A DNA stretch of 64,000 nucleotides from an uncultured Clostridia bacterium (lineage in GTDB: Bacteria > Bacillota > Clostridia > UBA1381): NCBI GenBank assembly GCA_947591315.1, contig CANQDD010000005.1, forward strand, positions 1 through 64,000, given 5' to 3'. Shown piece after piece: positions 1 through 64,000 of the stretch; the first letter of the stretch is position 1, and every line of letters starts with the position of its first letter. The notes beneath the pieces are model-generated. The model had not been told where the DNA came from. It saw only the letters and a program-made list of their open reading frames with translations, and made no database searches. A program made the translations under genes and the position numbers.

Positions 1-295
1 CTATTGTCATGGTGATTGTTTTCGATTTTTTCTTTGACGTTATCGTTTTGCTTTCGCCGTCCCACTTCACCTTTGCGCCGAACGCTTCAAATATCGCGCG
101 CATAGGTACCATTACTCTGTCGTTTATGATTTCGGGCGCGGCGTCAAGCTCTATCGTCTGACCGTCATACGTCACCTTTATGCCGTCCGTGCCGCTTTCC
201 GCAGCCGTGCACCCGCCGCAGAGCGTGACCGTGACCGCCGCCGCTGCCGTAATACTTACCGCTCTTTTAAATATATTCCGTTTCAACTCTATCAT
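1..295 (-). CDS. Secreted protein with copper-amine-oxidase N-terminal-like (stalk) domain, partial, 3' end off window
   Basis: Reverse-strand translation MIELKRNIFKRAVSITAAAAVTVTLCGGCTAAESGTDGIKVTYDGQTIELDAAPEIINDRVMVPMRAIFEAFGAKVKWDGESKTIT...; typical 'NDRVMVPMRAIFEAFGAKVKWD' motif after a lipoprotein-like signal. Confidence 0.7.
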   Translation of the reverse strand, partial: MIELKRNIFKRAVSITAAAAVTVTLCGGCTAAESGTDGIKVTYDGQTIELDAAPEIINDRVMVPMRAIFEAFGAKVKWDGESKTITSKKKSKTITMTI

Positions 296-390
296 CCTCT
301 CAAAGTTCGATATGTTGTTTTCTTTTGACAGATTTAATTATATTACCGTTTTCTTAAATGAACCTTAAAAACGCAGAAAATTTTACATAC

Positions 391-418
391 AAAAAAATAC
401 GCGTCCAGAATGACGCGC
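391..418 (-). terminator. Intrinsic terminator downstream of leuB
   Basis: Minus strand CGCGTC-ATTCTG-GACGCG followed by TATTTTTTT. Confidence 0.6.
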
Positions 419-521
419 GATAAGCCGTTTGGGTATATTTTTGGGGAATGTTGCGGTCGAAGCCGCGTCATTCCCCAAACAAAATCTTACTGTTATATAT
501 TTTGCCTCACGGATATTTTCG

Positions 522-1607
522 TCATATCCGCTCAGCTATAAGCTTCGCCATTTCCTTTGTACCGACCTTAGTCATACCGTCGGACATTATATCGCCCGTT
601 CTGTAGCCTTCGTCAAGAACCTTTGAAACAGCCGCTTCTATTGCGTCCGGCTCGTCCTTCATATCGAGCGAGTACCTGAGAAGCATCGCAGCCGACAGAA
701 TAGTCGCGATAGGATTTGCTATATCCTGTCCCGCTATATCGGGCGCGCTACCGCCCGACGGCTCGTACAATCCCAATTTCGTTTCGTTAAGGCTCGCCGA
801 AGGCAACATACCGATAGAGCCCGTTATCATAGATGCCTCGTCGGATAAGATGTCGCCGAACATATTCTCCGTAACCATTACGTCAAACTGCGCGGGGTCT
901 TTAACGAGCTGCATAGCCGAGTTGTCAACGAGCATATGTTCAAGTTCAACCTCGGGATAATCCTCTGCGACCTCGTTTACAATTTTTCTCCAAAGGCGCG
1001 ACGAGTCGAGCACATTCGCCTTATCGACGCTTGTGACCTTCTTTCTGCGCTTCATAGCGACCTCAAACGCCTGCACCGCTATTCTGCGGATCTCGTTCTC
1101 GTTGTATGTAAGCGTATCGACCGCCGTCATAACGCCGTCGATCTCCTCTGTTTTGCGCGCGCCGAAGTAAAGTCCGCCGGTAAGCTCGCGCATGATGAGC
1201 ATATCGAAGCCCTTGGCGCTTATTTCATCCTTCAGAGGACACGCTCCGCTGAGCTGCGGATAGAGTAAGCACGGTCTTAAATTAGCGAAAAGACTGAGCT
1301 CCTTTCGTATGCCGAGAAGTCCCGCTTCGGGGCGAAGATTTGCCGGAAGCTTGTACCACGGCGACGTTGTGGTGTTGCCGCCGATAGAGCCCATCAGCAC
1401 CGCGTCGGACTTTTTGCAGATATCGAGTGTTTCGTCCGGCAGCGGCACGCCGAATTTGTCAATGGCGCATCCGCCCATGTACACTTCCGTAAAATTGAAT
1501 TTATGTCCGTACTTAGCCGAAACCGCGTCAAGCACAGTAACCGCCGCCGCGACAATTTCAGGACCTATTCCGTCGCCCGGTATAAGGGCGATATTATATT
1601 CTCCCAT
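522..1607 (-). CDS. leuB: 3-isopropylmalate dehydrogenase
   Basis: [19 protein letters not shown]...; start trimmed from ORF 522..1658 to the MGEYN Met. Confidence 0.95.
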
Positions 1608-1623
1608 GATTATTTTCCTTTCT

Positions 1624-1848
1624 TTATGCCGCTTTTGTGTAATCCACCACGGCAACATCGTTTATAACCTGTTTAAGCGTCAAAACTATCTGTTCGAGCC
1701 GTTCAAAAACCTCGTCGGAGTAATACGCCTCTCCGCACGAACAGATATATGCCGGCACGTTTTTTATAACAATTACACAGTTTTCAAGATTTGCAACATA
1801 CGTTTTATTTTTCATAATCATTTCTTTTCCGCATTCAGCACATTTCAC
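1624..1848 (-). CDS. YgiT-type zinc-finger protein (MqsA-N-terminal-like putative antitoxin)
   Basis: [10 protein letters not shown]...[22 protein letters not shown]: paired CxxC motifs with YgiT/MqsA-type spacing. Confidence 0.75.
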
Positions 1849-2174
1849 AGCGTATTCCTCCTTGTTTTGAAATCATTTTCCCATTTAAAAATATTAGGCT
1901 CATAAGCGGTAATAATATAAATGTAATTGTCCTCCATGCTGCACACGACATGAATAGGTTTGCCAGCTTTGACAAATCCCAGTACAAGACAGCTCGGTAT
2001 CGGATAATCTTCCGGATATTCCTCGATTATCTCCCCTCGCATGATACCTCGAATAACCTCGCTTCTCAATATGCCGCGTTCAAGCATTCGATCAGCCGCA
2101 TGCTCGCGCCATATAATGCGCCTTTGTTCGCAGGCGGTTCTCAATTCTTTTATAGTATATGGCAGCGTTGACAC
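1845..2174 (-). CDS. DUF4258 domain protein (putative toxin partner)
   Basis: WREHAADRMLERGI...EVIRGIMRGEIIEEYPEDYPIPSCLVLGF...IHVVCSMEDNYIYIITAYEP; 4-bp overlap with the YgiT-type ORF. Confidence 0.75.
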   Translation of the reverse strand: MSTLPYTIKELRTACEQRRIIWREHAADRMLERGILRSEVIRGIMRGEIIEEYPEDYPIPSCLVLGFVKAGKPIHVVCSMEDNYIYIITAYEPNIFKWENDFKTRRNTL

Positions 2175-2190
2175 TTCTACACCTATCCCT

Positions 2191-2682
2191 TTAGCCGTTA
2201 TTCTTCTTTATATACTCCACCAATCCTCCGGCGTTGATAATTCCCTGCATGAACGGCGGGAACGCTGCCGCCTGATAGGTCGCGTTCTTTGTCTTGTTCG
2301 TGATAACGCCGGTGTCGAAGTCTACCTCCACCTCGTCGCCCGCGTCAATGTCAGCCGACGCTTCGGCGCATTCGAGTATCGGGAGCCCGATGTTTATTGA
2401 GTTTCTGAAAAATATTCTCGCGAAATCCTTCGCTATTACGCACGAAATACCGCTCGCCTTAATCGCTATCGGAGCGTGCTCGCGCGACGAGCCGCAGCCG
2501 AAATTCGCGCCGCCTATCATTATGTCGCCCTTGGAGTGGTTGTTTACGAAATTCTTGTCGATGTCCTCCATGCAGTGCGACGCTAATTCTCCCGGGTCGG
2601 TCGTGTTCAAATATCTCGCGGGGATTATTACGTCGGTGTCTATATTATCGCCGTATTTAATAGCCTTTCCGTTTGCTTTCAT
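2191..2682 (-). CDS. leuD: 3-isopropylmalate dehydratase small subunit
   Basis: [15 protein letters not shown]...[15 protein letters not shown]. Confidence 0.95.
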
Positions 2683-2807
2683 ATTCTCATTCCTTTCATT
2701 ATTTTACATGATATGGCTGAAGAAAATTTTCGCAGATTGCCGTCAGATACGCAGAGTGCTGTACGCGCTGTACCGCCTCTGCGGATTTGGCGGTGAGATG
2801 CGGAAAT

Positions 2808-4073
2808 TTAATCAGCCATAACCTCCTCGGGTGCTGTTATTTTACCTGTAATCGCGCTTGCCGCCGCTACCTCGGGGCTTGCAAGATATACCTCGCTCTC
2901 GACGTGTCCCATACGTCCTACGAAGTTTCTGTTCGTGGTCGAAACACATCTCTCGCCCTCGGCTAAGATACCCATGTGACCGCCCAAGCACGGTCCGCAG
3001 GTCGGAGCGGAAATTACGCAGCCCGCCTCAACGAGCGCCGCGAGCGTTCCGTCCTTTAACGCCTCAAGATAAACCGCCTGAGTAGCCGGGAACACGATCG
3101 CGCGTATGCCCTTCTTTACTTTTTTGCCCTTTAAAATTTCAGCCGCGCGTCTTAAATCGGAAATTCTTCCGTTAGTGCACGAGCCGATCACGACCTGGTC
3201 AATCGCGACGTCGCCCCAGTTTTCGGGAGTGCGCGCATTTTCGGGCAGATGCGGGAACGCTACCGTATGCGGAACTTTCGACAAATCTATGTCTATGACC
3301 TTCACATACTCCGCGTCCGAGTCGGCTGTGAATACCTTGTATTCTCTGTCCGAATGAGCCTTCATATACTCAACCGTGAGGTCGTCAACCTCAAAAATGC
3401 CGTTCTTCGCTCCGGCTTCGATCGCCATGTTCGCGATAGTGAAACGGTCGTCCATCGTGAACGAATGCATACCCTCGCCGGTAAATTCCATTGACTTATA
3501 AAGCGCGCCGTCAACGCCTATCATGCCGATTATATGCAAAATCAGATCCTTGCCGCTCACGTACTTGTTAAGCTTGCCCGTGAGATTAAACTTTATCGCC
3601 TCGGGGACTTTGAACCACGCCTTGCCCGTAGCCATACCCGCCGCCATATCCGTCGAACCTACGCCCGTCGAGAACGCGCCGAGAGCGCCGTATGTACAGG
3701 TGTGCGAGTCCGCGCCTATCACAACGTCGCCCGCTACAACAAGTCCCTTTTCGGGAAGCAGCGCGTGCTCGATCCCTACCTCGCCTACCTCAAAGTAATT
3801 CACGATATCATTCTCGTTCGCGAATTTGCGCACCTTTAGCGCCTGCTGCGCCGATTTAATATCCTTGTTCGGCGTGAAATGGTCCGGAACGAGCGCGATT
3901 TTCGCCTTGTCGAACACGCCGCCGCCGATCTTATCAAGCTCGTTGATAGCTACCGGCGACGTAATATCGTTGCCCAGAACCAAATTCAAATCCGCCATGA
4001 TCAAATCTCCCGCCTTGACGGACTCCTGTCCCGCCGCCGCAGCGAGAATTTTCTGCGTCATTGTCATTCCCAT
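2808..4073 (-). CDS. leuC: 3-isopropylmalate dehydratase large subunit
   Basis: [34 protein letters not shown], aconitase-family cysteines. Confidence 0.95.
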
Positions 4074-4106
4074 GTAAAAATCACCTCTAAGTTTATAATT
4101 GTTATT

Positions 4107-4135
4107 ATTTTATCACAATTCAGTAAATCTTGCAA
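4107..4135 (-). promoter_or_regulatory. Candidate SigA promoter for leuCD-TA-leuB
   Basis: Minus strand TTGCAA-N17-TAAAAT upstream of leuC. Confidence 0.5.
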
Positions 4136-4152
4136 TATGTTTTCGGGATTTT

Positions 4153-5502
4153 TTACTCCTGCAATATCCGCTTGCTTCGCGCGGCGAACATAGCTGTTGT
4201 GGTGCAAGCCGCTATGACGTCGCTTACGGGCTCAGCCAAGAGCAGTCCCCACACGCCCATATCGCCGATTTTCGGCAGTATCAGCGCGAGCGGGAAAAGC
4301 AGGATTATTTTTCTAAGACACGCCAGAAACATTGATATCTTCGCCTCTCCGAGCGCTAAAAACGTCTGCTGGCACGCGCTCTGCGCGCCCATTATCGCCA
4401 TGCCCGCCAAAAATACGCGCACGCCGTTCCGTCCTATATGTATAAGCTCTGCGTCGCTTGTGAACATTCGCATGAACAGTTCGGGGAACGCTTCTATTAC
4501 GCCGATCACAGCGACCGAAAATATTACGCTCGTCGCAAACAGCACGCGAAACGCCTTTTTTACTCTGTCCATATTCTTCGCGCCGAAGTTGTAGCTGATG
4601 ATCGGCTGCGCGCCCTGCGAAAAGCCCTGCATAGGCATCCAAATAAGCTGCGTCAGGCTGAACAGTACCGACATAAGCGCGACGTACAGATCGCTTCCGT
4701 ATTTTAACATTCCGTTGTTAAATGTAAGCTGAATAAGACATTCCGTTGCGTTCATCACAAACGGCGAAATACCGAGCGACAGCACCGACAGCACTACCGC
4801 GCGGCTCAGCTTCAGATTTTTTAAACGTATCTTAAGTATCGTCCTTTTGCCGGTCAGAAATTTCACGACCCACACGCACGACACCGCCTGCGCTATTATC
4901 GTCGCGAGCGCCGCGCCCTTTACGCCCATATGGAGCGCATAGATAAAAATCGGGTCGAGAATTATGTTTATCACCGCGCCGATGCAGACCGTCGCCATGC
5001 TGATTTTCGTAAAGCCCTGATTGGTGATGAACATATTAAGTCCCAATACAAGCTGCACGAACACTGTTCCAAGAAGATATATTCCCACATAATCCGACGC
5101 GTACGGCAAAGTGCTCTCGCTCGCGCCGAACAGCAGGAGTATTTTGTCCTTTGTGAGCAGAAAAAACGCCGACAGAACTACCGAAAATATTATAAGGAGC
5201 ATAGTACAGTTTCCGAGGATTTTTTCGGCTTTTTCGTTATCGCCCCCGCCCATCGCAATAGCGGCTCTCGGCGCGCCGCCCGCTCCGGCGAGCATAGCGA
5301 ACGCGGATATCAGCATTACGATAGGGAACGTTACGCCCATTCCGGCAAGCGCGAGCGAGCCTGTTTCGGGGATATGTCCGACGTATATTCTGTCAACGAC
5401 GCTGTAGAGCAAATTCACGAGCTGCGCCAGCACCGTCGGCACGGCGAGGCGGAACAGAAGCCCTGTGACGGGCGCTTTACCGAGTATATTTTCGTCAGCC
5501 AT
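4153..5502 (-). CDS. MATE family efflux transporter
   Basis: 12-TM MATE-like protein: PTVLAQLVNLLYSVVDRIYVGHIP...GFSQGAQPIISYNFGA. Confidence 0.9.
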   Translation of the reverse strand: MADENILGKAPVTGLLFRLAVPTVLAQLVNLLYSVVDRIYVGHIPETGSLALAGMGVTFPIVMLISAFAMLAGAGGAPRAAIAMGGGDNEKAEKILGNCTMLLIIFSVVLSAFFLLTKDKILLLFGASESTLPYASDYVGIYLLGTVFVQLVLGLNMFITNQGFTKISMATVCIGAVINIILDPIFIYALHMGVKGAALATIIAQAVSCVWVVKFLTGKRTILKIRLKNLKLSRAVVLSVLSLGISPFVMNATECLIQLTFNNGMLKYGSDLYVALMSVLFSLTQLIWMPMQGFSQGAQPIISYNFGAKNMDRVKKAFRVLFATSVIFSVAVIGVIEAFPELFMRMFTSDAELIHIGRNGVRVFLAGMAIMGAQSACQQTFLALGEAKISMFLACLRKIILLFPLALILPKIGDMGVWGLLLAEPVSDVIAACTTTAMFAARSKRILQE

Positions 5503-5520
5503 TTATATCACTTCCGTATG

Positions 5521-7725
5521 TTATTTCACCTTTTTTAGTTTTGCGAACGCAGCCATAAGTCTCTTAAATCCGACGCTTTCAAAGTCGATTTCGAGTATGC
5601 AGTCGTTACCGGCGGGCGTTGCCTTAAGCACCGTGCCGCGTCCGAACGCGCGGTGTTCGACCGTGTCGCCCTCCTTGAACGACAAAAATTCGGCTGCGGA
5701 TAACGACTTCTTTTCAGGCTTTAGGTACCTGTTTTTGTTCGTCGTCACTATATCGCCGAAGCCTGCCATGCGAACGCCCTCGGCGAATTTCGGAAATACC
5801 TTTGTCCTGTCGTCGAGGTATTCGGTCGGTATTTCCTCAAAAAATCTCGACGGCAGCTCTATGTTTGTTTTGCCGTGAATTGTGCGGCGTATCGCCTTTG
5901 TGATGTGGAGCGTGTCCTTCGCGCGCGTTATCGCGACGTAGCAGAGACGGCGTTCCTCCTCAATGTCGTCCTCGCTGTTTATCGAGCGTATACCGGGGAA
6001 AAGTCCTTCCTCCATACCGGTAAGGAATACGACGGGAAATTCAAGTCCCTTCGCGCTGTGTATCGTCATAAGCACAACGGCGTCCTCATTTTCGTCGTAG
6101 CCGTCGAGGTCGCTTATAAGCGAAATACCCTCGAGAAATTCCGCGAGCGTTGCGTCCTCGCTCTCCTTCTCAAACTCCGCTATGACCGACATAAATTCGC
6201 CGAGGTTTTCAATCCTCGTCTTGCTCTCCGTCGTGTTTTCCAAAACGAGCGCGGGCATATATCCCGTGTCGTTTAATATCCTTTCCGTAAGCTCGTGAAG
6301 CGGAACGGCATCCTTTATTTTGCGCAGCGTCTCTATCATCTCCGAAAACGCGAGCAGCTTGCTTATTGCCGTCTTAAATTCGGGGTAATTGTCAGCGTGC
6401 GACACGACCTCGTAAAGCGGAAGCTCGTTTGCAGCTGCGATTTCACGCGCACGGTCGAGCGTCGCGTTGCCTATTTTACGCTTCGGCTCATTTATTATAC
6501 GCGCGAGGCTCACGTCGTCCTTCGGGTTGTGGATAAGGCGCAGGTACGCGATAATATCCTTTATTTCCTTGCGCTCGTAGAACCGCAGTCCCGACAGCAC
6601 CTTATACGGGATATGCTCGCGCATCATGATTTCTTCTATAACGCGCGACTGTGCGTTCGTGCGGAAAAGCACCGCGCAGTCCCCGAACACTCCGTTTTCC
6701 TCGTAATATTTTTTTACCTCGTTCGCGACGTAGCGAGCTTCGTCGTACTCGTTCGCGCCCGTGAACGTTATAACCTTGCCGCCGTCACCCTTCGCCGTCC
6801 AAAGCTCCTTGCCGAGCCTTCCTCGGTTGTGCGCGATCACGGCGTTCGCCGTGTCGAGAATGTTTTGAGTGGAGCGGTAGTTGCGGTCGAGAGTGATTTT
6901 TTTCATGTCGGGAAAATCATCTTCAAAATTTAAGATGTTTCCTATATTCGCGCCGCGGAATTTGTATATGCTCTGATCGTCGTCGCCTACGACGCACAGG
7001 TTGCGGCTGCCCTGCGCGAGCAGGTTTATAAGCATGTACTGCGAGTTGTTCGTGTCCTGGTACTCGTCCACGAGTATGTAGCGGAAACGGTTCTGATAAC
7101 GCATAAGCACGTCGGGGTTTTCGCTTAAAATTTTGACCGTGTTCAATATTATATCGTCAAAATCGACCGCGTTGTTGTTGTAAAGCTTCGTCTGATAGCG
7201 GTAGTAAATTCTCGAAATAATACTCATTCTGTAATCGCTGCGGTACGTGTTCTCAAAGGTCGCGGGATCCATGAGGTCGTTTTTCGCGTTGCTGATTATT
7301 GACAGCACATTGCGCGGCGGAAAGCTCTTTTCATCAATGTCAAGCTCACGCATACATTCTTTCAGTACAGTGCGCGAATCTGCCGTGTCGTATATGAGAA
7401 AATCGCGTCCGTAACCGAGAAAATCAATGCAGTTCCTTAATATTCTCGCGCAGACCGAGTGAAACGTACCCGCCCAAATATCAGCCGCCTCGTCGCCGAG
7501 AAGTCTCTCTATACGCGTTTTCATCTCGTTTGCAGCCTTATTTGTAAACGTGATTGCGAGTATGTTCCACGGATTTATCTTCTTTTCGGAAATCATATAC
7601 GCGATTCTGTTCACAAGCACCGTCGTTTTACCGCTGCCTGCGCCGGCAAGCACAAGAACAGGTCCTTCCGTCGCAAGCACCGCTTCCCTTTGTCTGTCGT
7701 TTAATTTATCAAGCATCTTATACAT
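5521..7725 (-). CDS. pcrA: UvrD/PcrA-type ATP-dependent DNA helicase
   Basis: LNDRQREAVLATEGPVLVLAGAGSGKT, DDDQSIYKFRGA, LMTIHSAKGLEFPVVFLTG; start set at MYKMLDKLNDRQ. Confidence 0.93.
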   Translation of the reverse strand: MYKMLDKLNDRQREAVLATEGPVLVLAGAGSGKTTVLVNRIAYMISEKKINPWNILAITFTNKAANEMKTRIERLLGDEAADIWAGTFHSVCARILRNCIDFLGYGRDFLIYDTADSRTVLKECMRELDIDEKSFPPRNVLSIISNAKNDLMDPATFENTYRSDYRMSIISRIYYRYQTKLYNNNAVDFDDIILNTVKILSENPDVLMRYQNRFRYILVDEYQDTNNSQYMLINLLAQGSRNLCVVGDDDQSIYKFRGANIGNILNFEDDFPDMKKITLDRNYRSTQNILDTANAVIAHNRGRLGKELWTAKGDGGKVITFTGANEYDEARYVANEVKKYYEENGVFGDCAVLFRTNAQSRVIEEIMMREHIPYKVLSGLRFYERKEIKDIIAYLRLIHNPKDDVSLARIINEPKRKIGNATLDRAREIAAANELPLYEVVSHADNYPEFKTAISKLLAFSEMIETLRKIKDAVPLHELTERILNDTGYMPALVLENTTESKTRIENLGEFMSVIAEFEKESEDATLAEFLEGISLISDLDGYDENEDAVVLMTIHSAKGLEFPVVFLTGMEEGLFPGIRSINSEDDIEEERRLCYVAITRAKDTLHITKAIRRTIHGKTNIELPSRFFEEIPTEYLDDRTKVFPKFAEGVRMAGFGDIVTTNKNRYLKPEKKSLSAAEFLSFKEGDTVEHRAFGRGTVLKATPAGNDCILEIDFESVGFKRLMAAFAKLKKVK

Positions 7726-7979
7726 AATATTTTCTCCCGTAAAGGCGTTTATTCTAACTAAATATCCGCCCGCTTCGGCGGACGGAAAACTTCTGATATA
7801 CTGTATTTTAGCACATACGGGCACAATTTGCAAGTCAAAAATAGGCAATGCGCAAAACAGCCGCGAAAATTCAAAAATTAAAATTATGTAAAAAAATTAA
7901 AGCCAGTTCTGCAATATCTTTTGCCGTATACCAATACGTCATTTCGGCAAATTTAATGAGTGAAAGGCGGTGAAAGCGT

Positions 7980-8966
7980 TTGACAAAAAAGGCTTCAAAA
8001 ATTTTATTGTTTTTTATGATTTTTTCGCTGTGCTGCCCGTGCGTATACGCCGATGAAACGCGCGTCGTACCCATGGGCAAAACGGCGGGAATACAGATTT
8101 ACACTGACGGGCTTCTCGTGATAGGCATGAGCGAGATCGACGGTCGGTGCGCGGCAAAAGAGGCGGGTATCTGCGTAAACGACAGGGTGACAAAGATAAA
8201 CGGCAGCGGCGTCACAACGTCCGAGGACTTTGCCAAAACGGTAAACGAGCACCCCGAAGGACTAAGTCTCGAAATAGAGCGCGACGACCGTCCGTTTACC
8301 GTTAATGTTTGTCCCGCGCCCGACAACGACGGCGTTTACCGTCTCGGGCTTTGGGTGCGCGACAGCTGCGCGGGTGTGGGAACGGTGACGTATTACGATC
8401 CTCAAAGCAAAACGTTCGCCGCTCTCGGTCATTCTGTAAATGATGTCGATACAGGAGATATTTTATCCTTAAAATCGGGAATTATACTCGATTGCAGTAT
8501 TCTTTCCGTAACAAAAAGCAAGCGCGGTTATCCGGGTGAAATAAACGCATCCTTCGGCGATATGGTTCTTGGTGACGTAAACGCAAATACGGGCGAGGGT
8601 ATATTCGGCGAAGCGTCGGAGAGCGGTTTCTTCTCCGGCGGCGAGGCGCTGCCCGTTGCAGCGAGAAGCGAGGTTCACACCGGTGACGCGTATATTATGT
8701 CCGATATGTTCGGCGGCAAGCTCGAAAAATATTCAATACAGATAAAAAAAATCACCGACAGCGCGGATAAGAGCCTTGTCGTGGAAGTGACCGACAAACG
8801 GCTCATCGACAGCGCGGGCGGTATAGTTCAGGGCATGAGCGGCTCGCCTATAATACAGGACGGCAAACTTGTCGGCGCGGTTACGCACGTGTTTATAAAC
8901 AGTCCGACAAAGGGCTACGGCACGCTTGCCGAAAGCATGATCGACGCGCAGCGAAGCGCCGCGTAA
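7980..8966 (+). CDS. spoIVB: SpoIVB-type serine peptidase (PDZ + S55)
   Basis: PDZ-like N-terminal region, then ...GGIVQGMSGSPIIQDGKLVGAVTHVFINSPTKGYG; TTG start with upstream GGCGGTGA. Confidence 0.85.
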   Translation: MTKKASKILLFFMIFSLCCPCVYADETRVVPMGKTAGIQIYTDGLLVIGMSEIDGRCAAKEAGICVNDRVTKINGSGVTTSEDFAKTVNEHPEGLSLEIERDDRPFTVNVCPAPDNDGVYRLGLWVRDSCAGVGTVTYYDPQSKTFAALGHSVNDVDTGDILSLKSGIILDCSILSVTKSKRGYPGEINASFGDMVLGDVNANTGEGIFGEASESGFFSGGEALPVAARSEVHTGDAYIMSDMFGGKLEKYSIQIKKITDSADKSLVVEVTDKRLIDSAGGIVQGMSGSPIIQDGKLVGAVTHVFINSPTKGYGTLAESMIDAQRSAA

Positions 8967-8972
8967 ACAAAA

Positions 8973-8990
8973 AGACCGCGTTTGCGGTCT
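8973..8990 (-). terminator. Intrinsic terminator of the pepP operon
   Basis: Minus strand AGACCGC-AAAC-GCGGTCT followed by TTTTG; overlaps the pepP stop codon. Confidence 0.65.
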
Positions 8991-10050
8991 AAAGTTCTAT
9001 CAGTTCCTTCGGAGAGTGTGTAAGATTACGAGCCTTACCGTCCTCTATGGCGATAAGATCCTCTATTCTTACTCCCCCGAAGCCGTCTACATATATGCCA
9101 GGTTCAACGGTTATAACGTTGCCGTTTTCGAGCTTTGCATTGCAGCGCGGCGCGAACGACGGGCTTTCGTGTATCTCTATTCCGACGCTGTGACCGAGAC
9201 CGTGACCGAAATTGCCACCGTAACCCGCGTCCGCGATAATGCCGCGCGCAGCCTTGTCCACGTCGCTGCACACCGCGCCCGCGCATGCCGCGTCGATCGC
9301 GGCGGTCTGCGCTTTAAGCACAATATCGTATATTTCTTTTTGACGGTCGTTTGCCTTGCCGACAACGACCGTGCGCGTCATATCGGAGCAGTAGCCCTCA
9401 AAAACGCAGCCGAAATCGAGCGTCACGAGGTCACCTTGCTCGATCGTCTTGCCGCTCGCAACTCCGTGCGGCATCGCGCTTCTCGCGCCCGACGCGACAA
9501 TCGTGTCAAACGACAATGCGGACGCGCCGTTTCTTTTCATGAAAAATTCAAGCTCAAGCGCAATGTCGCGCTCAACAGCTCCCGCACGTATCATGCCGAG
9601 TACGTGCGAAAACGCCTCATCGCCTATTCTTTCGGCTTCGGATATGCGGCGGATTTCCTCACTGTCCTTGACGGCGCGCGCCTCGTCTATGACCTTCTGC
9701 TTCTCCACAAGCGCCTGATGATTGGCAAGCTTCGTCTTTAACCGCTTATGCTCGCTCACGCACATACGCTCGGACTCGTAGCCTATATAGTCGGCTGAAA
9801 TTTTTGAAAATATTTTTTCAAAGCCGTCCTTTATATCTATTACCTCGTATCCCCTCGCCTGCTCGCGCGCCTGAATCGTATAGCGCGAATCTGTTATTAT
9901 AAAGCGCGAGTCGTGCGATATTAAAAGGTACGCGTCGCCCGACGTAAAGCCGCTGTAGTAAAATATGTTCGGGTAGCTCGATATAAGCGCGGCTTCGTTG
10001 TCGTGCAGTCTTTCGCACAGTCTGTCAACTCTCTTGTTCACCTTCATCAT
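8989..10050 (-). CDS. Xaa-Pro aminopeptidase (M24 family)
   Basis: M24 fold motifs: LDFGCVFEGYCSDMTRTVVVG, GHGLGHSVGIEIHESP, VITVEPGIYV. Confidence 0.9.
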   Translation of the reverse strand: MMKVNKRVDRLCERLHDNEAALISSYPNIFYYSGFTSGDAYLLISHDSRFIITDSRYTIQAREQARGYEVIDIKDGFEKIFSKISADYIGYESERMCVSEHKRLKTKLANHQALVEKQKVIDEARAVKDSEEIRRISEAERIGDEAFSHVLGMIRAGAVERDIALELEFFMKRNGASALSFDTIVASGARSAMPHGVASGKTIEQGDLVTLDFGCVFEGYCSDMTRTVVVGKANDRQKEIYDIVLKAQTAAIDAACAGAVCSDVDKAARGIIADAGYGGNFGHGLGHSVGIEIHESPSFAPRCNAKLENGNVITVEPGIYVDGFGGVRIEDLIAIEDGKARNLTHSPKELIEL

Positions 10051-10478
10051 TCCTTATCCGCAAGATATTCGAGCGCAAGCTCGTATCCCTTAAAGCCGAG
10101 ACCGCAGATCTGACCGTCACATTCGGGAGCGGTCACGCTCGTGTGGCGAAATTCCTCGCGCTTGTGTATGTTGGAGATATGCACCTCCACGGTCGGGATT
10201 TTAACCGAGCCGAGCGCGTCTCGTATCGCGTAGGAATAGTGAGTGTGCGCGCCGGGGTTCATTATGATGCCGTCGTACACGCCGAGAGCCGAATGTATTT
10301 TCTCGACAATTTCACCCTCGAAATTGCTTTGGTAAAAGTCAACTTGTACGCCGAGCTTCTTTGCCTTTTCCGTTACGAGCGATTTTAGGTCGCCGAGCGT
10401 GTTTTTGCCGTAAACATCGGGCTCGCGCACGCCGAGCATGTTCAAATTTACTCCGTTTATTACAAGATACTTTTTCAT
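10047..10478 (-). CDS. aroQ: Type II 3-dehydroquinate dehydratase
   Basis: [49 protein letters not shown]. Confidence 0.94.
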
Positions 10479-11533
10479 ATCGTTTCCTCCAGTCTTTGAA
10501 TTTCGGACATAAGCTCGTCCACAATTTTATCCTCGGGTACTTTTCTTATAATCTCGCCCTTGCGGAATATAAGTCCTTCTCCCCTGCCTCCTGCAATTCC
10601 GATATCAGCTTCGCGCGCTTCGCCGGGGCCGTTTACCGCGCACCCCATAACGGCTATTTTAAGCGGTTTTTTTAAGTCTCGCGTTCGCTTTTCAACCTCG
10701 TTCGCTATCGGTATGAGGTCGATCTGCGTTCTGCCGCATGTCGGGCAGGAAATTATCTCCGCGTTCGTTCTGCGCAAGCCGAGTACCTTCTGTATATCGT
10801 AAGCGGCGTACACCTCCTCCACGGGATCGGCTGTAAGCGATACGCGCATTGTGTCGCCTATGCCTTCGGCTAAAAGCGCGCCGATACCGACAGCCGACTT
10901 GATCGTGCCGGAGCGGAGCGTTCCCGCCTCGGTAACGCCTATATGTAACGGTATATCGGTCATCTCGTCAAACAGCCTGTACGCTTCGAGCATTTTAGGC
11001 ACATCGGATACCTTTATGGACACTACTACGTCGTGAAAATCAAGCTCATCCAAAATGCGGACGTGCCCCATAGCGCTCTCGACAAGCGCGCGTGCTGTAA
11101 CGCCGCCATGCTTTTCGAGCAGATTTTTTTCGAGCGAGCCGCCGTTTACGCCTATGCGTATCGGCACGGCGCGCTCCTTCGCCATTTCAACGACCTGCCG
11201 CACCCTTTCGCGGTCGCCGATGTTGCCGGGGTTTATTCTGACCTTATCCGCGCCGTTTTTTATACATTCGAGCGCGAGACGGTAGTCAAAATGTATATCA
11301 ACAACGAGCGGTATGTGAATTTGCTTTTTTATCTCTTTGACCGCGTGTGCCGCCTCCATATCGGGCACGGCAACGCGTATGATCTCACACCCCGCGTTTT
11401 CAAGCTCCGCAATTTGATTTACCGTCGCCCTCACGTCGCGCGTGTCGGTGTTGCACATGGACTGTATCGCGATGGGGTTACCGCCGCCTATTTTAACGCC
11501 GCCGATATTGACCGTTCTCTTTTGTTTCCTCAT
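10475..11533 (-). CDS. ispG: (E)-4-hydroxy-3-methylbut-2-enyl-diphosphate synthase
   Basis: [49 protein letters not shown]. Confidence 0.95.
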
Positions 11534-11535
11534 TT

Positions 11536-12693
11536 TTAACCTCCGAATAAGCTCATAACGTCCTTAAACGATATCACAATCACAAGCAGCAGCAAAAGCG
11601 CCATTCCGACGGCGTGTATAATGCCCTCCTTGTCGGGCGGCACTCGTCTGCGCGTAATCATCTCCCACAGCACGAACAATATTCTTCCGCCGTCGAGCGC
11701 GGGTATCGGCAGAAGGTTGAAGATGCCGAGGTTTATTGTGAGCAGCGCGATAAGGTTCAGCACGTCGAGCCAGCTTCTGCTGCCGGAATGCACGGCTGTG
11801 TTCACCTCGCGGACGATACCGACAGGCCCCGACACCTCGTGTATGCCGATTTTACCCGTGATGATTTGCCAGAACGACTGGTACACGAGCTTTACGACGA
11901 ATTTTGTTTCGTTCCACGCCTCGCCCCAGACGTTAAAGGCGTTTATTTCCTTCGGCTGCGGCGTGAAGCCGATTATATAGCGCGTTATCGTTTTTGTCGT
12001 GCCCAAAAGCGAGTCGTCCTTCGGATTATCCTCGGAGTACGGCACAAAATAGCTCTCACTCTCCGTGCCGTTTATCCTGACGTCTACGTTTACGCCGTCG
12101 TCGGTGTAGCTCTGGTCAATAATCTGCTCCGTCGGCTTAAATTCAAACTCGTGCGTTTCGCTTCCGCGCTTTACTTTAATTGTGGCGTACTCGTCCCTGC
12201 GGAAATTTTGAGTGTAGAGCGTGATGTCGTTGTAGCAGCTTACGCCCTTGCCGTTTATCGCAACGATTTTGTCGCCCGCCATCATGCCGCTTTGCTCGAC
12301 GTAGCTTCCCGGCACGACCGACTGCGCAACGTTTGTTGCCACGGGCGATATTGCGGGTACTATGAACATAAACAGCATAAATCCGAGTATTATGTTGAAT
12401 ATGCCGCCCGCCAAAAGCACCAAAAGTCTTTTCCACGGCTTTTGGTTCACAAAGGATCTCTCGTCCCGTGTGTCCTCGTCCTCGCCGTCGTCGAATTTGC
12501 AGTAGCCGCCGAGCGGAAGAAGACGCAGAGAATACTGCGTTTCACCCTTCTGCTTCTTGAATATCAAGGGACCCGCGCCTACGGAAAACTCATCGACCCT
12601 GAATTTAAGAGCCTTAGCAACTATAAAATGACCGAATTCGTGAAACGAAATCAGCACAAGAAACATTATGACGGATACAATCGCCGTTACCAC
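11536..12693 (-). CDS. rseP: RIP metalloprotease RseP (site-2 protease)
   Basis: HEFGHF motif, [16 protein letters not shown]. Confidence 0.93.
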
Positions 12694-12710
12694 AAAAAAG
12701 CCTCCCGTAT

Positions 12711-13856
12711 TTACATACTGTATACAATTTCCTTCGCCGCTCTGTCCGTTTCAAGAATGTCGTCAAGCGAGGGATCTTCTATGTTTTTGATATTATCCAT
12801 AGCATTTGCTATCGCGTCCGATATGCCGAGGTAAGAGAGCCTGCCGTTCATAAACATATCGACAGCCGCCTCGTCCGCGCTGTTAAAGACCGCCGGCATA
12901 ACGCCGCCCGCCTTCATCGCGCCGTACGCGAGCTTTAGAGCGAAAAACGTTTCCGTATCGGGTTCTTCAAACGTCAAATCGCGGTACGAGAAAAGGTCAA
13001 GCTCGTTGCCGCTCATCGGCAGCCGGTTCGGGTACGTGAGCGCGTACTGTATCGGCAGCTTCATGTCCGGCACACCAAGCTGCGCTATTACGGCGTTGTC
13101 GCAGAACTCCACAGCCGAATGTACAACGCTCTGTCTGTGAACGAGCACCTTTATATTCTCCGTGCCGAACAGCCACCGCGCCTCCATGACCTCCAGCCCT
13201 TTATTCACGAGCGTTGAGGAGTCTATCGTCACCTTCGCGCCCATGTCCCAGTTGGGGTGCTTTAACGCGTCCGCGGGCGTTACTCTCGTAAGCTCCGCTC
13301 TTTTTTTGCCGAAGAACGGGCCGCCCGACGCGGTGAGCAGTATGCGCTTTATCTCACGCCTGTCGCGGCAGCATTCGAGCGACTGAAAAATCGCGCTGTG
13401 TTCGCTGTCTACCGGCAGCAGCTTTACGCCGTGTTCACGCGCGAGACGCGTAACTATATGACCGCCCGTAACGAGCGTCTCCTTATTCGCGAGGGCAATG
13501 TTCTTCCCTGTCTTTATCGCCTCAATCGTCGGCAAAAGACCCGATATGCCCACAACAGCCGTAACGACCGTTTGAGCGCCGCCGACTGTCGCGGCTTCCG
13601 TCAGTCCGTCTTCACCTGATACTACCTTGATATCGGTGTCCGCGAGCTTTATTTTAAGTTCCTTTGCCTTATCCCCGTCCGTAACGCACACAAGACGCGG
13701 CTTAAACTCGCGCGCCTGCTTTTCGAGGAGCGCGATATTTTTTCTCGCCGTCATTGCCTCGACCTTTATGCCCCTGTACTCGCGCGCTATTTCAAGCGTT
13801 TGAGTGCCTATTGAGCCGGTGGAGCCGAGCAATGATATTTTATGCTCAAATTCCAT
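12711..13856 (-). CDS. dxr: 1-deoxy-D-xylulose-5-phosphate reductoisomerase
   Basis: LLGSTGSIGTQTLEI, LANKETLVTGG, PVDSEHSAIFQ. Confidence 0.95.
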   Translation of the reverse strand: MEFEHKISLLGSTGSIGTQTLEIAREYRGIKVEAMTARKNIALLEKQAREFKPRLVCVTDGDKAKELKIKLADTDIKVVSGEDGLTEAATVGGAQTVVTAVVGISGLLPTIEAIKTGKNIALANKETLVTGGHIVTRLAREHGVKLLPVDSEHSAIFQSLECCRDRREIKRILLTASGGPFFGKKRAELTRVTPADALKHPNWDMGAKVTIDSSTLVNKGLEVMEARWLFGTENIKVLVHRQSVVHSAVEFCDNAVIAQLGVPDMKLPIQYALTYPNRLPMSGNELDLFSYRDLTFEEPDTETFFALKLAYGAMKAGGVMPAVFNSADEAAVDMFMNGRLSYLGISDAIANAMDNIKNIEDPSLDDILETDRAAKEIVYSM

Positions 13857-13885
13857 ATTATATAACCCCGTATACCGTCATTTGT

Positions 13886-14737
13886 TTATGCCACGGAAAG
13901 TATCGCGGCAAGTATGCCGAACACAAACGGCGCGATAAACATAACGCTGTCAAATCTGTCCATAAAACCGCCGTGTCCCGGGAAGAACGTGCCGAAATCC
14001 TTAACGCCCGTATCTCTCTTTATCGCCGACGCGACAAGGTCGCCGATCTGACCGAACAGTGAGCCGACAACGCCTGTAAGCGCGCCTACGGCGAGCCACG
14101 GCACATCAAGACCTAAAGCGTTGTTTAAGATGAAAAGGTACAGCGTGCATATAAAAGCCGCGCCGACAATGCCGCCGACAGCGCCCTCGACCGTCTTGTT
14201 GGGGCTTACGTGCGGTATGAGCTTATGCTTGCCGATAAACCGTCCCGTGAGGTACGCGAACGAGTCCGACGACCACGCGCACAGGAACACAAGCATCATG
14301 TAGCCGTTGCCGAAATATTTCTTCGACAGCATGATACACGCCATTGAAACCGTGACGTACATGGTGAGGAACGCGTTTGAAAGCACTTCCCTGTAATTCC
14401 ACCGTCCGTGCAGCGCCACAACGAGAACCATATTTATAAATATAATGAGTATCGCAGCCATCGCGCAAAGCTCCGCCGTCGTGTGGAAGTTATAGCCGAT
14501 AACGAACGGAACGCCGGCAGCCATAAGTATAGCCGAACATATAAAGCCCGTCACGCGCATTGCCTTTGACGCTTTCGACGCCGCGTAACATTCATGTAGC
14601 ATTAAAAGTATTACCGCGGCGATCGCGGCGGCAAACACAATATCGCCGACCAACTGACCAAAGAAAATTTCCGGCAGGAACAGCAGCGCGAAAAACAGCA
14701 GCAGCGCCGCCACAGAAGTTATCACTCTCGTTTTCAT
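13886..14737 (-). CDS. cdsA: Phosphatidate cytidylyltransferase
   Basis: TGRFIGKHKLIPHVSPNKTVEGAVGG...FGQIGDLVASAIKRDTGVKDFGTFFPGHGGFMDRFDS. Confidence 0.94.
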   Translation of the reverse strand: MKTRVITSVAALLLFFALLFLPEIFFGQLVGDIVFAAAIAAVILLMLHECYAASKASKAMRVTGFICSAILMAAGVPFVIGYNFHTTAELCAMAAILIIFINMVLVVALHGRWNYREVLSNAFLTMYVTVSMACIMLSKKYFGNGYMMLVFLCAWSSDSFAYLTGRFIGKHKLIPHVSPNKTVEGAVGGIVGAAFICTLYLFILNNALGLDVPWLAVGALTGVVGSLFGQIGDLVASAIKRDTGVKDFGTFFPGHGGFMDRFDSVMFIAPFVFGILAAILSVA

Positions 14738-14740
14738 TCG

Positions 14741-15478
14741 TCATATCCCCCCAAATCTTCTTCCTCTTTGTCCAAACTCACTGACGGCATGTCTGAAATC
14801 AGACGGCTTGAAGTCGGGCCACAGCTTATCGGTGAACCACATTTCCGCGTAGCTTACCTGCCACAGCATGAAATTTGAAAGCCGCATTTCGCCGCTCGTT
14901 CGTATAAGTAGGTCCACGTCGGGCTGACCGCTCGTGTAGAGCCTGCCGTCAACGGTTTTCTCGTCAATATCGCCCGCATCGAGCGCGCCGTTTTGCACGT
15001 CGGCGCATATCTCTCTCACGGCATGAGCTATTTCCTCTCGTCCGCCGTAGTTTAAGGCTATGTTTAATATAGTCCCGGTGTTATGTTCGGTCAGCTTTTC
15101 CGTCTTTATAATCTGCTCCTGTATTTCTTCGCTAAGCTCCGCGCGCGAACCGATAACGCGTATTACCGTGTTGTCACCCGCGAGGTTTTTCTCCGCGTTT
15201 TTGAGGTAGTCGAGAAGCAGAGACATCAGGTATTTTACCTCGTCCGCCGGTCTTTTCCAGTTCTCTGTCGAGAACGCGTACACCGTCACATATTCTATAC
15301 CGAGCTTATTCGCCTCGGTAACTATTTTTTTCAGCGTCTCCGCGCCCGCGCTGTGACCTGCGCTGCGCGGCAGTCCTCTTTTTTTTGCCCACCTGCCGTT
15401 GCCGTCCATGATTATACCGACATGGCGCGGCAGATGTTTCGGCTCCGCGCCGATTTTTTCTTTACGCTTAAACAGCAT
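14741..15478 (-). CDS. uppS: Undecaprenyl diphosphate synthase
   Basis: PRHVGIIMDGNGRWAKKRGLPRSAGH. Confidence 0.94.
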   Translation of the reverse strand: MLFKRKEKIGAEPKHLPRHVGIIMDGNGRWAKKRGLPRSAGHSAGAETLKKIVTEANKLGIEYVTVYAFSTENWKRPADEVKYLMSLLLDYLKNAEKNLAGDNTVIRVIGSRAELSEEIQEQIIKTEKLTEHNTGTILNIALNYGGREEIAHAVREICADVQNGALDAGDIDEKTVDGRLYTSGQPDVDLLIRTSGEMRLSNFMLWQVSYAEMWFTDKLWPDFKPSDFRHAVSEFGQRGRRFGGI

Positions 15479-15550
15479 TTTCTATCCCTTTCGGAGTTTT
15501 ATTTTTGATATTAAAACGCGGGGGCGGATAATATCCGCCCGCGCAACGTC

Positions 15551-16102
15551 TTATACTTCCATTATTTCCTTTTCCTTCGCGGCGCAGATCGAGTCGATCT
15601 CCTTGACGTATTTGTCGGTCAGGTTCTGCACGTCCTTTTCCGCGCCCTTAACGTCGTCCTCAGTCATTTCGCCGTCCTTTTTCTGCTTCTTAAATTCCTC
15701 CAAAGCGTCGCGGCGAATGTTTCTTATCTGTATCTTAGCTTCCTCGGTGTACTTCTTGACCGTTTTCACAAGCTCTTTTCTTCTCTCCTCCGTGAGCGGC
15801 GGGAAGTTGAGACGTATAACCTTGCCGTCGTTCTGCGGCGATATGCCGAGGTCGGAAGCGTTTATAGCCTTCTCAATCTCCTTTAACACTGTCACGTCCC
15901 ACGGCTGAATTACGAGCAGTCTCGGCTCCGGCGATGAAATCGAGCCTACCTGCTGTATCGGCGTCATTGTGCCGTAGTAGTCGATTGCGACCTTGTCGAG
16001 TACCTGCGCGTTCGCGCGTCCTGCGCGGATCGTTTTAAGCTCCGACGCGTACGCGTCGATTCTCTTTTCCATTTTACTTTCTATTTCGGGATATTTAGCC
16101 AT
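15551..16102 (-). CDS. frr: Ribosome recycling factor
   Basis: [37 protein letters not shown]. Confidence 0.95.
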
Positions 16103-16129
16103 TTTCGTGTCCTCCTTTATATTTATGTA

Positions 16130-16849
16130 TTAAAGCTTTCCGTCCTTGTTTACAAGAGTACCTATCCTGTCGCCCTTAACGGCTCTTACGATATTGGTTG
16201 GATCGTTAAGTCCGAATACGAGAATGGGCAGATTGTTGTCACGGCACAGCGACGCCGCTGTCGAGTCCATAACGCCGAGATTTTTTGAAAGTATATCGCT
16301 GAACGACAGCGCGTCATACTTCCTTGCGTTCGGATTTATATTGGGATCGCTGTCGTAAACCGCGTCGACCTTCTTCGCGAGCAGTATCACGTCCGCCTCC
16401 GTTTCGACGGCTCTCAATGCCGCGGCGGTATCGGTCGACATGAACGGATTGCCCGTGCCGCAGCCGAATATAACTACTCTGCCCTTGTCGAGATGTCTTA
16501 TCGCCTTGCCTCTTATGTATGGCTCGGCAACCTGACGCATTTCTATTGCGGTCTGCACTCTTGTCGGCACTTCAAGGTTCTCAAGCGCGCTGCACAGCGC
16601 GAGCGCGTTTATTGCCGTCGCGAGCATTCCCATGTGGTCGGCGCGCGTTCTGTCCATATTTTCGCCGCTTCTGCCGCGCCATATATTTCCGCCGCCGACA
16701 ACGATGGAAACCTGCACGCCCATATCCGTTATCTTCTTTATATTCTCGCTTATGCTTGAAATGGTCGGCTCGTCAAGTCCGAACCCGTTTTTACCCGCAA
16801 GCGCCTCGCCGCTTATTTTAAGCAGCACTCTTTTGTATTTTGCTTTCAT
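16130..16849 (-). CDS. pyrH: UMP kinase
   Basis: [26 protein letters not shown]. Confidence 0.95.
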
Positions 16850-16950
16850 ACGCGTATTCTCCCTTCGTTAAGAGACCGTTTATTGTCTATTATATCCATT
16901 ATACACGAATATAAGGCTTTTTTCAATACATATTTTACCGAGATCAAAAA

Positions 16951-18048
16951 TTATTCGCCGCGCGCGGTCATAAACTTATAAACCTCGGTACACATCATAA
17001 TAAACGCTCCCGCTCCGTGAAGGTCGTTCGCGACGGTCGGGCGGTAGAAATAGTAGTCCTCGCGTCCCACGCCCGTGCCGACGCACACGCCGGTAACGCT
17101 CAGCTTATTGCCGTCGCTCTCCGTCTTTGAAAGCGCGCCGTTGTAGCCCGCGATAATCATATCGTCGTATTCCTCGCCTATCACGCCGTTGTTGCGGAAC
17201 TTCGCCGCCGCGTATGTTATGAGCGACGTGGCGGACGTTTCAAGCCAGTTGCGCGGGTCGTTCACCTTGTCAAGCACCTGGTACCACATACCCGTTTCCT
17301 TGTCCTGATACGTCTTCAAAACGTCCAGAAGCTCCTTGCCTATTTTTACGGATAATGCGTACAATTCGCTGTCCTTCGGCGCGAGCGACGTAAACTCTGA
17401 CAGAGCCACTACGTACCAGCTCATTGCGCGTCCCCAGTGAACCTTAATAAGTCCCGTCTCACGGTCGGCGAAAATATGCTGATGCGTGTCGTCCCACATG
17501 TGGTAGAGCAGTCCCGTTTCGGGGTTCGTCATGTTCTCGCGTATCAGCTTTACCTGCGTGCAGATCTTGTCGTACATATACGGCACGTTAAACTTGTTCG
17601 CGTACATGGCGGTAAAAAATCCCATCATATACATCGTGTCGAGCCACATCTGATTTTTGTTGCGGTACTTGTGCCACACTCCGCCCTTGGCGTTGGTGGG
17701 CCACTTTTCAACCGCGTCAAACATTCTGTCGAGCATCTTCTTATACTTCAGATAACCCGTTGACTCGAACAGATTAAAGAGCAAAACGCCCGGCTGAATG
17801 TCGTCAAACTCCGTAAGGTCGGCGCTCGAGCTGTTGCCGTCCTCGTCGATATGCTTGTCGACCCATTCGCGTATGTACGTTCTGTACTTTTCCTCGTGTG
17901 ACAGGTGGTAGATTTTTTCAACACCCGTCAAAAATACGCCCTGGTGATAGTGGAACCGGTCGGCGGGCGGCAGCGTGTCGGGCGTGTAGTCCCCCATAAC
18001 GCTGTCGGCGCACATTTTCGCGTAATCCAATGCGGTAGGATTAGCCAT
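16951..18048 (-). CDS. GH88/GH105 unsaturated (rhamno)galacturonyl hydrolase
   Basis: WLDTMYMMGFFTAMYANKF, HWGRAMSWYVVALSEF, alpha/alpha-barrel repeats. Confidence 0.85.
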   Translation of the reverse strand: MANPTALDYAKMCADSVMGDYTPDTLPPADRFHYHQGVFLTGVEKIYHLSHEEKYRTYIREWVDKHIDEDGNSSSADLTEFDDIQPGVLLFNLFESTGYLKYKKMLDRMFDAVEKWPTNAKGGVWHKYRNKNQMWLDTMYMMGFFTAMYANKFNVPYMYDKICTQVKLIRENMTNPETGLLYHMWDDTHQHIFADRETGLIKVHWGRAMSWYVVALSEFTSLAPKDSELYALSVKIGKELLDVLKTYQDKETGMWYQVLDKVNDPRNWLETSATSLITYAAAKFRNNGVIGEEYDDMIIAGYNGALSKTESDGNKLSVTGVCVGTGVGREDYYFYRPTVANDLHGAGAFIMMCTEVYKFMTARGE

Positions 18049-18087
18049 GATACATCATCCTTTCTTTTTATATTAAATCATATTTTT

Positions 18088-19248
<1,161 letters not shown>

Positions 19249-20274
19249 CTATTTAATGAACATCGCATCGCCGAATGAGAAAAAGCGGTACTTTTCCTTA
19301 ACCGCCTCGGCGTATGCGTTAAGCACGTTCTCCCTGCCCGCGAGCGCGCTCACAAGCATTATGAGCGTCGATTCGGGAAGGTGGAAGTTTGTTATAAGCG
19401 CGTCAATGACGTGAAATTCACTTCCGGGGCTTATGAATATATCCGTCCAGCCCGTCGCGCCTTTAAGCGGCAAGCCGTTCATGCCCGCAGTTTCAAGCAC
19501 GCGCGTAGCCGTCGTACCGACCGAGATCACACGTCCGCCGTTTTCCTTCGTCCTGTTCACAAGCTCGGCGGTTTCGTCGGGCAGAACGTAAAACTCGGAG
19601 TGCATTTTGTGATCCTTTATATCCTCCGCCTTTACGGGGCGAAATGTACCCAAACCTACGTGCAGCGTCACAAAGCCGATATTTACGCCCTTTTCTTCAA
19701 TTTTACCGAGAAGTTCCGGCGTAAAGTGCAGTCCCGCCGTAGGCGCTGCGGCGCTGCCGCTGTTTTTCGCGTACACCGTCTGGTATCTGTCCTTGTCCTC
19801 CAGCTTTTTCGTTATGTACGGCGGAAGCGGCATTTCGCCGAGACGGTCAAGAACCTCCTCGAACACTCCCTCGTACTCAAATTTCACAAGGCGGTTGCCC
19901 TCGTTTACAATGTCAATTATCTCCGCGCGAAGCTCACCGTTGCCGAATACGAATCTCGCGCCCGGCTTTGCCTTGCGCCCGGGCTTTAATATTACCTCCC
20001 ACACGTCGAGAGAGCGTTTCGTAAGCAGCAGAAACTCTATCGCTCCGCCCGTGCCCTCCTTAACGCCGTGCAGTCTCGCGGGTATAACCTTTGTATCGTT
20101 TAATATGAGCGTATCGCCCGCGTTGATGTAATCAATTATATCATAAAAATGTCTATGCTCCGTTTTTCCGCTGTCCTTGTCGAGAACCATAAGCCTCGAC
20201 GCGCTCCTGTCACTTATCGGCTCCTGTGCGATAAGCTCCTTTGGAAGCTCGTAGTAAAAATCCTTTGTTTTCAA
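19249..20274 (-). CDS. queA: S-adenosylmethionine:tRNA ribosyltransferase-isomerase
   Basis: [18 protein letters not shown]...; TTG start at 20274 after GAGGT-type RBS chosen over the 425-aa ORF. Confidence 0.93.
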
Positions 20275-20343
20275 TATGCGTACCTCATTATGACTTATTT
20301 GTATTATTATAGCAAAAAATACGCCGCGTTGCAAGTAGAAAAT

Positions 20344-20374
20344 ATTAAAAACCTCCCGCATGAAAGCGGGAGGT
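20344..20374 (-). terminator. Intrinsic terminator after the small ORF 20381..20578
   Basis: Minus strand CCTCCCGC-TTTCAT-GCGGGAGG followed by TTTTTAATATTTT. Confidence 0.75.
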
Positions 20375-20380
20375 CTCGTA

Positions 20381-20578
20381 TTATCGTTTTTTCGCGTCCG
20401 CGCGCGTTGTTTCGTCGGGGGAATAGTCGTAAATCGCCTTGTACGACTTTCTTTCCTCCCTGCTTTCCGGCGCGAACGGCATAAGTCCCGTGCAGTCGGT
20501 TGCCGAAGCGATATGACCGCTGTCAAGGTCGGACATTTCGGGACTGAATATCACATGGTTATTGTCTTTCTTTTTCAC
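20381..20578 (-). CDS. Small acidic protein of unknown function
   Basis: 65 aa ([39 protein letters not shown]...); GTG start preceded by GGAAGGAG, followed by its own terminator. Confidence 0.65.
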
Positions 20579-20687
20579 ATTGCTTCGCTCCTTCCGATTT
20601 TATTTTGCCCTTGACGTGCCGTTTTATTCTGAATGTACCGCGCTTTGCTCAATCCGGCATAAAAAAATCACAACATCTTGAAAAAAC

Positions 20688-20719
20688 ATATTGAAATTTT
20701 CAATATATTGTGGTATAAT
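20688..20719 (+). promoter_or_regulatory. GRE promoter with embedded palindromes
   Basis: TTGAAA(20691-20696)-N17-TATAAT(20714-20719); ATATTGAAA-T-TTTCAATAT palindrome over the -35 and CAATATATTG in the spacer. Confidence 0.65.
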
Positions 20720-20753
20720 ATAGGAAGTACATTTAGCATAGGAGAGTAGCGTT

Positions 20754-23288
20754 ATGAGAACATTCAATACCGAAGATATACCCAGAACAGAGCGAATAGA
20801 CAAGCTCCTTGAGGACTTGTTTGCGAAAATGCCCGAAATAGAGGCTGACAGAGCAGTGCTTCTTACGGAAAGCTACAAGCAGACGGAGGATTTGCCGAAC
20901 GTAAAGCGCCGCGCAATGGCGTTTGAGCACATACTTGAAAATATCCCCATAACAATCCGCGACAACGAGCTTATAGTCGGAAGCGCGACGAAAGCGCCGA
21001 GAAGCTGTCAGGTGTTCCCAGAATACTCGTACGAGTGGCTTGAAGCCGAATTTGACACGGTCGAAACGCGTGAAGCCGATCCGTTCCACATAAGCGAGGA
21101 AACAAAGCGCGCGCTTCGCGAGGTGTACCCGTACTGGAAGGGCAAGACGACGAGCGAGCTTGCGACGGCGTACATGGCTCCCGAGGCAAGGCTTGCGATA
21201 GAGCATAACATGTTCACGCCCGGCAACTATTTCTACAACGGCGTCGGACACGTTACCGTTGACTACGGCAAGGTCGTGCAGATTGGCTTTAAGGGCTACA
21301 TGGAAATCCTCGAGAACGAACTTAATAAGGCTAACGTCTACGACAGCGACTACTCAAAGAGACACGAGTTTTTGGAGTCGTGCCTCATCTCATGCCGCGC
21401 GGCTATAAATTACGCGCGCCGCTACGCAAATCTCGCGTACGAAAAGGCGCAGAAATGCACTGATCCCGTACGTAAGCAGGAGCTTATGCAGATTGCGAAA
21501 AACTGCGCGAAGGTACCCGAAAACGGTGCGGACACGTTCTACGAGGCGTGTCAGTCGTTCTGGTTCGTGCAGATGCTCATTCAAATGGAGGCGAGCGGTC
21601 ACTCGATTTCACCGGGACGCTTCGACCAGTATATGTACCCCTACTACAAGGCGGATATTGAAAAAGGAATACTGACGCGCGAGTTTGCGCAGGAGCTTCT
21701 CGACTGTATATGGATAAAACTCAATGACCTCAACAAGGTTCGCGACGCGGCTTCGGCGGAGGGCTTCGCGGGATACAGCCTGTTCCAGAACCTCTGCGCC
21801 GGCGGTCAGACGCGCGACGGTCTTGACGCGACGAACGACCTTTCTTTCCTTTGTATTCAGGCTTCGATGCATACGCGTCTCCCCGCGCCGTCGTTCTCGG
21901 TTCGTATCTGGAACGGCACGCCGAACGAATTTATGATAAAATGTGCCGAGCTTACGCGCACGGGCGTGGGACTTCCCGCGTACTACAACGACGAGGTTAT
22001 TATCCCCGCGCTCATGAGCAGAGGCGTTACCTTGGAGGACGCGCGCGACTACAACATAATCGGCTGCGTTGAGCCGCAGGCGTCGCACAAGACCGACGGC
22101 TGGCACGACGCTGCGTTCTTCAACATGTGCCGTCCGCTGGAGCTTGTGTTCTCAAACGGCGTCGACAAGGGCGTGCAGGTCGGCTTAAAGACCGGCGATG
22201 TTCTGCAGATGAAAACGTTTGACGAGTTCTACGACGCGTACAAGGCGCAGATGAAGTACATGATACAGCTCATGGTAAACGCCGACAACGCCATTGACGT
22301 TGCGCACGGCGAGCGCGGACAGCTTCCGTTCGTGTCGATGATGATAGACGACTGTATCGCGCGCGGCAAGACGATACAGGAGGGCGGCGCTCACTATAAC
22401 TTCACGGGCCCGCAGGGTTTCGGTATCGCGAATATGACAGACGCGCTCAATGCTATAAGAACGCTCGTGTTCGATAAGAAGCTCGTGTCAATGGCTGAAT
22501 TTAAGGACGCGCTTTTACATAACTACGGCAGAGGTCTTACCCCGAAGGCGGCTAAAAACGCGACGGCAGAGGTTGTTAAAAATCTTGCCGACATGGGTAA
22601 GCCGGTTACAAAGGCACAGATCGAGGAAATATGCAGAATGTTCCTTGCGGGCACGTCGTCAAAAGAGGACGTTGCGCGTTATGACAAGCTGCTTGAAATG
22701 ATAGACGAGCTCCCCAAATACGGCAACGATATTGAAGAGGTTGACCTGTTCGCGCGCGACGTGGCGTACGTGTACACGCGCGAGGTTGAGAAGTATTACA
22801 ATCCGCGCGGCGGTCAGTTCCACGCGGGACTGTACCCCGTTTCGGCTAACGTGCCCTTGGGTGAGCAGACAGGCGCAACGCCCGACGGCAGACTTGCAAA
22901 CACGCCTATCGCTGACGGCGTAGGTCCGCGCAGCGGCAGTGACCGTCTCGGTCCTACGGCTGCGGCTAACTCCGTCGCAAAGCTCGACCACGGCATAGCG
23001 TCAAACGGAACACTCTACAATCAGAAGTTCCACCCGTCGGCGCTCAGCGGTATAGAGGGACTTAAAAACTTCGTTTCGTATATCAGAGCGTACTTCGACC
23101 AGAAGGGTATGCACATGCAGTTTAACGTCGTTAGCAAGGAAACGCTTTTGGACGCGCAGAAGCACCCCGAAAACTACAAGTCGCTCGTTGTCCGCGTGGC
23201 AGGCTACAGCGCTCTGTTCACAACGCTTTCACGCTCGCTGCAGGACGATATAATCGCGAGAACGGAACAGGCGAATTTCGTTGACTAA
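20754..23288 (+). CDS. Glycyl radical enzyme, dehydratase-type (PFL2/HypD/glycerol-dehydratase-like), substrate unassigned
   Basis: GCVEP active-site motif (YNIIGCVEPQASHKTDGWHDAAFFN) and C-terminal VVRVAGYSALF glycyl-radical loop. Confidence 0.9.
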   Translation: MRTFNTEDIPRTERIDKLLEDLFAKMPEIEADRAVLLTESYKQTEDLPNVKRRAMAFEHILENIPITIRDNELIVGSATKAPRSCQVFPEYSYEWLEAEFDTVETREADPFHISEETKRALREVYPYWKGKTTSELATAYMAPEARLAIEHNMFTPGNYFYNGVGHVTVDYGKVVQIGFKGYMEILENELNKANVYDSDYSKRHEFLESCLISCRAAINYARRYANLAYEKAQKCTDPVRKQELMQIAKNCAKVPENGADTFYEACQSFWFVQMLIQMEASGHSISPGRFDQYMYPYYKADIEKGILTREFAQELLDCIWIKLNDLNKVRDAASAEGFAGYSLFQNLCAGGQTRDGLDATNDLSFLCIQASMHTRLPAPSFSVRIWNGTPNEFMIKCAELTRTGVGLPAYYNDEVIIPALMSRGVTLEDARDYNIIGCVEPQASHKTDGWHDAAFFNMCRPLELVFSNGVDKGVQVGLKTGDVLQMKTFDEFYDAYKAQMKYMIQLMVNADNAIDVAHGERGQLPFVSMMIDDCIARGKTIQEGGAHYNFTGPQGFGIANMTDALNAIRTLVFDKKLVSMAEFKDALLHNYGRGLTPKAAKNATAEVVKNLADMGKPVTKAQIEEICRMFLAGTSSKEDVARYDKLLEMIDELPKYGNDIEEVDLFARDVAYVYTREVEKYYNPRGGQFHAGLYPVSANVPLGEQTGATPDGRLANTPIADGVGPRSGSDRLGPTAAANSVAKLDHGIASNGTLYNQKFHPSALSGIEGLKNFVSYIRAYFDQKGMHMQFNVVSKETLLDAQKHPENYKSLVVRVAGYSALFTTLSRSLQDDIIARTEQANFVD

Positions 23289-23308
23289 AGCTGTAAAAGG
23301 GATTTAAC

Positions 23309-24100
23309 ATGGAAAATTACTTAAACGCAAAAGGGCGCATATTCGACATACAAAAATATTCCATACACGACGGGCCCGGAATACGCACGATCGTATTCCT
23401 AAAGGGCTGTGCTTTGCGCTGCCGCTGGTGCTGTAACCCCGAGTCGCAGGAATTTGACGTTCAGCCGATGATGTTTGAGGGCAAGGAAAAAATCATGGGT
23501 AAGGACGTTACGGTCGCGGAGCTTTTGCCTATCATACTTCAGGACAGGTTCTATTATGTGAGAAGCGGCGGCGGTCTTACGCTGTCGGGCGGCGAGTCGC
23601 TGTTGCAGCCGGACTTTGCGCCGCACCTTCTGCGCGCGACCAAGGAGCTTGAAATTAACACGGCAATAGAGACGACCGGCTTTGCGAAGTGGGAAGCGAT
23701 ACAGAAATATCTCCCCTACCTCGACTATGTGCTTATGGACATAAAGCACATGAACAGCGCGAAGCATAAGGAGTTTACGCATCAGCCGAACGAGCTGATA
23801 CGTGAAAACGCGCGTAAAATAGCGGAGAGCGGTATGGTAAACCTCACGATACGCGTGCCGGTTATACCGACGTTCAACGACACTCCGTCGGAGATATATG
23901 ATATAGCAATGTTCGCGGCGTCGCTGCCCGGAGTTGAACATCTGCATCTGCTCCCGTACCACAGGCTCGGTCAGGGCAAGTACGAGGGCTTGGGCAGAGA
24001 GTACCTAATGGGTGATTTGCCGCTTATACCGAACGACCGTATGCAGCTTTTACTTGAAAACGCGAAAAAGAGCGGACTTAAATGTCAGATAGGCGGATAA
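23309..24100 (+). CDS. Glycyl radical enzyme activase (radical SAM)
   Basis: DGPGIRTIVFLKGCALRCRWCCNPESQ (CxxxCxxC), LTLSGGESLLQ; directly downstream of the GRE. Confidence 0.92.
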   Translation: MENYLNAKGRIFDIQKYSIHDGPGIRTIVFLKGCALRCRWCCNPESQEFDVQPMMFEGKEKIMGKDVTVAELLPIILQDRFYYVRSGGGLTLSGGESLLQPDFAPHLLRATKELEINTAIETTGFAKWEAIQKYLPYLDYVLMDIKHMNSAKHKEFTHQPNELIRENARKIAESGMVNLTIRVPVIPTFNDTPSEIYDIAMFAASLPGVEHLHLLPYHRLGQGKYEGLGREYLMGDLPLIPNDRMQLLLENAKKSGLKCQIGG

Positions 24101-24136
24101 AACGGTTAGCAAAAAATTTACGAAAAATATAAAACG

Positions 24137-24171
24137 AGCCGAAAACGAATTTGTTTTCGGCTTATTTTTTT
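24137..24171 (+). terminator. Intrinsic terminator of the GRE operon
   Basis: AGCCGAAAAC-GAATTT-GTTTTCGGCT followed by TATTTTTTT. Confidence 0.8.
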
Positions 24172-25355
24172 GTTGTGTTCACTGCGCGTCGGCAAAGTAC
24201 AAGTCCGGCGAGAAGCAGTGTCGGGAACAGCGCCGCGAAAATAATACCGCTTTTAAGGTTGTCGCTAAGCGCTCCGGACGCGGCTGCAACAAGCGACGGC
24301 CCCAATGAACAGCCGATGTCGCCGCCGAGAGCAAGCAGCGCAAACATAGCCGTACCGCCGGTTGGACATTTTTCGGACGCCATGCTGAACGTGCCAGGCC
24401 ACATAACTCCGACCGAAAATCCGCAAAGTCCGCACGCAATAAGCGACAGCGCGGGGTACGGCAAAAGCGACGCGGCAAGATAAGCCGCCGCGCAAAGCGC
24501 CGCGCACAGTCCCATGTATTTCGTAAGGCTTACGCGGTCTGCGATTTTCGCGTGCAGCACGCGCGCGCTTCCCATCAGAACCGCGAAAAAGCACGGCCCC
24601 GCTATATCGCCTACCGTCTTGCTCACTCCCAAGCCCTGCTCGGCGAACGCGGACGCCCACTGGCTCATCGCAAGCTCCGACGCTCCTGCGCATACCATTA
24701 TAAGCGCAAACACCCAGAATATTTTTGTCTTAAGAAGCTCCGCGACCGTCATTCCCTCGCCCTTTTCGGTGAGGTGAGCTATCGGCACATGGGAGAAGTA
24801 CGCCGCGTTAAAAAGCGGCACCGCAGCCCACAGGCACGCAATCACGCGCCACGCGCCGATACCGAATGACGCAAAGAACACTGTTGACAGCAAAATAACG
24901 GCTACCGAACCCCAGCAGTAAAACGAATGGAGCATACTCATGGCAGCCGTTTTTTCATCACCCGGCACAGCCTCCACAATGGGGCTTATAAGAACCTCGA
25001 TAAGTCCGCCGCCTATCGCGTACACCACCGAAGCAATGCACAGTGCGGTGAACGGATCGGGCAGTACGCTCGGAAGCAGCGCAAGCATTACAAGTCCCGA
25101 CGCGGAGAAAAAGTGCGCTGTGACGATGCACTTGCGGTAGCCTATTTTGTCGATGTACCTTGCGGATATTAAATCGACGAGAAGCTGTGTGCCGAAATTT
25201 ACCGTTATAAGCAGCCCTATCTTTTCAAGCGATATTCCGTACGCATTATGGAACATCACAAAAAGCATGGGCGCAAAATTATTGACTATCGCCTGCGTGA
25301 TGTACCCTATATAACACGCGGCGATTGTATGTTTATAGCTTTTGAATATTCTCAT
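24162..25355 (-). CDS. MFS transporter
   Basis: 12-TM; ISARYIDKIGYRKCIV..., second half with GGTAMFALLALGGDIGCSLGP. Confidence 0.85.
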   Translation of the reverse strand: MRIFKSYKHTIAACYIGYITQAIVNNFAPMLFVMFHNAYGISLEKIGLLITVNFGTQLLVDLISARYIDKIGYRKCIVTAHFFSASGLVMLALLPSVLPDPFTALCIASVVYAIGGGLIEVLISPIVEAVPGDEKTAAMSMLHSFYCWGSVAVILLSTVFFASFGIGAWRVIACLWAAVPLFNAAYFSHVPIAHLTEKGEGMTVAELLKTKIFWVFALIMVCAGASELAMSQWASAFAEQGLGVSKTVGDIAGPCFFAVLMGSARVLHAKIADRVSLTKYMGLCAALCAAAYLAASLLPYPALSLIACGLCGFSVGVMWPGTFSMASEKCPTGGTAMFALLALGGDIGCSLGPSLVAAASGALSDNLKSGIIFAALFPTLLLAGLVLCRRAVNTTKK

Positions 25356-25361
25356 TTGCCT

Positions 25362-28300
25362 TTATTCATTTCCGTGATCTATGCTCCAAACCGCGGGTGG
25401 TAAAATCGGCTCTGAAGCTTTGTCAAGCTCTCTCCACAGGAATGCCTTGACGTCGTATTCCTCCGCTTTGTGATTAAATGTCAGCGTCTTTTTTATCACA
25501 TTCCCGGATAAATTAACAGCCTCGTACCTGCACTCAACTAGTCTGCCGTTTTCGTAAATTGCCGCGATAAGCACAGCGTCTCCGCTTTCGTCGGGACATT
25601 TGATTTCCGTATTGACGTTATTGCCTTCAGCCGCCGCGGTGAAATATTGCTCCGGCGTCGGTTCCGTTGTCGGCTCGGTTGTTGGCTCGGTTGTCGGCTC
25701 TGTTGTTGGTTCGGTTGTTGGTTCGGTTGTCGGCTCGGTCGTCGGTTCCGTGGTTGGCTCGACCGTCGGCTCTGTTGTTGGTTCGGTTGTTGGTTCAGTC
25801 GTAGGTTCGGTTGTCGGCTCGACCGTCGGCTCTGTTGTTGGTTCAGTCGTCGGCTCTGTTGTTGGTTCGACTGTTGGCTCGGTCGTAGGTTCCGTTGTAG
25901 GCTCGGTCGTAGGTTCGGTTGTAGGTTCCGGAGTGGGTTCGGGAAGCATATTTATTTTGAGCGTGGGATTGTCGCGCATCAAAAGCTCGCACGCGCCCGC
26001 GCCGTCTGATCCGGTAGGAATGGCGGCGATAACCGATATTTCCGTTGTTCCCTTCGCAAAGGTTTTCACATAATCGGTTATATCTATCGTTGTTGCAATA
26101 CCCGGCTTGAAAACGTCTCCTTGACCGTTTACCGTTTGACAGCTCTGCGAATAAACAGTTTGCTTACCCGACGGATTCGGATCTGAATTAACCGTAACAA
26201 TTCCCGATTCCCACGAGTTATCTGTTCCTATCAGATTAAAATAGAACTGTCTGTTTTTGTTCTTGGTTGCGTACGATATGGCGGTAAATTCTATTGACGC
26301 GCTTTCAACCCTTTCCGGATCAAATCCTTCTATCCCCGTAAATCCGAAATACGCTGCGCCCCACGTTTTACTGAAGCTGTTAAGCCAAACCTGACCGTCG
26401 GCGGGCTTTGGAGATACGTTTGAACCTATCTCGTTCCTCACCTTTGAAGCGGTGTATGTGTCCGCGCTTATATCGGGCGTGGGTACGGGAGTAGTCGGAG
26501 TCGGGGGAACGTCGTCCTCGCCGCCGGGGATATTTTTCGTTCTTACCGCCTCGTTGCCGTCAGCGTCAACCGTTTTCACATACGCGGCAAACTTTCGGCG
26601 GTCGTATATGTCGTTATCCTCGCTCACGTAGTAGCTGATATGCGGCGGCTGGTTGTACGCGGTCTGCTGGCTCGACACCTGCATACGGTAAGCGCTGTCG
26701 TGCATGAGAGTGTAGAGCCTGTGCTTTGTCACATCGGTCGTTGTAAATATCCTGAGCTTTGTGTTATCGGTGGACGGATATATAACCTCTTCCCGCCAGT
26801 CGCCCAATATATCCGCCTGCAGAGCCGGATTTGCTTTCGTTCCGTTAACCGATATACAGCCATAACTTTCGGCGTTAAGAGCTGTACTGAATCCGTTGCC
26901 GTTCCAGTTTGTTATATTGGTTCCGTCGAGAAATTCATCGTAAACGTCGGCGTCCCAGAACACGCGGAAATTCTGCGTAAGATGTGCCGGAGCTGTCTCA
27001 AAAACTCCGTCGCCCATCATCATTTCCGGCCCCACCTGTCTGCCGCTGCCGGCGTACGCGTGAACCTGATAATAGCCGCCCATTCCCGTATTCGCCATAA
27101 TGCCGCGTCCCGTGTCGCCTCCGGCTGTCCAGTGCTTTATTATCGAGCCGTCGAACGGATCAATGACTGACATGCCGTAATTTATTTCAATCGTTTTGCC
27201 GCTTTTTGTATTGGGCCCGCTGTCCTCGTGAACCGTATAAAATTCCATGCCCTCGTGCGTCGGATCATAGTCGGCAAGGTGGAGCGCGTCGCCGTGTTCC
27301 ATAAACGTGCACCAGCGCGGCTTTAATTTATTGTCGTCGTCTGCCTCCAGACAGAGCGCGCCTGTGAGAAATTCGTCTTTTCCGTCGCCGTCAACATCAG
27401 CCACGGCGCAGTTGTGGTTTCCCTGTCCGACATAAATTTCCGCGCCGCTGTAATAGCCGTTCACGCCCTTGTAACCGCTGACAGAGTATGTGTTGTATGT
27501 GTCAAAGCAGTAGTCGCAGTGCAGCTCGTTTCCGTCGAACGACATGGCGCACGTGCCGCTGCGCTCGCTGTTGCCGCCGCTTTTACGCATATAGTAGCCG
27601 CGGAGATACACCGCATACGGTTTCACGCCGTCAAGATACGCGACCGAAGCGGTAAACCGGTCGACGCGGTTGCCCTGTGTGTCGCCCCAAACAGAGGCGC
27701 TTACTCTCTGCACGGGATAATAAATCGTATCGAGAGCAGCGCCCGTTTCGCCGTCAAATATGGTGAAATATTCGTCGCCTTCGAGAATATATCCGTCATT
27801 GTTGCGGTAATCAGCGCTGTTTTGTTCATCGGTAACATTTTTTATTTCATCAACGCGGCTTGCAGCCGTCACGTATTTATTCTTTCCGTCCTTTGAGCCG
27901 GGCGCGGTTTTCATCGTTATTTCCGCTTTTCCGTCAAAATCAAAGTCGTATACGAGGAACTGCGTATAGTGCGCGCCGGCTCTGATGTTGATGCCCAAAT
28001 CTATCGGGTTTTCCCACATGGGCGTTCCGTCAAGCTCGTACGCGTCGATAATAACATTTCCCGTAACGCCGTTATATGAGTTGTCCTGACCGCCGCAGTC
28101 CCATTTTACGACAAGCTCATATTCGCCGTCGCCGTCAAGGTCGCCTACCGAAGTGTCGCCTATCGTATAATCTACGTCCTGATAAGCTGTGTCCGGATTG
28201 CGCCAGCCGTCTGACGAGACTTTATTTCCCGAAGAGTCCACAAAATAATTCCATTTATTTTCCGTCACGAATTTCGGCAGACTTGCCGCGGAGGGCTTTC

Positions 28301-28685
28301 TGCCGAGCGGAATATCTTTATATTGCTGCGACCAGACGGATACGGCTTTACCCGTTTCAACGTTCTCGCCTGTTTTAACTACGGTATATTTATCCGTGCC
28401 TGACGCGTTTTTATCGGTGTAATTTGTGCTGTCCGTTATATTCGAGGCGACCTTTTGAGTTCCGCGGTACACGTCAAAGCCCTGCTCGTAATTTTCCGTT
28501 CCGAGCAGACGCCAGCTTATATATACGCCTCCCGACACCTTTACCGCGACCGTGCCGCGATCGAGATATTCCATTCGCCGCGCCGTCTGTTCCGCCGACA
28601 CGTCCGTGTTTCTGTAAAGCGGTACAAATGCTACCGAAGCAAGCAGCACCGCGCTTAAAATCAGGCTCAAAAACTTTTTTCTCAT
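25362..28685 (-). CDS. Secreted PL11-type rhamnogalacturonan lyase with Pro/Thr/Glu linker and C-terminal module
   Basis: Signal peptide; [28 protein letters not shown]...[60 protein letters not shown]-type core; (EPTT)n linker. Confidence 0.88.
25646..25946. repeat. 12-bp-unit tandem repeat encoding (EPTT/EPTV)n linker
   Basis: Degenerate repeats of gttggttcggttgtcggctcg; translates on minus as [16 protein letters not shown]... Confidence 0.9.
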
Positions 28686-28709
28686 GTTGTGTCCCCTGTT
28701 CATTATATT

Positions 28710-30149
28710 TTACTTTCTGCGCCACATATAAGGCGAGAACAGCACGAGTATTGGATATATTTCAAGTCTGCCGACAAGCATTGAAATTGACAACACTATT
28801 TTCGACAGCGCGGAGAAGTCCGCGAAATTGCCGACCGGCCCTATCATAGGTCCGATGTTGTTCATGGTAGATATTACTGACGTCGCGGTCGTCGAAAAAT
28901 CCTTGTTGTCAAGGCTTACAATAAGTATCGCGAGCGCCATGAATATGAGGTATGCCGTGAGGTACGCGAGTACGCCGTGGCGTACCTCGGCGCTTATCTC
29001 CTTGCCGTCGGATTTTATCGAGTAGACGCTTCTCGGGCTTATCGCCTTGCGTACGGCGTAGCGTGCCGTCTTGCCGAGTACGATCGCTCTTATGACCTTA
29101 AAGCCGCCGCCCGTCGAGCCGGCGCACGCGCCGACAAACATAAGCATTACGACTATCATCTGTGACAGCATGGGCCAACCGTCACGCATCATGTCGCGCG
29201 AGGCGAAGCCGGTCGTGGTTATTATCGAGTTTACCTGGAAGAATGCGCACCGAAACGCCTCCGGCAAGCCGCTGTATATATGCCGTATGTTCAAGGTTAT
29301 AACGAGCGTTGCGACGGCTATAATACCAAGGTACCACCGAAATTCCTCGTTGGCTCTTATCTGCGCAAATTTGCGCGCTATGATCAGGTAGTATATGTTG
29401 AAGTTGATGCCGAAAAGCATCATATATATCGCGATTACGTATTCGATATACGCGCTGCCGTAATGCTCTATGGAGTTGTTCCATATACCGAAGCCGCCCG
29501 TTCCCGCCGTGGAGAACGCGTGCACAACGCTGTCGTAGAGCGGCATTCTGCCTATCATCAGGAATATGATTTCCGATACGGTCAGCACGATGTAAATTAA
29601 GTAAAGTATGCGGAGCGAGTAACGCCATTTGCTTGAGATTTTGCCGATTACGGGGCCCGGCATCTCCGCCTTCATCATGTATGTCGTTTTTGTGTCCTTT
29701 GACGCGAATATCGCCATCGCGAACGCGAGCACGCCCAGTCCGCCGAGCCAGTGCGTGAAGCTGCGCCAGAACAGTATACTCTTGGAGAGCTTTTCCACGT
29801 CGGCGAGTATCGTTGAACCCGTCGTCGTGAAGCCCGACACCGTTTCAAAGAAGCAGTCGATAAACGACGGTATCTGCCTGCTTATATAGAACGGGAGCGC
29901 TCCGATAAGCGATATTATTATCCACGCCAGTCCGACGAGCACCATTCCCTCACGGGCGTAAAAGCCCTTGTTTTTCGGCGGTCTTATCGTTGCCGCGATA
30001 CCGATAACAAGCGATATGACTATCGGCACGATGTAAGATACCGCAATGCCCTCTCTGTAATACAGCGAAAGTCCGAGCGGCAAAAACATTGTGATTGCCA
30101 CTACCATGACTATTCTGCCGATTGAATATGCTAACATTCTGTAATTCAT
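28710..30149 (-). CDS. trkH: TrkH-family potassium uptake protein
   Basis: ETVSGFTTTGSTIL, FSTAGTGGFGIWN, CAGSTGGGFKV. Confidence 0.92.
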   Translation of the reverse strand: MNYRMLAYSIGRIVMVVAITMFLPLGLSLYYREGIAVSYIVPIVISLVIGIAATIRPPKNKGFYAREGMVLVGLAWIIISLIGALPFYISRQIPSFIDCFFETVSGFTTTGSTILADVEKLSKSILFWRSFTHWLGGLGVLAFAMAIFASKDTKTTYMMKAEMPGPVIGKISSKWRYSLRILYLIYIVLTVSEIIFLMIGRMPLYDSVVHAFSTAGTGGFGIWNNSIEHYGSAYIEYVIAIYMMLFGINFNIYYLIIARKFAQIRANEEFRWYLGIIAVATLVITLNIRHIYSGLPEAFRCAFFQVNSIITTTGFASRDMMRDGWPMLSQMIVVMLMFVGACAGSTGGGFKVIRAIVLGKTARYAVRKAISPRSVYSIKSDGKEISAEVRHGVLAYLTAYLIFMALAILIVSLDNKDFSTTATSVISTMNNIGPMIGPVGNFADFSALSKIVLSISMLVGRLEIYPILVLFSPYMWRRK

Positions 30150-30167
30150 ATCTATTCCCCGCTGCGT

Positions 30168-31526
30168 TTAATCCAAAATATCCGCGAGCGTCGATATGCG
30201 CTCGGTCGTTACGACTATTACCGTGTCGCCTATTTCCACGCGGCTGTCGCCGTCTGGAAGGAACATGCTGTTGCCGCGCGCTATCGCGCCTATCAGCGTG
30301 TTCTTTTTGAGGCGGATCTCGCTCAGCTTCTTTTCGGTGAGCGGACTTTTTTTCGTGACTATAAATTCCATAGCCTCCGCTTTGTTGTTTACTATTCTGT
30401 AAAGCGTCTGCATCTCGGTGTCCTGCGCCGACTTCATGGCGCGCGCGTACCGAATTATTATGTCAGCCGTGATGTTTTTCGGCGTGAGTATGCTGTATAC
30501 GCCCGTTTTTTCCATCAGGTCGCCGAAGGATTCACGGTTTATTTTCGTGATTATTTTACCCACGCCGCGCATTTTCGCGTACATGGAGATTATCATGTTT
30601 TCCTCGTCTATGCCGGTGAGGGAAACAATAGCGTCCATTCGGTCTATGCCTTCCTCGGCAAGCACCTGCCTGTCCGTGCCGTCGCCGAAAACAACGTCGG
30701 CGTTTTGGTAAGCCTCGGCAAGCGCGCGGCACTTGTCACGGTTCTGCTCTATTATCTTGACGCTCATGCCGCTTTCGAGAAGCAGTCCGGCAAGGTAGTA
30801 CGATATTCGTCCGCCGCCTATCAGCATGACGGATTTTACCTTTCTGTTTATAACGCCGGTCACGCGTATGAATTTCGCAAGCTCCTTGTGCGACGCGGTG
30901 ACATGTATTTTATCGTCCTTTTGCAGTATAAAATCTCCGTTCGGAATGTACACGTCCTCGCCGCGCTGTACGGCGCATATTAAAACTTTAAGCTTAAAAT
31001 CCTTATTGATGTCCTTGAGCGCCTTACCCTCAAGCACGCTGTCCGCGTTTACCTGAAATTCGATAAGCTCTATTCTGCCCTTCGCGAACGTTTCCGTGTT
31101 TATCGCGGCGGGGAAGCGTAACATTCGCGACACCTCACCCGCGCTCGCGTATTCGGGATTTACAATCATGCTTATACCGAGCGCGTCGCGCATAAAGTCG
31201 AGCTGCTTAAAATATTCGCTGTTTCTCACTCTCGCAACGCATCGCTCCGCGCCGAGCTTCTTAGCCATTACAGCGCAGAGAGCGTTAAGCTCGTCGTTCG
31301 TCGTTACGGCTATAAACAGGTCTGCTCTGCGCGTTTCCGCTTCGTCAAGCACCTCCAGATCCGCGCCGCTGCCCTCGACGCAGCGCACGTCGTACATATC
31401 CTGTATCGACTCGCACAGCTCCGGCTTTACATCTATGAGAACTACATTATCGCCCTCGCTTATAAAATCCTCGACAAGCTTTCGTCCGACCTTGCCGCCG
31501 CCCACTATTACAACATTCATAATCAA
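30168..31526 (-). CDS. trkA: Trk system potassium transporter TrkA
   Basis: Two Rossmann RCK domains: VVIVGGGKVGRKLVEDF, VMLIGGGRISYYLAGLL. Confidence 0.93.
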   Translation of the reverse strand: MIMNVVIVGGGKVGRKLVEDFISEGDNVVLIDVKPELCESIQDMYDVRCVEGSGADLEVLDEAETRRADLFIAVTTNDELNALCAVMAKKLGAERCVARVRNSEYFKQLDFMRDALGISMIVNPEYASAGEVSRMLRFPAAINTETFAKGRIELIEFQVNADSVLEGKALKDINKDFKLKVLICAVQRGEDVYIPNGDFILQKDDKIHVTASHKELAKFIRVTGVINRKVKSVMLIGGGRISYYLAGLLLESGMSVKIIEQNRDKCRALAEAYQNADVVFGDGTDRQVLAEEGIDRMDAIVSLTGIDEENMIISMYAKMRGVGKIITKINRESFGDLMEKTGVYSILTPKNITADIIIRYARAMKSAQDTEMQTLYRIVNNKAEAMEFIVTKKSPLTEKKLSEIRLKKNTLIGAIARGNSMFLPDGDSRVEIGDTVIVVTTERISTLADILD

Positions 31527-32530
31527 TTCTCCCCGCGTTTCTCTCTCGTCATAAGCTTCATTACACTGTCGCGCGCGCTTGCTCCGTTAAACAGAACGTC
31601 ATACGCTTCCTCGACTATCGGCATTTCCACGCTGTAGCGTTTCGCAAGCTCGTACGCCGCCTTTGCCGTGTTCACGCCCTCGACTACCATGTGTACCTCT
31701 TTTAGCGTCTCATCGAGCGTTTTGCCCTGTCCCAGAAGTATTCCGGCGCGTCGGTTCCTGGAGTGCATGCTCGTGCATGTCACTATGAGGTCGCCCAGTC
31801 CCGACAGCCCCATAAACGTCTCACGGTTCGCGCCCATAGCCGTTCCGAGCCGCGCGATTTCGGCAAGTCCGCGCGTCATAAGCGCGGCTTTCGTGTTGTC
31901 GCCGTAGCCGAGTCCGTCCGACACGCCCGCGCACAGCGCGACTATATTTTTGAGCGCTCCGCCCATTTCCACGCCTATGATATCGTCGGACGTGTAAATG
32001 CGGAACATATCGCTCATCATTATATCCTGTATATATTTCGCCGTTTCAATGCTTTTCGACGCGATAACGTTCGTTGTCGGCAATCTGCGCGACACCTCCT
32101 CGGCGTGCGACGGGCCGCTCATCACGGAAATATCCGCCTGCGGTATTTCCTCCGCGTACACCTCGCTGAGACGCATAAGGCTGCTTTCTTCAAGTCCCTT
32201 TGATATGTTTACCATTCTCTGCCCCGTTTTGACGTGCGGCGCGAGCAGCTTCGCGGTCGTGCGCGTCGCGGGCGAAGGAGCGGCGGTGATTATAAGATCC
32301 GCGCCGTCAACGCATAAAGCCTCGTCGTGCGTGCAGGTGATGTTTTCCGGAAACGGTATGCCGGGAAGAAATTCCTTGTTCTCACGGTCGCGGCACAGTC
32401 TGTCCGTTTCCTCCTGGATCCACGACCACAGAAACACGTTATATCCGCGTTCCGCGAGCATTACGGCGTTTGCCGTGCCCCACGAGCCGCTGCCTATTAC
32501 GGCGATTTTCATGTCCTTTTCAGCTTTCAT
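31523..32530 (-). CDS. gpsA: NAD(P)H-dependent glycerol-3-phosphate dehydrogenase
   Basis: IAVIGSGSWGTANAVMLAERG, GVEMGGALKNIVALCAGVSDGLGYGDNTKAA. Confidence 0.95.
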   Translation of the reverse strand: MKAEKDMKIAVIGSGSWGTANAVMLAERGYNVFLWSWIQEETDRLCRDRENKEFLPGIPFPENITCTHDEALCVDGADLIITAAPSPATRTTAKLLAPHVKTGQRMVNISKGLEESSLMRLSEVYAEEIPQADISVMSGPSHAEEVSRRLPTTNVIASKSIETAKYIQDIMMSDMFRIYTSDDIIGVEMGGALKNIVALCAGVSDGLGYGDNTKAALMTRGLAEIARLGTAMGANRETFMGLSGLGDLIVTCTSMHSRNRRAGILLGQGKTLDETLKEVHMVVEGVNTAKAAYELAKRYSVEMPIVEEAYDVLFNGASARDSVMKLMTREKRGEN

Positions 32531-33260
32531 TGTCCGTCACCTTCTTTTCTCCCATGCCGAGCTTGTTTTCCGTTCCGTGCAGTAAACGCGTTATGTTGGC
32601 GTGGTGTCTGCCGATAAGCAGCAGACCGAGAACGAACACGTATACAATCTGCGCTATACTGCATTTCCAGCCCATTATGATGTTCACTATTTCAAGAATT
32701 ATAAACAGCGCGCCGCCTACAATAGAACCCAGAGAAACGTATTTCGTGACGATTATTATCGTCACCGATATGACGGTTACGACAAGTCCTATTCTCCAGT
32801 CAAGCATCATAACCACTCCGAGACTCGTAGCAACGCCCTTGCCGCCCTTGAAGCCAAAGAATATCGGGAAGTTGTGTCCCACAACGACGGCTACCGCGGC
32901 GAGATATTTCGCCGTGTATGTAAAGGTTATGGGATCGAACATCATCGCCTCGACCTGGTCGAACGGATCAACGCCCGCCCTTGTCGTTACCGACAGCCAT
33001 GTCTGCACGGTGTCCTTCATAAGGTTTGCCGCGTACCACGCGAGCAGCACGGCGGCAATGCCCTTGGCAATGTCGAGAATCAGCGTCAGGGCCGCCATTT
33101 TTTTGCCGTGCGTACGAAGCATATTCGTTGCTCCGGCGTTGCCGCTGCCGCTGTTTCGTATGTCCTCGCCGCTTACCGCCCGTGAGAGCAGTATCGAAAA
33201 GTTTACCGAGCCTATAAGATATGCTACTACGGCTATCGCGATGTATACGAGATATTGCAT
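32520..33260 (-). CDS. plsY: Glycerol-3-phosphate acyltransferase
   Basis: IGSVNFSILLSRAVSGEDIRNSGSGNAGATNMLRTHGKK, GHNFPIFFGFKGGKGVATSLG. Confidence 0.94.
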   Translation of the reverse strand: MQYLVYIAIAVVAYLIGSVNFSILLSRAVSGEDIRNSGSGNAGATNMLRTHGKKMAALTLILDIAKGIAAVLLAWYAANLMKDTVQTWLSVTTRAGVDPFDQVEAMMFDPITFTYTAKYLAAVAVVVGHNFPIFFGFKGGKGVATSLGVVMMLDWRIGLVVTVISVTIIIVTKYVSLGSIVGGALFIILEIVNIIMGWKCSIAQIVYVFVLGLLLIGRHHANITRLLHGTENKLGMGEKKVTDNES

Positions 33261-33276
33261 TTTTGTATTACCTCCG

Positions 33277-34602
33277 TTACAGCTTTTTTTCGTTCTTTTC
33301 GCGTATTATAAATTTAATCGGTGTTCCCTCAAACCCAAACGCCTCGCGGAATTGGTTTTCGATAAACCTAAGATACGAGTAATGGAACAGGTCGCGTGAG
33401 TTTGCGAACAGTACAAACGTCGGGGGCGCGGTTGAAGCCTGCGTGCCGTAGTATATTTTGAGCCGTCTGCCCTTGTCGGACGGCGGCTGCTGTTTTGCCA
33501 CGGCGTCGTTTATAACGTCGTTTAACACGCCCGTCTTTATCCTGCGCTTGTGCTGCTCGTTCACGGCTTTTATAAGCTCTAAAAGCTTTGAAACTCTCTG
33601 TCCCGTTTTCGCGCTTATGAACACCGTTTCGGCGTACGACATAAACGCAAATTCCTCTCTGAGCTTAAGCTCGAAATTGCGGAGCGTCTTGTCGTCCTTA
33701 TGCACCAAGTCCCACTTGTTCACGGCGAATATGCACGCTCTGCCGCTTTCATGAGCATAGCCCGCGATTTTTGTGTCCTGCTCGGTTATGCCCTCCGTCG
33801 CGTCGATCATTATAACGCACACGTCGCTGCGGTCAACGGCGGCGAGTGAGCGGACTATGCTGTAACGCTCAACTCCCTCGTCGACCTTGCCGCGCTTGCG
33901 CATACCGGCGGTGTCTATGAAAAGAAATTTGTCGCCGTTTATTTCGTAATGCGAGTCAATAGCGTCACGCGTCGTTCCGGCAATGCTGCTTACAATCACT
34001 CTGTCCTCGCCGAGTATGCGGTTTATGAGCGACGATTTGCCCGCGTTCGGCTTGCCGATTACCGCGACCTTGATTTCGTCCTCGTCCTCGCCTGTGTCCG
34101 CGTCGTCGGGGAACAGCTTTGTTACCTCATCGAGCAGGTCGCCTATGCCGAGACCGTGCGTTGACGATATCGCGATCGGATCGCCCAGACCGAGATTGTA
34201 AAACTCGTAAAACTCCATAGGCACGTCGCCCGTGTTGTCCACCTTGTTCACGGCGAGCGCGATTTTCTTTTTCGCCTTAATAAGCATCTGCGCAACGTCA
34301 ATATCCGTCGCCGTCACGCCGTCGCGCACGTTTACCATGAGAATTACCGCGTCAGCCATTTCTATCGCAAGCTGCGCCTGGCGGCGCATCTGCACGAGTA
34401 TCTCGTCCTTCGACGCGGGTTCTATGCCGCCCGTGTCGATAAGCGTAAAATGCTTGTCGAGCCAGCTTACGTCGGCGAAAATGCGGTCGCGCGTAACGCC
34501 CGGAGTGTCCTCCACTATGCTTATGCGTCTGCCCGCTATATAGTTGAATAATGTCGATTTACCCACGTTCGGGCGTCCGACTATTGCTACCGTTGGTTTC
34601 AT
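33277..34602 (-). CDS. der: Ribosome biogenesis GTPase Der
   Basis: Two G domains: GRPNVGKSTLFN and GKPNAGKSSLIN. Confidence 0.95.
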   Translation of the reverse strand: MKPTVAIVGRPNVGKSTLFNYIAGRRISIVEDTPGVTRDRIFADVSWLDKHFTLIDTGGIEPASKDEILVQMRRQAQLAIEMADAVILMVNVRDGVTATDIDVAQMLIKAKKKIALAVNKVDNTGDVPMEFYEFYNLGLGDPIAISSTHGLGIGDLLDEVTKLFPDDADTGEDEDEIKVAVIGKPNAGKSSLINRILGEDRVIVSSIAGTTRDAIDSHYEINGDKFLFIDTAGMRKRGKVDEGVERYSIVRSLAAVDRSDVCVIMIDATEGITEQDTKIAGYAHESGRACIFAVNKWDLVHKDDKTLRNFELKLREEFAFMSYAETVFISAKTGQRVSKLLELIKAVNEQHKRRIKTGVLNDVINDAVAKQQPPSDKGRRLKIYYGTQASTAPPTFVLFANSRDLFHYSYLRFIENQFREAFGFEGTPIKFIIREKNEKKL

Positions 34603-34637
34603 AAACAATTCCTTAACCGCAAAAACCGCGTATTTAC

Positions 34638-34661
34638 GGGCGGCCGATGACCGCCCCTACG
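34638..34661. repeat. Dispersed hairpin repeat copy A
   Basis: gggcggccgatgaccgcccctacg, identical to 48122..48145. Confidence 0.85.
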
Positions 34662-34687
34662 GTTTATTTGCGGTTTAATCCTTTCTT

Positions 34688-36010
34688 TTAGAACTCAAGC
34701 TCCTCGCCGAGTATTTTTTCTATAAATTCATACCCGTCGTTCAGAACGGGCGTTATTTTCACGTTAAGCGCCTTTTCCACGTCCTCCGTCGTAACGTCGT
34801 CAAGGAAAATGTTGTCGTCGTCGCGGAGCATGCTGTGCGGTATAAGAAGCTCGTCGGTGTCTATCCTGCCGCGGAGCTGCTCTATCATATCGCCGCCGCA
34901 CACAAGTCCCGACACCGTCACGCCGCCGCCGAAAAAGTTGTTCTTTATCGGGTACACGCTTACCGTAACGCCCTCGCATTTCTTTTCGATTTTACGCGCA
35001 AGCTCCGTTATAAACCCGCACGCTATCTCGCCCGTCGCGACCGACACGCGTCGGCTGCGCGTTTTTTTCGGCACAAGCTTCAGCGCGCTTTCAAATTCCT
35101 CGCGCATACTCGCGATAAGTCCCACGCCGTTTTCTATCTGCGGAAAACCCTCGTACTCCTCGGCGGACGGTATTTCAACCCCCGCGTCGGCGTAAAACTC
35201 GTCGGACAGGTACACAAGGCGCGTGCCGTATTTTTTCAGAAATTCGTCCTGTATTTTGCCGACAAACTCTATCGTCTCCGCGCTCGTTTCAGGCGTGAAC
35301 GGCTTTAACGGGTACAGCCCGTCGCGGTAGCGCGTAAGTCCCACCGGCACGACCGATACGCTGTTTACATTCGGGTAGAGCGCGGCAAGGTCGTAAAGCG
35401 TTTTTTTGAGATGCTCGCCGTCGTTAATTTCGGGGCACAGGACTATCTGGCAGTTCATGACTATTCCGTTTGCGGCGAACCGTTTCATTATATCGTAGCA
35501 GCTTCCGGCGAAGCGGTTATTAAGCATTTTGCACCGAAGCTCCGGCTCGGTCGCGTGTACGCTTACGTTTATCGGCGATACGCGCATTTCGATAAGACGG
35601 TCGATCTCGTCGCCCGCGAGATTTGTGAGCGTGACGTAATTCCCCTGCAGGAACGACAGGCGTGTGTCGTCGTCCTTAAAGTAGACCGTCTCGCGCATAC
35701 CCTTTGGCAGCTGGTCGATAAAGCAGAATATACACTTGTTCGTGCAGCTTTGCGCGTCGTCGATAAGACCGTCCGCAAACTCTATGCCGAGATCCTCGTA
35801 ATCGTTTTCGACCGTTATTATCTCTGTATCGCCGTTTTTTTTGAGGACTTCGAGCGTTACCTCGTATTCGGCGGTAAGGTAGCGGTATTCGAGAATGTCA
35901 TGGAACCCGCGCCCGTTTATCGTTACGAGCTTGTCCCCCGCCTCCAGACCGGCGTCGTCCGCTATGGAAAACGGCTCTACATATTTAATTGTCGTGTCCG
36001 CTTTTCTCAT
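34688..36010 (-). CDS. DUF512 family PDZ/radical-SAM-like protein
   Basis: PDZ start, SCTNKCIFCFIDQLPKGMRETVYFKDDDTRLSFLQGNYVTLTNL. Confidence 0.9.
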   Translation of the reverse strand: MRKADTTIKYVEPFSIADDAGLEAGDKLVTINGRGFHDILEYRYLTAEYEVTLEVLKKNGDTEIITVENDYEDLGIEFADGLIDDAQSCTNKCIFCFIDQLPKGMRETVYFKDDDTRLSFLQGNYVTLTNLAGDEIDRLIEMRVSPINVSVHATEPELRCKMLNNRFAGSCYDIMKRFAANGIVMNCQIVLCPEINDGEHLKKTLYDLAALYPNVNSVSVVPVGLTRYRDGLYPLKPFTPETSAETIEFVGKIQDEFLKKYGTRLVYLSDEFYADAGVEIPSAEEYEGFPQIENGVGLIASMREEFESALKLVPKKTRSRRVSVATGEIACGFITELARKIEKKCEGVTVSVYPIKNNFFGGGVTVSGLVCGGDMIEQLRGRIDTDELLIPHSMLRDDDNIFLDDVTTEDVEKALNVKITPVLNDGYEFIEKILGEELEF

Positions 36011-36124
36011 AGCCTTATCTCCGCCGCAATATTATTCCTATTATATTATCCCATATTTGGAAGAAATAATCAAGAGGAAATTGGGAATTTGTTATTATTT
36101 TCGCCTGCGGCGCACAAATTCCTC

Positions 36125-36153
36125 TTGTAATTTTACGGCACATATAGTATAAT
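36125..36153 (+). promoter_or_regulatory. Candidate promoter for the alcohol dehydrogenase
   Basis: TTGTAA-N17-TATAAT. Confidence 0.55.
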
Positions 36154-36191
36154 ACGGTATATAGGTATACAAAATATCGGAGGAATACATA

Positions 36192-37337
36192 ATGAAAAGC
36201 TTTGACATCAGAACAAAGATATATTTCGGCGAGGGCGCGCTCGACAGGCTCAGCGACCTGCCGTACAAAAAGGCGCTTATAATAACCGATCCGTTCGTCG
36301 CGAAAAGCGGTCTTTTACAGATGATCACAATGCGTCTGCACGACGCTTACACGGAATTTGAGGTGTTTTCCGACGTTGTGCCGGACGCGCCGATAGAGAA
36401 AATCTCTCTTGGCGTTAAGAAGATGCTCGAATACGATCCCGACTGCGTTATAACCGTCGGCGGCGGCAGCGCTATTGACAGCGCGAAGTCGATACGTGAG
36501 TTCGCGTCGCGCTCGACCGGTAAGCATGTCGCGCTTATCGCGATACCGACCACGTCCGGCACAGGCTCGGAGGTAACGTCGTTCGCGGTGGTGTCCGATC
36601 CCGAAAAGGATATAAAATATCCGCTCGTGTCCGACAGCATGCTCCCCACGGAGGCAATACTCGACGCGGCGCTCGTTAAAAGCGTTCCGGCGAACGTCAC
36701 GGCTGACACGGGCATGGACGTTCTCACGCACGCGATAGAGGCTTACGTGAGCATTAACAACAACGAATTTTCAGCAGCGCTCGCGGAAAAGGCGATTGAA
36801 ATATGCGGCACGTTTCTGCTGCGCTCGTACCTCGACAACAACGACGAGCACGCGAGAAGAAAAATGCACGTCGCGTCATGTCTCGCGGGACTTGCGTTCA
36901 ACAGCGCGTCGCTCGGTCTTAATCACGGTATCGCGCACGCGCTCGGCGGCAAGTTCCACATTCCGCACGGCAGGGCGAACGCGATGCTTCTCCCCCATGT
37001 TATCGAGTACAATTCAGGCATAAACAAGCACTCGAAAAGTCAGAAGGAGTACCCGAAATGCGTTGAAAAGTACGTGAATGTCGCGAAGCTTCTCGGCGTA
37101 AACAACTTCAACGAGATTACGACTATCCGCGCTCTTGTGGGCTGGATGCAGTTTATGATGAAGGAAATGAACATTCCTATCTCGATTTCGCAGATAGGCA
37201 GCATAGACAAGACCGAATACTTTAACGCTATCGACTCGATGGCGGACAAGGCTCTCGCCGATGCGTGCACCGCGACAAATCCGCGCGTGCCGACAAAGCC
37301 GGAGGTCGTGCAGATTTTGGAGCACTTGTACGAGTAA
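36192..37337 (+). CDS. Iron-containing alcohol dehydrogenase
   Basis: VGGGSAIDSAKSI, AIPTTSGTGSEVTSFAVV, GLNHGIAHALGGKFHIPHGRANAMLLPHVIEYN. Confidence 0.93.
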   Translation: MKSFDIRTKIYFGEGALDRLSDLPYKKALIITDPFVAKSGLLQMITMRLHDAYTEFEVFSDVVPDAPIEKISLGVKKMLEYDPDCVITVGGGSAIDSAKSIREFASRSTGKHVALIAIPTTSGTGSEVTSFAVVSDPEKDIKYPLVSDSMLPTEAILDAALVKSVPANVTADTGMDVLTHAIEAYVSINNNEFSAALAEKAIEICGTFLLRSYLDNNDEHARRKMHVASCLAGLAFNSASLGLNHGIAHALGGKFHIPHGRANAMLLPHVIEYNSGINKHSKSQKEYPKCVEKYVNVAKLLGVNNFNEITTIRALVGWMQFMMKEMNIPISISQIGSIDKTEYFNAIDSMADKALADACTATNPRVPTKPEVVQILEHLYE

Positions 37338-37475
37338 AAGGATATCCGCGCTCTATTTTTTCGTGCGCTTTTTTAACTATTATAGTATGTACATGACTCA
37401 AAAACTATAATTATGCACATTGTCAGTCCGATAAATCGTTTTTTGTAATTTTTGCGTGAAACAAGGGTTGTATTG

Positions 37476-37504
37476 TTGACATGTGTGGTAAATATTGATA
37501 TAAT
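37476..37504 (+). promoter_or_regulatory. Perfect consensus SigA-type promoter for the 4-gene cassette
   Basis: TTGACA(37476-37481)-N17-TATAAT(37499-37504). Confidence 0.85.
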
Positions 37505-37555
37505 GGTAAAGTATTGCGGGCGGCACAGCCGCCGAAGCATAAAAAGGGAGAATGT

Positions 37556-38845
37556 ATGACTGCGGAGGATATAATTCAAAACAATAAAGCCGAAAATACG
37601 GCACTGCTGCAAACGAATGACAAATGCGATAAATTCGACTATCTGGCCGCGGTTATATGCGGAGCAATCGGCGGATTGATTGATGTTTTCCTCGTCGGAA
37701 TGCCCGACGACAGCATACTGGGCAAATGGACCGACGCGCAGGTGGACAAGGCTGTAATGGGCTTTGCAAAATTGAACGGTTGGAATCCACACCAGTCACA
37801 GCAGGACAACATATCGAGCGCTATCGGTTTTTTGGAGAGAAAATTTCACGTAAATTACGACCAAAGATATACGGCGGATGTGGGAAATCAATTCAACATG
37901 AGCTCCAAAGCACACCATATGATGTCGCTTGCTCACTCGCCAAGCCCCATAGGACTGTTTTTCTCGATTCTTAATCAGTTTACATCCACGGCAACCTTCG
38001 TTGCGGACGGGCAACTGATAACAATCGCGACCGAAACCTTCGAGCTGCATGGCGGGAATTTTATCGCAAAAATTTTTTGCGGATTTACAAACTGGCTCGG
38101 GCATCTTATGTCGGATATAGCCGGAAGCTCCGGCAGCCGCGGAAACGGCGGACGAGGCAGCGGCATAGTCATTCCTTTTTATGAGCTGTTCTCATTCTGT
38201 AAATTCGGCAATTTCAAGGTGGGAGATGCCAGGCAGGATTTAGCCGATATAGCTAAAGGCGCGTTTGAGGAGGGATTGGATTTCCGTTTCGGAATTGCCA
38301 TGACAATTCCCGTAGTAATGACGGATTTGTCAATCAGACTTGTATGGGCAATAAGGCGTCACTTTCACTACGGAAGGTCTATTGGCGAGTGCATACCGAC
38401 ACAAAAGCATGCGGATTTAAGGGTAATGCTGCTAATCGGCAACGGCACGCTTTGTGTTATGGACGGGCTTGACGCGGTAATCCGCGGCGATATCCACAGA
38501 TTAAATTTAATCGCATGGTTCAGACTTATTATACTTGTTTTGAAGGAAATCTTTATAAGATTGGGAATAAAGGACGCTCTTCAGTCACAGATTGACGCAT
38601 TCAAACGAATAAACGCCGCGCTTGCCGGATATTTGCGGGAGCTTGAAGCCTTGGATATCGAGCGTTTCCGCGAGGAGACCGAACAGTACAACAGCATGAT
38701 GGCCGCTCTTGAAAATATACATACGGAAAAGGAACTGAACGTCGTGCTTTTGAATATGTTTGACAAGCTTGGCATTGAAAAGCCTTATAAAGGTTCGTTT
38801 GACGCCTTTATGCAAAACAAAAATGAGAGGCTGGAATTTAAGTAA
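37556..38845 (+). CDS. Multi-TM membrane protein of unknown function
   Basis: ATG after GGGAG; hydrophobic segments LAAVICGAIGGLIDVFLVG, FIAKIFCGFTNWLGHLMSDIAGSSGSRGNGGRGSGIVIPFYELF, MTIPVVMTDLSIRLVWAI. Confidence 0.8.
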   Translation: MTAEDIIQNNKAENTALLQTNDKCDKFDYLAAVICGAIGGLIDVFLVGMPDDSILGKWTDAQVDKAVMGFAKLNGWNPHQSQQDNISSAIGFLERKFHVNYDQRYTADVGNQFNMSSKAHHMMSLAHSPSPIGLFFSILNQFTSTATFVADGQLITIATETFELHGGNFIAKIFCGFTNWLGHLMSDIAGSSGSRGNGGRGSGIVIPFYELFSFCKFGNFKVGDARQDLADIAKGAFEEGLDFRFGIAMTIPVVMTDLSIRLVWAIRRHFHYGRSIGECIPTQKHADLRVMLLIGNGTLCVMDGLDAVIRGDIHRLNLIAWFRLIILVLKEIFIRLGIKDALQSQIDAFKRINAALAGYLRELEALDIERFREETEQYNSMMAALENIHTEKELNVVLLNMFDKLGIEKPYKGSFDAFMQNKNERLEFK

Positions 38846-39108
38846 TGTTTGAGTGTTCAAAATGCGGAGCATGCTGCCGTAACCTCGACAAATCCCCGCT
38901 TTACAGAGAGCTTGACATGGGAAACGGGGTATGCAGATATCTTAACGGTAATCTTTGCGGTATATACGATAACAGACCGTTATTGTGCCGTGTAGATGAA
39001 TGTTATGAGCGTTATTTTAAGGATATAATGGACATTGACGAATATTACCGATTAAATTATGAGGCTTGTAAGAAATTACAAAATATACAATCACAAGGAG
39101 GAAAATAA
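38845..39108 (+). CDS. YkgJ-type cysteine-cluster (Zn/Fe-chelating-like) small protein
   Basis: MFECSKCGACCRNLD...CRYLNGNLCGIYDNRPLLCRVDECY; CxxCxxCC cluster; TAATG overlap with the upstream gene. Confidence 0.8.
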   Translation: MFECSKCGACCRNLDKSPLYRELDMGNGVCRYLNGNLCGIYDNRPLLCRVDECYERYFKDIMDIDEYYRLNYEACKKLQNIQSQGGK

Positions 39109-39110
39109 TT

Positions 39111-40067
39111 ATGCCAATACCATTTATTTTGGGAGCAATAGCTATTGCTGCGGGAGCGGCGGGCGTCGGTTCCGGAATTCACGGAGCGGCAAAAATGAAG
39201 GACGCCAATGATACAATGCAGTCTGCAAAGTATATGCATGAGCAGAATATACAAAAATTTGAAGAGCAGAACAAAATCACAACAGAGTCTATGGATGCAT
39301 TGGGTACGAAAGAACTGGAAATACTCAAAAGCTTTAAAACCTTTTCCGATGCTTTTGAAAAGCTCCAGAACAAACCGAAGTTTAAGAAACTCAATATAAA
39401 CGGTGTAAAGCTGCCGGTGTATTCACCGGAGCAGTTGAAAAAAGTATCAGTCGAAGCGGGCGCCGCTTTGGGAGGACTCGGCGGCGCCGCAGCCGCTAGT
39501 ACAGCCGCCGGTGTTGTGGGCGGAGCTGTTTCAAACGCTACTCTCGCGGCACTCGGAGGCGGTTCGCTGGCGGCAGGAGGCGGCGGCATGGCTCTCGGAT
39601 CGGCAGTACTGGGAGCATCAACCCTCGGAATCGGTCTGTTGGTTGGAGGAGTTATATTCAACATTACCGGCTCGAAGCTTTCAGACAAGGCGGACGAAGC
39701 ATGGTCTCAAATGGAGAAGGCTCAGGAGAAAATCGAAAAAATTTGTGAATATCTCCAAAATTTGAAATCTATATCAGAAGAATATTTAGAGGCTCTGACG
39801 CGCGTTGAGAAAATATACAACAGACACCTTCGCAAGCTGCAGGATATTGTGAACGTTCAAAGGAAAACTGACTGGAATATTTTAACACAGAACGAGCAGA
39901 TGACGGTTGAAAATACAGTGCTGCTTGTCAGTCTCCTATATAATATGTGCAAGGTTCAGCTTGTTCTCAAATCGGATAATGAAGATGAAATGAACGAGAT
40001 TAACACGGAAGAAGTCCATAAATCAATGCGAAACGCCGACGTATGCATAGAACAGCTTGCGGCGTAA
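39111..40067 (+). CDS. Gly/Ala-rich hydrophobic-hairpin protein with flanking helices, unknown function
   Basis: MPIPFILGAIAIAAGAAGVGSGIHGAAKMKDAN..., central AALGGLGGAAAASTAAGVVGGA...LGIGLLVGGVIFNITG flanked by charged helical segments; AAGGAGG RBS. Confidence 0.8.
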   Translation: MPIPFILGAIAIAAGAAGVGSGIHGAAKMKDANDTMQSAKYMHEQNIQKFEEQNKITTESMDALGTKELEILKSFKTFSDAFEKLQNKPKFKKLNINGVKLPVYSPEQLKKVSVEAGAALGGLGGAAAASTAAGVVGGAVSNATLAALGGGSLAAGGGGMALGSAVLGASTLGIGLLVGGVIFNITGSKLSDKADEAWSQMEKAQEKIEKICEYLQNLKSISEEYLEALTRVEKIYNRHLRKLQDIVNVQRKTDWNILTQNEQMTVENTVLLVSLLYNMCKVQLVLKSDNEDEMNEINTEEVHKSMRNADVCIEQLAA

Positions 40068-40086
40068 ACAAAAAGGAGGAATAAAA

Positions 40087-40488
40087 ATGTATCTCAATAA
40101 ACTTAACGAAAATCAAAAAGGGTTGTTTTTACAGCTTGTATATGCGGCGGCAATGGCGAACGGCGAATATGTCGAACAGGAAAAGGCTATAATAGAAACC
40201 TATTGCCGTGAAATGGACACAGAATTTGATCCGAAGGACGCGACGAATGACGTCGATGCTGTAATCTCCGTGCTAAGCTCAATCTCGACCGACGAAGAAA
40301 AACGTATAATTGTTTTTGAAGTTATGGGACTTATACTGGCGGACTATACATACGATGACGCCGAGAAGGGCTTTATGGGTAAGCTCTCGGCGGCGTTCGG
40401 AGTTGACAAAGCGTATATTGACAAATGCGAGATGCTTATAGATGAATATTTGAAGCTCCAGTCGGATATAAACGCGTTGGTGCTTTAA
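40087..40488 (+). CDS. TerB-like helical domain protein
   Basis: LYFLQ-type start LNENQKGLFLQLVYAAAMANGEYVEQEKAIIETYCREM...EEKRIIVFEVMGLILADYTYDDAEKGFMGKLSAAFGVD; AAAGGAGG RBS; start trimmed from 40057. Confidence 0.75.
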   Translation: MYLNKLNENQKGLFLQLVYAAAMANGEYVEQEKAIIETYCREMDTEFDPKDATNDVDAVISVLSSISTDEEKRIIVFEVMGLILADYTYDDAEKGFMGKLSAAFGVDKAYIDKCEMLIDEYLKLQSDINALVL

Positions 40489-40512
40489 AATTTAATCGGT
40501 CGGCTTAAAGTG

Positions 40513-40545
40513 AAAGAGCGTATCAACAAGTGATACGCTCTTTTA
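40513..40545. terminator. Bidirectional terminator between the cassette and gltD
   Basis: AAAGAGCGTATCA-ACAAG-TGATACGCTCTTT, perfect 13-bp stem, then TT. Confidence 0.85.
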
Positions 40546-40566
40546 TAATTCCGTTTTAGCGAAGTT

Positions 40567-42021
40567 TTATTTCATCAAATATTCGTCAACCGCAGCCGCG
40601 GCTTCTCTGCCCTCGCGTATCGCCCAGACGACAAGGCTCTGTCCCCTGCGGCAGTCGCCGGCGGCAAACACTCCTCTAAGGCTCGTCTTGTGGTCGGTTT
40701 CCTTCGCGCTTATGTTGCTTCTCGCGTCGGTTTCAAGCGTAAGCTGACGGAGTAAGTCCTGTTCAGGCCCCAAAAAGCCCATCGCGATAAGCACAAGCTC
40801 GCAGTCGCGCACCTGTTCCGTTCCCTTTACGGGTACGGGCGATCCCGTTGACCAGTCGACCTGCACGGTATGCACCGCCTTGACGCGTCCCTTTTCGTCG
40901 CCCTCGATTTTCGTTACCGTGGTGGTGTACTCGCGCGGATCGTGACCGTAAAGCTCTATCGCTTCCTCCTGACCGTAATCCGTCTTTTTAACTCTGGGCC
41001 ATTCGGGCCACGGGTTATTCGGAAGTCTGTTCTCCGACATTTCGGGCATGATCTCAAGCTGTGTAACGCTCCTGCAGCCGTGGCGGATCGACGTGCCCAC
41101 GCAGTCCGTGCCCGTGTCGCCGCCGCCTATCACGATAACGTTTTTTCCCTCAGCGCTTATGTACTTTCTGTCCTCAAGCTTGCTGTCCAAAAGGCTCTTT
41201 GTGTTGGCTTTCAAAAAGTCAACGGCGTAATGCACGCCCTTTAAGTCCGCGCCGGGGACGGTGAGCGGTCTCGGATTTGCCGCGCCGGTGCAGAGCACTA
41301 CCGCGTCAAATTCGTTTACGAGCTTTACAGCCGGATAGTTCTTGCCTATCTCGGAGTTTAAGCGGAACGTAACGCCCTCCTTCTGCATGAGGTCTACGCG
41401 TCTTTGTACCACGGATTTGTCGAGTTTCATATTCGGTATGCCGTACATCAGAAGTCCGCCGGCTCTGTCCTCGCGCTCAAACACCGTTACGCGGTGTCCC
41501 ATTTGGTTGAGCATATCGGCAGCCGCAAGACCGGAAGGCCCGCTTCCGACTACCGCGACGCGCTTTTCCGTCGATTTTTCGGGTATGCGCGGCACGACCT
41601 TGCCCTCGGCAAACATTGTGTCTATTATGTGGCACTCGATGTTTCTCACCGTTACAGCCGGATCGTGCATACCGAGTGTGCATGAACCCTCGCAAAGCGC
41701 CGGGCACACGCGTCCCGTAAATTCAGGGAAGCTGCTTGTGAGCGATAATCGTCTGTACGCTTCCTCAATGTTGCCTTGGTACACGAGGTCGTTCCACTCA
41801 GGGATAAGGTTGTTCAGCGGACAGCCTATCGACGTGCGTCCGACCTGCACTCCCGCGTGGCAGAACGGTATTCCGCAGTCCATGCAGCGCGCGCCCTGCA
41901 AACGCAGCTTTTCTATGTCAAAATGCGTGTGAAATTCGTCCCAGTCCTTTATTCTCTCCTTCGGAGGTCTGTCCGCCGGGAGCTGTCTTTCATATTCCAA
42001 AAATCCTGTCGGTTTTCCCAT
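40567..42021 (-). CDS. gltD: Glutamate synthase small subunit
   Basis: CMDCGIPFCH, VAVVGSGPSGLAAADMLN, VIGGGDTGTDC. Confidence 0.94.
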   Translation of the reverse strand: MGKPTGFLEYERQLPADRPPKERIKDWDEFHTHFDIEKLRLQGARCMDCGIPFCHAGVQVGRTSIGCPLNNLIPEWNDLVYQGNIEEAYRRLSLTSSFPEFTGRVCPALCEGSCTLGMHDPAVTVRNIECHIIDTMFAEGKVVPRIPEKSTEKRVAVVGSGPSGLAAADMLNQMGHRVTVFEREDRAGGLLMYGIPNMKLDKSVVQRRVDLMQKEGVTFRLNSEIGKNYPAVKLVNEFDAVVLCTGAANPRPLTVPGADLKGVHYAVDFLKANTKSLLDSKLEDRKYISAEGKNVIVIGGGDTGTDCVGTSIRHGCRSVTQLEIMPEMSENRLPNNPWPEWPRVKKTDYGQEEAIELYGHDPREYTTTVTKIEGDEKGRVKAVHTVQVDWSTGSPVPVKGTEQVRDCELVLIAMGFLGPEQDLLRQLTLETDARSNISAKETDHKTSLRGVFAAGDCRRGQSLVVWAIREGREAAAAVDEYLMK

Positions 42022-42039
42022 TGTAATCAGCCTCCTTCC

Positions 42040-45000
42040 TTACGCCGCTTCTATCTTCTTACCGGTCACGTTCTCGAACGCCATGAGCATCGCCGTGTCG
42101 CGGTCTGTGCCCTTTGAAAGCTCGTCGTTAAGCACGGTTATGACCTTCTTGTAATCTCTCGGTATTACCTTTACGAAACGCTTTAACTCGCTCTCCCAGT
42201 TGTCGAGAATAAATTTCGCGACATCGCTTCCCGTGTAGCTGTAATGCTTTTCTATCATCGCGCGGAGCGTTTCCGCGTCCTTTTTGTCGGGCTTTTCAAG
42301 CAGCACAAGCTCCTTGTTGCAGTTTTTGTCAAGGCTCTTGTTTTTGTCGTACACGTAAGCCGTGCCGCCCGACATACCGGCGGCAAAGTTTCTGCCCGTC
42401 TCGCCTATAACCGCGACGCAGCCGCCCGTCATGTACTCGCAGCCGTGGTCGCCTATGCCCTCGACTACCGCCGTCATGCCGCTGTTGCGCACGCAGAAGC
42501 GTTCGCCGGCTATGCCGCGTATGTACGCCTCGCCCTTTATCGCGCCGTAGAACGCGACGTTGCCGATAATTACGTTCTCGCTCGGGTTAAACCGTGAATC
42601 GGCGGGAGGCACAACTATGATTTTACCGCCCGACAAGCCCTTTCCTATGTAGTCGTTGCTGTCGCCCTCAAGCTTAAGCGTCACGCCCGACGCGAGGAAC
42701 GCGCCGAAGCTCTGTCCCGCGCTGCCGACAAAGTGCAGCTTTATGCTGTCGTCGGGAAGTCCCTCCTCACCGTGTGCGCGCGTTATTTCGGACGACAGTA
42801 TCGTGCCCGTAACGCGGTCGATGTTCGTTATTTCAAGCTTCGCCTCAATCTTTTTACCGTCGTACACCGCGCCGCGGCATATACGCAGGAGCGTGTTCGC
42901 GTCAAGCGTTTTGCCGAGCTCGTGATCCTGATCAAGATTATGGTAACGCTCGAAGTCGTTGGAGCATATCTTCGGCTGGTACAGGAGCGACGACAAATCG
43001 ACTTCCTTTGCCTTCCAGTTGTCCTCTATCTTCTTCTGGTTCAGCCTCTCGACATGACCTATCATCTCATTCACGGTCTTTACGCCGATTTTCGCCATCC
43101 ACTCTCTTAAATCCTGCGCGATAAAGCGCATGAAGTTTTCGACGTACTCCGGCTTACCCGCGAAACGCTTGCGAAGCTTCGGGTTCTGCGTCGCCACGCC
43201 GACGGGGCACGTGTCAAGGTTACATACTCTCATCATTACACAGCCTATCGCAATCAGCGGTCCTGTCGCGAAGCCGAATTCCTCCGCGCCAAGCAGCGCG
43301 GCAACGGCTACGTCGCGTCCCGTAAGGAGCTTGCCGTCCGTTTCTATGACAACTCTGTTGCGGAGATTGTTCATAAGAAGCGCTTGATGCGTTTCGGCAA
43401 CGCCGAGCTCCCACGGGAGTCCGGCGTGTCTTACGCTCGTTCTCGGAGCCGCGCCCGTGCCGCCGTCATAGCCGGACACGAGTATTACGTCCGCGCGTCC
43501 CTTCGCGACGCCGACGGCGATCGTGCCGACGCCCGCCTCGGATACGAGCTTTACCGTCACGCGAGCGTCACGGTTCGCGTTTTTGAGGTCATGGATAAGC
43601 TGCGCCAAATCCTCTATCGAATATATGTCATGGTGCGGCGGGGGTGAAATGAGTCCCACGCCAGGCGTGGAGTGACGCGTTTTCGCTATCCACGGATAGA
43701 CCTTCGCGCCCGGAAGGTGTCCGCCCTCGCCCGGCTTTGCGCCCTGCGCCATTTTTATTTGTATTTCCTTCGCGTTGTTCAGGTAGTTTATATGTACTCC
43801 GAATCTTCCCGATGCGACCTGTTTTATCGCGGAGCAGCGCAGATCGCCGTTTTCGTCGGGTGTGAAGCGTTCTCTGTCCTCACCGCCCTCACCGCTGTTT
43901 GACTTTCCGCCCAAGCGGTTCATGGCTATGGCGAGACACTCGTGCGCCTCCTTACTGATTGAGCCGTACGACATCGCGCCGGTCTTAAAGCGCTTTACTA
44001 TGCTTTCAACGCTCTCAACCTCGTCTATCGCGATAGGCTTGTCGATTGTGTTTATGTCGAGCATACCGCGTATCGTGCATTGGTGCTGTCTGTGCGAGTC
44101 CATTTCGGCTGCGTATTCCTTGTAAAGCTTGTAGTCACCGGTTCGGCAGGCTCTCTGCAGCTTGTATATGCTTTCGGGGTTGAACATGTGGTACTCGCCC
44201 TTTGCGCGCCACTTATGCTCGCCGCCCGACTTTAGCGCTTTTTTACCCGTAACCTTGTCGAACGCTTCCTTGTGGCGAAGCAGCGCCTCCTTTTGTATAT
44301 GACCGAGACCTATACCGCCTATGCGCGTCGTGGTACCGGTAAAGTACTTTTCAACCACGCTTTCCGTAATACCGAGCGCCTCGAATATCTGTGCGCCCTG
44401 GTACGACTGGATCGTGGATATACCCATTTTCGACATTACCTTTACTATGCCGTGGGTGCAAGCGTCGTTAAACCGCTTTACGCCCTCGTCGTACGATACG
44501 CTTATGAGCTTCTGCTCGCACAATTCCTCTATCGCCTCGTACGCCATGTACGGGTTCACGCCGTTTACGCCGTAGCCTATGAGACACGCGAAATGATGCA
44601 CCTCGCGCGGCTCGCCAGTTTCGAGTACGATCGACGTTTTAATACGCGTACCCCTGCGGATAAGGTGGTGGTGAAGTCCCGACGCGGCAAGCAGTGCCGG
44701 TATCGGGGCTTTGTCCTTGCTCACGCCCTTGTCGGACAGAATTATTATGTTGTAGCCGTTCTCTATCGCGATGTCGGCAGCCTCGAATATTGTTTCGAGC
44801 GCAGCCTCCATATCGTCCTCGCGGCGCGTGCTGAACAGCATCGGTATCGTTATCGACTTAAAGCCTTCGAGGTCTATCGCACGCAGCTTTTGAAGCTCCT
44901 CGTTTGTGAGTATCGGGCTTAACGCTCTCACCTTGCGGCAGTTAAGCTCCGATGATGTGAGAAGGTTCTGCTCGCAGCCGAAAAGCGTGTAGGTGGACGT

Positions 45001-46737
45001 TACGATCTGCTCTCTTATCGCGTCGATAGGCGGGTTTGTTACCTGCGCGAAAAGCTGCTTAAAGTAGTTATACAAAAGCTGCGGCTTTTCTGACAGCACC
45101 GCAAGCGGTATATCCGTACCCATCGCGCCTATCGGATCGTCCGACTTTTCAACCATTTGGCGTATCGTCGCGTTGATTTCCTCCCACGTGTAGCCGAACG
45201 CCTTCTGACGCGTCAAAAGCGGCAGCTCGTCCTCGCCGTTTTCACGGTTCACAAACATATTTTCGAGCGCGATAAAGTTGCGGAGCATTAAATCCTCGTT
45301 CATGCTGCCCTTAGTAGTCGCCTTCAAATTATTTACAAGGTCGTGCCATGTGTCGCCCGTTTTGGACGTTTCGGCGGGCAGCTTGTCAAGCTCGGTGAGC
45401 GTCTGCTTTACCCACTTGCCGTAGGGCTTGTGCTGCGCCTCGTACTTTTTGATTTCCTCGTCGGAAATGATCTTGCCTTCCTTTGTGTCTATAAGGAGCA
45501 TCTTTGCGGGGCGAAGTCTCTCCTTCTTTATGATTTTTGCGCTGTCAATGTCGGTCACACCGACCTCGGACGAAAGTATGATCATATCATCGTCGGTAAG
45601 GTAGTAACGCGCGGGGCGGAGTCCGTTTCTGTCGAGCGTCGCGCCGACGTAGCGTCCGTCGGTGAACGCGACCGCAGCCGGTCCGTCCCACGGCTCGGTT
45701 ATGCAGGAATGGTACTCGTAAAACGACCTCATGTCCTTATCCATTTCGGTATTGTTCTCCCACGGTTCGGGTATCGTCATCATCACCGCGCGCGGAAGCG
45801 AGAAGCCGGAAAGGTGGAGGAACTGAAGGTAGTTGTCAAGCATAGCGCTGTCCGAGCCGTCCTCGTTTATTACGGGCAGGATTTTATCCATTTCACCCTC
45901 AAACTCCGGCGTCGCGAACATTCTTTCGCGCGCCTTTACCCAGTTTACGTTGCCGCGTATGGTGTTTATCTCGCCGTTGTGGATTATGTACCTGTTCGGG
46001 TGCGCCCTCTCCCACGACGGGAACGTATTCGTCGAGAATCGCGAATGTACGAGCGCGATCGCCGTTTCCATGTCCGCGTCCTTTAAGTCGAGGTAAAACT
46101 CGTTTACCTGGTCGGGCGTAAGCATGCCCTTGTAGACGATCGTGCGCGACGAGAGCGACGCAAAATAGAAATAACGGTCAGCGCCCGTTTTTCTTATGCG
46201 CTTTTCCGCGATTTTACCGATGATGTAGAGCTTTCTTTCAAAGTCCTCCTCGGTCATTTTATTTGTTTCCTTGCCGATGAATATCTGCAATATATGCGGC
46301 TTCGCCTCACGAGCGGTCTTGCCGATGCACTCACCGTAAACCGGCACTTCGCGCACGCCGAGCAGTTTCTGTCCCTCGCCCTCGATTATTTCGGCAAGGG
46401 TTTTGACGCTTTCGCTTCTCGTGTCCGCGTCGGGCGACAAAAACAGCATACCCACGCCGTAATCGCCCTTTTCCGGAAGGTCGATGTCCTCGTTGCGGCA
46501 CACCTTCTTAAAGAATGTATGCGGAAGCTGTATGAGTATGCCCGCGCCGTCGCCGGTATCGGGCTCGCTGCCGACGCCGCCTCGGTGCGCGAGGTTTTTT
46601 AAAATCTGTATCGCCTGGTTTATTATCTTGTGCGAGGTCTTACCCTTGATGTTTGCGATAAAGCCAATGCCGCACGCGTCATGCTCAAACTGCGGATCGT
46701 ACATTCCCTGTTTTTCGGGCAGTCCGTTATACTCCAT
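42040..46737 (-). CDS. gltB: Glutamate synthase large subunit
   Basis: 1565 aa; HDACGIGFIANIKGK N-terminal amidotransferase, FMN/3Fe-4S region CPVGVATQNPKLRKRF. Confidence 0.95.
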   Translation of the reverse strand: MEYNGLPEKQGMYDPQFEHDACGIGFIANIKGKTSHKIINQAIQILKNLAHRGGVGSEPDTGDGAGILIQLPHTFFKKVCRNEDIDLPEKGDYGVGMLFLSPDADTRSESVKTLAEIIEGEGQKLLGVREVPVYGECIGKTAREAKPHILQIFIGKETNKMTEEDFERKLYIIGKIAEKRIRKTGADRYFYFASLSSRTIVYKGMLTPDQVNEFYLDLKDADMETAIALVHSRFSTNTFPSWERAHPNRYIIHNGEINTIRGNVNWVKARERMFATPEFEGEMDKILPVINEDGSDSAMLDNYLQFLHLSGFSLPRAVMMTIPEPWENNTEMDKDMRSFYEYHSCITEPWDGPAAVAFTDGRYVGATLDRNGLRPARYYLTDDDMIILSSEVGVTDIDSAKIIKKERLRPAKMLLIDTKEGKIISDEEIKKYEAQHKPYGKWVKQTLTELDKLPAETSKTGDTWHDLVNNLKATTKGSMNEDLMLRNFIALENMFVNRENGEDELPLLTRQKAFGYTWEEINATIRQMVEKSDDPIGAMGTDIPLAVLSEKPQLLYNYFKQLFAQVTNPPIDAIREQIVTSTYTLFGCEQNLLTSSELNCRKVRALSPILTNEELQKLRAIDLEGFKSITIPMLFSTRREDDMEAALETIFEAADIAIENGYNIIILSDKGVSKDKAPIPALLAASGLHHHLIRRGTRIKTSIVLETGEPREVHHFACLIGYGVNGVNPYMAYEAIEELCEQKLISVSYDEGVKRFNDACTHGIVKVMSKMGISTIQSYQGAQIFEALGITESVVEKYFTGTTTRIGGIGLGHIQKEALLRHKEAFDKVTGKKALKSGGEHKWRAKGEYHMFNPESIYKLQRACRTGDYKLYKEYAAEMDSHRQHQCTIRGMLDINTIDKPIAIDEVESVESIVKRFKTGAMSYGSISKEAHECLAIAMNRLGGKSNSGEGGEDRERFTPDENGDLRCSAIKQVASGRFGVHINYLNNAKEIQIKMAQGAKPGEGGHLPGAKVYPWIAKTRHSTPGVGLISPPPHHDIYSIEDLAQLIHDLKNANRDARVTVKLVSEAGVGTIAVGVAKGRADVILVSGYDGGTGAAPRTSVRHAGLPWELGVAETHQALLMNNLRNRVVIETDGKLLTGRDVAVAALLGAEEFGFATGPLIAIGCVMMRVCNLDTCPVGVATQNPKLRKRFAGKPEYVENFMRFIAQDLREWMAKIGVKTVNEMIGHVERLNQKKIEDNWKAKEVDLSSLLYQPKICSNDFERYHNLDQDHELGKTLDANTLLRICRGAVYDGKKIEAKLEITNIDRVTGTILSSEITRAHGEEGLPDDSIKLHFVGSAGQSFGAFLASGVTLKLEGDSNDYIGKGLSGGKIIVVPPADSRFNPSENVIIGNVAFYGAIKGEAYIRGIAGERFCVRNSGMTAVVEGIGDHGCEYMTGGCVAVIGETGRNFAAGMSGGTAYVYDKNKSLDKNCNKELVLLEKPDKKDAETLRAMIEKHYSYTGSDVAKFILDNWESELKRFVKVIPRDYKKVITVLNDELSKGTDRDTAMLMAFENVTGKKIEAA

Positions 46738-46753
46738 TTACCTCAATCCTTTC

Positions 46754-46812
46754 AAAAAATAAGGCGCTCCAACAAACACGCATATATGTGCTTATTGAAA
46801 CGCCATTGTTTC
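46754..46812 (-). promoter_or_regulatory. gltB leader: ANTAR-type P1 hairpin overlapping an intrinsic terminator (attenuator)
   Basis: P1 UGAAAC-[AAUGGC]-GUUUCA (46796-46813) overlaps a 17-bp hairpin (46763-46804) followed by UUAUUUUUU. Confidence 0.65.
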
Positions 46813-46821
46813 ATCATATCA

Positions 46822-46850
46822 ATTATACCACCGTAACGCTGTTATGTCTA
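46822..46850 (-). promoter_or_regulatory. gltB promoter
   Basis: Minus strand TAGACA-N17-TATAAT. Confidence 0.7.
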
Positions 46851-46860
46851 CTGAGATATT

Positions 46861-48072
46861 TTACAAAATTGCCTTGATTTTTTCCATGGCTTTTATGGTA
46901 TTTTCCTTTGTCGAGAACGCCGTAAGTCTCACAAAGCCCTCGCCGCTCGGTCCGAAGCCGCTGCCCGGTGTCGTTACAACGCCCGCCTCGTCGAGGATTT
47001 TGTCGAAAAACTCCCACGACTTTAAGCCGTTCGGCGTTTTCGCCCATATGTAAGGCGCGTTTTCGCCGCCGTATACCGTAAGTCCCGCCTCGGTAAGCGC
47101 CGCGCGGATAATCTTCGCGTTTTCGAGGTAGTATGCGATCGCCTCCTTCGTCTCACGCTGACCGTCCTCACTGTAAACCGCCTCCGCCGCGCGCTGAATC
47201 ACGTAAGGCACGCCGTTAAACTTTGTGCACTGACGGCGGTTCCAAAGCGAGTTGAGCTCCGTACCGTCAATTTTAAGCGTGTGCGGCACAACGGTGTACG
47301 CGCAGCGCGTACCGGTAAAGCCCGCGGTCTTTGAAAAACTCCGAAACTCGATCGCGACTTCCTTCGCGCCCTCGATCTCGTATATGCTGTGGGGAACGTC
47401 GGGGTTTGTGATAAACGCCTCGTACGCGCTGTCGTAAAGTATTACCGCGCCGTTCTCCTTCGCGTACTCGACCCACGGCTTAAGCTGCTCTCTCGTCGCC
47501 GCAACGCCTGTCGGGTTATTCGGGAAACAGAGGTAGATAATGTCAACCTTTTCCTTCGGAAGCTCCGGCATAAATCCGTTTTCCTCGGTGCAGGGCATGT
47601 AGTAAAGGTTATTCCAATGCTCACCCACGTAGTCGCCCGCGCGTCCCGCCATCGCGTTCGTGTCAACGTACACGGGGTATACGGGATCGCACACCGCAAC
47701 CTTGTTGTCTACCGAGAAGATGTCGCCGATGTTGCCGCAGTCCGACTTCGCGCCGTCGGAGACGAATATTTCGCTTATGTCTATGTCGATACCGCGCGAC
47801 TTGTAGTCGCACTCGGCTATCTTCGAGCGCAGGAAATCGTAGCCCTGTTCGGGGCCGTAGCCGTGGAAGCCTTCGGCGGTACCCATTTCGTCAGCGGCAG
47901 CCTTCATAGCCTTTATAACCGCCGGCGCGAGCGGCTTTGTTACGTCGCCTATGCTCATTTTGATAAGCTCTCTGTCGGGGTGCGCCGCCGCGAATTCCTC
48001 CGCCTTGCGCGCTACCGTCGAAAAAAGATACGCTCCGGGGAGCTTTAAGTAATTGTCGTTTATCTTTGCCAT
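46861..48072 (-). CDS. dapL: LL-diaminopimelate aminotransferase
   Basis: [39 protein letters not shown]. Confidence 0.95.
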
Positions 48073-48121
48073 TGTTATTTGTTCCTTTCATATATTGATT
48101 TGAATTTTTTACATTATTTGC

Positions 48122-48157
48122 GGGCGGCCGATGACCGCCCCTACGTGAGGCCCCCTA
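48122..48157. repeat. Dispersed hairpin repeat copy B
   Basis: gggcggccgatgaccgcccctacg identical to 34638..34661, continuing tgaggcccccta whose complement is found at about 57140. Confidence 0.85.
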
Positions 48158-49000
48158 TCCTACCTCAATTTCCCCGTCGAATACAAACGCGGCGGGACCG
48201 GTCATATACACTGCGTTTTCGTTTTCATCGTACTTTATATGCAGCGTGCCGCCCAGAAGAACGAGGTCAGCCTCATTATCCGTAAGACCGTTCAAATACG
48301 CCGCGACAAGCGTCGCGCACGCGCCCGTGCCGCAGGCAAGCGTCTCACCCGCTCCGCGCTCCCACACGCGCATCTTTATCGTGCGCCTGTCAACTATCTG
48401 CGCAAACTCGGTGTTTATGCGCTTCGGGAACAGCTTGTGATTTTCAAAATGCGGCCCGATTTTCTCTATTTCGAGACTGTCCGTATCGTCAATAAAAGTC
48501 ACGGCATGAGGGTTGCCCATTGACACGCCCGTCACCTTGTACGTCCTGCCGAGAACCTCAACGTCCTCGCTTATAAACCGCTCCTTGTCGGAGTCGATCG
48601 GTATGTTCTTCGGCACAAGCTCCGGACTTCCCATGTTCACCGTCACACTCTCCACCCTGCCTTCTTTCACGTTCAGGTCGAGAATTTTTATTCCCGCGAG
48701 CGTTTCAAGCGTCACGCGCGTCTTATCGGTAAGTCCTCTGTCGTACACGTACTTACCGACGCAGCGTGTCGCGTTGCCGCACATTTCAGCCTGTGAGCCG
48801 TCGCTGTTGTACATGTCCATGCGGAAATCCGCCTTGTCGGACGGGCAAATCAAAACAAGACCGTCAGAGCCTATTCCGAAATGGCGGTCGCTTACCTTTT
48901 TCGCGGTCGCGTTTATGTCCTCCACTTTTTCCTCAAAGCAGTTGACGTATATGTAGTCGTTGCCCGCGCCGTGCATTTTTGTGAATTTGAATTTATTCAT
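48155..49000 (-). CDS. dapF: Diaminopimelate epimerase
   Basis: FTKMHGAGNDYIYVN, MCGNATRCVGKYVYD, ACGTGACAT. Confidence 0.95.
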   Translation of the reverse strand: MNKFKFTKMHGAGNDYIYVNCFEEKVEDINATAKKVSDRHFGIGSDGLVLICPSDKADFRMDMYNSDGSQAEMCGNATRCVGKYVYDRGLTDKTRVTLETLAGIKILDLNVKEGRVESVTVNMGSPELVPKNIPIDSDKERFISEDVEVLGRTYKVTGVSMGNPHAVTFIDDTDSLEIEKIGPHFENHKLFPKRINTEFAQIVDRRTIKMRVWERGAGETLACGTGACATLVAAYLNGLTDNEADLVLLGGTLHIKYDENENAVYMTGPAAFVFDGEIEVG

Positions 49001-49022
49001 ATAACCACACCCCTGTGAATTT

Positions 49023-49547
49023 TTATATGCCTAATATCTGCCGCGCCGTATCTATAAATTTCGCGCCCGTGTCCATGCTTCGCTTTTGTATGAAGCGGTG
49101 AGCCGCTTCCTCCGTCATGGCGTGGTTCTCCATAAGATACGCCTTCGCGTTGTCTATTATCTGCTTTTCCTCGTCGGTTCGCTGTCTGCGGTGCTTTGTC
49201 CGCTCTATCATTCCGACAAAGGTTTCTATCGCGTTTAACAGTATCTGCCGGTTTATCGGCAGCGTCACAACAAATATATCCTGATTGTATATATCGGAGC
49301 TGTGCTCGGCTTTTACGATGCTTATAAGCTTGTGTCTGCCCTCTATATCCTCGTACACCTCGTCAGCCACGCCGTCGGGCAGCTTGTAACCCATAATTAT
49401 AAGCGTTTCGTCCATGCCTGACAATGTACGTATCAGCTCCGCTCTCGAACGGCACACGGCGCACACGTCGTAGCCGCTCGCGTCGAGCATTCTTCTTATT
49501 TTTTCCGCCGTTTCGACGCGCGAAAAGGCGAGCGCTATACGCCTCAC
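49023..49547 (-). CDS. Response-regulator-like protein with C-terminal ANTAR domain
   Basis: Degenerate receiver then DEEKQIIDNAKAYLMENHAMTEEAAHRFIQKRSMDTGAKFIDTARQIL (ANTAR). Confidence 0.88.
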   Translation of the reverse strand: MRRIALAFSRVETAEKIRRMLDASGYDVCAVCRSRAELIRTLSGMDETLIIMGYKLPDGVADEVYEDIEGRHKLISIVKAEHSSDIYNQDIFVVTLPINRQILLNAIETFVGMIERTKHRRQRTDEEKQIIDNAKAYLMENHAMTEEAAHRFIQKRSMDTGAKFIDTARQILGI

Positions 49548-49579
49548 CGTATACCACCTCCATTACAATATTATTTTAA

Positions 49580-50896
49580 TCAATATTGTATGAGGTAATT
49601 TTCCACTTCCCAGCTGTTTATCGTGCGGCGGTACGCGTCATATTCCTTCGCCTTGGCGTTGAGGTAGCTCGTCACAAATCTAGCGCCCAGAAGCTCCGTT
49701 ACGAACGCGGACTGCTTCGCTATTCTTATCGCTTCGTTAAGGCTTATCGGCAGCTTTCTTATACCGAGCGCCTCGCGCTCTCTGTCGGACAAAGTGTAAA
49801 TATTCACGTCAATTCCCGACTGAAGCTTTTCACAGTTCTTTATGCCCTCTATTCCCGCCTTCAGGCACGCGGCAACCGCAAGGTACGGGTTTGCCGTGGA
49901 GTCGGGCGAGCGCAGTTCAACATACGGCGCGCCGGTTTCCGCAGCTCTCGGTACGCGCACGAGCAGGCTTCTGTTGTTTTCCGACCACGAAATGTAGCAC
50001 GGAGCCTGGAAGCCCGGTATAAAGCGCTTGTAAGAATTTACGGTCGGGTTTGTAAGGCACGCCATGTCGGGCGTGTATTTTAAAAGTCCGGCTATAAACT
50101 GCTTCGCCGTTTCGGAGAGCTTCTCGTTTTCGGCGAACACATTTTCCCCGTCCTTCATCAGTGCCATTTTTAGGTGCATGCCGCTGCCCGCCACACCCTC
50201 TATGGGCTTCGGCATAAACGTCGCGTGAAGTCCGTTGCGCTTTGCGATTGTCTTTACGACGGTGCGGAAGGTAACGAGACGGTCGGCTGTTACGAGCGCG
50301 TCGTCGTGACGGAACGCGATCTCGTGCTGTCCGGGCGCTTTCTCGTGGTGCGACGTTTCTATTTTGTAGCCCATTTCCTCAAGTGTAAGGCATATTTCGC
50401 GGCGGCAGTTCTCGCCGTTGTCAAGCGGCGCAAGGTCGAGGTAGCCGGCATTGTCGTGCGGTTCGAGCGTCGGCACGCCGCGCTCGTCGGTATTGAACAG
50501 GAAAAACTCGCACTCGGGCCCTATTTCAAGCGTGTAACCCATGTCCGCGGCTTCCTTTATCACCTTTTGCAGAATGTATCGGGGATCGCTTTCAAGGCGT
50601 GTGCCGTCCGGCTTATACACATCGCATATAAAACGCGCAACCTTGCCCTGATGCGGTCTCCAAGGGAAAATCGCAAACGTGTCAAGGCACGGGCGCAGGT
50701 AAAGGTCGCTCTCCTCGACCGTTACAAAGCCGTCGATAAGAGAGCCGTCAAACATGCAGCGTCCGTCGAGCGCGTCCTCCAGCGCGGACGTGGTAATAGC
50801 GAGATTGCGCATATTGCCGAGTATGTCGGTAAACTGGAGACGGACAAAGCGCACGTCCTCTTCGTCTATTAATCTCAAAATATCCTGTTTGTCCAT
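49580..50896 (-). CDS. glnA: Type I glutamine synthetase
   Basis: VRLQFTDILGNMRNLAI, GPECEFFLF, PGQHEIAFRHDDAL, GSGMHLKMALM. Confidence 0.95.
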   Translation of the reverse strand: MDKQDILRLIDEEDVRFVRLQFTDILGNMRNLAITTSALEDALDGRCMFDGSLIDGFVTVEESDLYLRPCLDTFAIFPWRPHQGKVARFICDVYKPDGTRLESDPRYILQKVIKEAADMGYTLEIGPECEFFLFNTDERGVPTLEPHDNAGYLDLAPLDNGENCRREICLTLEEMGYKIETSHHEKAPGQHEIAFRHDDALVTADRLVTFRTVVKTIAKRNGLHATFMPKPIEGVAGSGMHLKMALMKDGENVFAENEKLSETAKQFIAGLLKYTPDMACLTNPTVNSYKRFIPGFQAPCYISWSENNRSLLVRVPRAAETGAPYVELRSPDSTANPYLAVAACLKAGIEGIKNCEKLQSGIDVNIYTLSDREREALGIRKLPISLNEAIRIAKQSAFVTELLGARFVTSYLNAKAKEYDAYRRTINSWEVENYLIQY

Positions 50897-50925
50897 GACA
50901 GCACATTCCTTTCTTTCCCGTTCTT

Positions 50926-50968
50926 CAAAAAAAGCGCTTCTTCACCACCGAAGAAACACCTTTGCTTC
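50926..50968 (-). promoter_or_regulatory. glnA leader: ANTAR-type P1 hairpin overlapping an intrinsic terminator (attenuator)
   Basis: P1 GAAGC-[AAAGGU]-GUUUC (50953-50968); competing 13-bp hairpin with GGUGGU loop (50931-50962) then U7. Confidence 0.68.
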
Positions 50969-50974
50969 GCATTT

Positions 50975-51003
50975 ATTTTAGCATAGGGGACTTTATTTGT
51001 CAA
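50975..51003 (-). promoter_or_regulatory. glnA promoter
   Basis: Minus strand TTGACA-N17-TAAAAT. Confidence 0.75.
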
Positions 51004-51051
51004 GGCTTTTTTGTGCGGAGGATGTGTGTCCGATATGTAAAAGTATTTTTG

Positions 51052-51080
51052 TTGAATTGTAAAATATTGTATGATATATT
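51052..51080 (+). promoter_or_regulatory. Promoter of the small toxin-like mRNA
   Basis: TTGAAT-N17-TATATT. Confidence 0.6.
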
Positions 51081-51157
51081 ATTGTTGCCGTAAAATTTTA
51101 CGGCGGATAACATAGGAGCGGCGGCGGCTGTTTCGACACTCTCGTAAAGGGGGTGTT

Positions 51158-51229
51158 ATGATGGACATAGTATTTCAGCTGATAATTTTAATTGTCATCT
51201 TGGAAATCATCAGGAACATAAAGAAATAA
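51158..51229 (+). CDS. 23-aa hydrophobic peptide, putative type I toxin
   Basis: MMDIVFQLIILIVILEIIRNIKK; AAAGGGGG RBS upstream; single TM with a basic tail. Confidence 0.6.
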   Translation: MMDIVFQLIILIVILEIIRNIKK

Positions 51230-51317
51230 GCCGCCCCATTCGCTACAATGAGGCGGCAGTTAGGTTAATGACCTAACTAACACCAATTTGCGGAACGGTC
51301 AAAACCGCTCCTTTGTT
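51230..51317 (-). ncRNA. Putative antisense RNA (type I antitoxin) overlapping the toxin 3' UTR
   Basis: Minus promoter TTGACA(51352-51347)-N17-TATAGT(51329-51324); terminator GCCGCC...GGCGGC then TTATTTCTTT on minus. Confidence 0.55.
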
Positions 51318-51348
51318 ATCTTTACTATATCATACGATTTTAATTTTG

Positions 51349-53418
51349 TCAATATTTCTTTTTGAGAAGCACACCCGCGCCGCAGAAATCGCCGTTCGGG
51401 TAAACGGTTAAAACGCCGTTGTTTACTTCAGCTTTAATGTCCGTATCGGAGTACACGTCCGTAATATTGCACTCCCCCACCGGCACGGATATTGTGTTCG
51501 GCGCGTTTTTAAAGGTGTGTATTACGCAGAGCGAGGCGCTGTCGTTTGTGCGAACGACCGCCTGATACCCTTCGGGGTGGCGGTACGATGTCACGTTTTC
51601 ACGGTAAATGCGCGTAAAGCCGTTTTTAATCACCGGCGCGGCTTTTTTGTAAAATGCTGTGCCGCGGTCTATCGCGTCCCACTGCGCGTCCGACAAATCG
51701 GTCACGTCGCCCGACAGACACAATCTGCCCAAAAACGCCGCCGACACGCTGTAGGCAATTCTTTTCACCGTGTCGCTCTTTCTTATAACGCACCATATCT
51801 GGCTTTGGCGCGGCAGTATCGCGCGGTGCAGATTGGCGGCGATTATCGGTATTTCAACGCACTCGTGCGCGTCCGAAAACGACGCCATCGACGAGAGCGC
51901 CATAAACGACGGTTCGAGCCTTCCGCCGCCCGACGCGCAGTTTTCAATCACAAGTCCGTCGATTTCACGCTTCATTTTTTTGAAAAAATCCTGTCCCGCG
52001 AGCTGGTTAAGGCGCAGTCCCTCGCCGAGACTGTCACTGTTATCCACGCCTATGCCTATCGTTTCGTTGTGGTCGACCTTTATGTACTCAAACCCGTTTT
52101 CCTTCATGAAATCTATGACGCGCTCGGTAAGATACGCCTTCACCCACTCGTCACTCATATCCCAAAAACGTCGGTTCACGGTCGTGAGTGTCACGCCGTC
52201 GCGCTTTAAGAGATGCTCCTCATTATAATAAGCGCCCGACCTCTCGCCCACGTTTTCAATCTCAAACCATATACCTGCCTTCATGCCGCGCGATTTTATA
52301 AGGTCGACGGTCGCTTTTATTCCGTCGGGGAAAAGCGTCTCGGACGGAACGTAGTCGCCCATGCTTATGTCCCACCTGACGCCGTCCTCCTTGAACCAAC
52401 CGCAGTCAATCACAAAATAATCTATTCCCTTCCCGTCTATCGCGTCGAGTATGGCGGCGATATTTTCGTGTGACGGATTGCCCCATGTGGTGCAATACTC
52501 ATTGAATATCACGGGCAGACCTTCCTCGCTTTCGGAAACGTCGAGCGCGTCCTCCTGCGCCTCGTTAAGGCAAGCGGCTATATCGTCAATATCTCCCCTG
52601 CAAACGCTTATAACCGCGTCGGGAGCGGTAAACGTCCCGCCCGCTTTTACGGTTTTTATCCAGTGTCCGAACTCACGGTCGGCAAGTCCGCCGGATATTC
52701 CCACGCCGTCATCGGCGCGTGTGATTTCCATCTGCCACGACGACGGGCAGCCAATTCTCGCGCCCCAAATCAAGCCGTTTACCGTGTCCTCGACGGCTAT
52801 GAACGGTATGTAATTTTTCGCGGGCATCGAGCCTGCCTGTCCGAAACGCACACTTTTGTAATGCCCCATTGTCCAGCTATCCTCGAGAAGCAAGTCCTCA
52901 AGCGATTCGGTCACAAGCCGCGCCTCCATGCTCCATTTTGAGCGCAGGCGGTGGAGTTTCAGCGTATTTTCGCCCGCGCCCTCGATATACGGCGATATGC
53001 CGCACAGCGCGAACGACGACAGCATTTCGAGCTTTATATCGTTTCCCGAATTGTTCGTAAGCTCGGTGCACACAGTGAGGTAACATCTGCCCTCTTTATG
53101 CGCGAGCGTGTGTTTGATTTCTATACCGCTCTCCGATTTCAGATATGTCACAACCGTGCTGTCCGAAACCTCGCGGCGGTCGAGCTTCATGGCGTACGAG
53201 TCGGGACTTAATTTCATACTTTCGCCGCCGAGGTAGCTTCCGCCGTACACGCTCCCCGCTATTTTTACCTCCGCGAGCGGCATTACCCGTGCGCGGCGGT
53301 TTTTGAGCGGCATATCGGTGTCGGGCAGTATGCAAAGTCCGACCGTGCCGCTTTCCTCGTCCGTTATGTAACGCGCCGTTAACGCGCCGAATTTCTTTTC
53401 AAAAATATTTTCTTTCAT
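51349..53418 (-). CDS. GH36-type alpha-galactosidase
   Basis: IFNEYCTTWGNPSHENI, YFVIDCGWFKEDG, YIKVDHNETIG, ENCASGGGRLEPSFMALSSMASFSDAHE. Confidence 0.88.
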   Translation of the reverse strand: MKENIFEKKFGALTARYITDEESGTVGLCILPDTDMPLKNRRARVMPLAEVKIAGSVYGGSYLGGESMKLSPDSYAMKLDRREVSDSTVVTYLKSESGIEIKHTLAHKEGRCYLTVCTELTNNSGNDIKLEMLSSFALCGISPYIEGAGENTLKLHRLRSKWSMEARLVTESLEDLLLEDSWTMGHYKSVRFGQAGSMPAKNYIPFIAVEDTVNGLIWGARIGCPSSWQMEITRADDGVGISGGLADREFGHWIKTVKAGGTFTAPDAVISVCRGDIDDIAACLNEAQEDALDVSESEEGLPVIFNEYCTTWGNPSHENIAAILDAIDGKGIDYFVIDCGWFKEDGVRWDISMGDYVPSETLFPDGIKATVDLIKSRGMKAGIWFEIENVGERSGAYYNEEHLLKRDGVTLTTVNRRFWDMSDEWVKAYLTERVIDFMKENGFEYIKVDHNETIGIGVDNSDSLGEGLRLNQLAGQDFFKKMKREIDGLVIENCASGGGRLEPSFMALSSMASFSDAHECVEIPIIAANLHRAILPRQSQIWCVIRKSDTVKRIAYSVSAAFLGRLCLSGDVTDLSDAQWDAIDRGTAFYKKAAPVIKNGFTRIYRENVTSYRHPEGYQAVVRTNDSASLCVIHTFKNAPNTISVPVGECNITDVYSDTDIKAEVNNGVLTVYPNGDFCGAGVLLKKKY

Positions 53419-53422
53419 AATT

Positions 53423-53935
53423 TTACCTGAACATGTTTACTATATTGTTTAACGCGCCGAATGAAATAAGCGACATGATAAGTCCGGCTGTCATTACGCC
53501 GAGCGCGATAAACAGGAATGATTTTTTCGGTTTAAGTCCGAACATCACGGCGAGCAGGCTGCCCGTCCACGCGCCCGTTCCGGGCAGCGGTATCGCGACG
53601 AACAGGAACAGTCCGAGGTAGCCGTATTTTTCTATCTGCTCCGAGTGCTTCATCGCCTTGTTTTTCATCCATTCGGGGAATTTTTTAAGGTGTTTCTTCT
53701 TGCCCATCCACTCAAATATCCGCTCTATAAACAGCAGTATGAACGGTATCGGCAGAAGGTTTCCGAGCACCGCCGCGATATACGTCGGCACAAGGCTCGT
53801 GTGCAGCAAAAGCGGCGCTATAAGTATACTGCCCCTAAGCTCCAGGATAGGTATCATCGAAATTATAAATATTATAAGCTCGCCCGACAGCGAATTTTTA
53901 AGTCCGTCAACTATTACATTTACCAAGCCGTCCAT
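53423..53935 (-). CDS. COG2426-type small multidrug export protein
   Basis: IPILELRGSILIAPLLL...AIPLPGTGAWTGSLLAVMFGL. Confidence 0.85.
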   Translation of the reverse strand: MDGLVNVIVDGLKNSLSGELIIFIISMIPILELRGSILIAPLLLHTSLVPTYIAAVLGNLLPIPFILLFIERIFEWMGKKKHLKKFPEWMKNKAMKHSEQIEKYGYLGLFLFVAIPLPGTGAWTGSLLAVMFGLKPKKSFLFIALGVMTAGLIMSLISFGALNNIVNMFR

Positions 53936-54102
53936 TGTTTGTCCTCCTTATGTAATTAACATATCATATTGCATTATACAATTTTACAGTCCGTTCGTCA
54001 AGTAAAAGATTGCCGTAAAATCACTTCCTTTCTACGCTGCGCAAAACTACGTTTTGCTATGCTCCAACTTTCAAACAAGTTGTTCATTTTCAGACGCAAA
54101 AA

Positions 54103-54132
54103 GAGCAGGTAATCTTTTCAGACTATCTGCTC
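54103..54132 (-). terminator. Terminator of the MFS efflux unit
   Basis: Minus GAGCAG...CTGCTC followed by TTTTTG. Confidence 0.55.
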
Positions 54133-54176
54133 GGTGATGCCGCCGATGGGCGGTGGGTATTAAGTTGTAGCTTACA

Positions 54177-55481
54177 TCATCTTTTCACAGTCGATTCCGT
54201 AAATTCATATTTCCTGAGAATCTTTCTGAATATAAGGCATATAGTGATGCCCGCAATACCCAAAATAAACATAACAAGAGCGGCACCGGAGCCTTTTCCC
54301 ACTCCAAATATCCTTGCCAACAATCCGGCCGAATTTGTTTGTGCCATCAACGGCTCACAAACTTTGTCCACCATGAATCCGCCAACAACGGTGCCTATAG
54401 GAATGGTAAAAAACTGCATTGTGTTCCGACAGGAATAAACTCGCCCCTGCATTTCCGCCGGAATGGTATTGCGCAGGATTACATCGAGATTGGCACTCAT
54501 TATGGGAACAACCGACCACCCAATGATTTGAGCAATACACCACCATATTGGCGTCCGTGTAAATGCAAGAATGAAATTTTCTGTACCCAGAGAAAACAAC
54601 ATTGTCAGAAAAATAACCCGAATACGATTTTTAGGCGCAGGAAGTATGGTTGCCGCTAAACTTCCAATTAGTGTTGCAATCCCGGCGCACGACGTGACGA
54701 TACCTAACACTGCTTTTCCGCCATTTTCATGAGAAAGCACATAAGGAGGAAGCACTGCGTCAAACGCAGAAGCTACAAAGTTTACTCCTGCAAGAAACAG
54801 TATCAGCCAAAGGATTAAACCATTTTGACGCAAATAAGATAGACCGGCTTTTGCGCTCGATAAAACTGTCTCCCTTGAAACGTCTAAGCGTTGCGTTTCC
54901 AATGATGGAATATGCACACAGACCGCCAATGCCACAAAAGCTACAATAAAGGTCGCAAGATCCACGCCGATTACGCCGTCCATTCCTACAACCGCATAAA
55001 GTGATGTCGCAATTACAGGATGTAAAATTGTGACAAGTGAGTTTGAAAACGAGCGCAGACCACTTGTCCTTTGATATTGCTCTTTAGGTGTGATTAGTGT
55101 CATTGTTACTTCGCCGGCGGGTTGCTGTACCGTATTCATCAGACCACTCACCACATTCAGCACATACATATGAATGGGTAACAACGAATTCGTTTTTAAT
55201 AAAACAAGAACCAGAACGGAACAACCGGCAGCGAATGTATCGCAGACAAGCATTATTCGTTTTTTATCCCATCGATCAGAAAGAGCTCCGGCAAAAATGC
55301 TCATCAATACATATGGTGTATAGGAACATATGGACAGAAGCGCTGTTTGCAAAGCCGAGCCGGTTTTTTCGTATAACCATAATGTCAGTGCGAAACCTGT
55401 CATGGCACTGCCAAGCTGGGAAAGAGACTGCGTTGACCACAGGATTAAAAATGTTTTCAATTGTTTATAGTTATTCTTCAT
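54177..55481 (-). CDS. MFS efflux transporter (macrolide-efflux-like), probably acquired
   Basis: FLILWSTQSLSQLGSAMTGFALTLWLYEKTGSALQTALLSICSYTPYVLMSIFAGALSDRWDKKRIML; lower GC than neighbours. Confidence 0.85.
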   Translation of the reverse strand: MKNNYKQLKTFLILWSTQSLSQLGSAMTGFALTLWLYEKTGSALQTALLSICSYTPYVLMSIFAGALSDRWDKKRIMLVCDTFAAGCSVLVLVLLKTNSLLPIHMYVLNVVSGLMNTVQQPAGEVTMTLITPKEQYQRTSGLRSFSNSLVTILHPVIATSLYAVVGMDGVIGVDLATFIVAFVALAVCVHIPSLETQRLDVSRETVLSSAKAGLSYLRQNGLILWLILFLAGVNFVASAFDAVLPPYVLSHENGGKAVLGIVTSCAGIATLIGSLAATILPAPKNRIRVIFLTMLFSLGTENFILAFTRTPIWWCIAQIIGWSVVPIMSANLDVILRNTIPAEMQGRVYSCRNTMQFFTIPIGTVVGGFMVDKVCEPLMAQTNSAGLLARIFGVGKGSGAALVMFILGIAGITICLIFRKILRKYEFTESTVKR

Positions 55482-55523
55482 TTTGACTTTGCTCCTTTGA
55501 TTTATTGTCGTTTATCAAAATTG

Positions 55524-55591
55524 CAAAGTCTGAGGATGCGGGATTAAATCCCATTTCGCTCCATACAGTATCCTCAAACCTTGCATGGAGC
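55524..55591 (-). promoter_or_regulatory. Alternative hairpins in the MFS gene leader (attenuator)
   Basis: GCTCCAT/ATGGAGC (55558-55564/55585-55591); CAAGGTTTGAGGAT/ATCCTCAGACTTTG (55570-55583/55524-55537); GGGATT/AATCCC (55540-55552). Confidence 0.6.
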
Positions 55592-55612
55592 AAAAGCAAT
55601 CGCTAAAAACAT
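55574..55612 (-). CDS. 12-aa leader peptide MFLAIAFAPCKV
   Basis: ATG with GGGAGGT RBS 4 nt upstream, between promoter and MFS gene. Confidence 0.6.
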   Translation of the reverse strand: MFLAIAFAPCKV

Positions 55613-55658
55613 AGTTACCTCCCTAATCTAATTTATCGTTCTGTCTGCTTATGGAATG

Positions 55659-55687
55659 ATTATACCATACTTGCTGCAAAAAATCAA
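55659..55687 (-). promoter_or_regulatory. Promoter of the MFS leader transcript
   Basis: Minus strand TTGATT-N17-TATAAT. Confidence 0.6.
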
Positions 55688-55856
55688 TACGGCGGTCAAT
55701 TTTTGCACTTGCCGCTTATGTTAGCGATTTTTTGATATTTTTCAATTCAATTTCGTCGCGAGATTTCAATATTATGATACATTCAACACAATTTAAGAGT
55801 TATAGGTATTGCATTGATTTCATTTTGAGAGTATAATAAAAATACGGAGGGATATT

Positions 55857-56270
55857 ATGAGAATTATCGGTATAGATTACGGCGACGCGCGCGTCGGTAT
55901 AGCGGTGAGCGACCTGCTCGGCATTACGGCGCAGGGCGTTAAGACAATAAAAAATACGGGCATAAAACAGCTTCTCGGCGAAATCAAAGCCATCATAAAC
56001 GAGTACAAGCCCGAAAAAATAGTGATAGGTCTGCCGAAAAATATGGACGGCAGCGAGGGCTTCCGCGTGGACGCCACCCGCGATTTCGCGGAAAAGCTCA
56101 AAACGGTATACAAGGGTGAAATTGTGTTTTGGGACGAGCGCCTTTCGTCAATGGGCGCGGAGCGGTACTTAAACGAAACAAACACACGCGGCAAGAAGCG
56201 CAAGGCGGTGCTTGACACTGTTGCCGCGTGTATAATTCTCGAAGGGTATCTTTCGGCGCACCCAATGTGA
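55857..56270 (+). CDS. ruvX: Putative pre-16S rRNA nuclease / Holliday junction resolvase YqgF family
   Basis: RIIGIDYGDARVGIAVSDLLGITAQG, WDERLSSMGAERYL. Confidence 0.92.
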   Translation: MRIIGIDYGDARVGIAVSDLLGITAQGVKTIKNTGIKQLLGEIKAIINEYKPEKIVIGLPKNMDGSEGFRVDATRDFAEKLKTVYKGEIVFWDERLSSMGAERYLNETNTRGKKRKAVLDTVAACIILEGYLSAHPM

Positions 56271-56999
56271 TTACATGCGCGCGCCGAGTATTTTTTCAGC
56301 GTTTGCCACTCGCTCCTTTGTCGGCGGATCGATACCCTTAAGCGGGTACGGTATGCCGAGCGACTTCCATTTTGCCGCGCCGAGCGTGTGATACGGCAGT
56401 ACCTCCACTCTTTCGACATTTTCGAGCGTGTCAATAAATTCGCGGAGTTTTTTCAAATAATAATCGTCGTCGGTTTTGTCCGGCACAAGCACGTGTCTTA
56501 TCCACACGGGCTTTTTTATTTCCGACAAATACCTCAGCATATCGAGTATGTTTTCGTTGCCTCTGCCGGTAAGCTCTCTGTGGCGGCCACTGTCGATATG
56601 CTTTATATCGGCGAGAAAAAGGTCGGTTAAATCCGTAAGGCGGCGGAATTTTGAAAAGAACGGCTCCTCGCGTGTAAACGGCGCGCCGCTCGTGTCAACG
56701 CAGGTGTGGACGTTTTCTTTTTTCAGCTTTTCAAAAAGCTCGATTAGAAAGTCGATCTGCATAAGCGGCTCTCCGCCGCTTACCGTAACGCCGCCCTCAC
56801 GCTTCCAGTACGGGCGGTAACGCAGCGCTTTTTTCACAAGCTCGTCCGTGTCTGTGAGCGTTCCCGCCGTCATGCTCCACGTGTCGGGGTTGTGGCAGTA
56901 CATGCAGCGCATAGGACAGCCGGAAAAGAATATGACGTACCGTATGCCGGGCCCGTCGACTGAGCCGAAGCTCTCGAGAGAGTGAATGTATCCTTTCAT
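56271..56999 (-). CDS. pflA: Pyruvate formate-lyase activating enzyme
   Basis: SFGSVDGPGIRYVIFFSGCPMRCMYCHNPDTW. Confidence 0.94.
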   Translation of the reverse strand: MKGYIHSLESFGSVDGPGIRYVIFFSGCPMRCMYCHNPDTWSMTAGTLTDTDELVKKALRYRPYWKREGGVTVSGGEPLMQIDFLIELFEKLKKENVHTCVDTSGAPFTREEPFFSKFRRLTDLTDLFLADIKHIDSGRHRELTGRGNENILDMLRYLSEIKKPVWIRHVLVPDKTDDDYYLKKLREFIDTLENVERVEVLPYHTLGAAKWKSLGIPYPLKGIDPPTKERVANAEKILGARM

Positions 57000-57031
57000 A
57001 GTTTCCCTTTCATTTTATAAAAATAAAATTA

Positions 57032-57170
57032 GCCTCCCTTGTTAAAGGGAGGGGGACCGCCGAAGGCGGTGGAGGGATTCATTATAAAATTTGAGAAAGG
57101 AATCCCCCAGTCGGCTCCGCCGACAGCCCCCTTTGACAAGGGGGCCTCACGTAGATGTTCGCCCCTACAT
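57032..57170. repeat. Multi-hairpin intergenic repeat element between pflB and pflA
   Basis: CCTCCCTT-GTTA-AAGGGAGG; ACCGCC-GAA-GGCGGT; GTCGG...CCGAC; GCCCCCTTTGACAAGGGGGC; then CTCACGTAGATGTTCGCCCCTAC. Confidence 0.85.
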
Positions 57171-59428
57171 TACAATGTTTTATGGCACGTTCTCGCGATA
57201 ACGTCACGCTGCTGTTCCTCGGTGAGGTCGATAAATTTAACGGCGTAACCGGACACGCGTATCGTGAAATTCGCGTACTCCTCCTTTTCGGGGTGTTCCA
57301 TCGCGTCTATCAGCTTTTCCGTGCCGAACACGTTCACGTTAAGGTGATGAGCGCCCTGGTCGAAATATCCGTCAAGCACGTCCACGAGCCTCAGCTTCCT
57401 CTCATCATCGCTGTGACCGAGCGCGTCGGGTGATATCGTCTGCGTGTTCGATATACCGTCGAGCGCGAACTCGTAAGGCAGCTTCGCGACCGAATTGAGC
57501 GACGCCAAAAGTCCGTTTTTCTCCGCGCCGTACGACGGGTTCGCGCCCGGCGAGAGCGGTTCGCCGTCCTTTCTGCCGTCGGGCATACTCGCGGTAGCCT
57601 TGCCGTACACGACATTCGATGTGATCGTCAGTATCGACGTCGTCGGCTCGCTGTTGCGGTAGGTGCGGTAATGCTTTATCTTCTCTATAAATGTCTTTAA
57701 CAGCCACACTGCTATATCGTCGGCTCTGTCGTCGTCGTTGCCGTAACGCGGAAAGTCGCCCTCAGTCACGAAGTCGCAGATAATGCCGTCCTCGTTTCTT
57801 ATCGGCTGTACCTTCGCGTACTTTATAGCGCTCAATGAGTCAACAACGTGCGAAAAGCCCGCTATACCCGTGGCGAACGTGCGCCTTACGTCTGTGTCGA
57901 TAAGCGCCATCTGCGCAGCCTCGTAGTAATATTTGTCGTGCATGTAGTGGATCACGTTAAGCGTGTTCACGTACGTTTTCGCGAGCCACTCCATCATGTC
58001 GCAGTAACGCTCTATAACCTCGTCGTAATCGAGAACGTCCGACGTTACAGGTCTGTACGCCGGCGCGACCTGCTGACCGGTTTTCGCGTCGCGTCCGCCG
58101 TTTAACGCGTAAAGCAGACACTTCGCGAGGTTCGCTCTCGCGCCGAAGAACTGCATCTCCTTGCCCGTTTCCGTCGCGGACACGCAGCAGCAGATCGAGT
58201 AATCGTCGCCCCACACCGGACGCATTACATCATCGTTTTCATACTGAACGGAGCTTGTCTTTACCGAAATGTACGCGGCGTACTGCTTGAACGCTTCGGG
58301 GAGCTTCGACGAGTACAGCACGGTGAGGTTCGGTTCGGGCGACGGGCCCATGTTCTCCAGCGTGTGGAGGAAACGGAAATCGGTCTTTGTCACCATGTGT
58401 CTGCCGTCCTGTCCTATGCCGCCCATTTCGAGCGTAGCCCACACGGGATCGCCCGAAAAGAGCTGATTGTAGGAGTCGGGACGCGCGAATTTGACCATGC
58501 GGAATTTCATTACAAGGTGGTCGATAAGCTCCTGCGCCTCCTGCTCGGTGAGTATGCCGCGCTTTAAGTCGCGCTGAATGTATATGTCCAGAAACGTCGA
58601 TACTCTGCCGACGCTCATCGCCGCGCCGTTCTGCGTCTTTATAGCCGCGAGGTAGCCAAAGTAGAGCCACTGCACCGCCTCTTTCGCGTTCGTGGCGGGC
58701 TTTGAAATATCATAGCCGTAGATTGCAGCCATTTCCTTCATCTGACCGAGCGCTCTGTGCTGCATTGTTATTTCCTCGCGCAGACGGATTATGCCGTCGG
58801 TCATAACGCCGAAGCCGCAGTCGTTAAAGTCGCGCAGCTTCATTTCCATAAGGTAGTCGATTCCGTAAAGCGCGACGCGTCTGTAATCGCCGACGATACG
58901 TCCTCTGCCGTACGTGTCGGGAAGTCCCGTTATAATCTTGTTTTTTCTGACCGCGCGCATCTCCGGCGTGTACACGTCGAACACGCCCTGATTGTGGGTT
59001 TTGTGGTAGTCGTTAAATATCTTGTGCAAATCCTCCGAAGGCGTGTAGCCATACATTTTAAGAGACTCCTCCGCCATTCGTATGCCGCCGTACGGCATGA
59101 AGGCGCGCTTTAAAGGCTTGTCAGTCTGCAAGCCTACTATCTGCTCCAAATCCTTCATGCTCTCGTCGATGTAGCCCGGTCCGTAAGCCGTGAGCGACGA
59201 CACGACGCTCGTCTCCATATCGAGTACGCCGCCCTTAGCGCGCTCCTCCTTCTGAAGCTCCTTAAGCCTTCCCCAGAGCTTATTTGTCGCGTCGGTCGGC
59301 GGCGCGAGAAAGCTCTCGTCACCGTCGTAACGCTCGTAATTTTTTTGAATGAAGCTGCGGACGTTTATCTCCTGCGTCCACTTTCCGTCCTTAAAGCCTT
59401 CCCACGCGGGCTGTAAATTTTCTGACAT
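57170..59428 (-). CDS. pflB: Formate C-acetyltransferase
   Basis: [34 protein letters not shown] and [16 protein letters not shown]; start at [11 protein letters not shown] after GGAGGG. Confidence 0.96.
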
Positions 59429-59621
59429 GGCAATTCCCTCCACTTTTTATAACCACCGTATATAGCGGTTTGCACCGCTGTTTTCTCTTGTTTTATCCAA
59501 TATATTGATATTTATTCCTTTTGATTATACTAACATTATTGTCGCAGAAAGTCAAGATTATTCCAGAAATATATGCCCGTGTTTTCGTAGAATTTACACG
59601 GATAAATTTGTCATTTATTGG

Positions 59622-59798
59622 TCAGTTTTGCTTCCGCACAATCGTGTAGTCGTCGCCGCGGCGGTAATACGGGCACGCGTCGTTTCTGCCGTACACGAAA
59701 CGGTACATTTCGTCCTCATCGAGATCCATCGCGCACGCGTAACACTCGTATTCGTCGTCGTAATAATAGTTCATGCATTCCTCGCAGTTCGTTTGCAT
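59622..59798 (-). CDS. Small Cys-rich acidic protein (DUF6472-like)
   Basis: MQTNCEECMNYYYDDEYECYACAMDLDEDEMYRFVYGRNDACPYYRRGDDYTIVRKQN; start trimmed. Confidence 0.75.
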   Translation of the reverse strand: MQTNCEECMNYYYDDEYECYACAMDLDEDEMYRFVYGRNDACPYYRRGDDYTIVRKQN

Positions 59799-59892
59799 AG
59801 TTAACACCCCGCGGTTATTGTAACATATTTCCGCGCGCGAAACAACAGGTAATGAATAAATGAGCAATTTTTTGATTTTGCCTCACGCGATA

Positions 59893-59921
59893 TTGACTTA
59901 ACGGCTGTAATGATGTAAAAT
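59893..59921 (+). promoter_or_regulatory. Candidate mntP promoter
   Basis: TTGACT-N17-TAAAAT. Confidence 0.55.
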
Positions 59922-59988
59922 ACATAGGCGGCATACGCGGCAAAAAACACGCATAAAATAAACTATAATTTTCGGAAGGAACGGAAGA

Positions 59989-60549
59989 ATGGGAATTTTT
60001 GAATTGTTTGTGCTGGCGGTCGGTCTGTCGATGGACGCGTTCGCGGTGTCCGTCTGCAAGGGGCTGTCGCTCGGCAAAATAAACATAAAACATATGCTCA
60101 CGGCGGGCGCGTGGTTCGGCGGCTTTCAGGCTCTGATGCCGCTTATCGGCTACTTGCTCGGAACGCGGTTCGCGGAGTTTGTCGATATGTACGACCACTG
60201 GATAGCGTTCGCGCTGCTTGCGATAATCGGTCTTAACATGATACGCGAGGCTATTTGGGGTGGCGACGAGGACGTTGACGCGTCAATGGGGATAAAAACG
60301 ATGTTCCTTATGGCTGTCGCGACGAGCATAGACGCGCTCGCGGTCGGCGTGACGTTCGCGTTTCTCGACGTTGCGATCGTTCCGGCAATACTGTTCATCG
60401 GCTGCGTCACGTTTATATTGAGCGCAGTCGGAGTTAAGGTCGGCAGCGCGTTCGGTTACCGCTACAAAAACAAAGCCGAGATCTGCGGCGGCGCGATACT
60501 TGTGCTGCTCGGCGTGAAGATTCTGCTCGAAGGTCTCGGAGTATTTTAA
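59989..60549 (+). CDS. mntP: Manganese efflux pump MntP
   Basis: [36 protein letters not shown]. Confidence 0.93.
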
Positions 60550-60557
60550 GATATGAA

Positions 60558-60587
60558 ACGCCCGACATAACGTCGGGCGCGTTTTTA
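60558..60587 (+). terminator. Intrinsic terminator of mntP
   Basis: CGCCCGAC-ATAAC-GTCGGGCG CGTTTTT. Confidence 0.8.
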
Positions 60588-62684
60588 TTTGTCAAGAGTT
60601 ATTTCCGCCTTGTTGCTCATCGGCGCGGCATTTGTAAAGTCATTCCACACAAACGCGCTGACGCGGGACGAGCCTTCCGTGTCAAGGCTCATTTCCACCG
60701 TTCCGCCGCCGTCAATATCCTTGAAATTTACACCTGTCAGCCTGCCGTCGTCCGAATATGACGCGGCTATAATCTTCGCCTTCACAGCGCTAAGTTCCGT
60801 TATGTCTATAATGACAGTCACGCCGGATATTCTGATGCTGCTGATGAAAAATTTGTTATGCGCGGGAATCGGTGTCGGTATCGGTGTGGGTTCCGGTGTT
60901 GTTGTCGGTGTCGGCGTGGGCGTTGGCGTTGGTGTCGACGTTGGGGTTGGCGTCGGTGTTGGCGTTGGTGTTGGCGTTGGTGTCGGCGTCGGCGTCGGCG
61001 TCGGCGTCGGTGTGGGCGTAGGCGTCGGTGTTGGCGTAGGCGCTGGTGTTTCAATGATATCCGGATACAGTGAAAAACCATTTAGCTTATCTTCCCTTAT
61101 TTTCTTTAACAGCGCGTAACGGTTGGGACATAGGATTTGCAGCGCACGCTGACGGTCTTGGTTACCGTAGCAGCTGAAATAAAATCTGCAAAATTCCGCA
61201 AAATCCTCCGCCAGATATGTAGAGCTTGTATTCGCTCCGTAGCTCGAAATCGAGAACATATCCTTATGGCGTGCCTCATCCCACTCGCCGCTTTTGAACG
61301 ACCAGAAATATCCTCCGGTGCCGCAGCGCGCGTCAAGACTGTGTCCCATTTCATGTATTATGCTGTCAAGTATCGATTGATCGCTGTTGGGGTGGTTAAG
61401 CTCAATATACAGATGTGCTCCCGCGCTGTAGTATGCGTTTTTCGATGAGTTCTCCGACATCAGAGTTTCTATATCCTTTCGGTAAATGTAAGGAATAAAC
61501 CCCACAATGCTTTCAAATCGCTCCGCGTCCGTTTCCGCGACGCTGTCATTTGACTGAACCCACATTTCCAGCTTATCGGTCGTCTGACCGTCCGCTTCCG
61601 TTATAATTAAATCGTATACGGTAAATTGCTTTGTCGTGCTTTTCTCATTTCCCCACGAGTACCAGCTCGGGTGTCCGTACACTGTCCTTTCGTTTCCGCG
61701 CGTCACGGTTACACCCTCCGTACCGGGCAGATTTTTTGGAACATGGTAGCTCGACTGCAAATGCTTTGTCACGTATCCCCCGCTTATGGAAAGATACGCG
61801 GAAAGCGCGCTGCTCATCTGCGCGTCCGAGAGCTTTATATTATTCTTGTAAATTTTATCAAGTCTGCCCCTCGGGGACTCGTTTTCAGATACAGCCGTTC
61901 CGTAGCGCTCAAACGCGTCGCCCGCCACGCTTTCGTACACGCTCACAATACGTTCTCTCTGCTCGTTGGTAAGCTTTGCCCACGCGTTTGTTTCTGACAG
62001 CTTACACAAGGGACTTTCCTCACGCAGGGGCTTAAACGTAATTTTCGCCTTATGCTCCTCGTCCGCCGCAATGACCCTGCCGTCATCCGAAACTCCCATA
62101 TATAGGTTATTGCTGAGACTTTTCAGATAATACGACGGAGCTTCTTCACTGTACTCGTCGCTTTCCTCTTTTATCCAGTGCTGCGTGTTGTCATTCATGC
62201 CGTAAAACTCCGCGTCCGCGTCTACGTTCTTGTTGCTGAATTTATACTTCGAGGACGTAAGCTGTGCGTTCAAATCCGCCGCTGCGATCCTGCGCGTGTA
62301 GTCGTTCCATACCTCGACGTTTTGATATTCGTATATCGGTTCGTCATAATCATAATCCCAGCCAACCTCCACGCGCTGCCTTTCAATACGCGGCTGATTT
62401 GAAATCCGCGCCTCAAACGCGTAGCTGCCGTCAGCCATATCGCGCGGCAGGAACTGGTCGCTCATGTCGCTTACTGCGGTATCGTCAATAACGATTTCTC
62501 CGTCCTTTTCGCGCAGCTTATGACCGTTTACATAGATTTGCTGATACGTACCCGCAAAGCCGTTATAAATAACGCTGTCCGCCGCGTAAATATTCCAATC
62601 GGGAAGGAGAAGCGCAAAAATAAGACATAGTGCCGTTAAGCGTCCCGTACGGCTGACGCTCGTAACATTACGCATACCCTCCAC
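60585..62684 (-). CDS. Secreted HEXXH metallopeptidase (ATLF/M34-like) with (TP)n linker and C-terminal module
   Basis: Signal peptide; [15 protein letters not shown]...[25 protein letters not shown] linker; C-terminal [17 protein letters not shown]...[15 protein letters not shown]. Confidence 0.75.
60868..61052. repeat. 6-bp-unit tandem repeat encoding (TP)n linker
   Basis: ggtgtcggcgtcggcgttggc repeats, minus-strand TPTPTP. Confidence 0.9.
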
Positions 62685-62808
62685 CCCCTAAGCGGATATT
62701 CACATTGTTCATTATATATATTATACCACAAAACAAACTTTTTTTCAATATGCCGCATGTATGATTTTATACGAAAAAAATATGAGGTCTCCGTCTATTT
62801 TAACCAAG

Positions 62809-62833
62809 AAAAAAAGCGGCGCAAACGCGCCGC
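62809..62833 (-). terminator. Terminator after the aldolase gene
   Basis: Minus GCGGCGC-GTTT-GCGCCGC followed by TTTTTTTC. Confidence 0.8.
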
Positions 62834-62841
62834 GTATAATT

Positions 62842-63819
62842 TTATTCTCTTGTCCAAAGCTCCTGGAACAGTGCCGAGTAATCTGTGTCGCCCTCTTTTA
62901 TGAAATTTATCGCCGTGCGGGGGTGCATGTTCAGAAGTCCCGTTATAAGATAGGGTACGTCGTAGCCCCATACCGTCGTTTCTCGAAGCTTAAGCATCTC
63001 CGTCTGGATAAAGCGGAGTATCGGGTCGAGCCTGTAACGCGGATTTTTAAGAAAACCGATAAGCGCCTCCATTGCACAGTTACCCGCTCCGCGTCCGAGC
63101 GAGCAAACAGTCGCGTCAAGCATACTCGCTCCGCGCGACACAGCTTCTATCGTGTTCGCGAACGCAAGCTTCTGATTGTCGTGCGCGTGAACGCCTATAG
63201 TTTTGCCGTACTTCTGACCGTACTCGTAGAAAGTATCGCATAGCTCGCGCATTTCCTCGGGGTAAATCGCGCCGTAGCTGTCTACCATGTAAACCATATC
63301 CACGCCCTCGCTCTTGCCGATAAGGTCGAGAGCCTGACGCACGTCGCTTTCGCTTGCCGTCGAGATAGCCATTATGTTTATGCTCGTCTCGTAGCCCTTG
63401 TTATGGCAGTATTCAGCCATATCTATCGCCGCGGGAATTGTGTTTATGTACGTCGCGACGCGCACAACGTCTATAACGCTGTCCTTCTTGTCGATAACGT
63501 CGCGCTCGAGATTTGTTCTGCCAACGTCAGCCATGACGGATATTTTAAGATCCGTGTCGTTTTCGCCGACGATCGCGCGTATATCCTCTTCCTTGCAGAA
63601 CTTCCACTTTCCGAACTTGCTCTCGTCGAAAATGTCGTTCGACGCCTTGTAGCCGAATTCCATGTAATCCACTCCGGCTTTTACGTTCGTCTCGTAGAGC
63701 TTTTTCACGAACTCGTCCGTGAAATAAAAATCGTTGACCAGTCCGCCGTCGCGGATAGTCGCGTCCATGACCTTTATATCAGGTCTGTAGGACATAATGT
63801 TTCCTTGTTTCGGTGCCAT
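62842..63819 (-). CDS. DmpG/HMGL-like aldolase catalytic domain protein
   Basis: KVMDATIRDGGLVNDFYFTDEFVKKLYETNVKAGVDYMEFGYKAS, IGVHAHDNQKLAFANTIEAVSRGASMLDATVCSLGRGAGN. Confidence 0.85.
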   Translation of the reverse strand: MAPKQGNIMSYRPDIKVMDATIRDGGLVNDFYFTDEFVKKLYETNVKAGVDYMEFGYKASNDIFDESKFGKWKFCKEEDIRAIVGENDTDLKISVMADVGRTNLERDVIDKKDSVIDVVRVATYINTIPAAIDMAEYCHNKGYETSINIMAISTASESDVRQALDLIGKSEGVDMVYMVDSYGAIYPEEMRELCDTFYEYGQKYGKTIGVHAHDNQKLAFANTIEAVSRGASMLDATVCSLGRGAGNCAMEALIGFLKNPRYRLDPILRFIQTEMLKLRETTVWGYDVPYLITGLLNMHPRTAINFIKEGDTDYSALFQELWTRE

Positions 63820-63952
63820 TTTAAAATTCCTCCTACCGTACTACATTTTACCGCTTACCGCGGCAATTCTCTGCAACGCGCAAAGACAATCAGTATTATA
63901 GCACACCGGAATAAAAAAATCAAGCCCCGTCACGATTTTATTTTATACGCTA

Positions 63953-63978
63953 AAAAACGGCGTTTTCACGCCGTTTTT
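63953..63978. terminator. Bidirectional terminator
   Basis: AAAAACGGCGT-TTTC-ACGCCGTTTTT, 11-bp stem. Confidence 0.75.
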
Positions 63979-64000
63979 GTCAATATTTTTCAATAAGTCT

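What the first reader, a model, noticed from the sequence alone, without database searches (positions are those of the whole stretch)
37476..40545. Self-contained four-gene cassette: multi-TM protein, YkgJ Cys-cluster, Gly/Ala hairpin protein, TerB-like protein
Seen in sequence: four tightly packed plus-strand genes (TAATG overlap, 2-nt gap, strong GGAGG sites). They are bounded by a perfect TTGACA-N17-TATAAT promoter and a perfect 13-bp bidirectional terminator, inside an otherwise minus-strand housekeeping neighbourhood. By eye the region is more AT-rich than its flanks. Established knowledge: TerB-like domains occur in Ter stress-response and phage-defence contexts (for example Shango). YkgJ-type proteins carry a metal-binding CxxCxxCC cluster. 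Inference: a membrane-stress or abortive-infection-type system, with the Gly/Ala-rich hairpin protein as a possible pore former, the TerB-like protein as sensor or regulator and the YkgJ protein as a metal-dependent partner. No nuclease, protease or NTPase was recognised, so the mechanism would be unusual.
Basis: partly seen in the sequence, partly recalled or inferred. Interest (0 to 1): 0.8.

Follow-up and report, generated by a model that had tools for sequence, protein, structure and literature searches.

The report
Four-gene split Bunzi-type phage-defence cassette
A horizontally acquired four-gene cassette in a Clostridia genome turns out to be a rearranged relative of the Bunzi anti-phage system, in which one known protein is split into two genes and a dedicated metal-cluster protein has been added; it matters because nobody knows how Bunzi works and this natural dissection shows which parts are separable.

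Summary
The four genes, the consensus promoter and the tight packing are real. Gene 1 is a strong homologue of BnzB of the Bunzi anti-phage system (PADLOC, 425 bits, E 1.6e-127). Gene 3 is a hairpin/coiled-coil protein (weakly PADLOC PDC-M09A) and gene 4 a TerB protein; profiles place both inside canonical BnzA, so BnzA is split in two here. Gene 2 is a YkgJ-type protein with eight invariant cysteines, in no Bunzi description I found. In 81 species loci it accompanies BnzB in 41, mostly with overlapping reading frames; in 391 Clostridia genomes this subfamily occurs only in BnzB-YkgJ-hairpin cassettes, one of them decayed. Neighbours of relatives include WYL regulators, Wadjet, Mokosh and PD-T4-6 genes. 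A near relative has the clean empty site (3,167 bp absent), showing that the terminator is ancestral, not cassette DNA. Most likely function: membrane-acting, infection-aborting phage defence with TerB as input module. The membrane step is inferred; structure searches found no known fold. New variant of a known kind.

The parts
37340..40506 (+). Inserted segment (the acquired cassette)
   Evidence: Absent from same-genus genome G008, where window 34692-37339 and 40507-42009 are contiguous at about 94% identity; low GC
37476..37504 (+). Sigma-70-type promoter, TTGACA-17-TATAAT with TG before the -10; inside the insertion
   Evidence: 12 of 12 matches
37556..38845 (+). Gene 1: BnzB-family polytopic membrane protein, 429 aa; lacks about 150 N-terminal residues of canonical BnzB
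   Evidence: PADLOC PDLC03834 E 1.6e-127, profile 157-478 of 504; AF2 pLDDT 86.5
38845..39108 (+). Gene 2: YkgJ-type Cys-cluster protein, 87 aa, eight invariant cysteines (C4, C7, C10, C11, C30, C38, C48, C75)
   Evidence: PF03692 26.2 bits, cut-off 23; alignment of 27; subfamily only in BnzB-YkgJ-hairpin cassettes among 391 genomes
39111..40067 (+). Gene 3: Gly/Ala hairpin flanked by long helices, 318 aa; corresponds to the hairpin/coiled-coil part of BnzA
   Evidence: PADLOC PDC-M09A 6.3e-15; profile hits BnzA at about 300-440; AF2 helices 24-83 and 190-249
40087..40488 (+). Gene 4: TerB-like protein, 133 aa; corresponds to the TerB region of BnzA
   Evidence: PF05099 24.8 bits, cut-off 24.4; hhalign to BnzA 158-291 E 9e-6; PDB 2ou3 E 2e-6
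40510..40546 (.). Bidirectional terminator of the old junction; not part of the cassette
   Evidence: same hairpin in the empty site of G008

Best explanation
This is a horizontally acquired, split form of the Bunzi anti-phage system. Shown: a BnzB-family membrane protein, a hairpin/coiled-coil protein and a TerB protein that correspond to BnzB and to two regions of BnzA, plus a dedicated eight-cysteine YkgJ protein coupled to BnzB. Inferred: the hairpin protein docks on BnzB at the inner membrane and holds it silent; TerB, the module that evolves fastest and moves or fuses most freely, reads an infection cue and passes it to the hairpin protein; the complex then damages or depolarises the membrane, which stops phage production at the cost of the cell. 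YkgJ probably loads or senses a metal (iron or zinc) needed by BnzB. Sub-confidences: Bunzi relative 0.95; phage defence 0.85; membrane effector 0.5; TerB as input module 0.45; YkgJ metal or redox role 0.4.
For: BnzB match E 1.6e-127. Canonical two-gene BnzA-BnzB loci (588 and 591 bits for a Vibrio plasmid) belong to the same BnzB family; on its tree BnzA-type versus hairpin-type needs only 2 changes. TerB aligns to BnzA 158-291, the hairpin profile to BnzA about 300-440, and a 182-aa hairpin relative to BnzA profile 264-411. Natural fusions link the parts: TerB-hairpin (L018), hairpin-TerB (L096), BnzB-hairpin (about 790 aa, L061). BnzB and YkgJ frames overlap in 33 of 40 loci. The YkgJ subfamily was found in 4 of 391 genomes: beside BnzB in three, and in a decayed BnzB-YkgJ-hairpin remnant in the fourth. 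Neighbours of relatives: 12 WYL regulators among 122 proteins, also Wadjet JetD, Mokosh MkoA, PD-T4-6 and mads6 matches. BnzB relatives on 481 plasmid records, 426 conjugative, one phage; clean empty site. Purifying selection on all four genes; TerB dN 0.75 against 0.12-0.15 for the others in one pair.
Against: No phage assay exists for this four-gene form. The canonical BnzA model does not hit any window protein, and the N-terminal parts of BnzA and BnzB are absent. Separate TerB was recognised in only 19 of 41 YkgJ-bearing loci, so it is not obligatory or is replaced by something unseen. Structure searches found no pore former or enzyme. In the window the cassette stands alone among housekeeping genes.
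Confidence: 0.6

Rival explanations
1. BnzB is an integral-membrane metal-dependent hydrolase distantly like YdjM (PF04307) that cuts a lipid or lipid-linked substrate once activated; YkgJ supplies its metal and the hairpin protein is a scaffold, not a pore.
For: Near-invariant H120, H127, H183, S186, D187 in a pattern HH/HR-x6-H-[SD]-P ... H-xx-SD-xx-[ST] ... G-x-P-x-P, in the same order as the YdjM motifs HRG-xx-HS ... H-xxx-D ... G ... P; hhalign of YdjM with distant BnzBs scored 25.5 against a maximum of 23.3 in 100 column shuffles; a dedicated Cys-rich protein.
Against: Against all BnzBs the score (21.1) lies within the shuffles (maximum 24.9); no YdjM match among 26 members; no fold match in PDB. 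The likeness was noticed by eye first and tested afterwards.
Confidence: 0.2
2. The cassette is not for phage defence but for envelope or metal/oxidant stress: a Ter-like stress module with a metal-binding YkgJ protein.
For: TerB and YkgJ names come from stress and metal contexts; the window copy has a consensus promoter, no WYL regulator and no defence neighbours.
Against: BnzB is the best-conserved part and belongs to a tested defence family; patchy, mobile distribution on plasmids and beside defence genes; only 10 of 399 phylum genomes and 21 of 391 class genomes carry BnzB.
Confidence: 0.08
3. YkgJ is an accessory passenger, for example an anti-anti-defence factor or a regulator of translation of BnzB, and plays no part in the effector.
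For: YkgJ is missing beside about half of the BnzB relatives and needs 10 changes on the BnzB tree.
Against: Overlapping frames in 33 of 40 loci, eight invariant cysteines, purifying selection, and no free-standing copies in 391 genomes.
Confidence: 0.3

Closest known systems
Bunzi (BnzA + BnzB; Millman et al. 2022)
   Same: Gene 1 is a BnzB homologue; the TerB and hairpin regions of BnzA are both present as genes; canonical loci fall in the same BnzB tree. TerB in Bunzi is stated in PMC10952713.
   Different: BnzA is split and lacks its N-terminal part of about 150 aa; BnzB lacks about 150 N-terminal residues; a YkgJ protein is added; gene order differs.
PADLOC candidate PDC-M09 (PDC-M09A + PDC-M09B)
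   Same: Gene 3 is a distant PDC-M09A (6e-15; a closer relative in L070 scores 1e-31).
   Different: No PDC-M09B in the window; BnzB-type partners share at most the C-terminal tail of PDC-M09B.
Shango (TerB, ATPase, helicase; PMC10250203)
   Same: A TerB-like protein in a defence operon.
   Different: No ATPase or helicase here.
YkgJ/UPF0153 Cys-cluster proteins (PF03692)
   Same: CxxCxxCC and the downstream Cys/RP motif.
   Different: A short subfamily found only with BnzB and the hairpin protein in the genomes sampled.

Membership tests
Bunzi | BnzB homologue | tested here: met
   PDLC03834 E 1.6e-127, 425 bits, profile 157-478 of 504
Bunzi | BnzA as one protein beside BnzB | tested here: not met
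   PDLC03833 does not hit any of the four proteins; none detected elsewhere in the genome, though that search had no positive control
Bunzi | TerB region of BnzA present | tested here: met
   As a separate gene; hhalign to BnzA 158-291 E 9e-6
Bunzi | Hairpin/coiled-coil region of BnzA present | tested here: met
   As a separate gene; profile hits BnzA about 300-440, best E 4.5e-9; direct hhalign weak
Bunzi | Protection against phage | not testable with these tools
   Needs a plating assay
PDC-M09 | PDC-M09A together with PDC-M09B | tested here: not met
   PDC-M09A weakly met, no PDC-M09B match in the window
Shango | TerB with ATPase and helicase | tested here: not met
   Only TerB present
YkgJ family PF03692 | Profile match above the curated cut-off and conserved cysteines | tested here: met
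   26.2 bits, cut-off 23; eight invariant Cys
YkgJ family PF03692 | Binds a metal or Fe-S cluster | not testable with these tools
   Needs purified protein
TerB PF05099 | Profile match above the curated cut-off | tested here: met
   24.8 bits, cut-off 24.4, marginal; alignment profile finds TerB-like 2ou3 at 2e-6
YdjM membrane hydrolase PF04307 | Profile homology with aligned His/Asp motifs | tested here: inconclusive
   Score just above shuffles for distant BnzBs only; no Pfam match

The most novel reading that the evidence does not exclude
A Bunzi-derived defence type that has made a metal- or Fe-S-cluster protein a dedicated component, so that a membrane effector is matured or redox-gated by YkgJ; in the held literature I found no YkgJ protein tied to phage defence.
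Probability: 0.3. Interest if true: 0.75.

Novelty: new variant of a known kind. Interest (0 to 1): 0.52.

Why it matters
Bunzi has no known mechanism (listed as unknown in the 2026 review PMC12926258). A widespread form in which BnzA is naturally split, its TerB part moves, fuses or disappears, and a metal-cluster protein is coupled to BnzB tells experimenters which parts are separable and which residues to change. It also gives annotation tools a type that the PADLOC models used here would show only as a lone BnzB.

Tried and rejected
Terminator as cassette boundary: rejected, it is in the empty site. The gene of about 320 aa upstream in many relatives as the N-half of BnzA: rejected, it is a WYL regulator. 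Pfam matches HRI2_3H, BAR, MitMem_reg and PDB matches to viral fusion proteins for the hairpin protein: taken as coiled-coil chance matches. PDB and BFVD fold searches: nothing at E <= 0.001. YdjM relation of BnzB: inconclusive. Viral contigs with gene 3 alone: no relative; with the BnzB alignment: three loci. The original Bunzi paper is not held, so its description comes from PMC10952713 and the PADLOC models.

Full report
Observation. The four genes, their spacing and the 12-of-12 promoter are as described. The cassette is richer in A+T than any other stretch of its size in the window (44.3% GC against a mean of 51.7%, none of 218 windows as low). A same-genus genome, G008, whose dehydrogenase protein is 99% identical, has window 34692-37339 joined straight to 40507-42009: the cassette is a clean insertion of 37340-40506. 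The promoter lies inside the insertion. The 13-bp terminator lies outside it and is in G008 too, so it belongs to the old convergent junction.

What the genes are. Gene 1 matches PADLOC BnzB at E 1.6e-127 over profile positions 157-478 of 504; gene 3 matches the hairpin protein PDC-M09A (6e-15); genes 2 and 4 pass the Pfam cut-offs for CxxCxxCC (PF03692) and, narrowly, TerB (PF05099). A review of shared defence domains lists TerB in both Shango and Bunzi (PMC10952713). Canonical Bunzi loci found here, on Vibrio and Lactococcus plasmids, have BnzA of 550-560 aa followed by BnzB of about 510-520 aa (BnzA 588 and 426 bits; BnzB 591 bits for the Vibrio protein).

BnzA is split. The TerB alignment of the cassette type aligns to BnzA 158-291 (hhalign E 9e-6, probability 83). 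The hairpin profile hits BnzA at about 300-440 in most canonical proteins, best E 4.5e-9, and the short hairpin protein of a distant relative matches the BnzA model at 264-411. A direct hhalign of the hairpin alignment was weak, so this half of the case rests on the other two results and on the shared position next to BnzB. Natural fusions in other genomes join TerB to hairpin (L018), hairpin to TerB in the opposite order (L096) and BnzB to hairpin (L061 and four more), which marks the three as one functional unit.

Conservation. A scan of 85,462 species genomes gave 176 relatives, of which the best 80 were read. With the window, 41 of 81 loci carry the YkgJ protein, and 19 of those also a separate TerB, directly before BnzB or after the hairpin gene. 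BnzB and YkgJ reading frames overlap in 33 of 40 loci. On the BnzB tree BnzA-type versus hairpin-type needs only 2 changes, YkgJ 10, so YkgJ is gained or lost more often; it also appears in distant lineages such as Lonepinella (L134). The tree is a quick one and many forks are weak. In 391 genomes of the class the YkgJ subfamily model, at E <= 1e-8, found four genomes: the window, two with the intact cassette, and one with a decayed BnzB tail, broken YkgJ and hairpin start in the same order. All four genes are under purifying selection in close pairs; in the pair L070/L072 TerB has dN 0.75 against 0.12-0.15 for the others, which fits fast evolution or replacement; in the closer pair L110/L111 TerB is not faster.

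Context. 122 proteins flanking YkgJ-bearing loci were scanned: 12 are WYL regulators, and there are Wadjet JetD, Mokosh MkoA, PD-T4-6 and mads6 matches. PD-T4-6 and MkoA models are kinase- or helicase-like and can ring on ordinary relatives, and no background set was scanned, so this is description and not an enrichment test. BnzB relatives are on 481 plasmid records (426 conjugative) and one phage. The window copy stands alone among housekeeping genes.

Structure. AlphaFold2 models gene 1 well (pLDDT 86.5), mostly helical, and the family has near-invariant Asp, His and Asn in or near the hydrophobic helices; no solved or viral structure resembles it. The hairpin protein has confident long helices 24-83 and 190-249 and an unresolved Gly/Ala segment 123-188; no fold match. 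A resemblance of the BnzB His/Asp motifs to YdjM-type membrane hydrolases, noticed by eye, came out borderline.

Mechanism. Shown: homology, splitting, co-conservation, mobility. Inferred: TerB as input, hairpin protein as transmitter or pore part, BnzB as membrane effector, YkgJ as metal supplier or redox sensor, outcome abortive infection. Bunzi's mechanism is listed as unknown in a 2026 review (PMC12926258), and no paper held here decides between pore and enzyme.

Verdict. A real, acquired, widely conserved split variant of Bunzi with a dedicated Cys-cluster protein. It fails the strict two-protein definition because there is no single BnzA protein, so it is filed as a Bunzi-family variant and not as Bunzi itself.

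Noticed in passing
window 37337-37340 and loci L154-L157: The site behind the dehydrogenase gene varies among near-identical relatives: gltD directly (G008), an HTH regulator plus a gene that looks like nadC by eye (G005, G009), a tyrosine-recombinase-like gene (G011). It may be a hot spot for insertion or rearrangement.
   Followed up: partly
L020, L021, L061, L062, L063: Single-gene BnzB-hairpin fusions of about 780-800 aa, a further form of the same system.
   Followed up: partly
L069 (phage NatCom_3357, PV036416.1), 3294-5847: A human-gut phage carries a BnzB-type gene with a hairpin-type gene, on the other strand from its holin and endolysin genes; possibly superinfection exclusion.
   Followed up: no
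L083, L087, L088, L095, L096, L108, L113, L147 and others: A WYL-domain regulator of about 320 aa lies at the upstream end of the cassette in about a dozen relatives; the window copy has none and a consensus promoter instead.
   Followed up: partly
L067 and L051, C-terminal ends of the BnzB proteins: The PDC-M09B models weakly meet only the C-terminal tail of these BnzB proteins (E 0.003-0.008), a hint that the tail is the docking part for the hairpin protein.
   Followed up: no
L110 9583-10598 and L111 9604-10609: Two TerB genes in tandem follow the cassette.
   Followed up: no
L205 7059-7688: A decayed BnzB-YkgJ-hairpin cassette: BnzB tail, frame-broken YkgJ and the first 63 residues of the hairpin protein.
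   Followed up: partly
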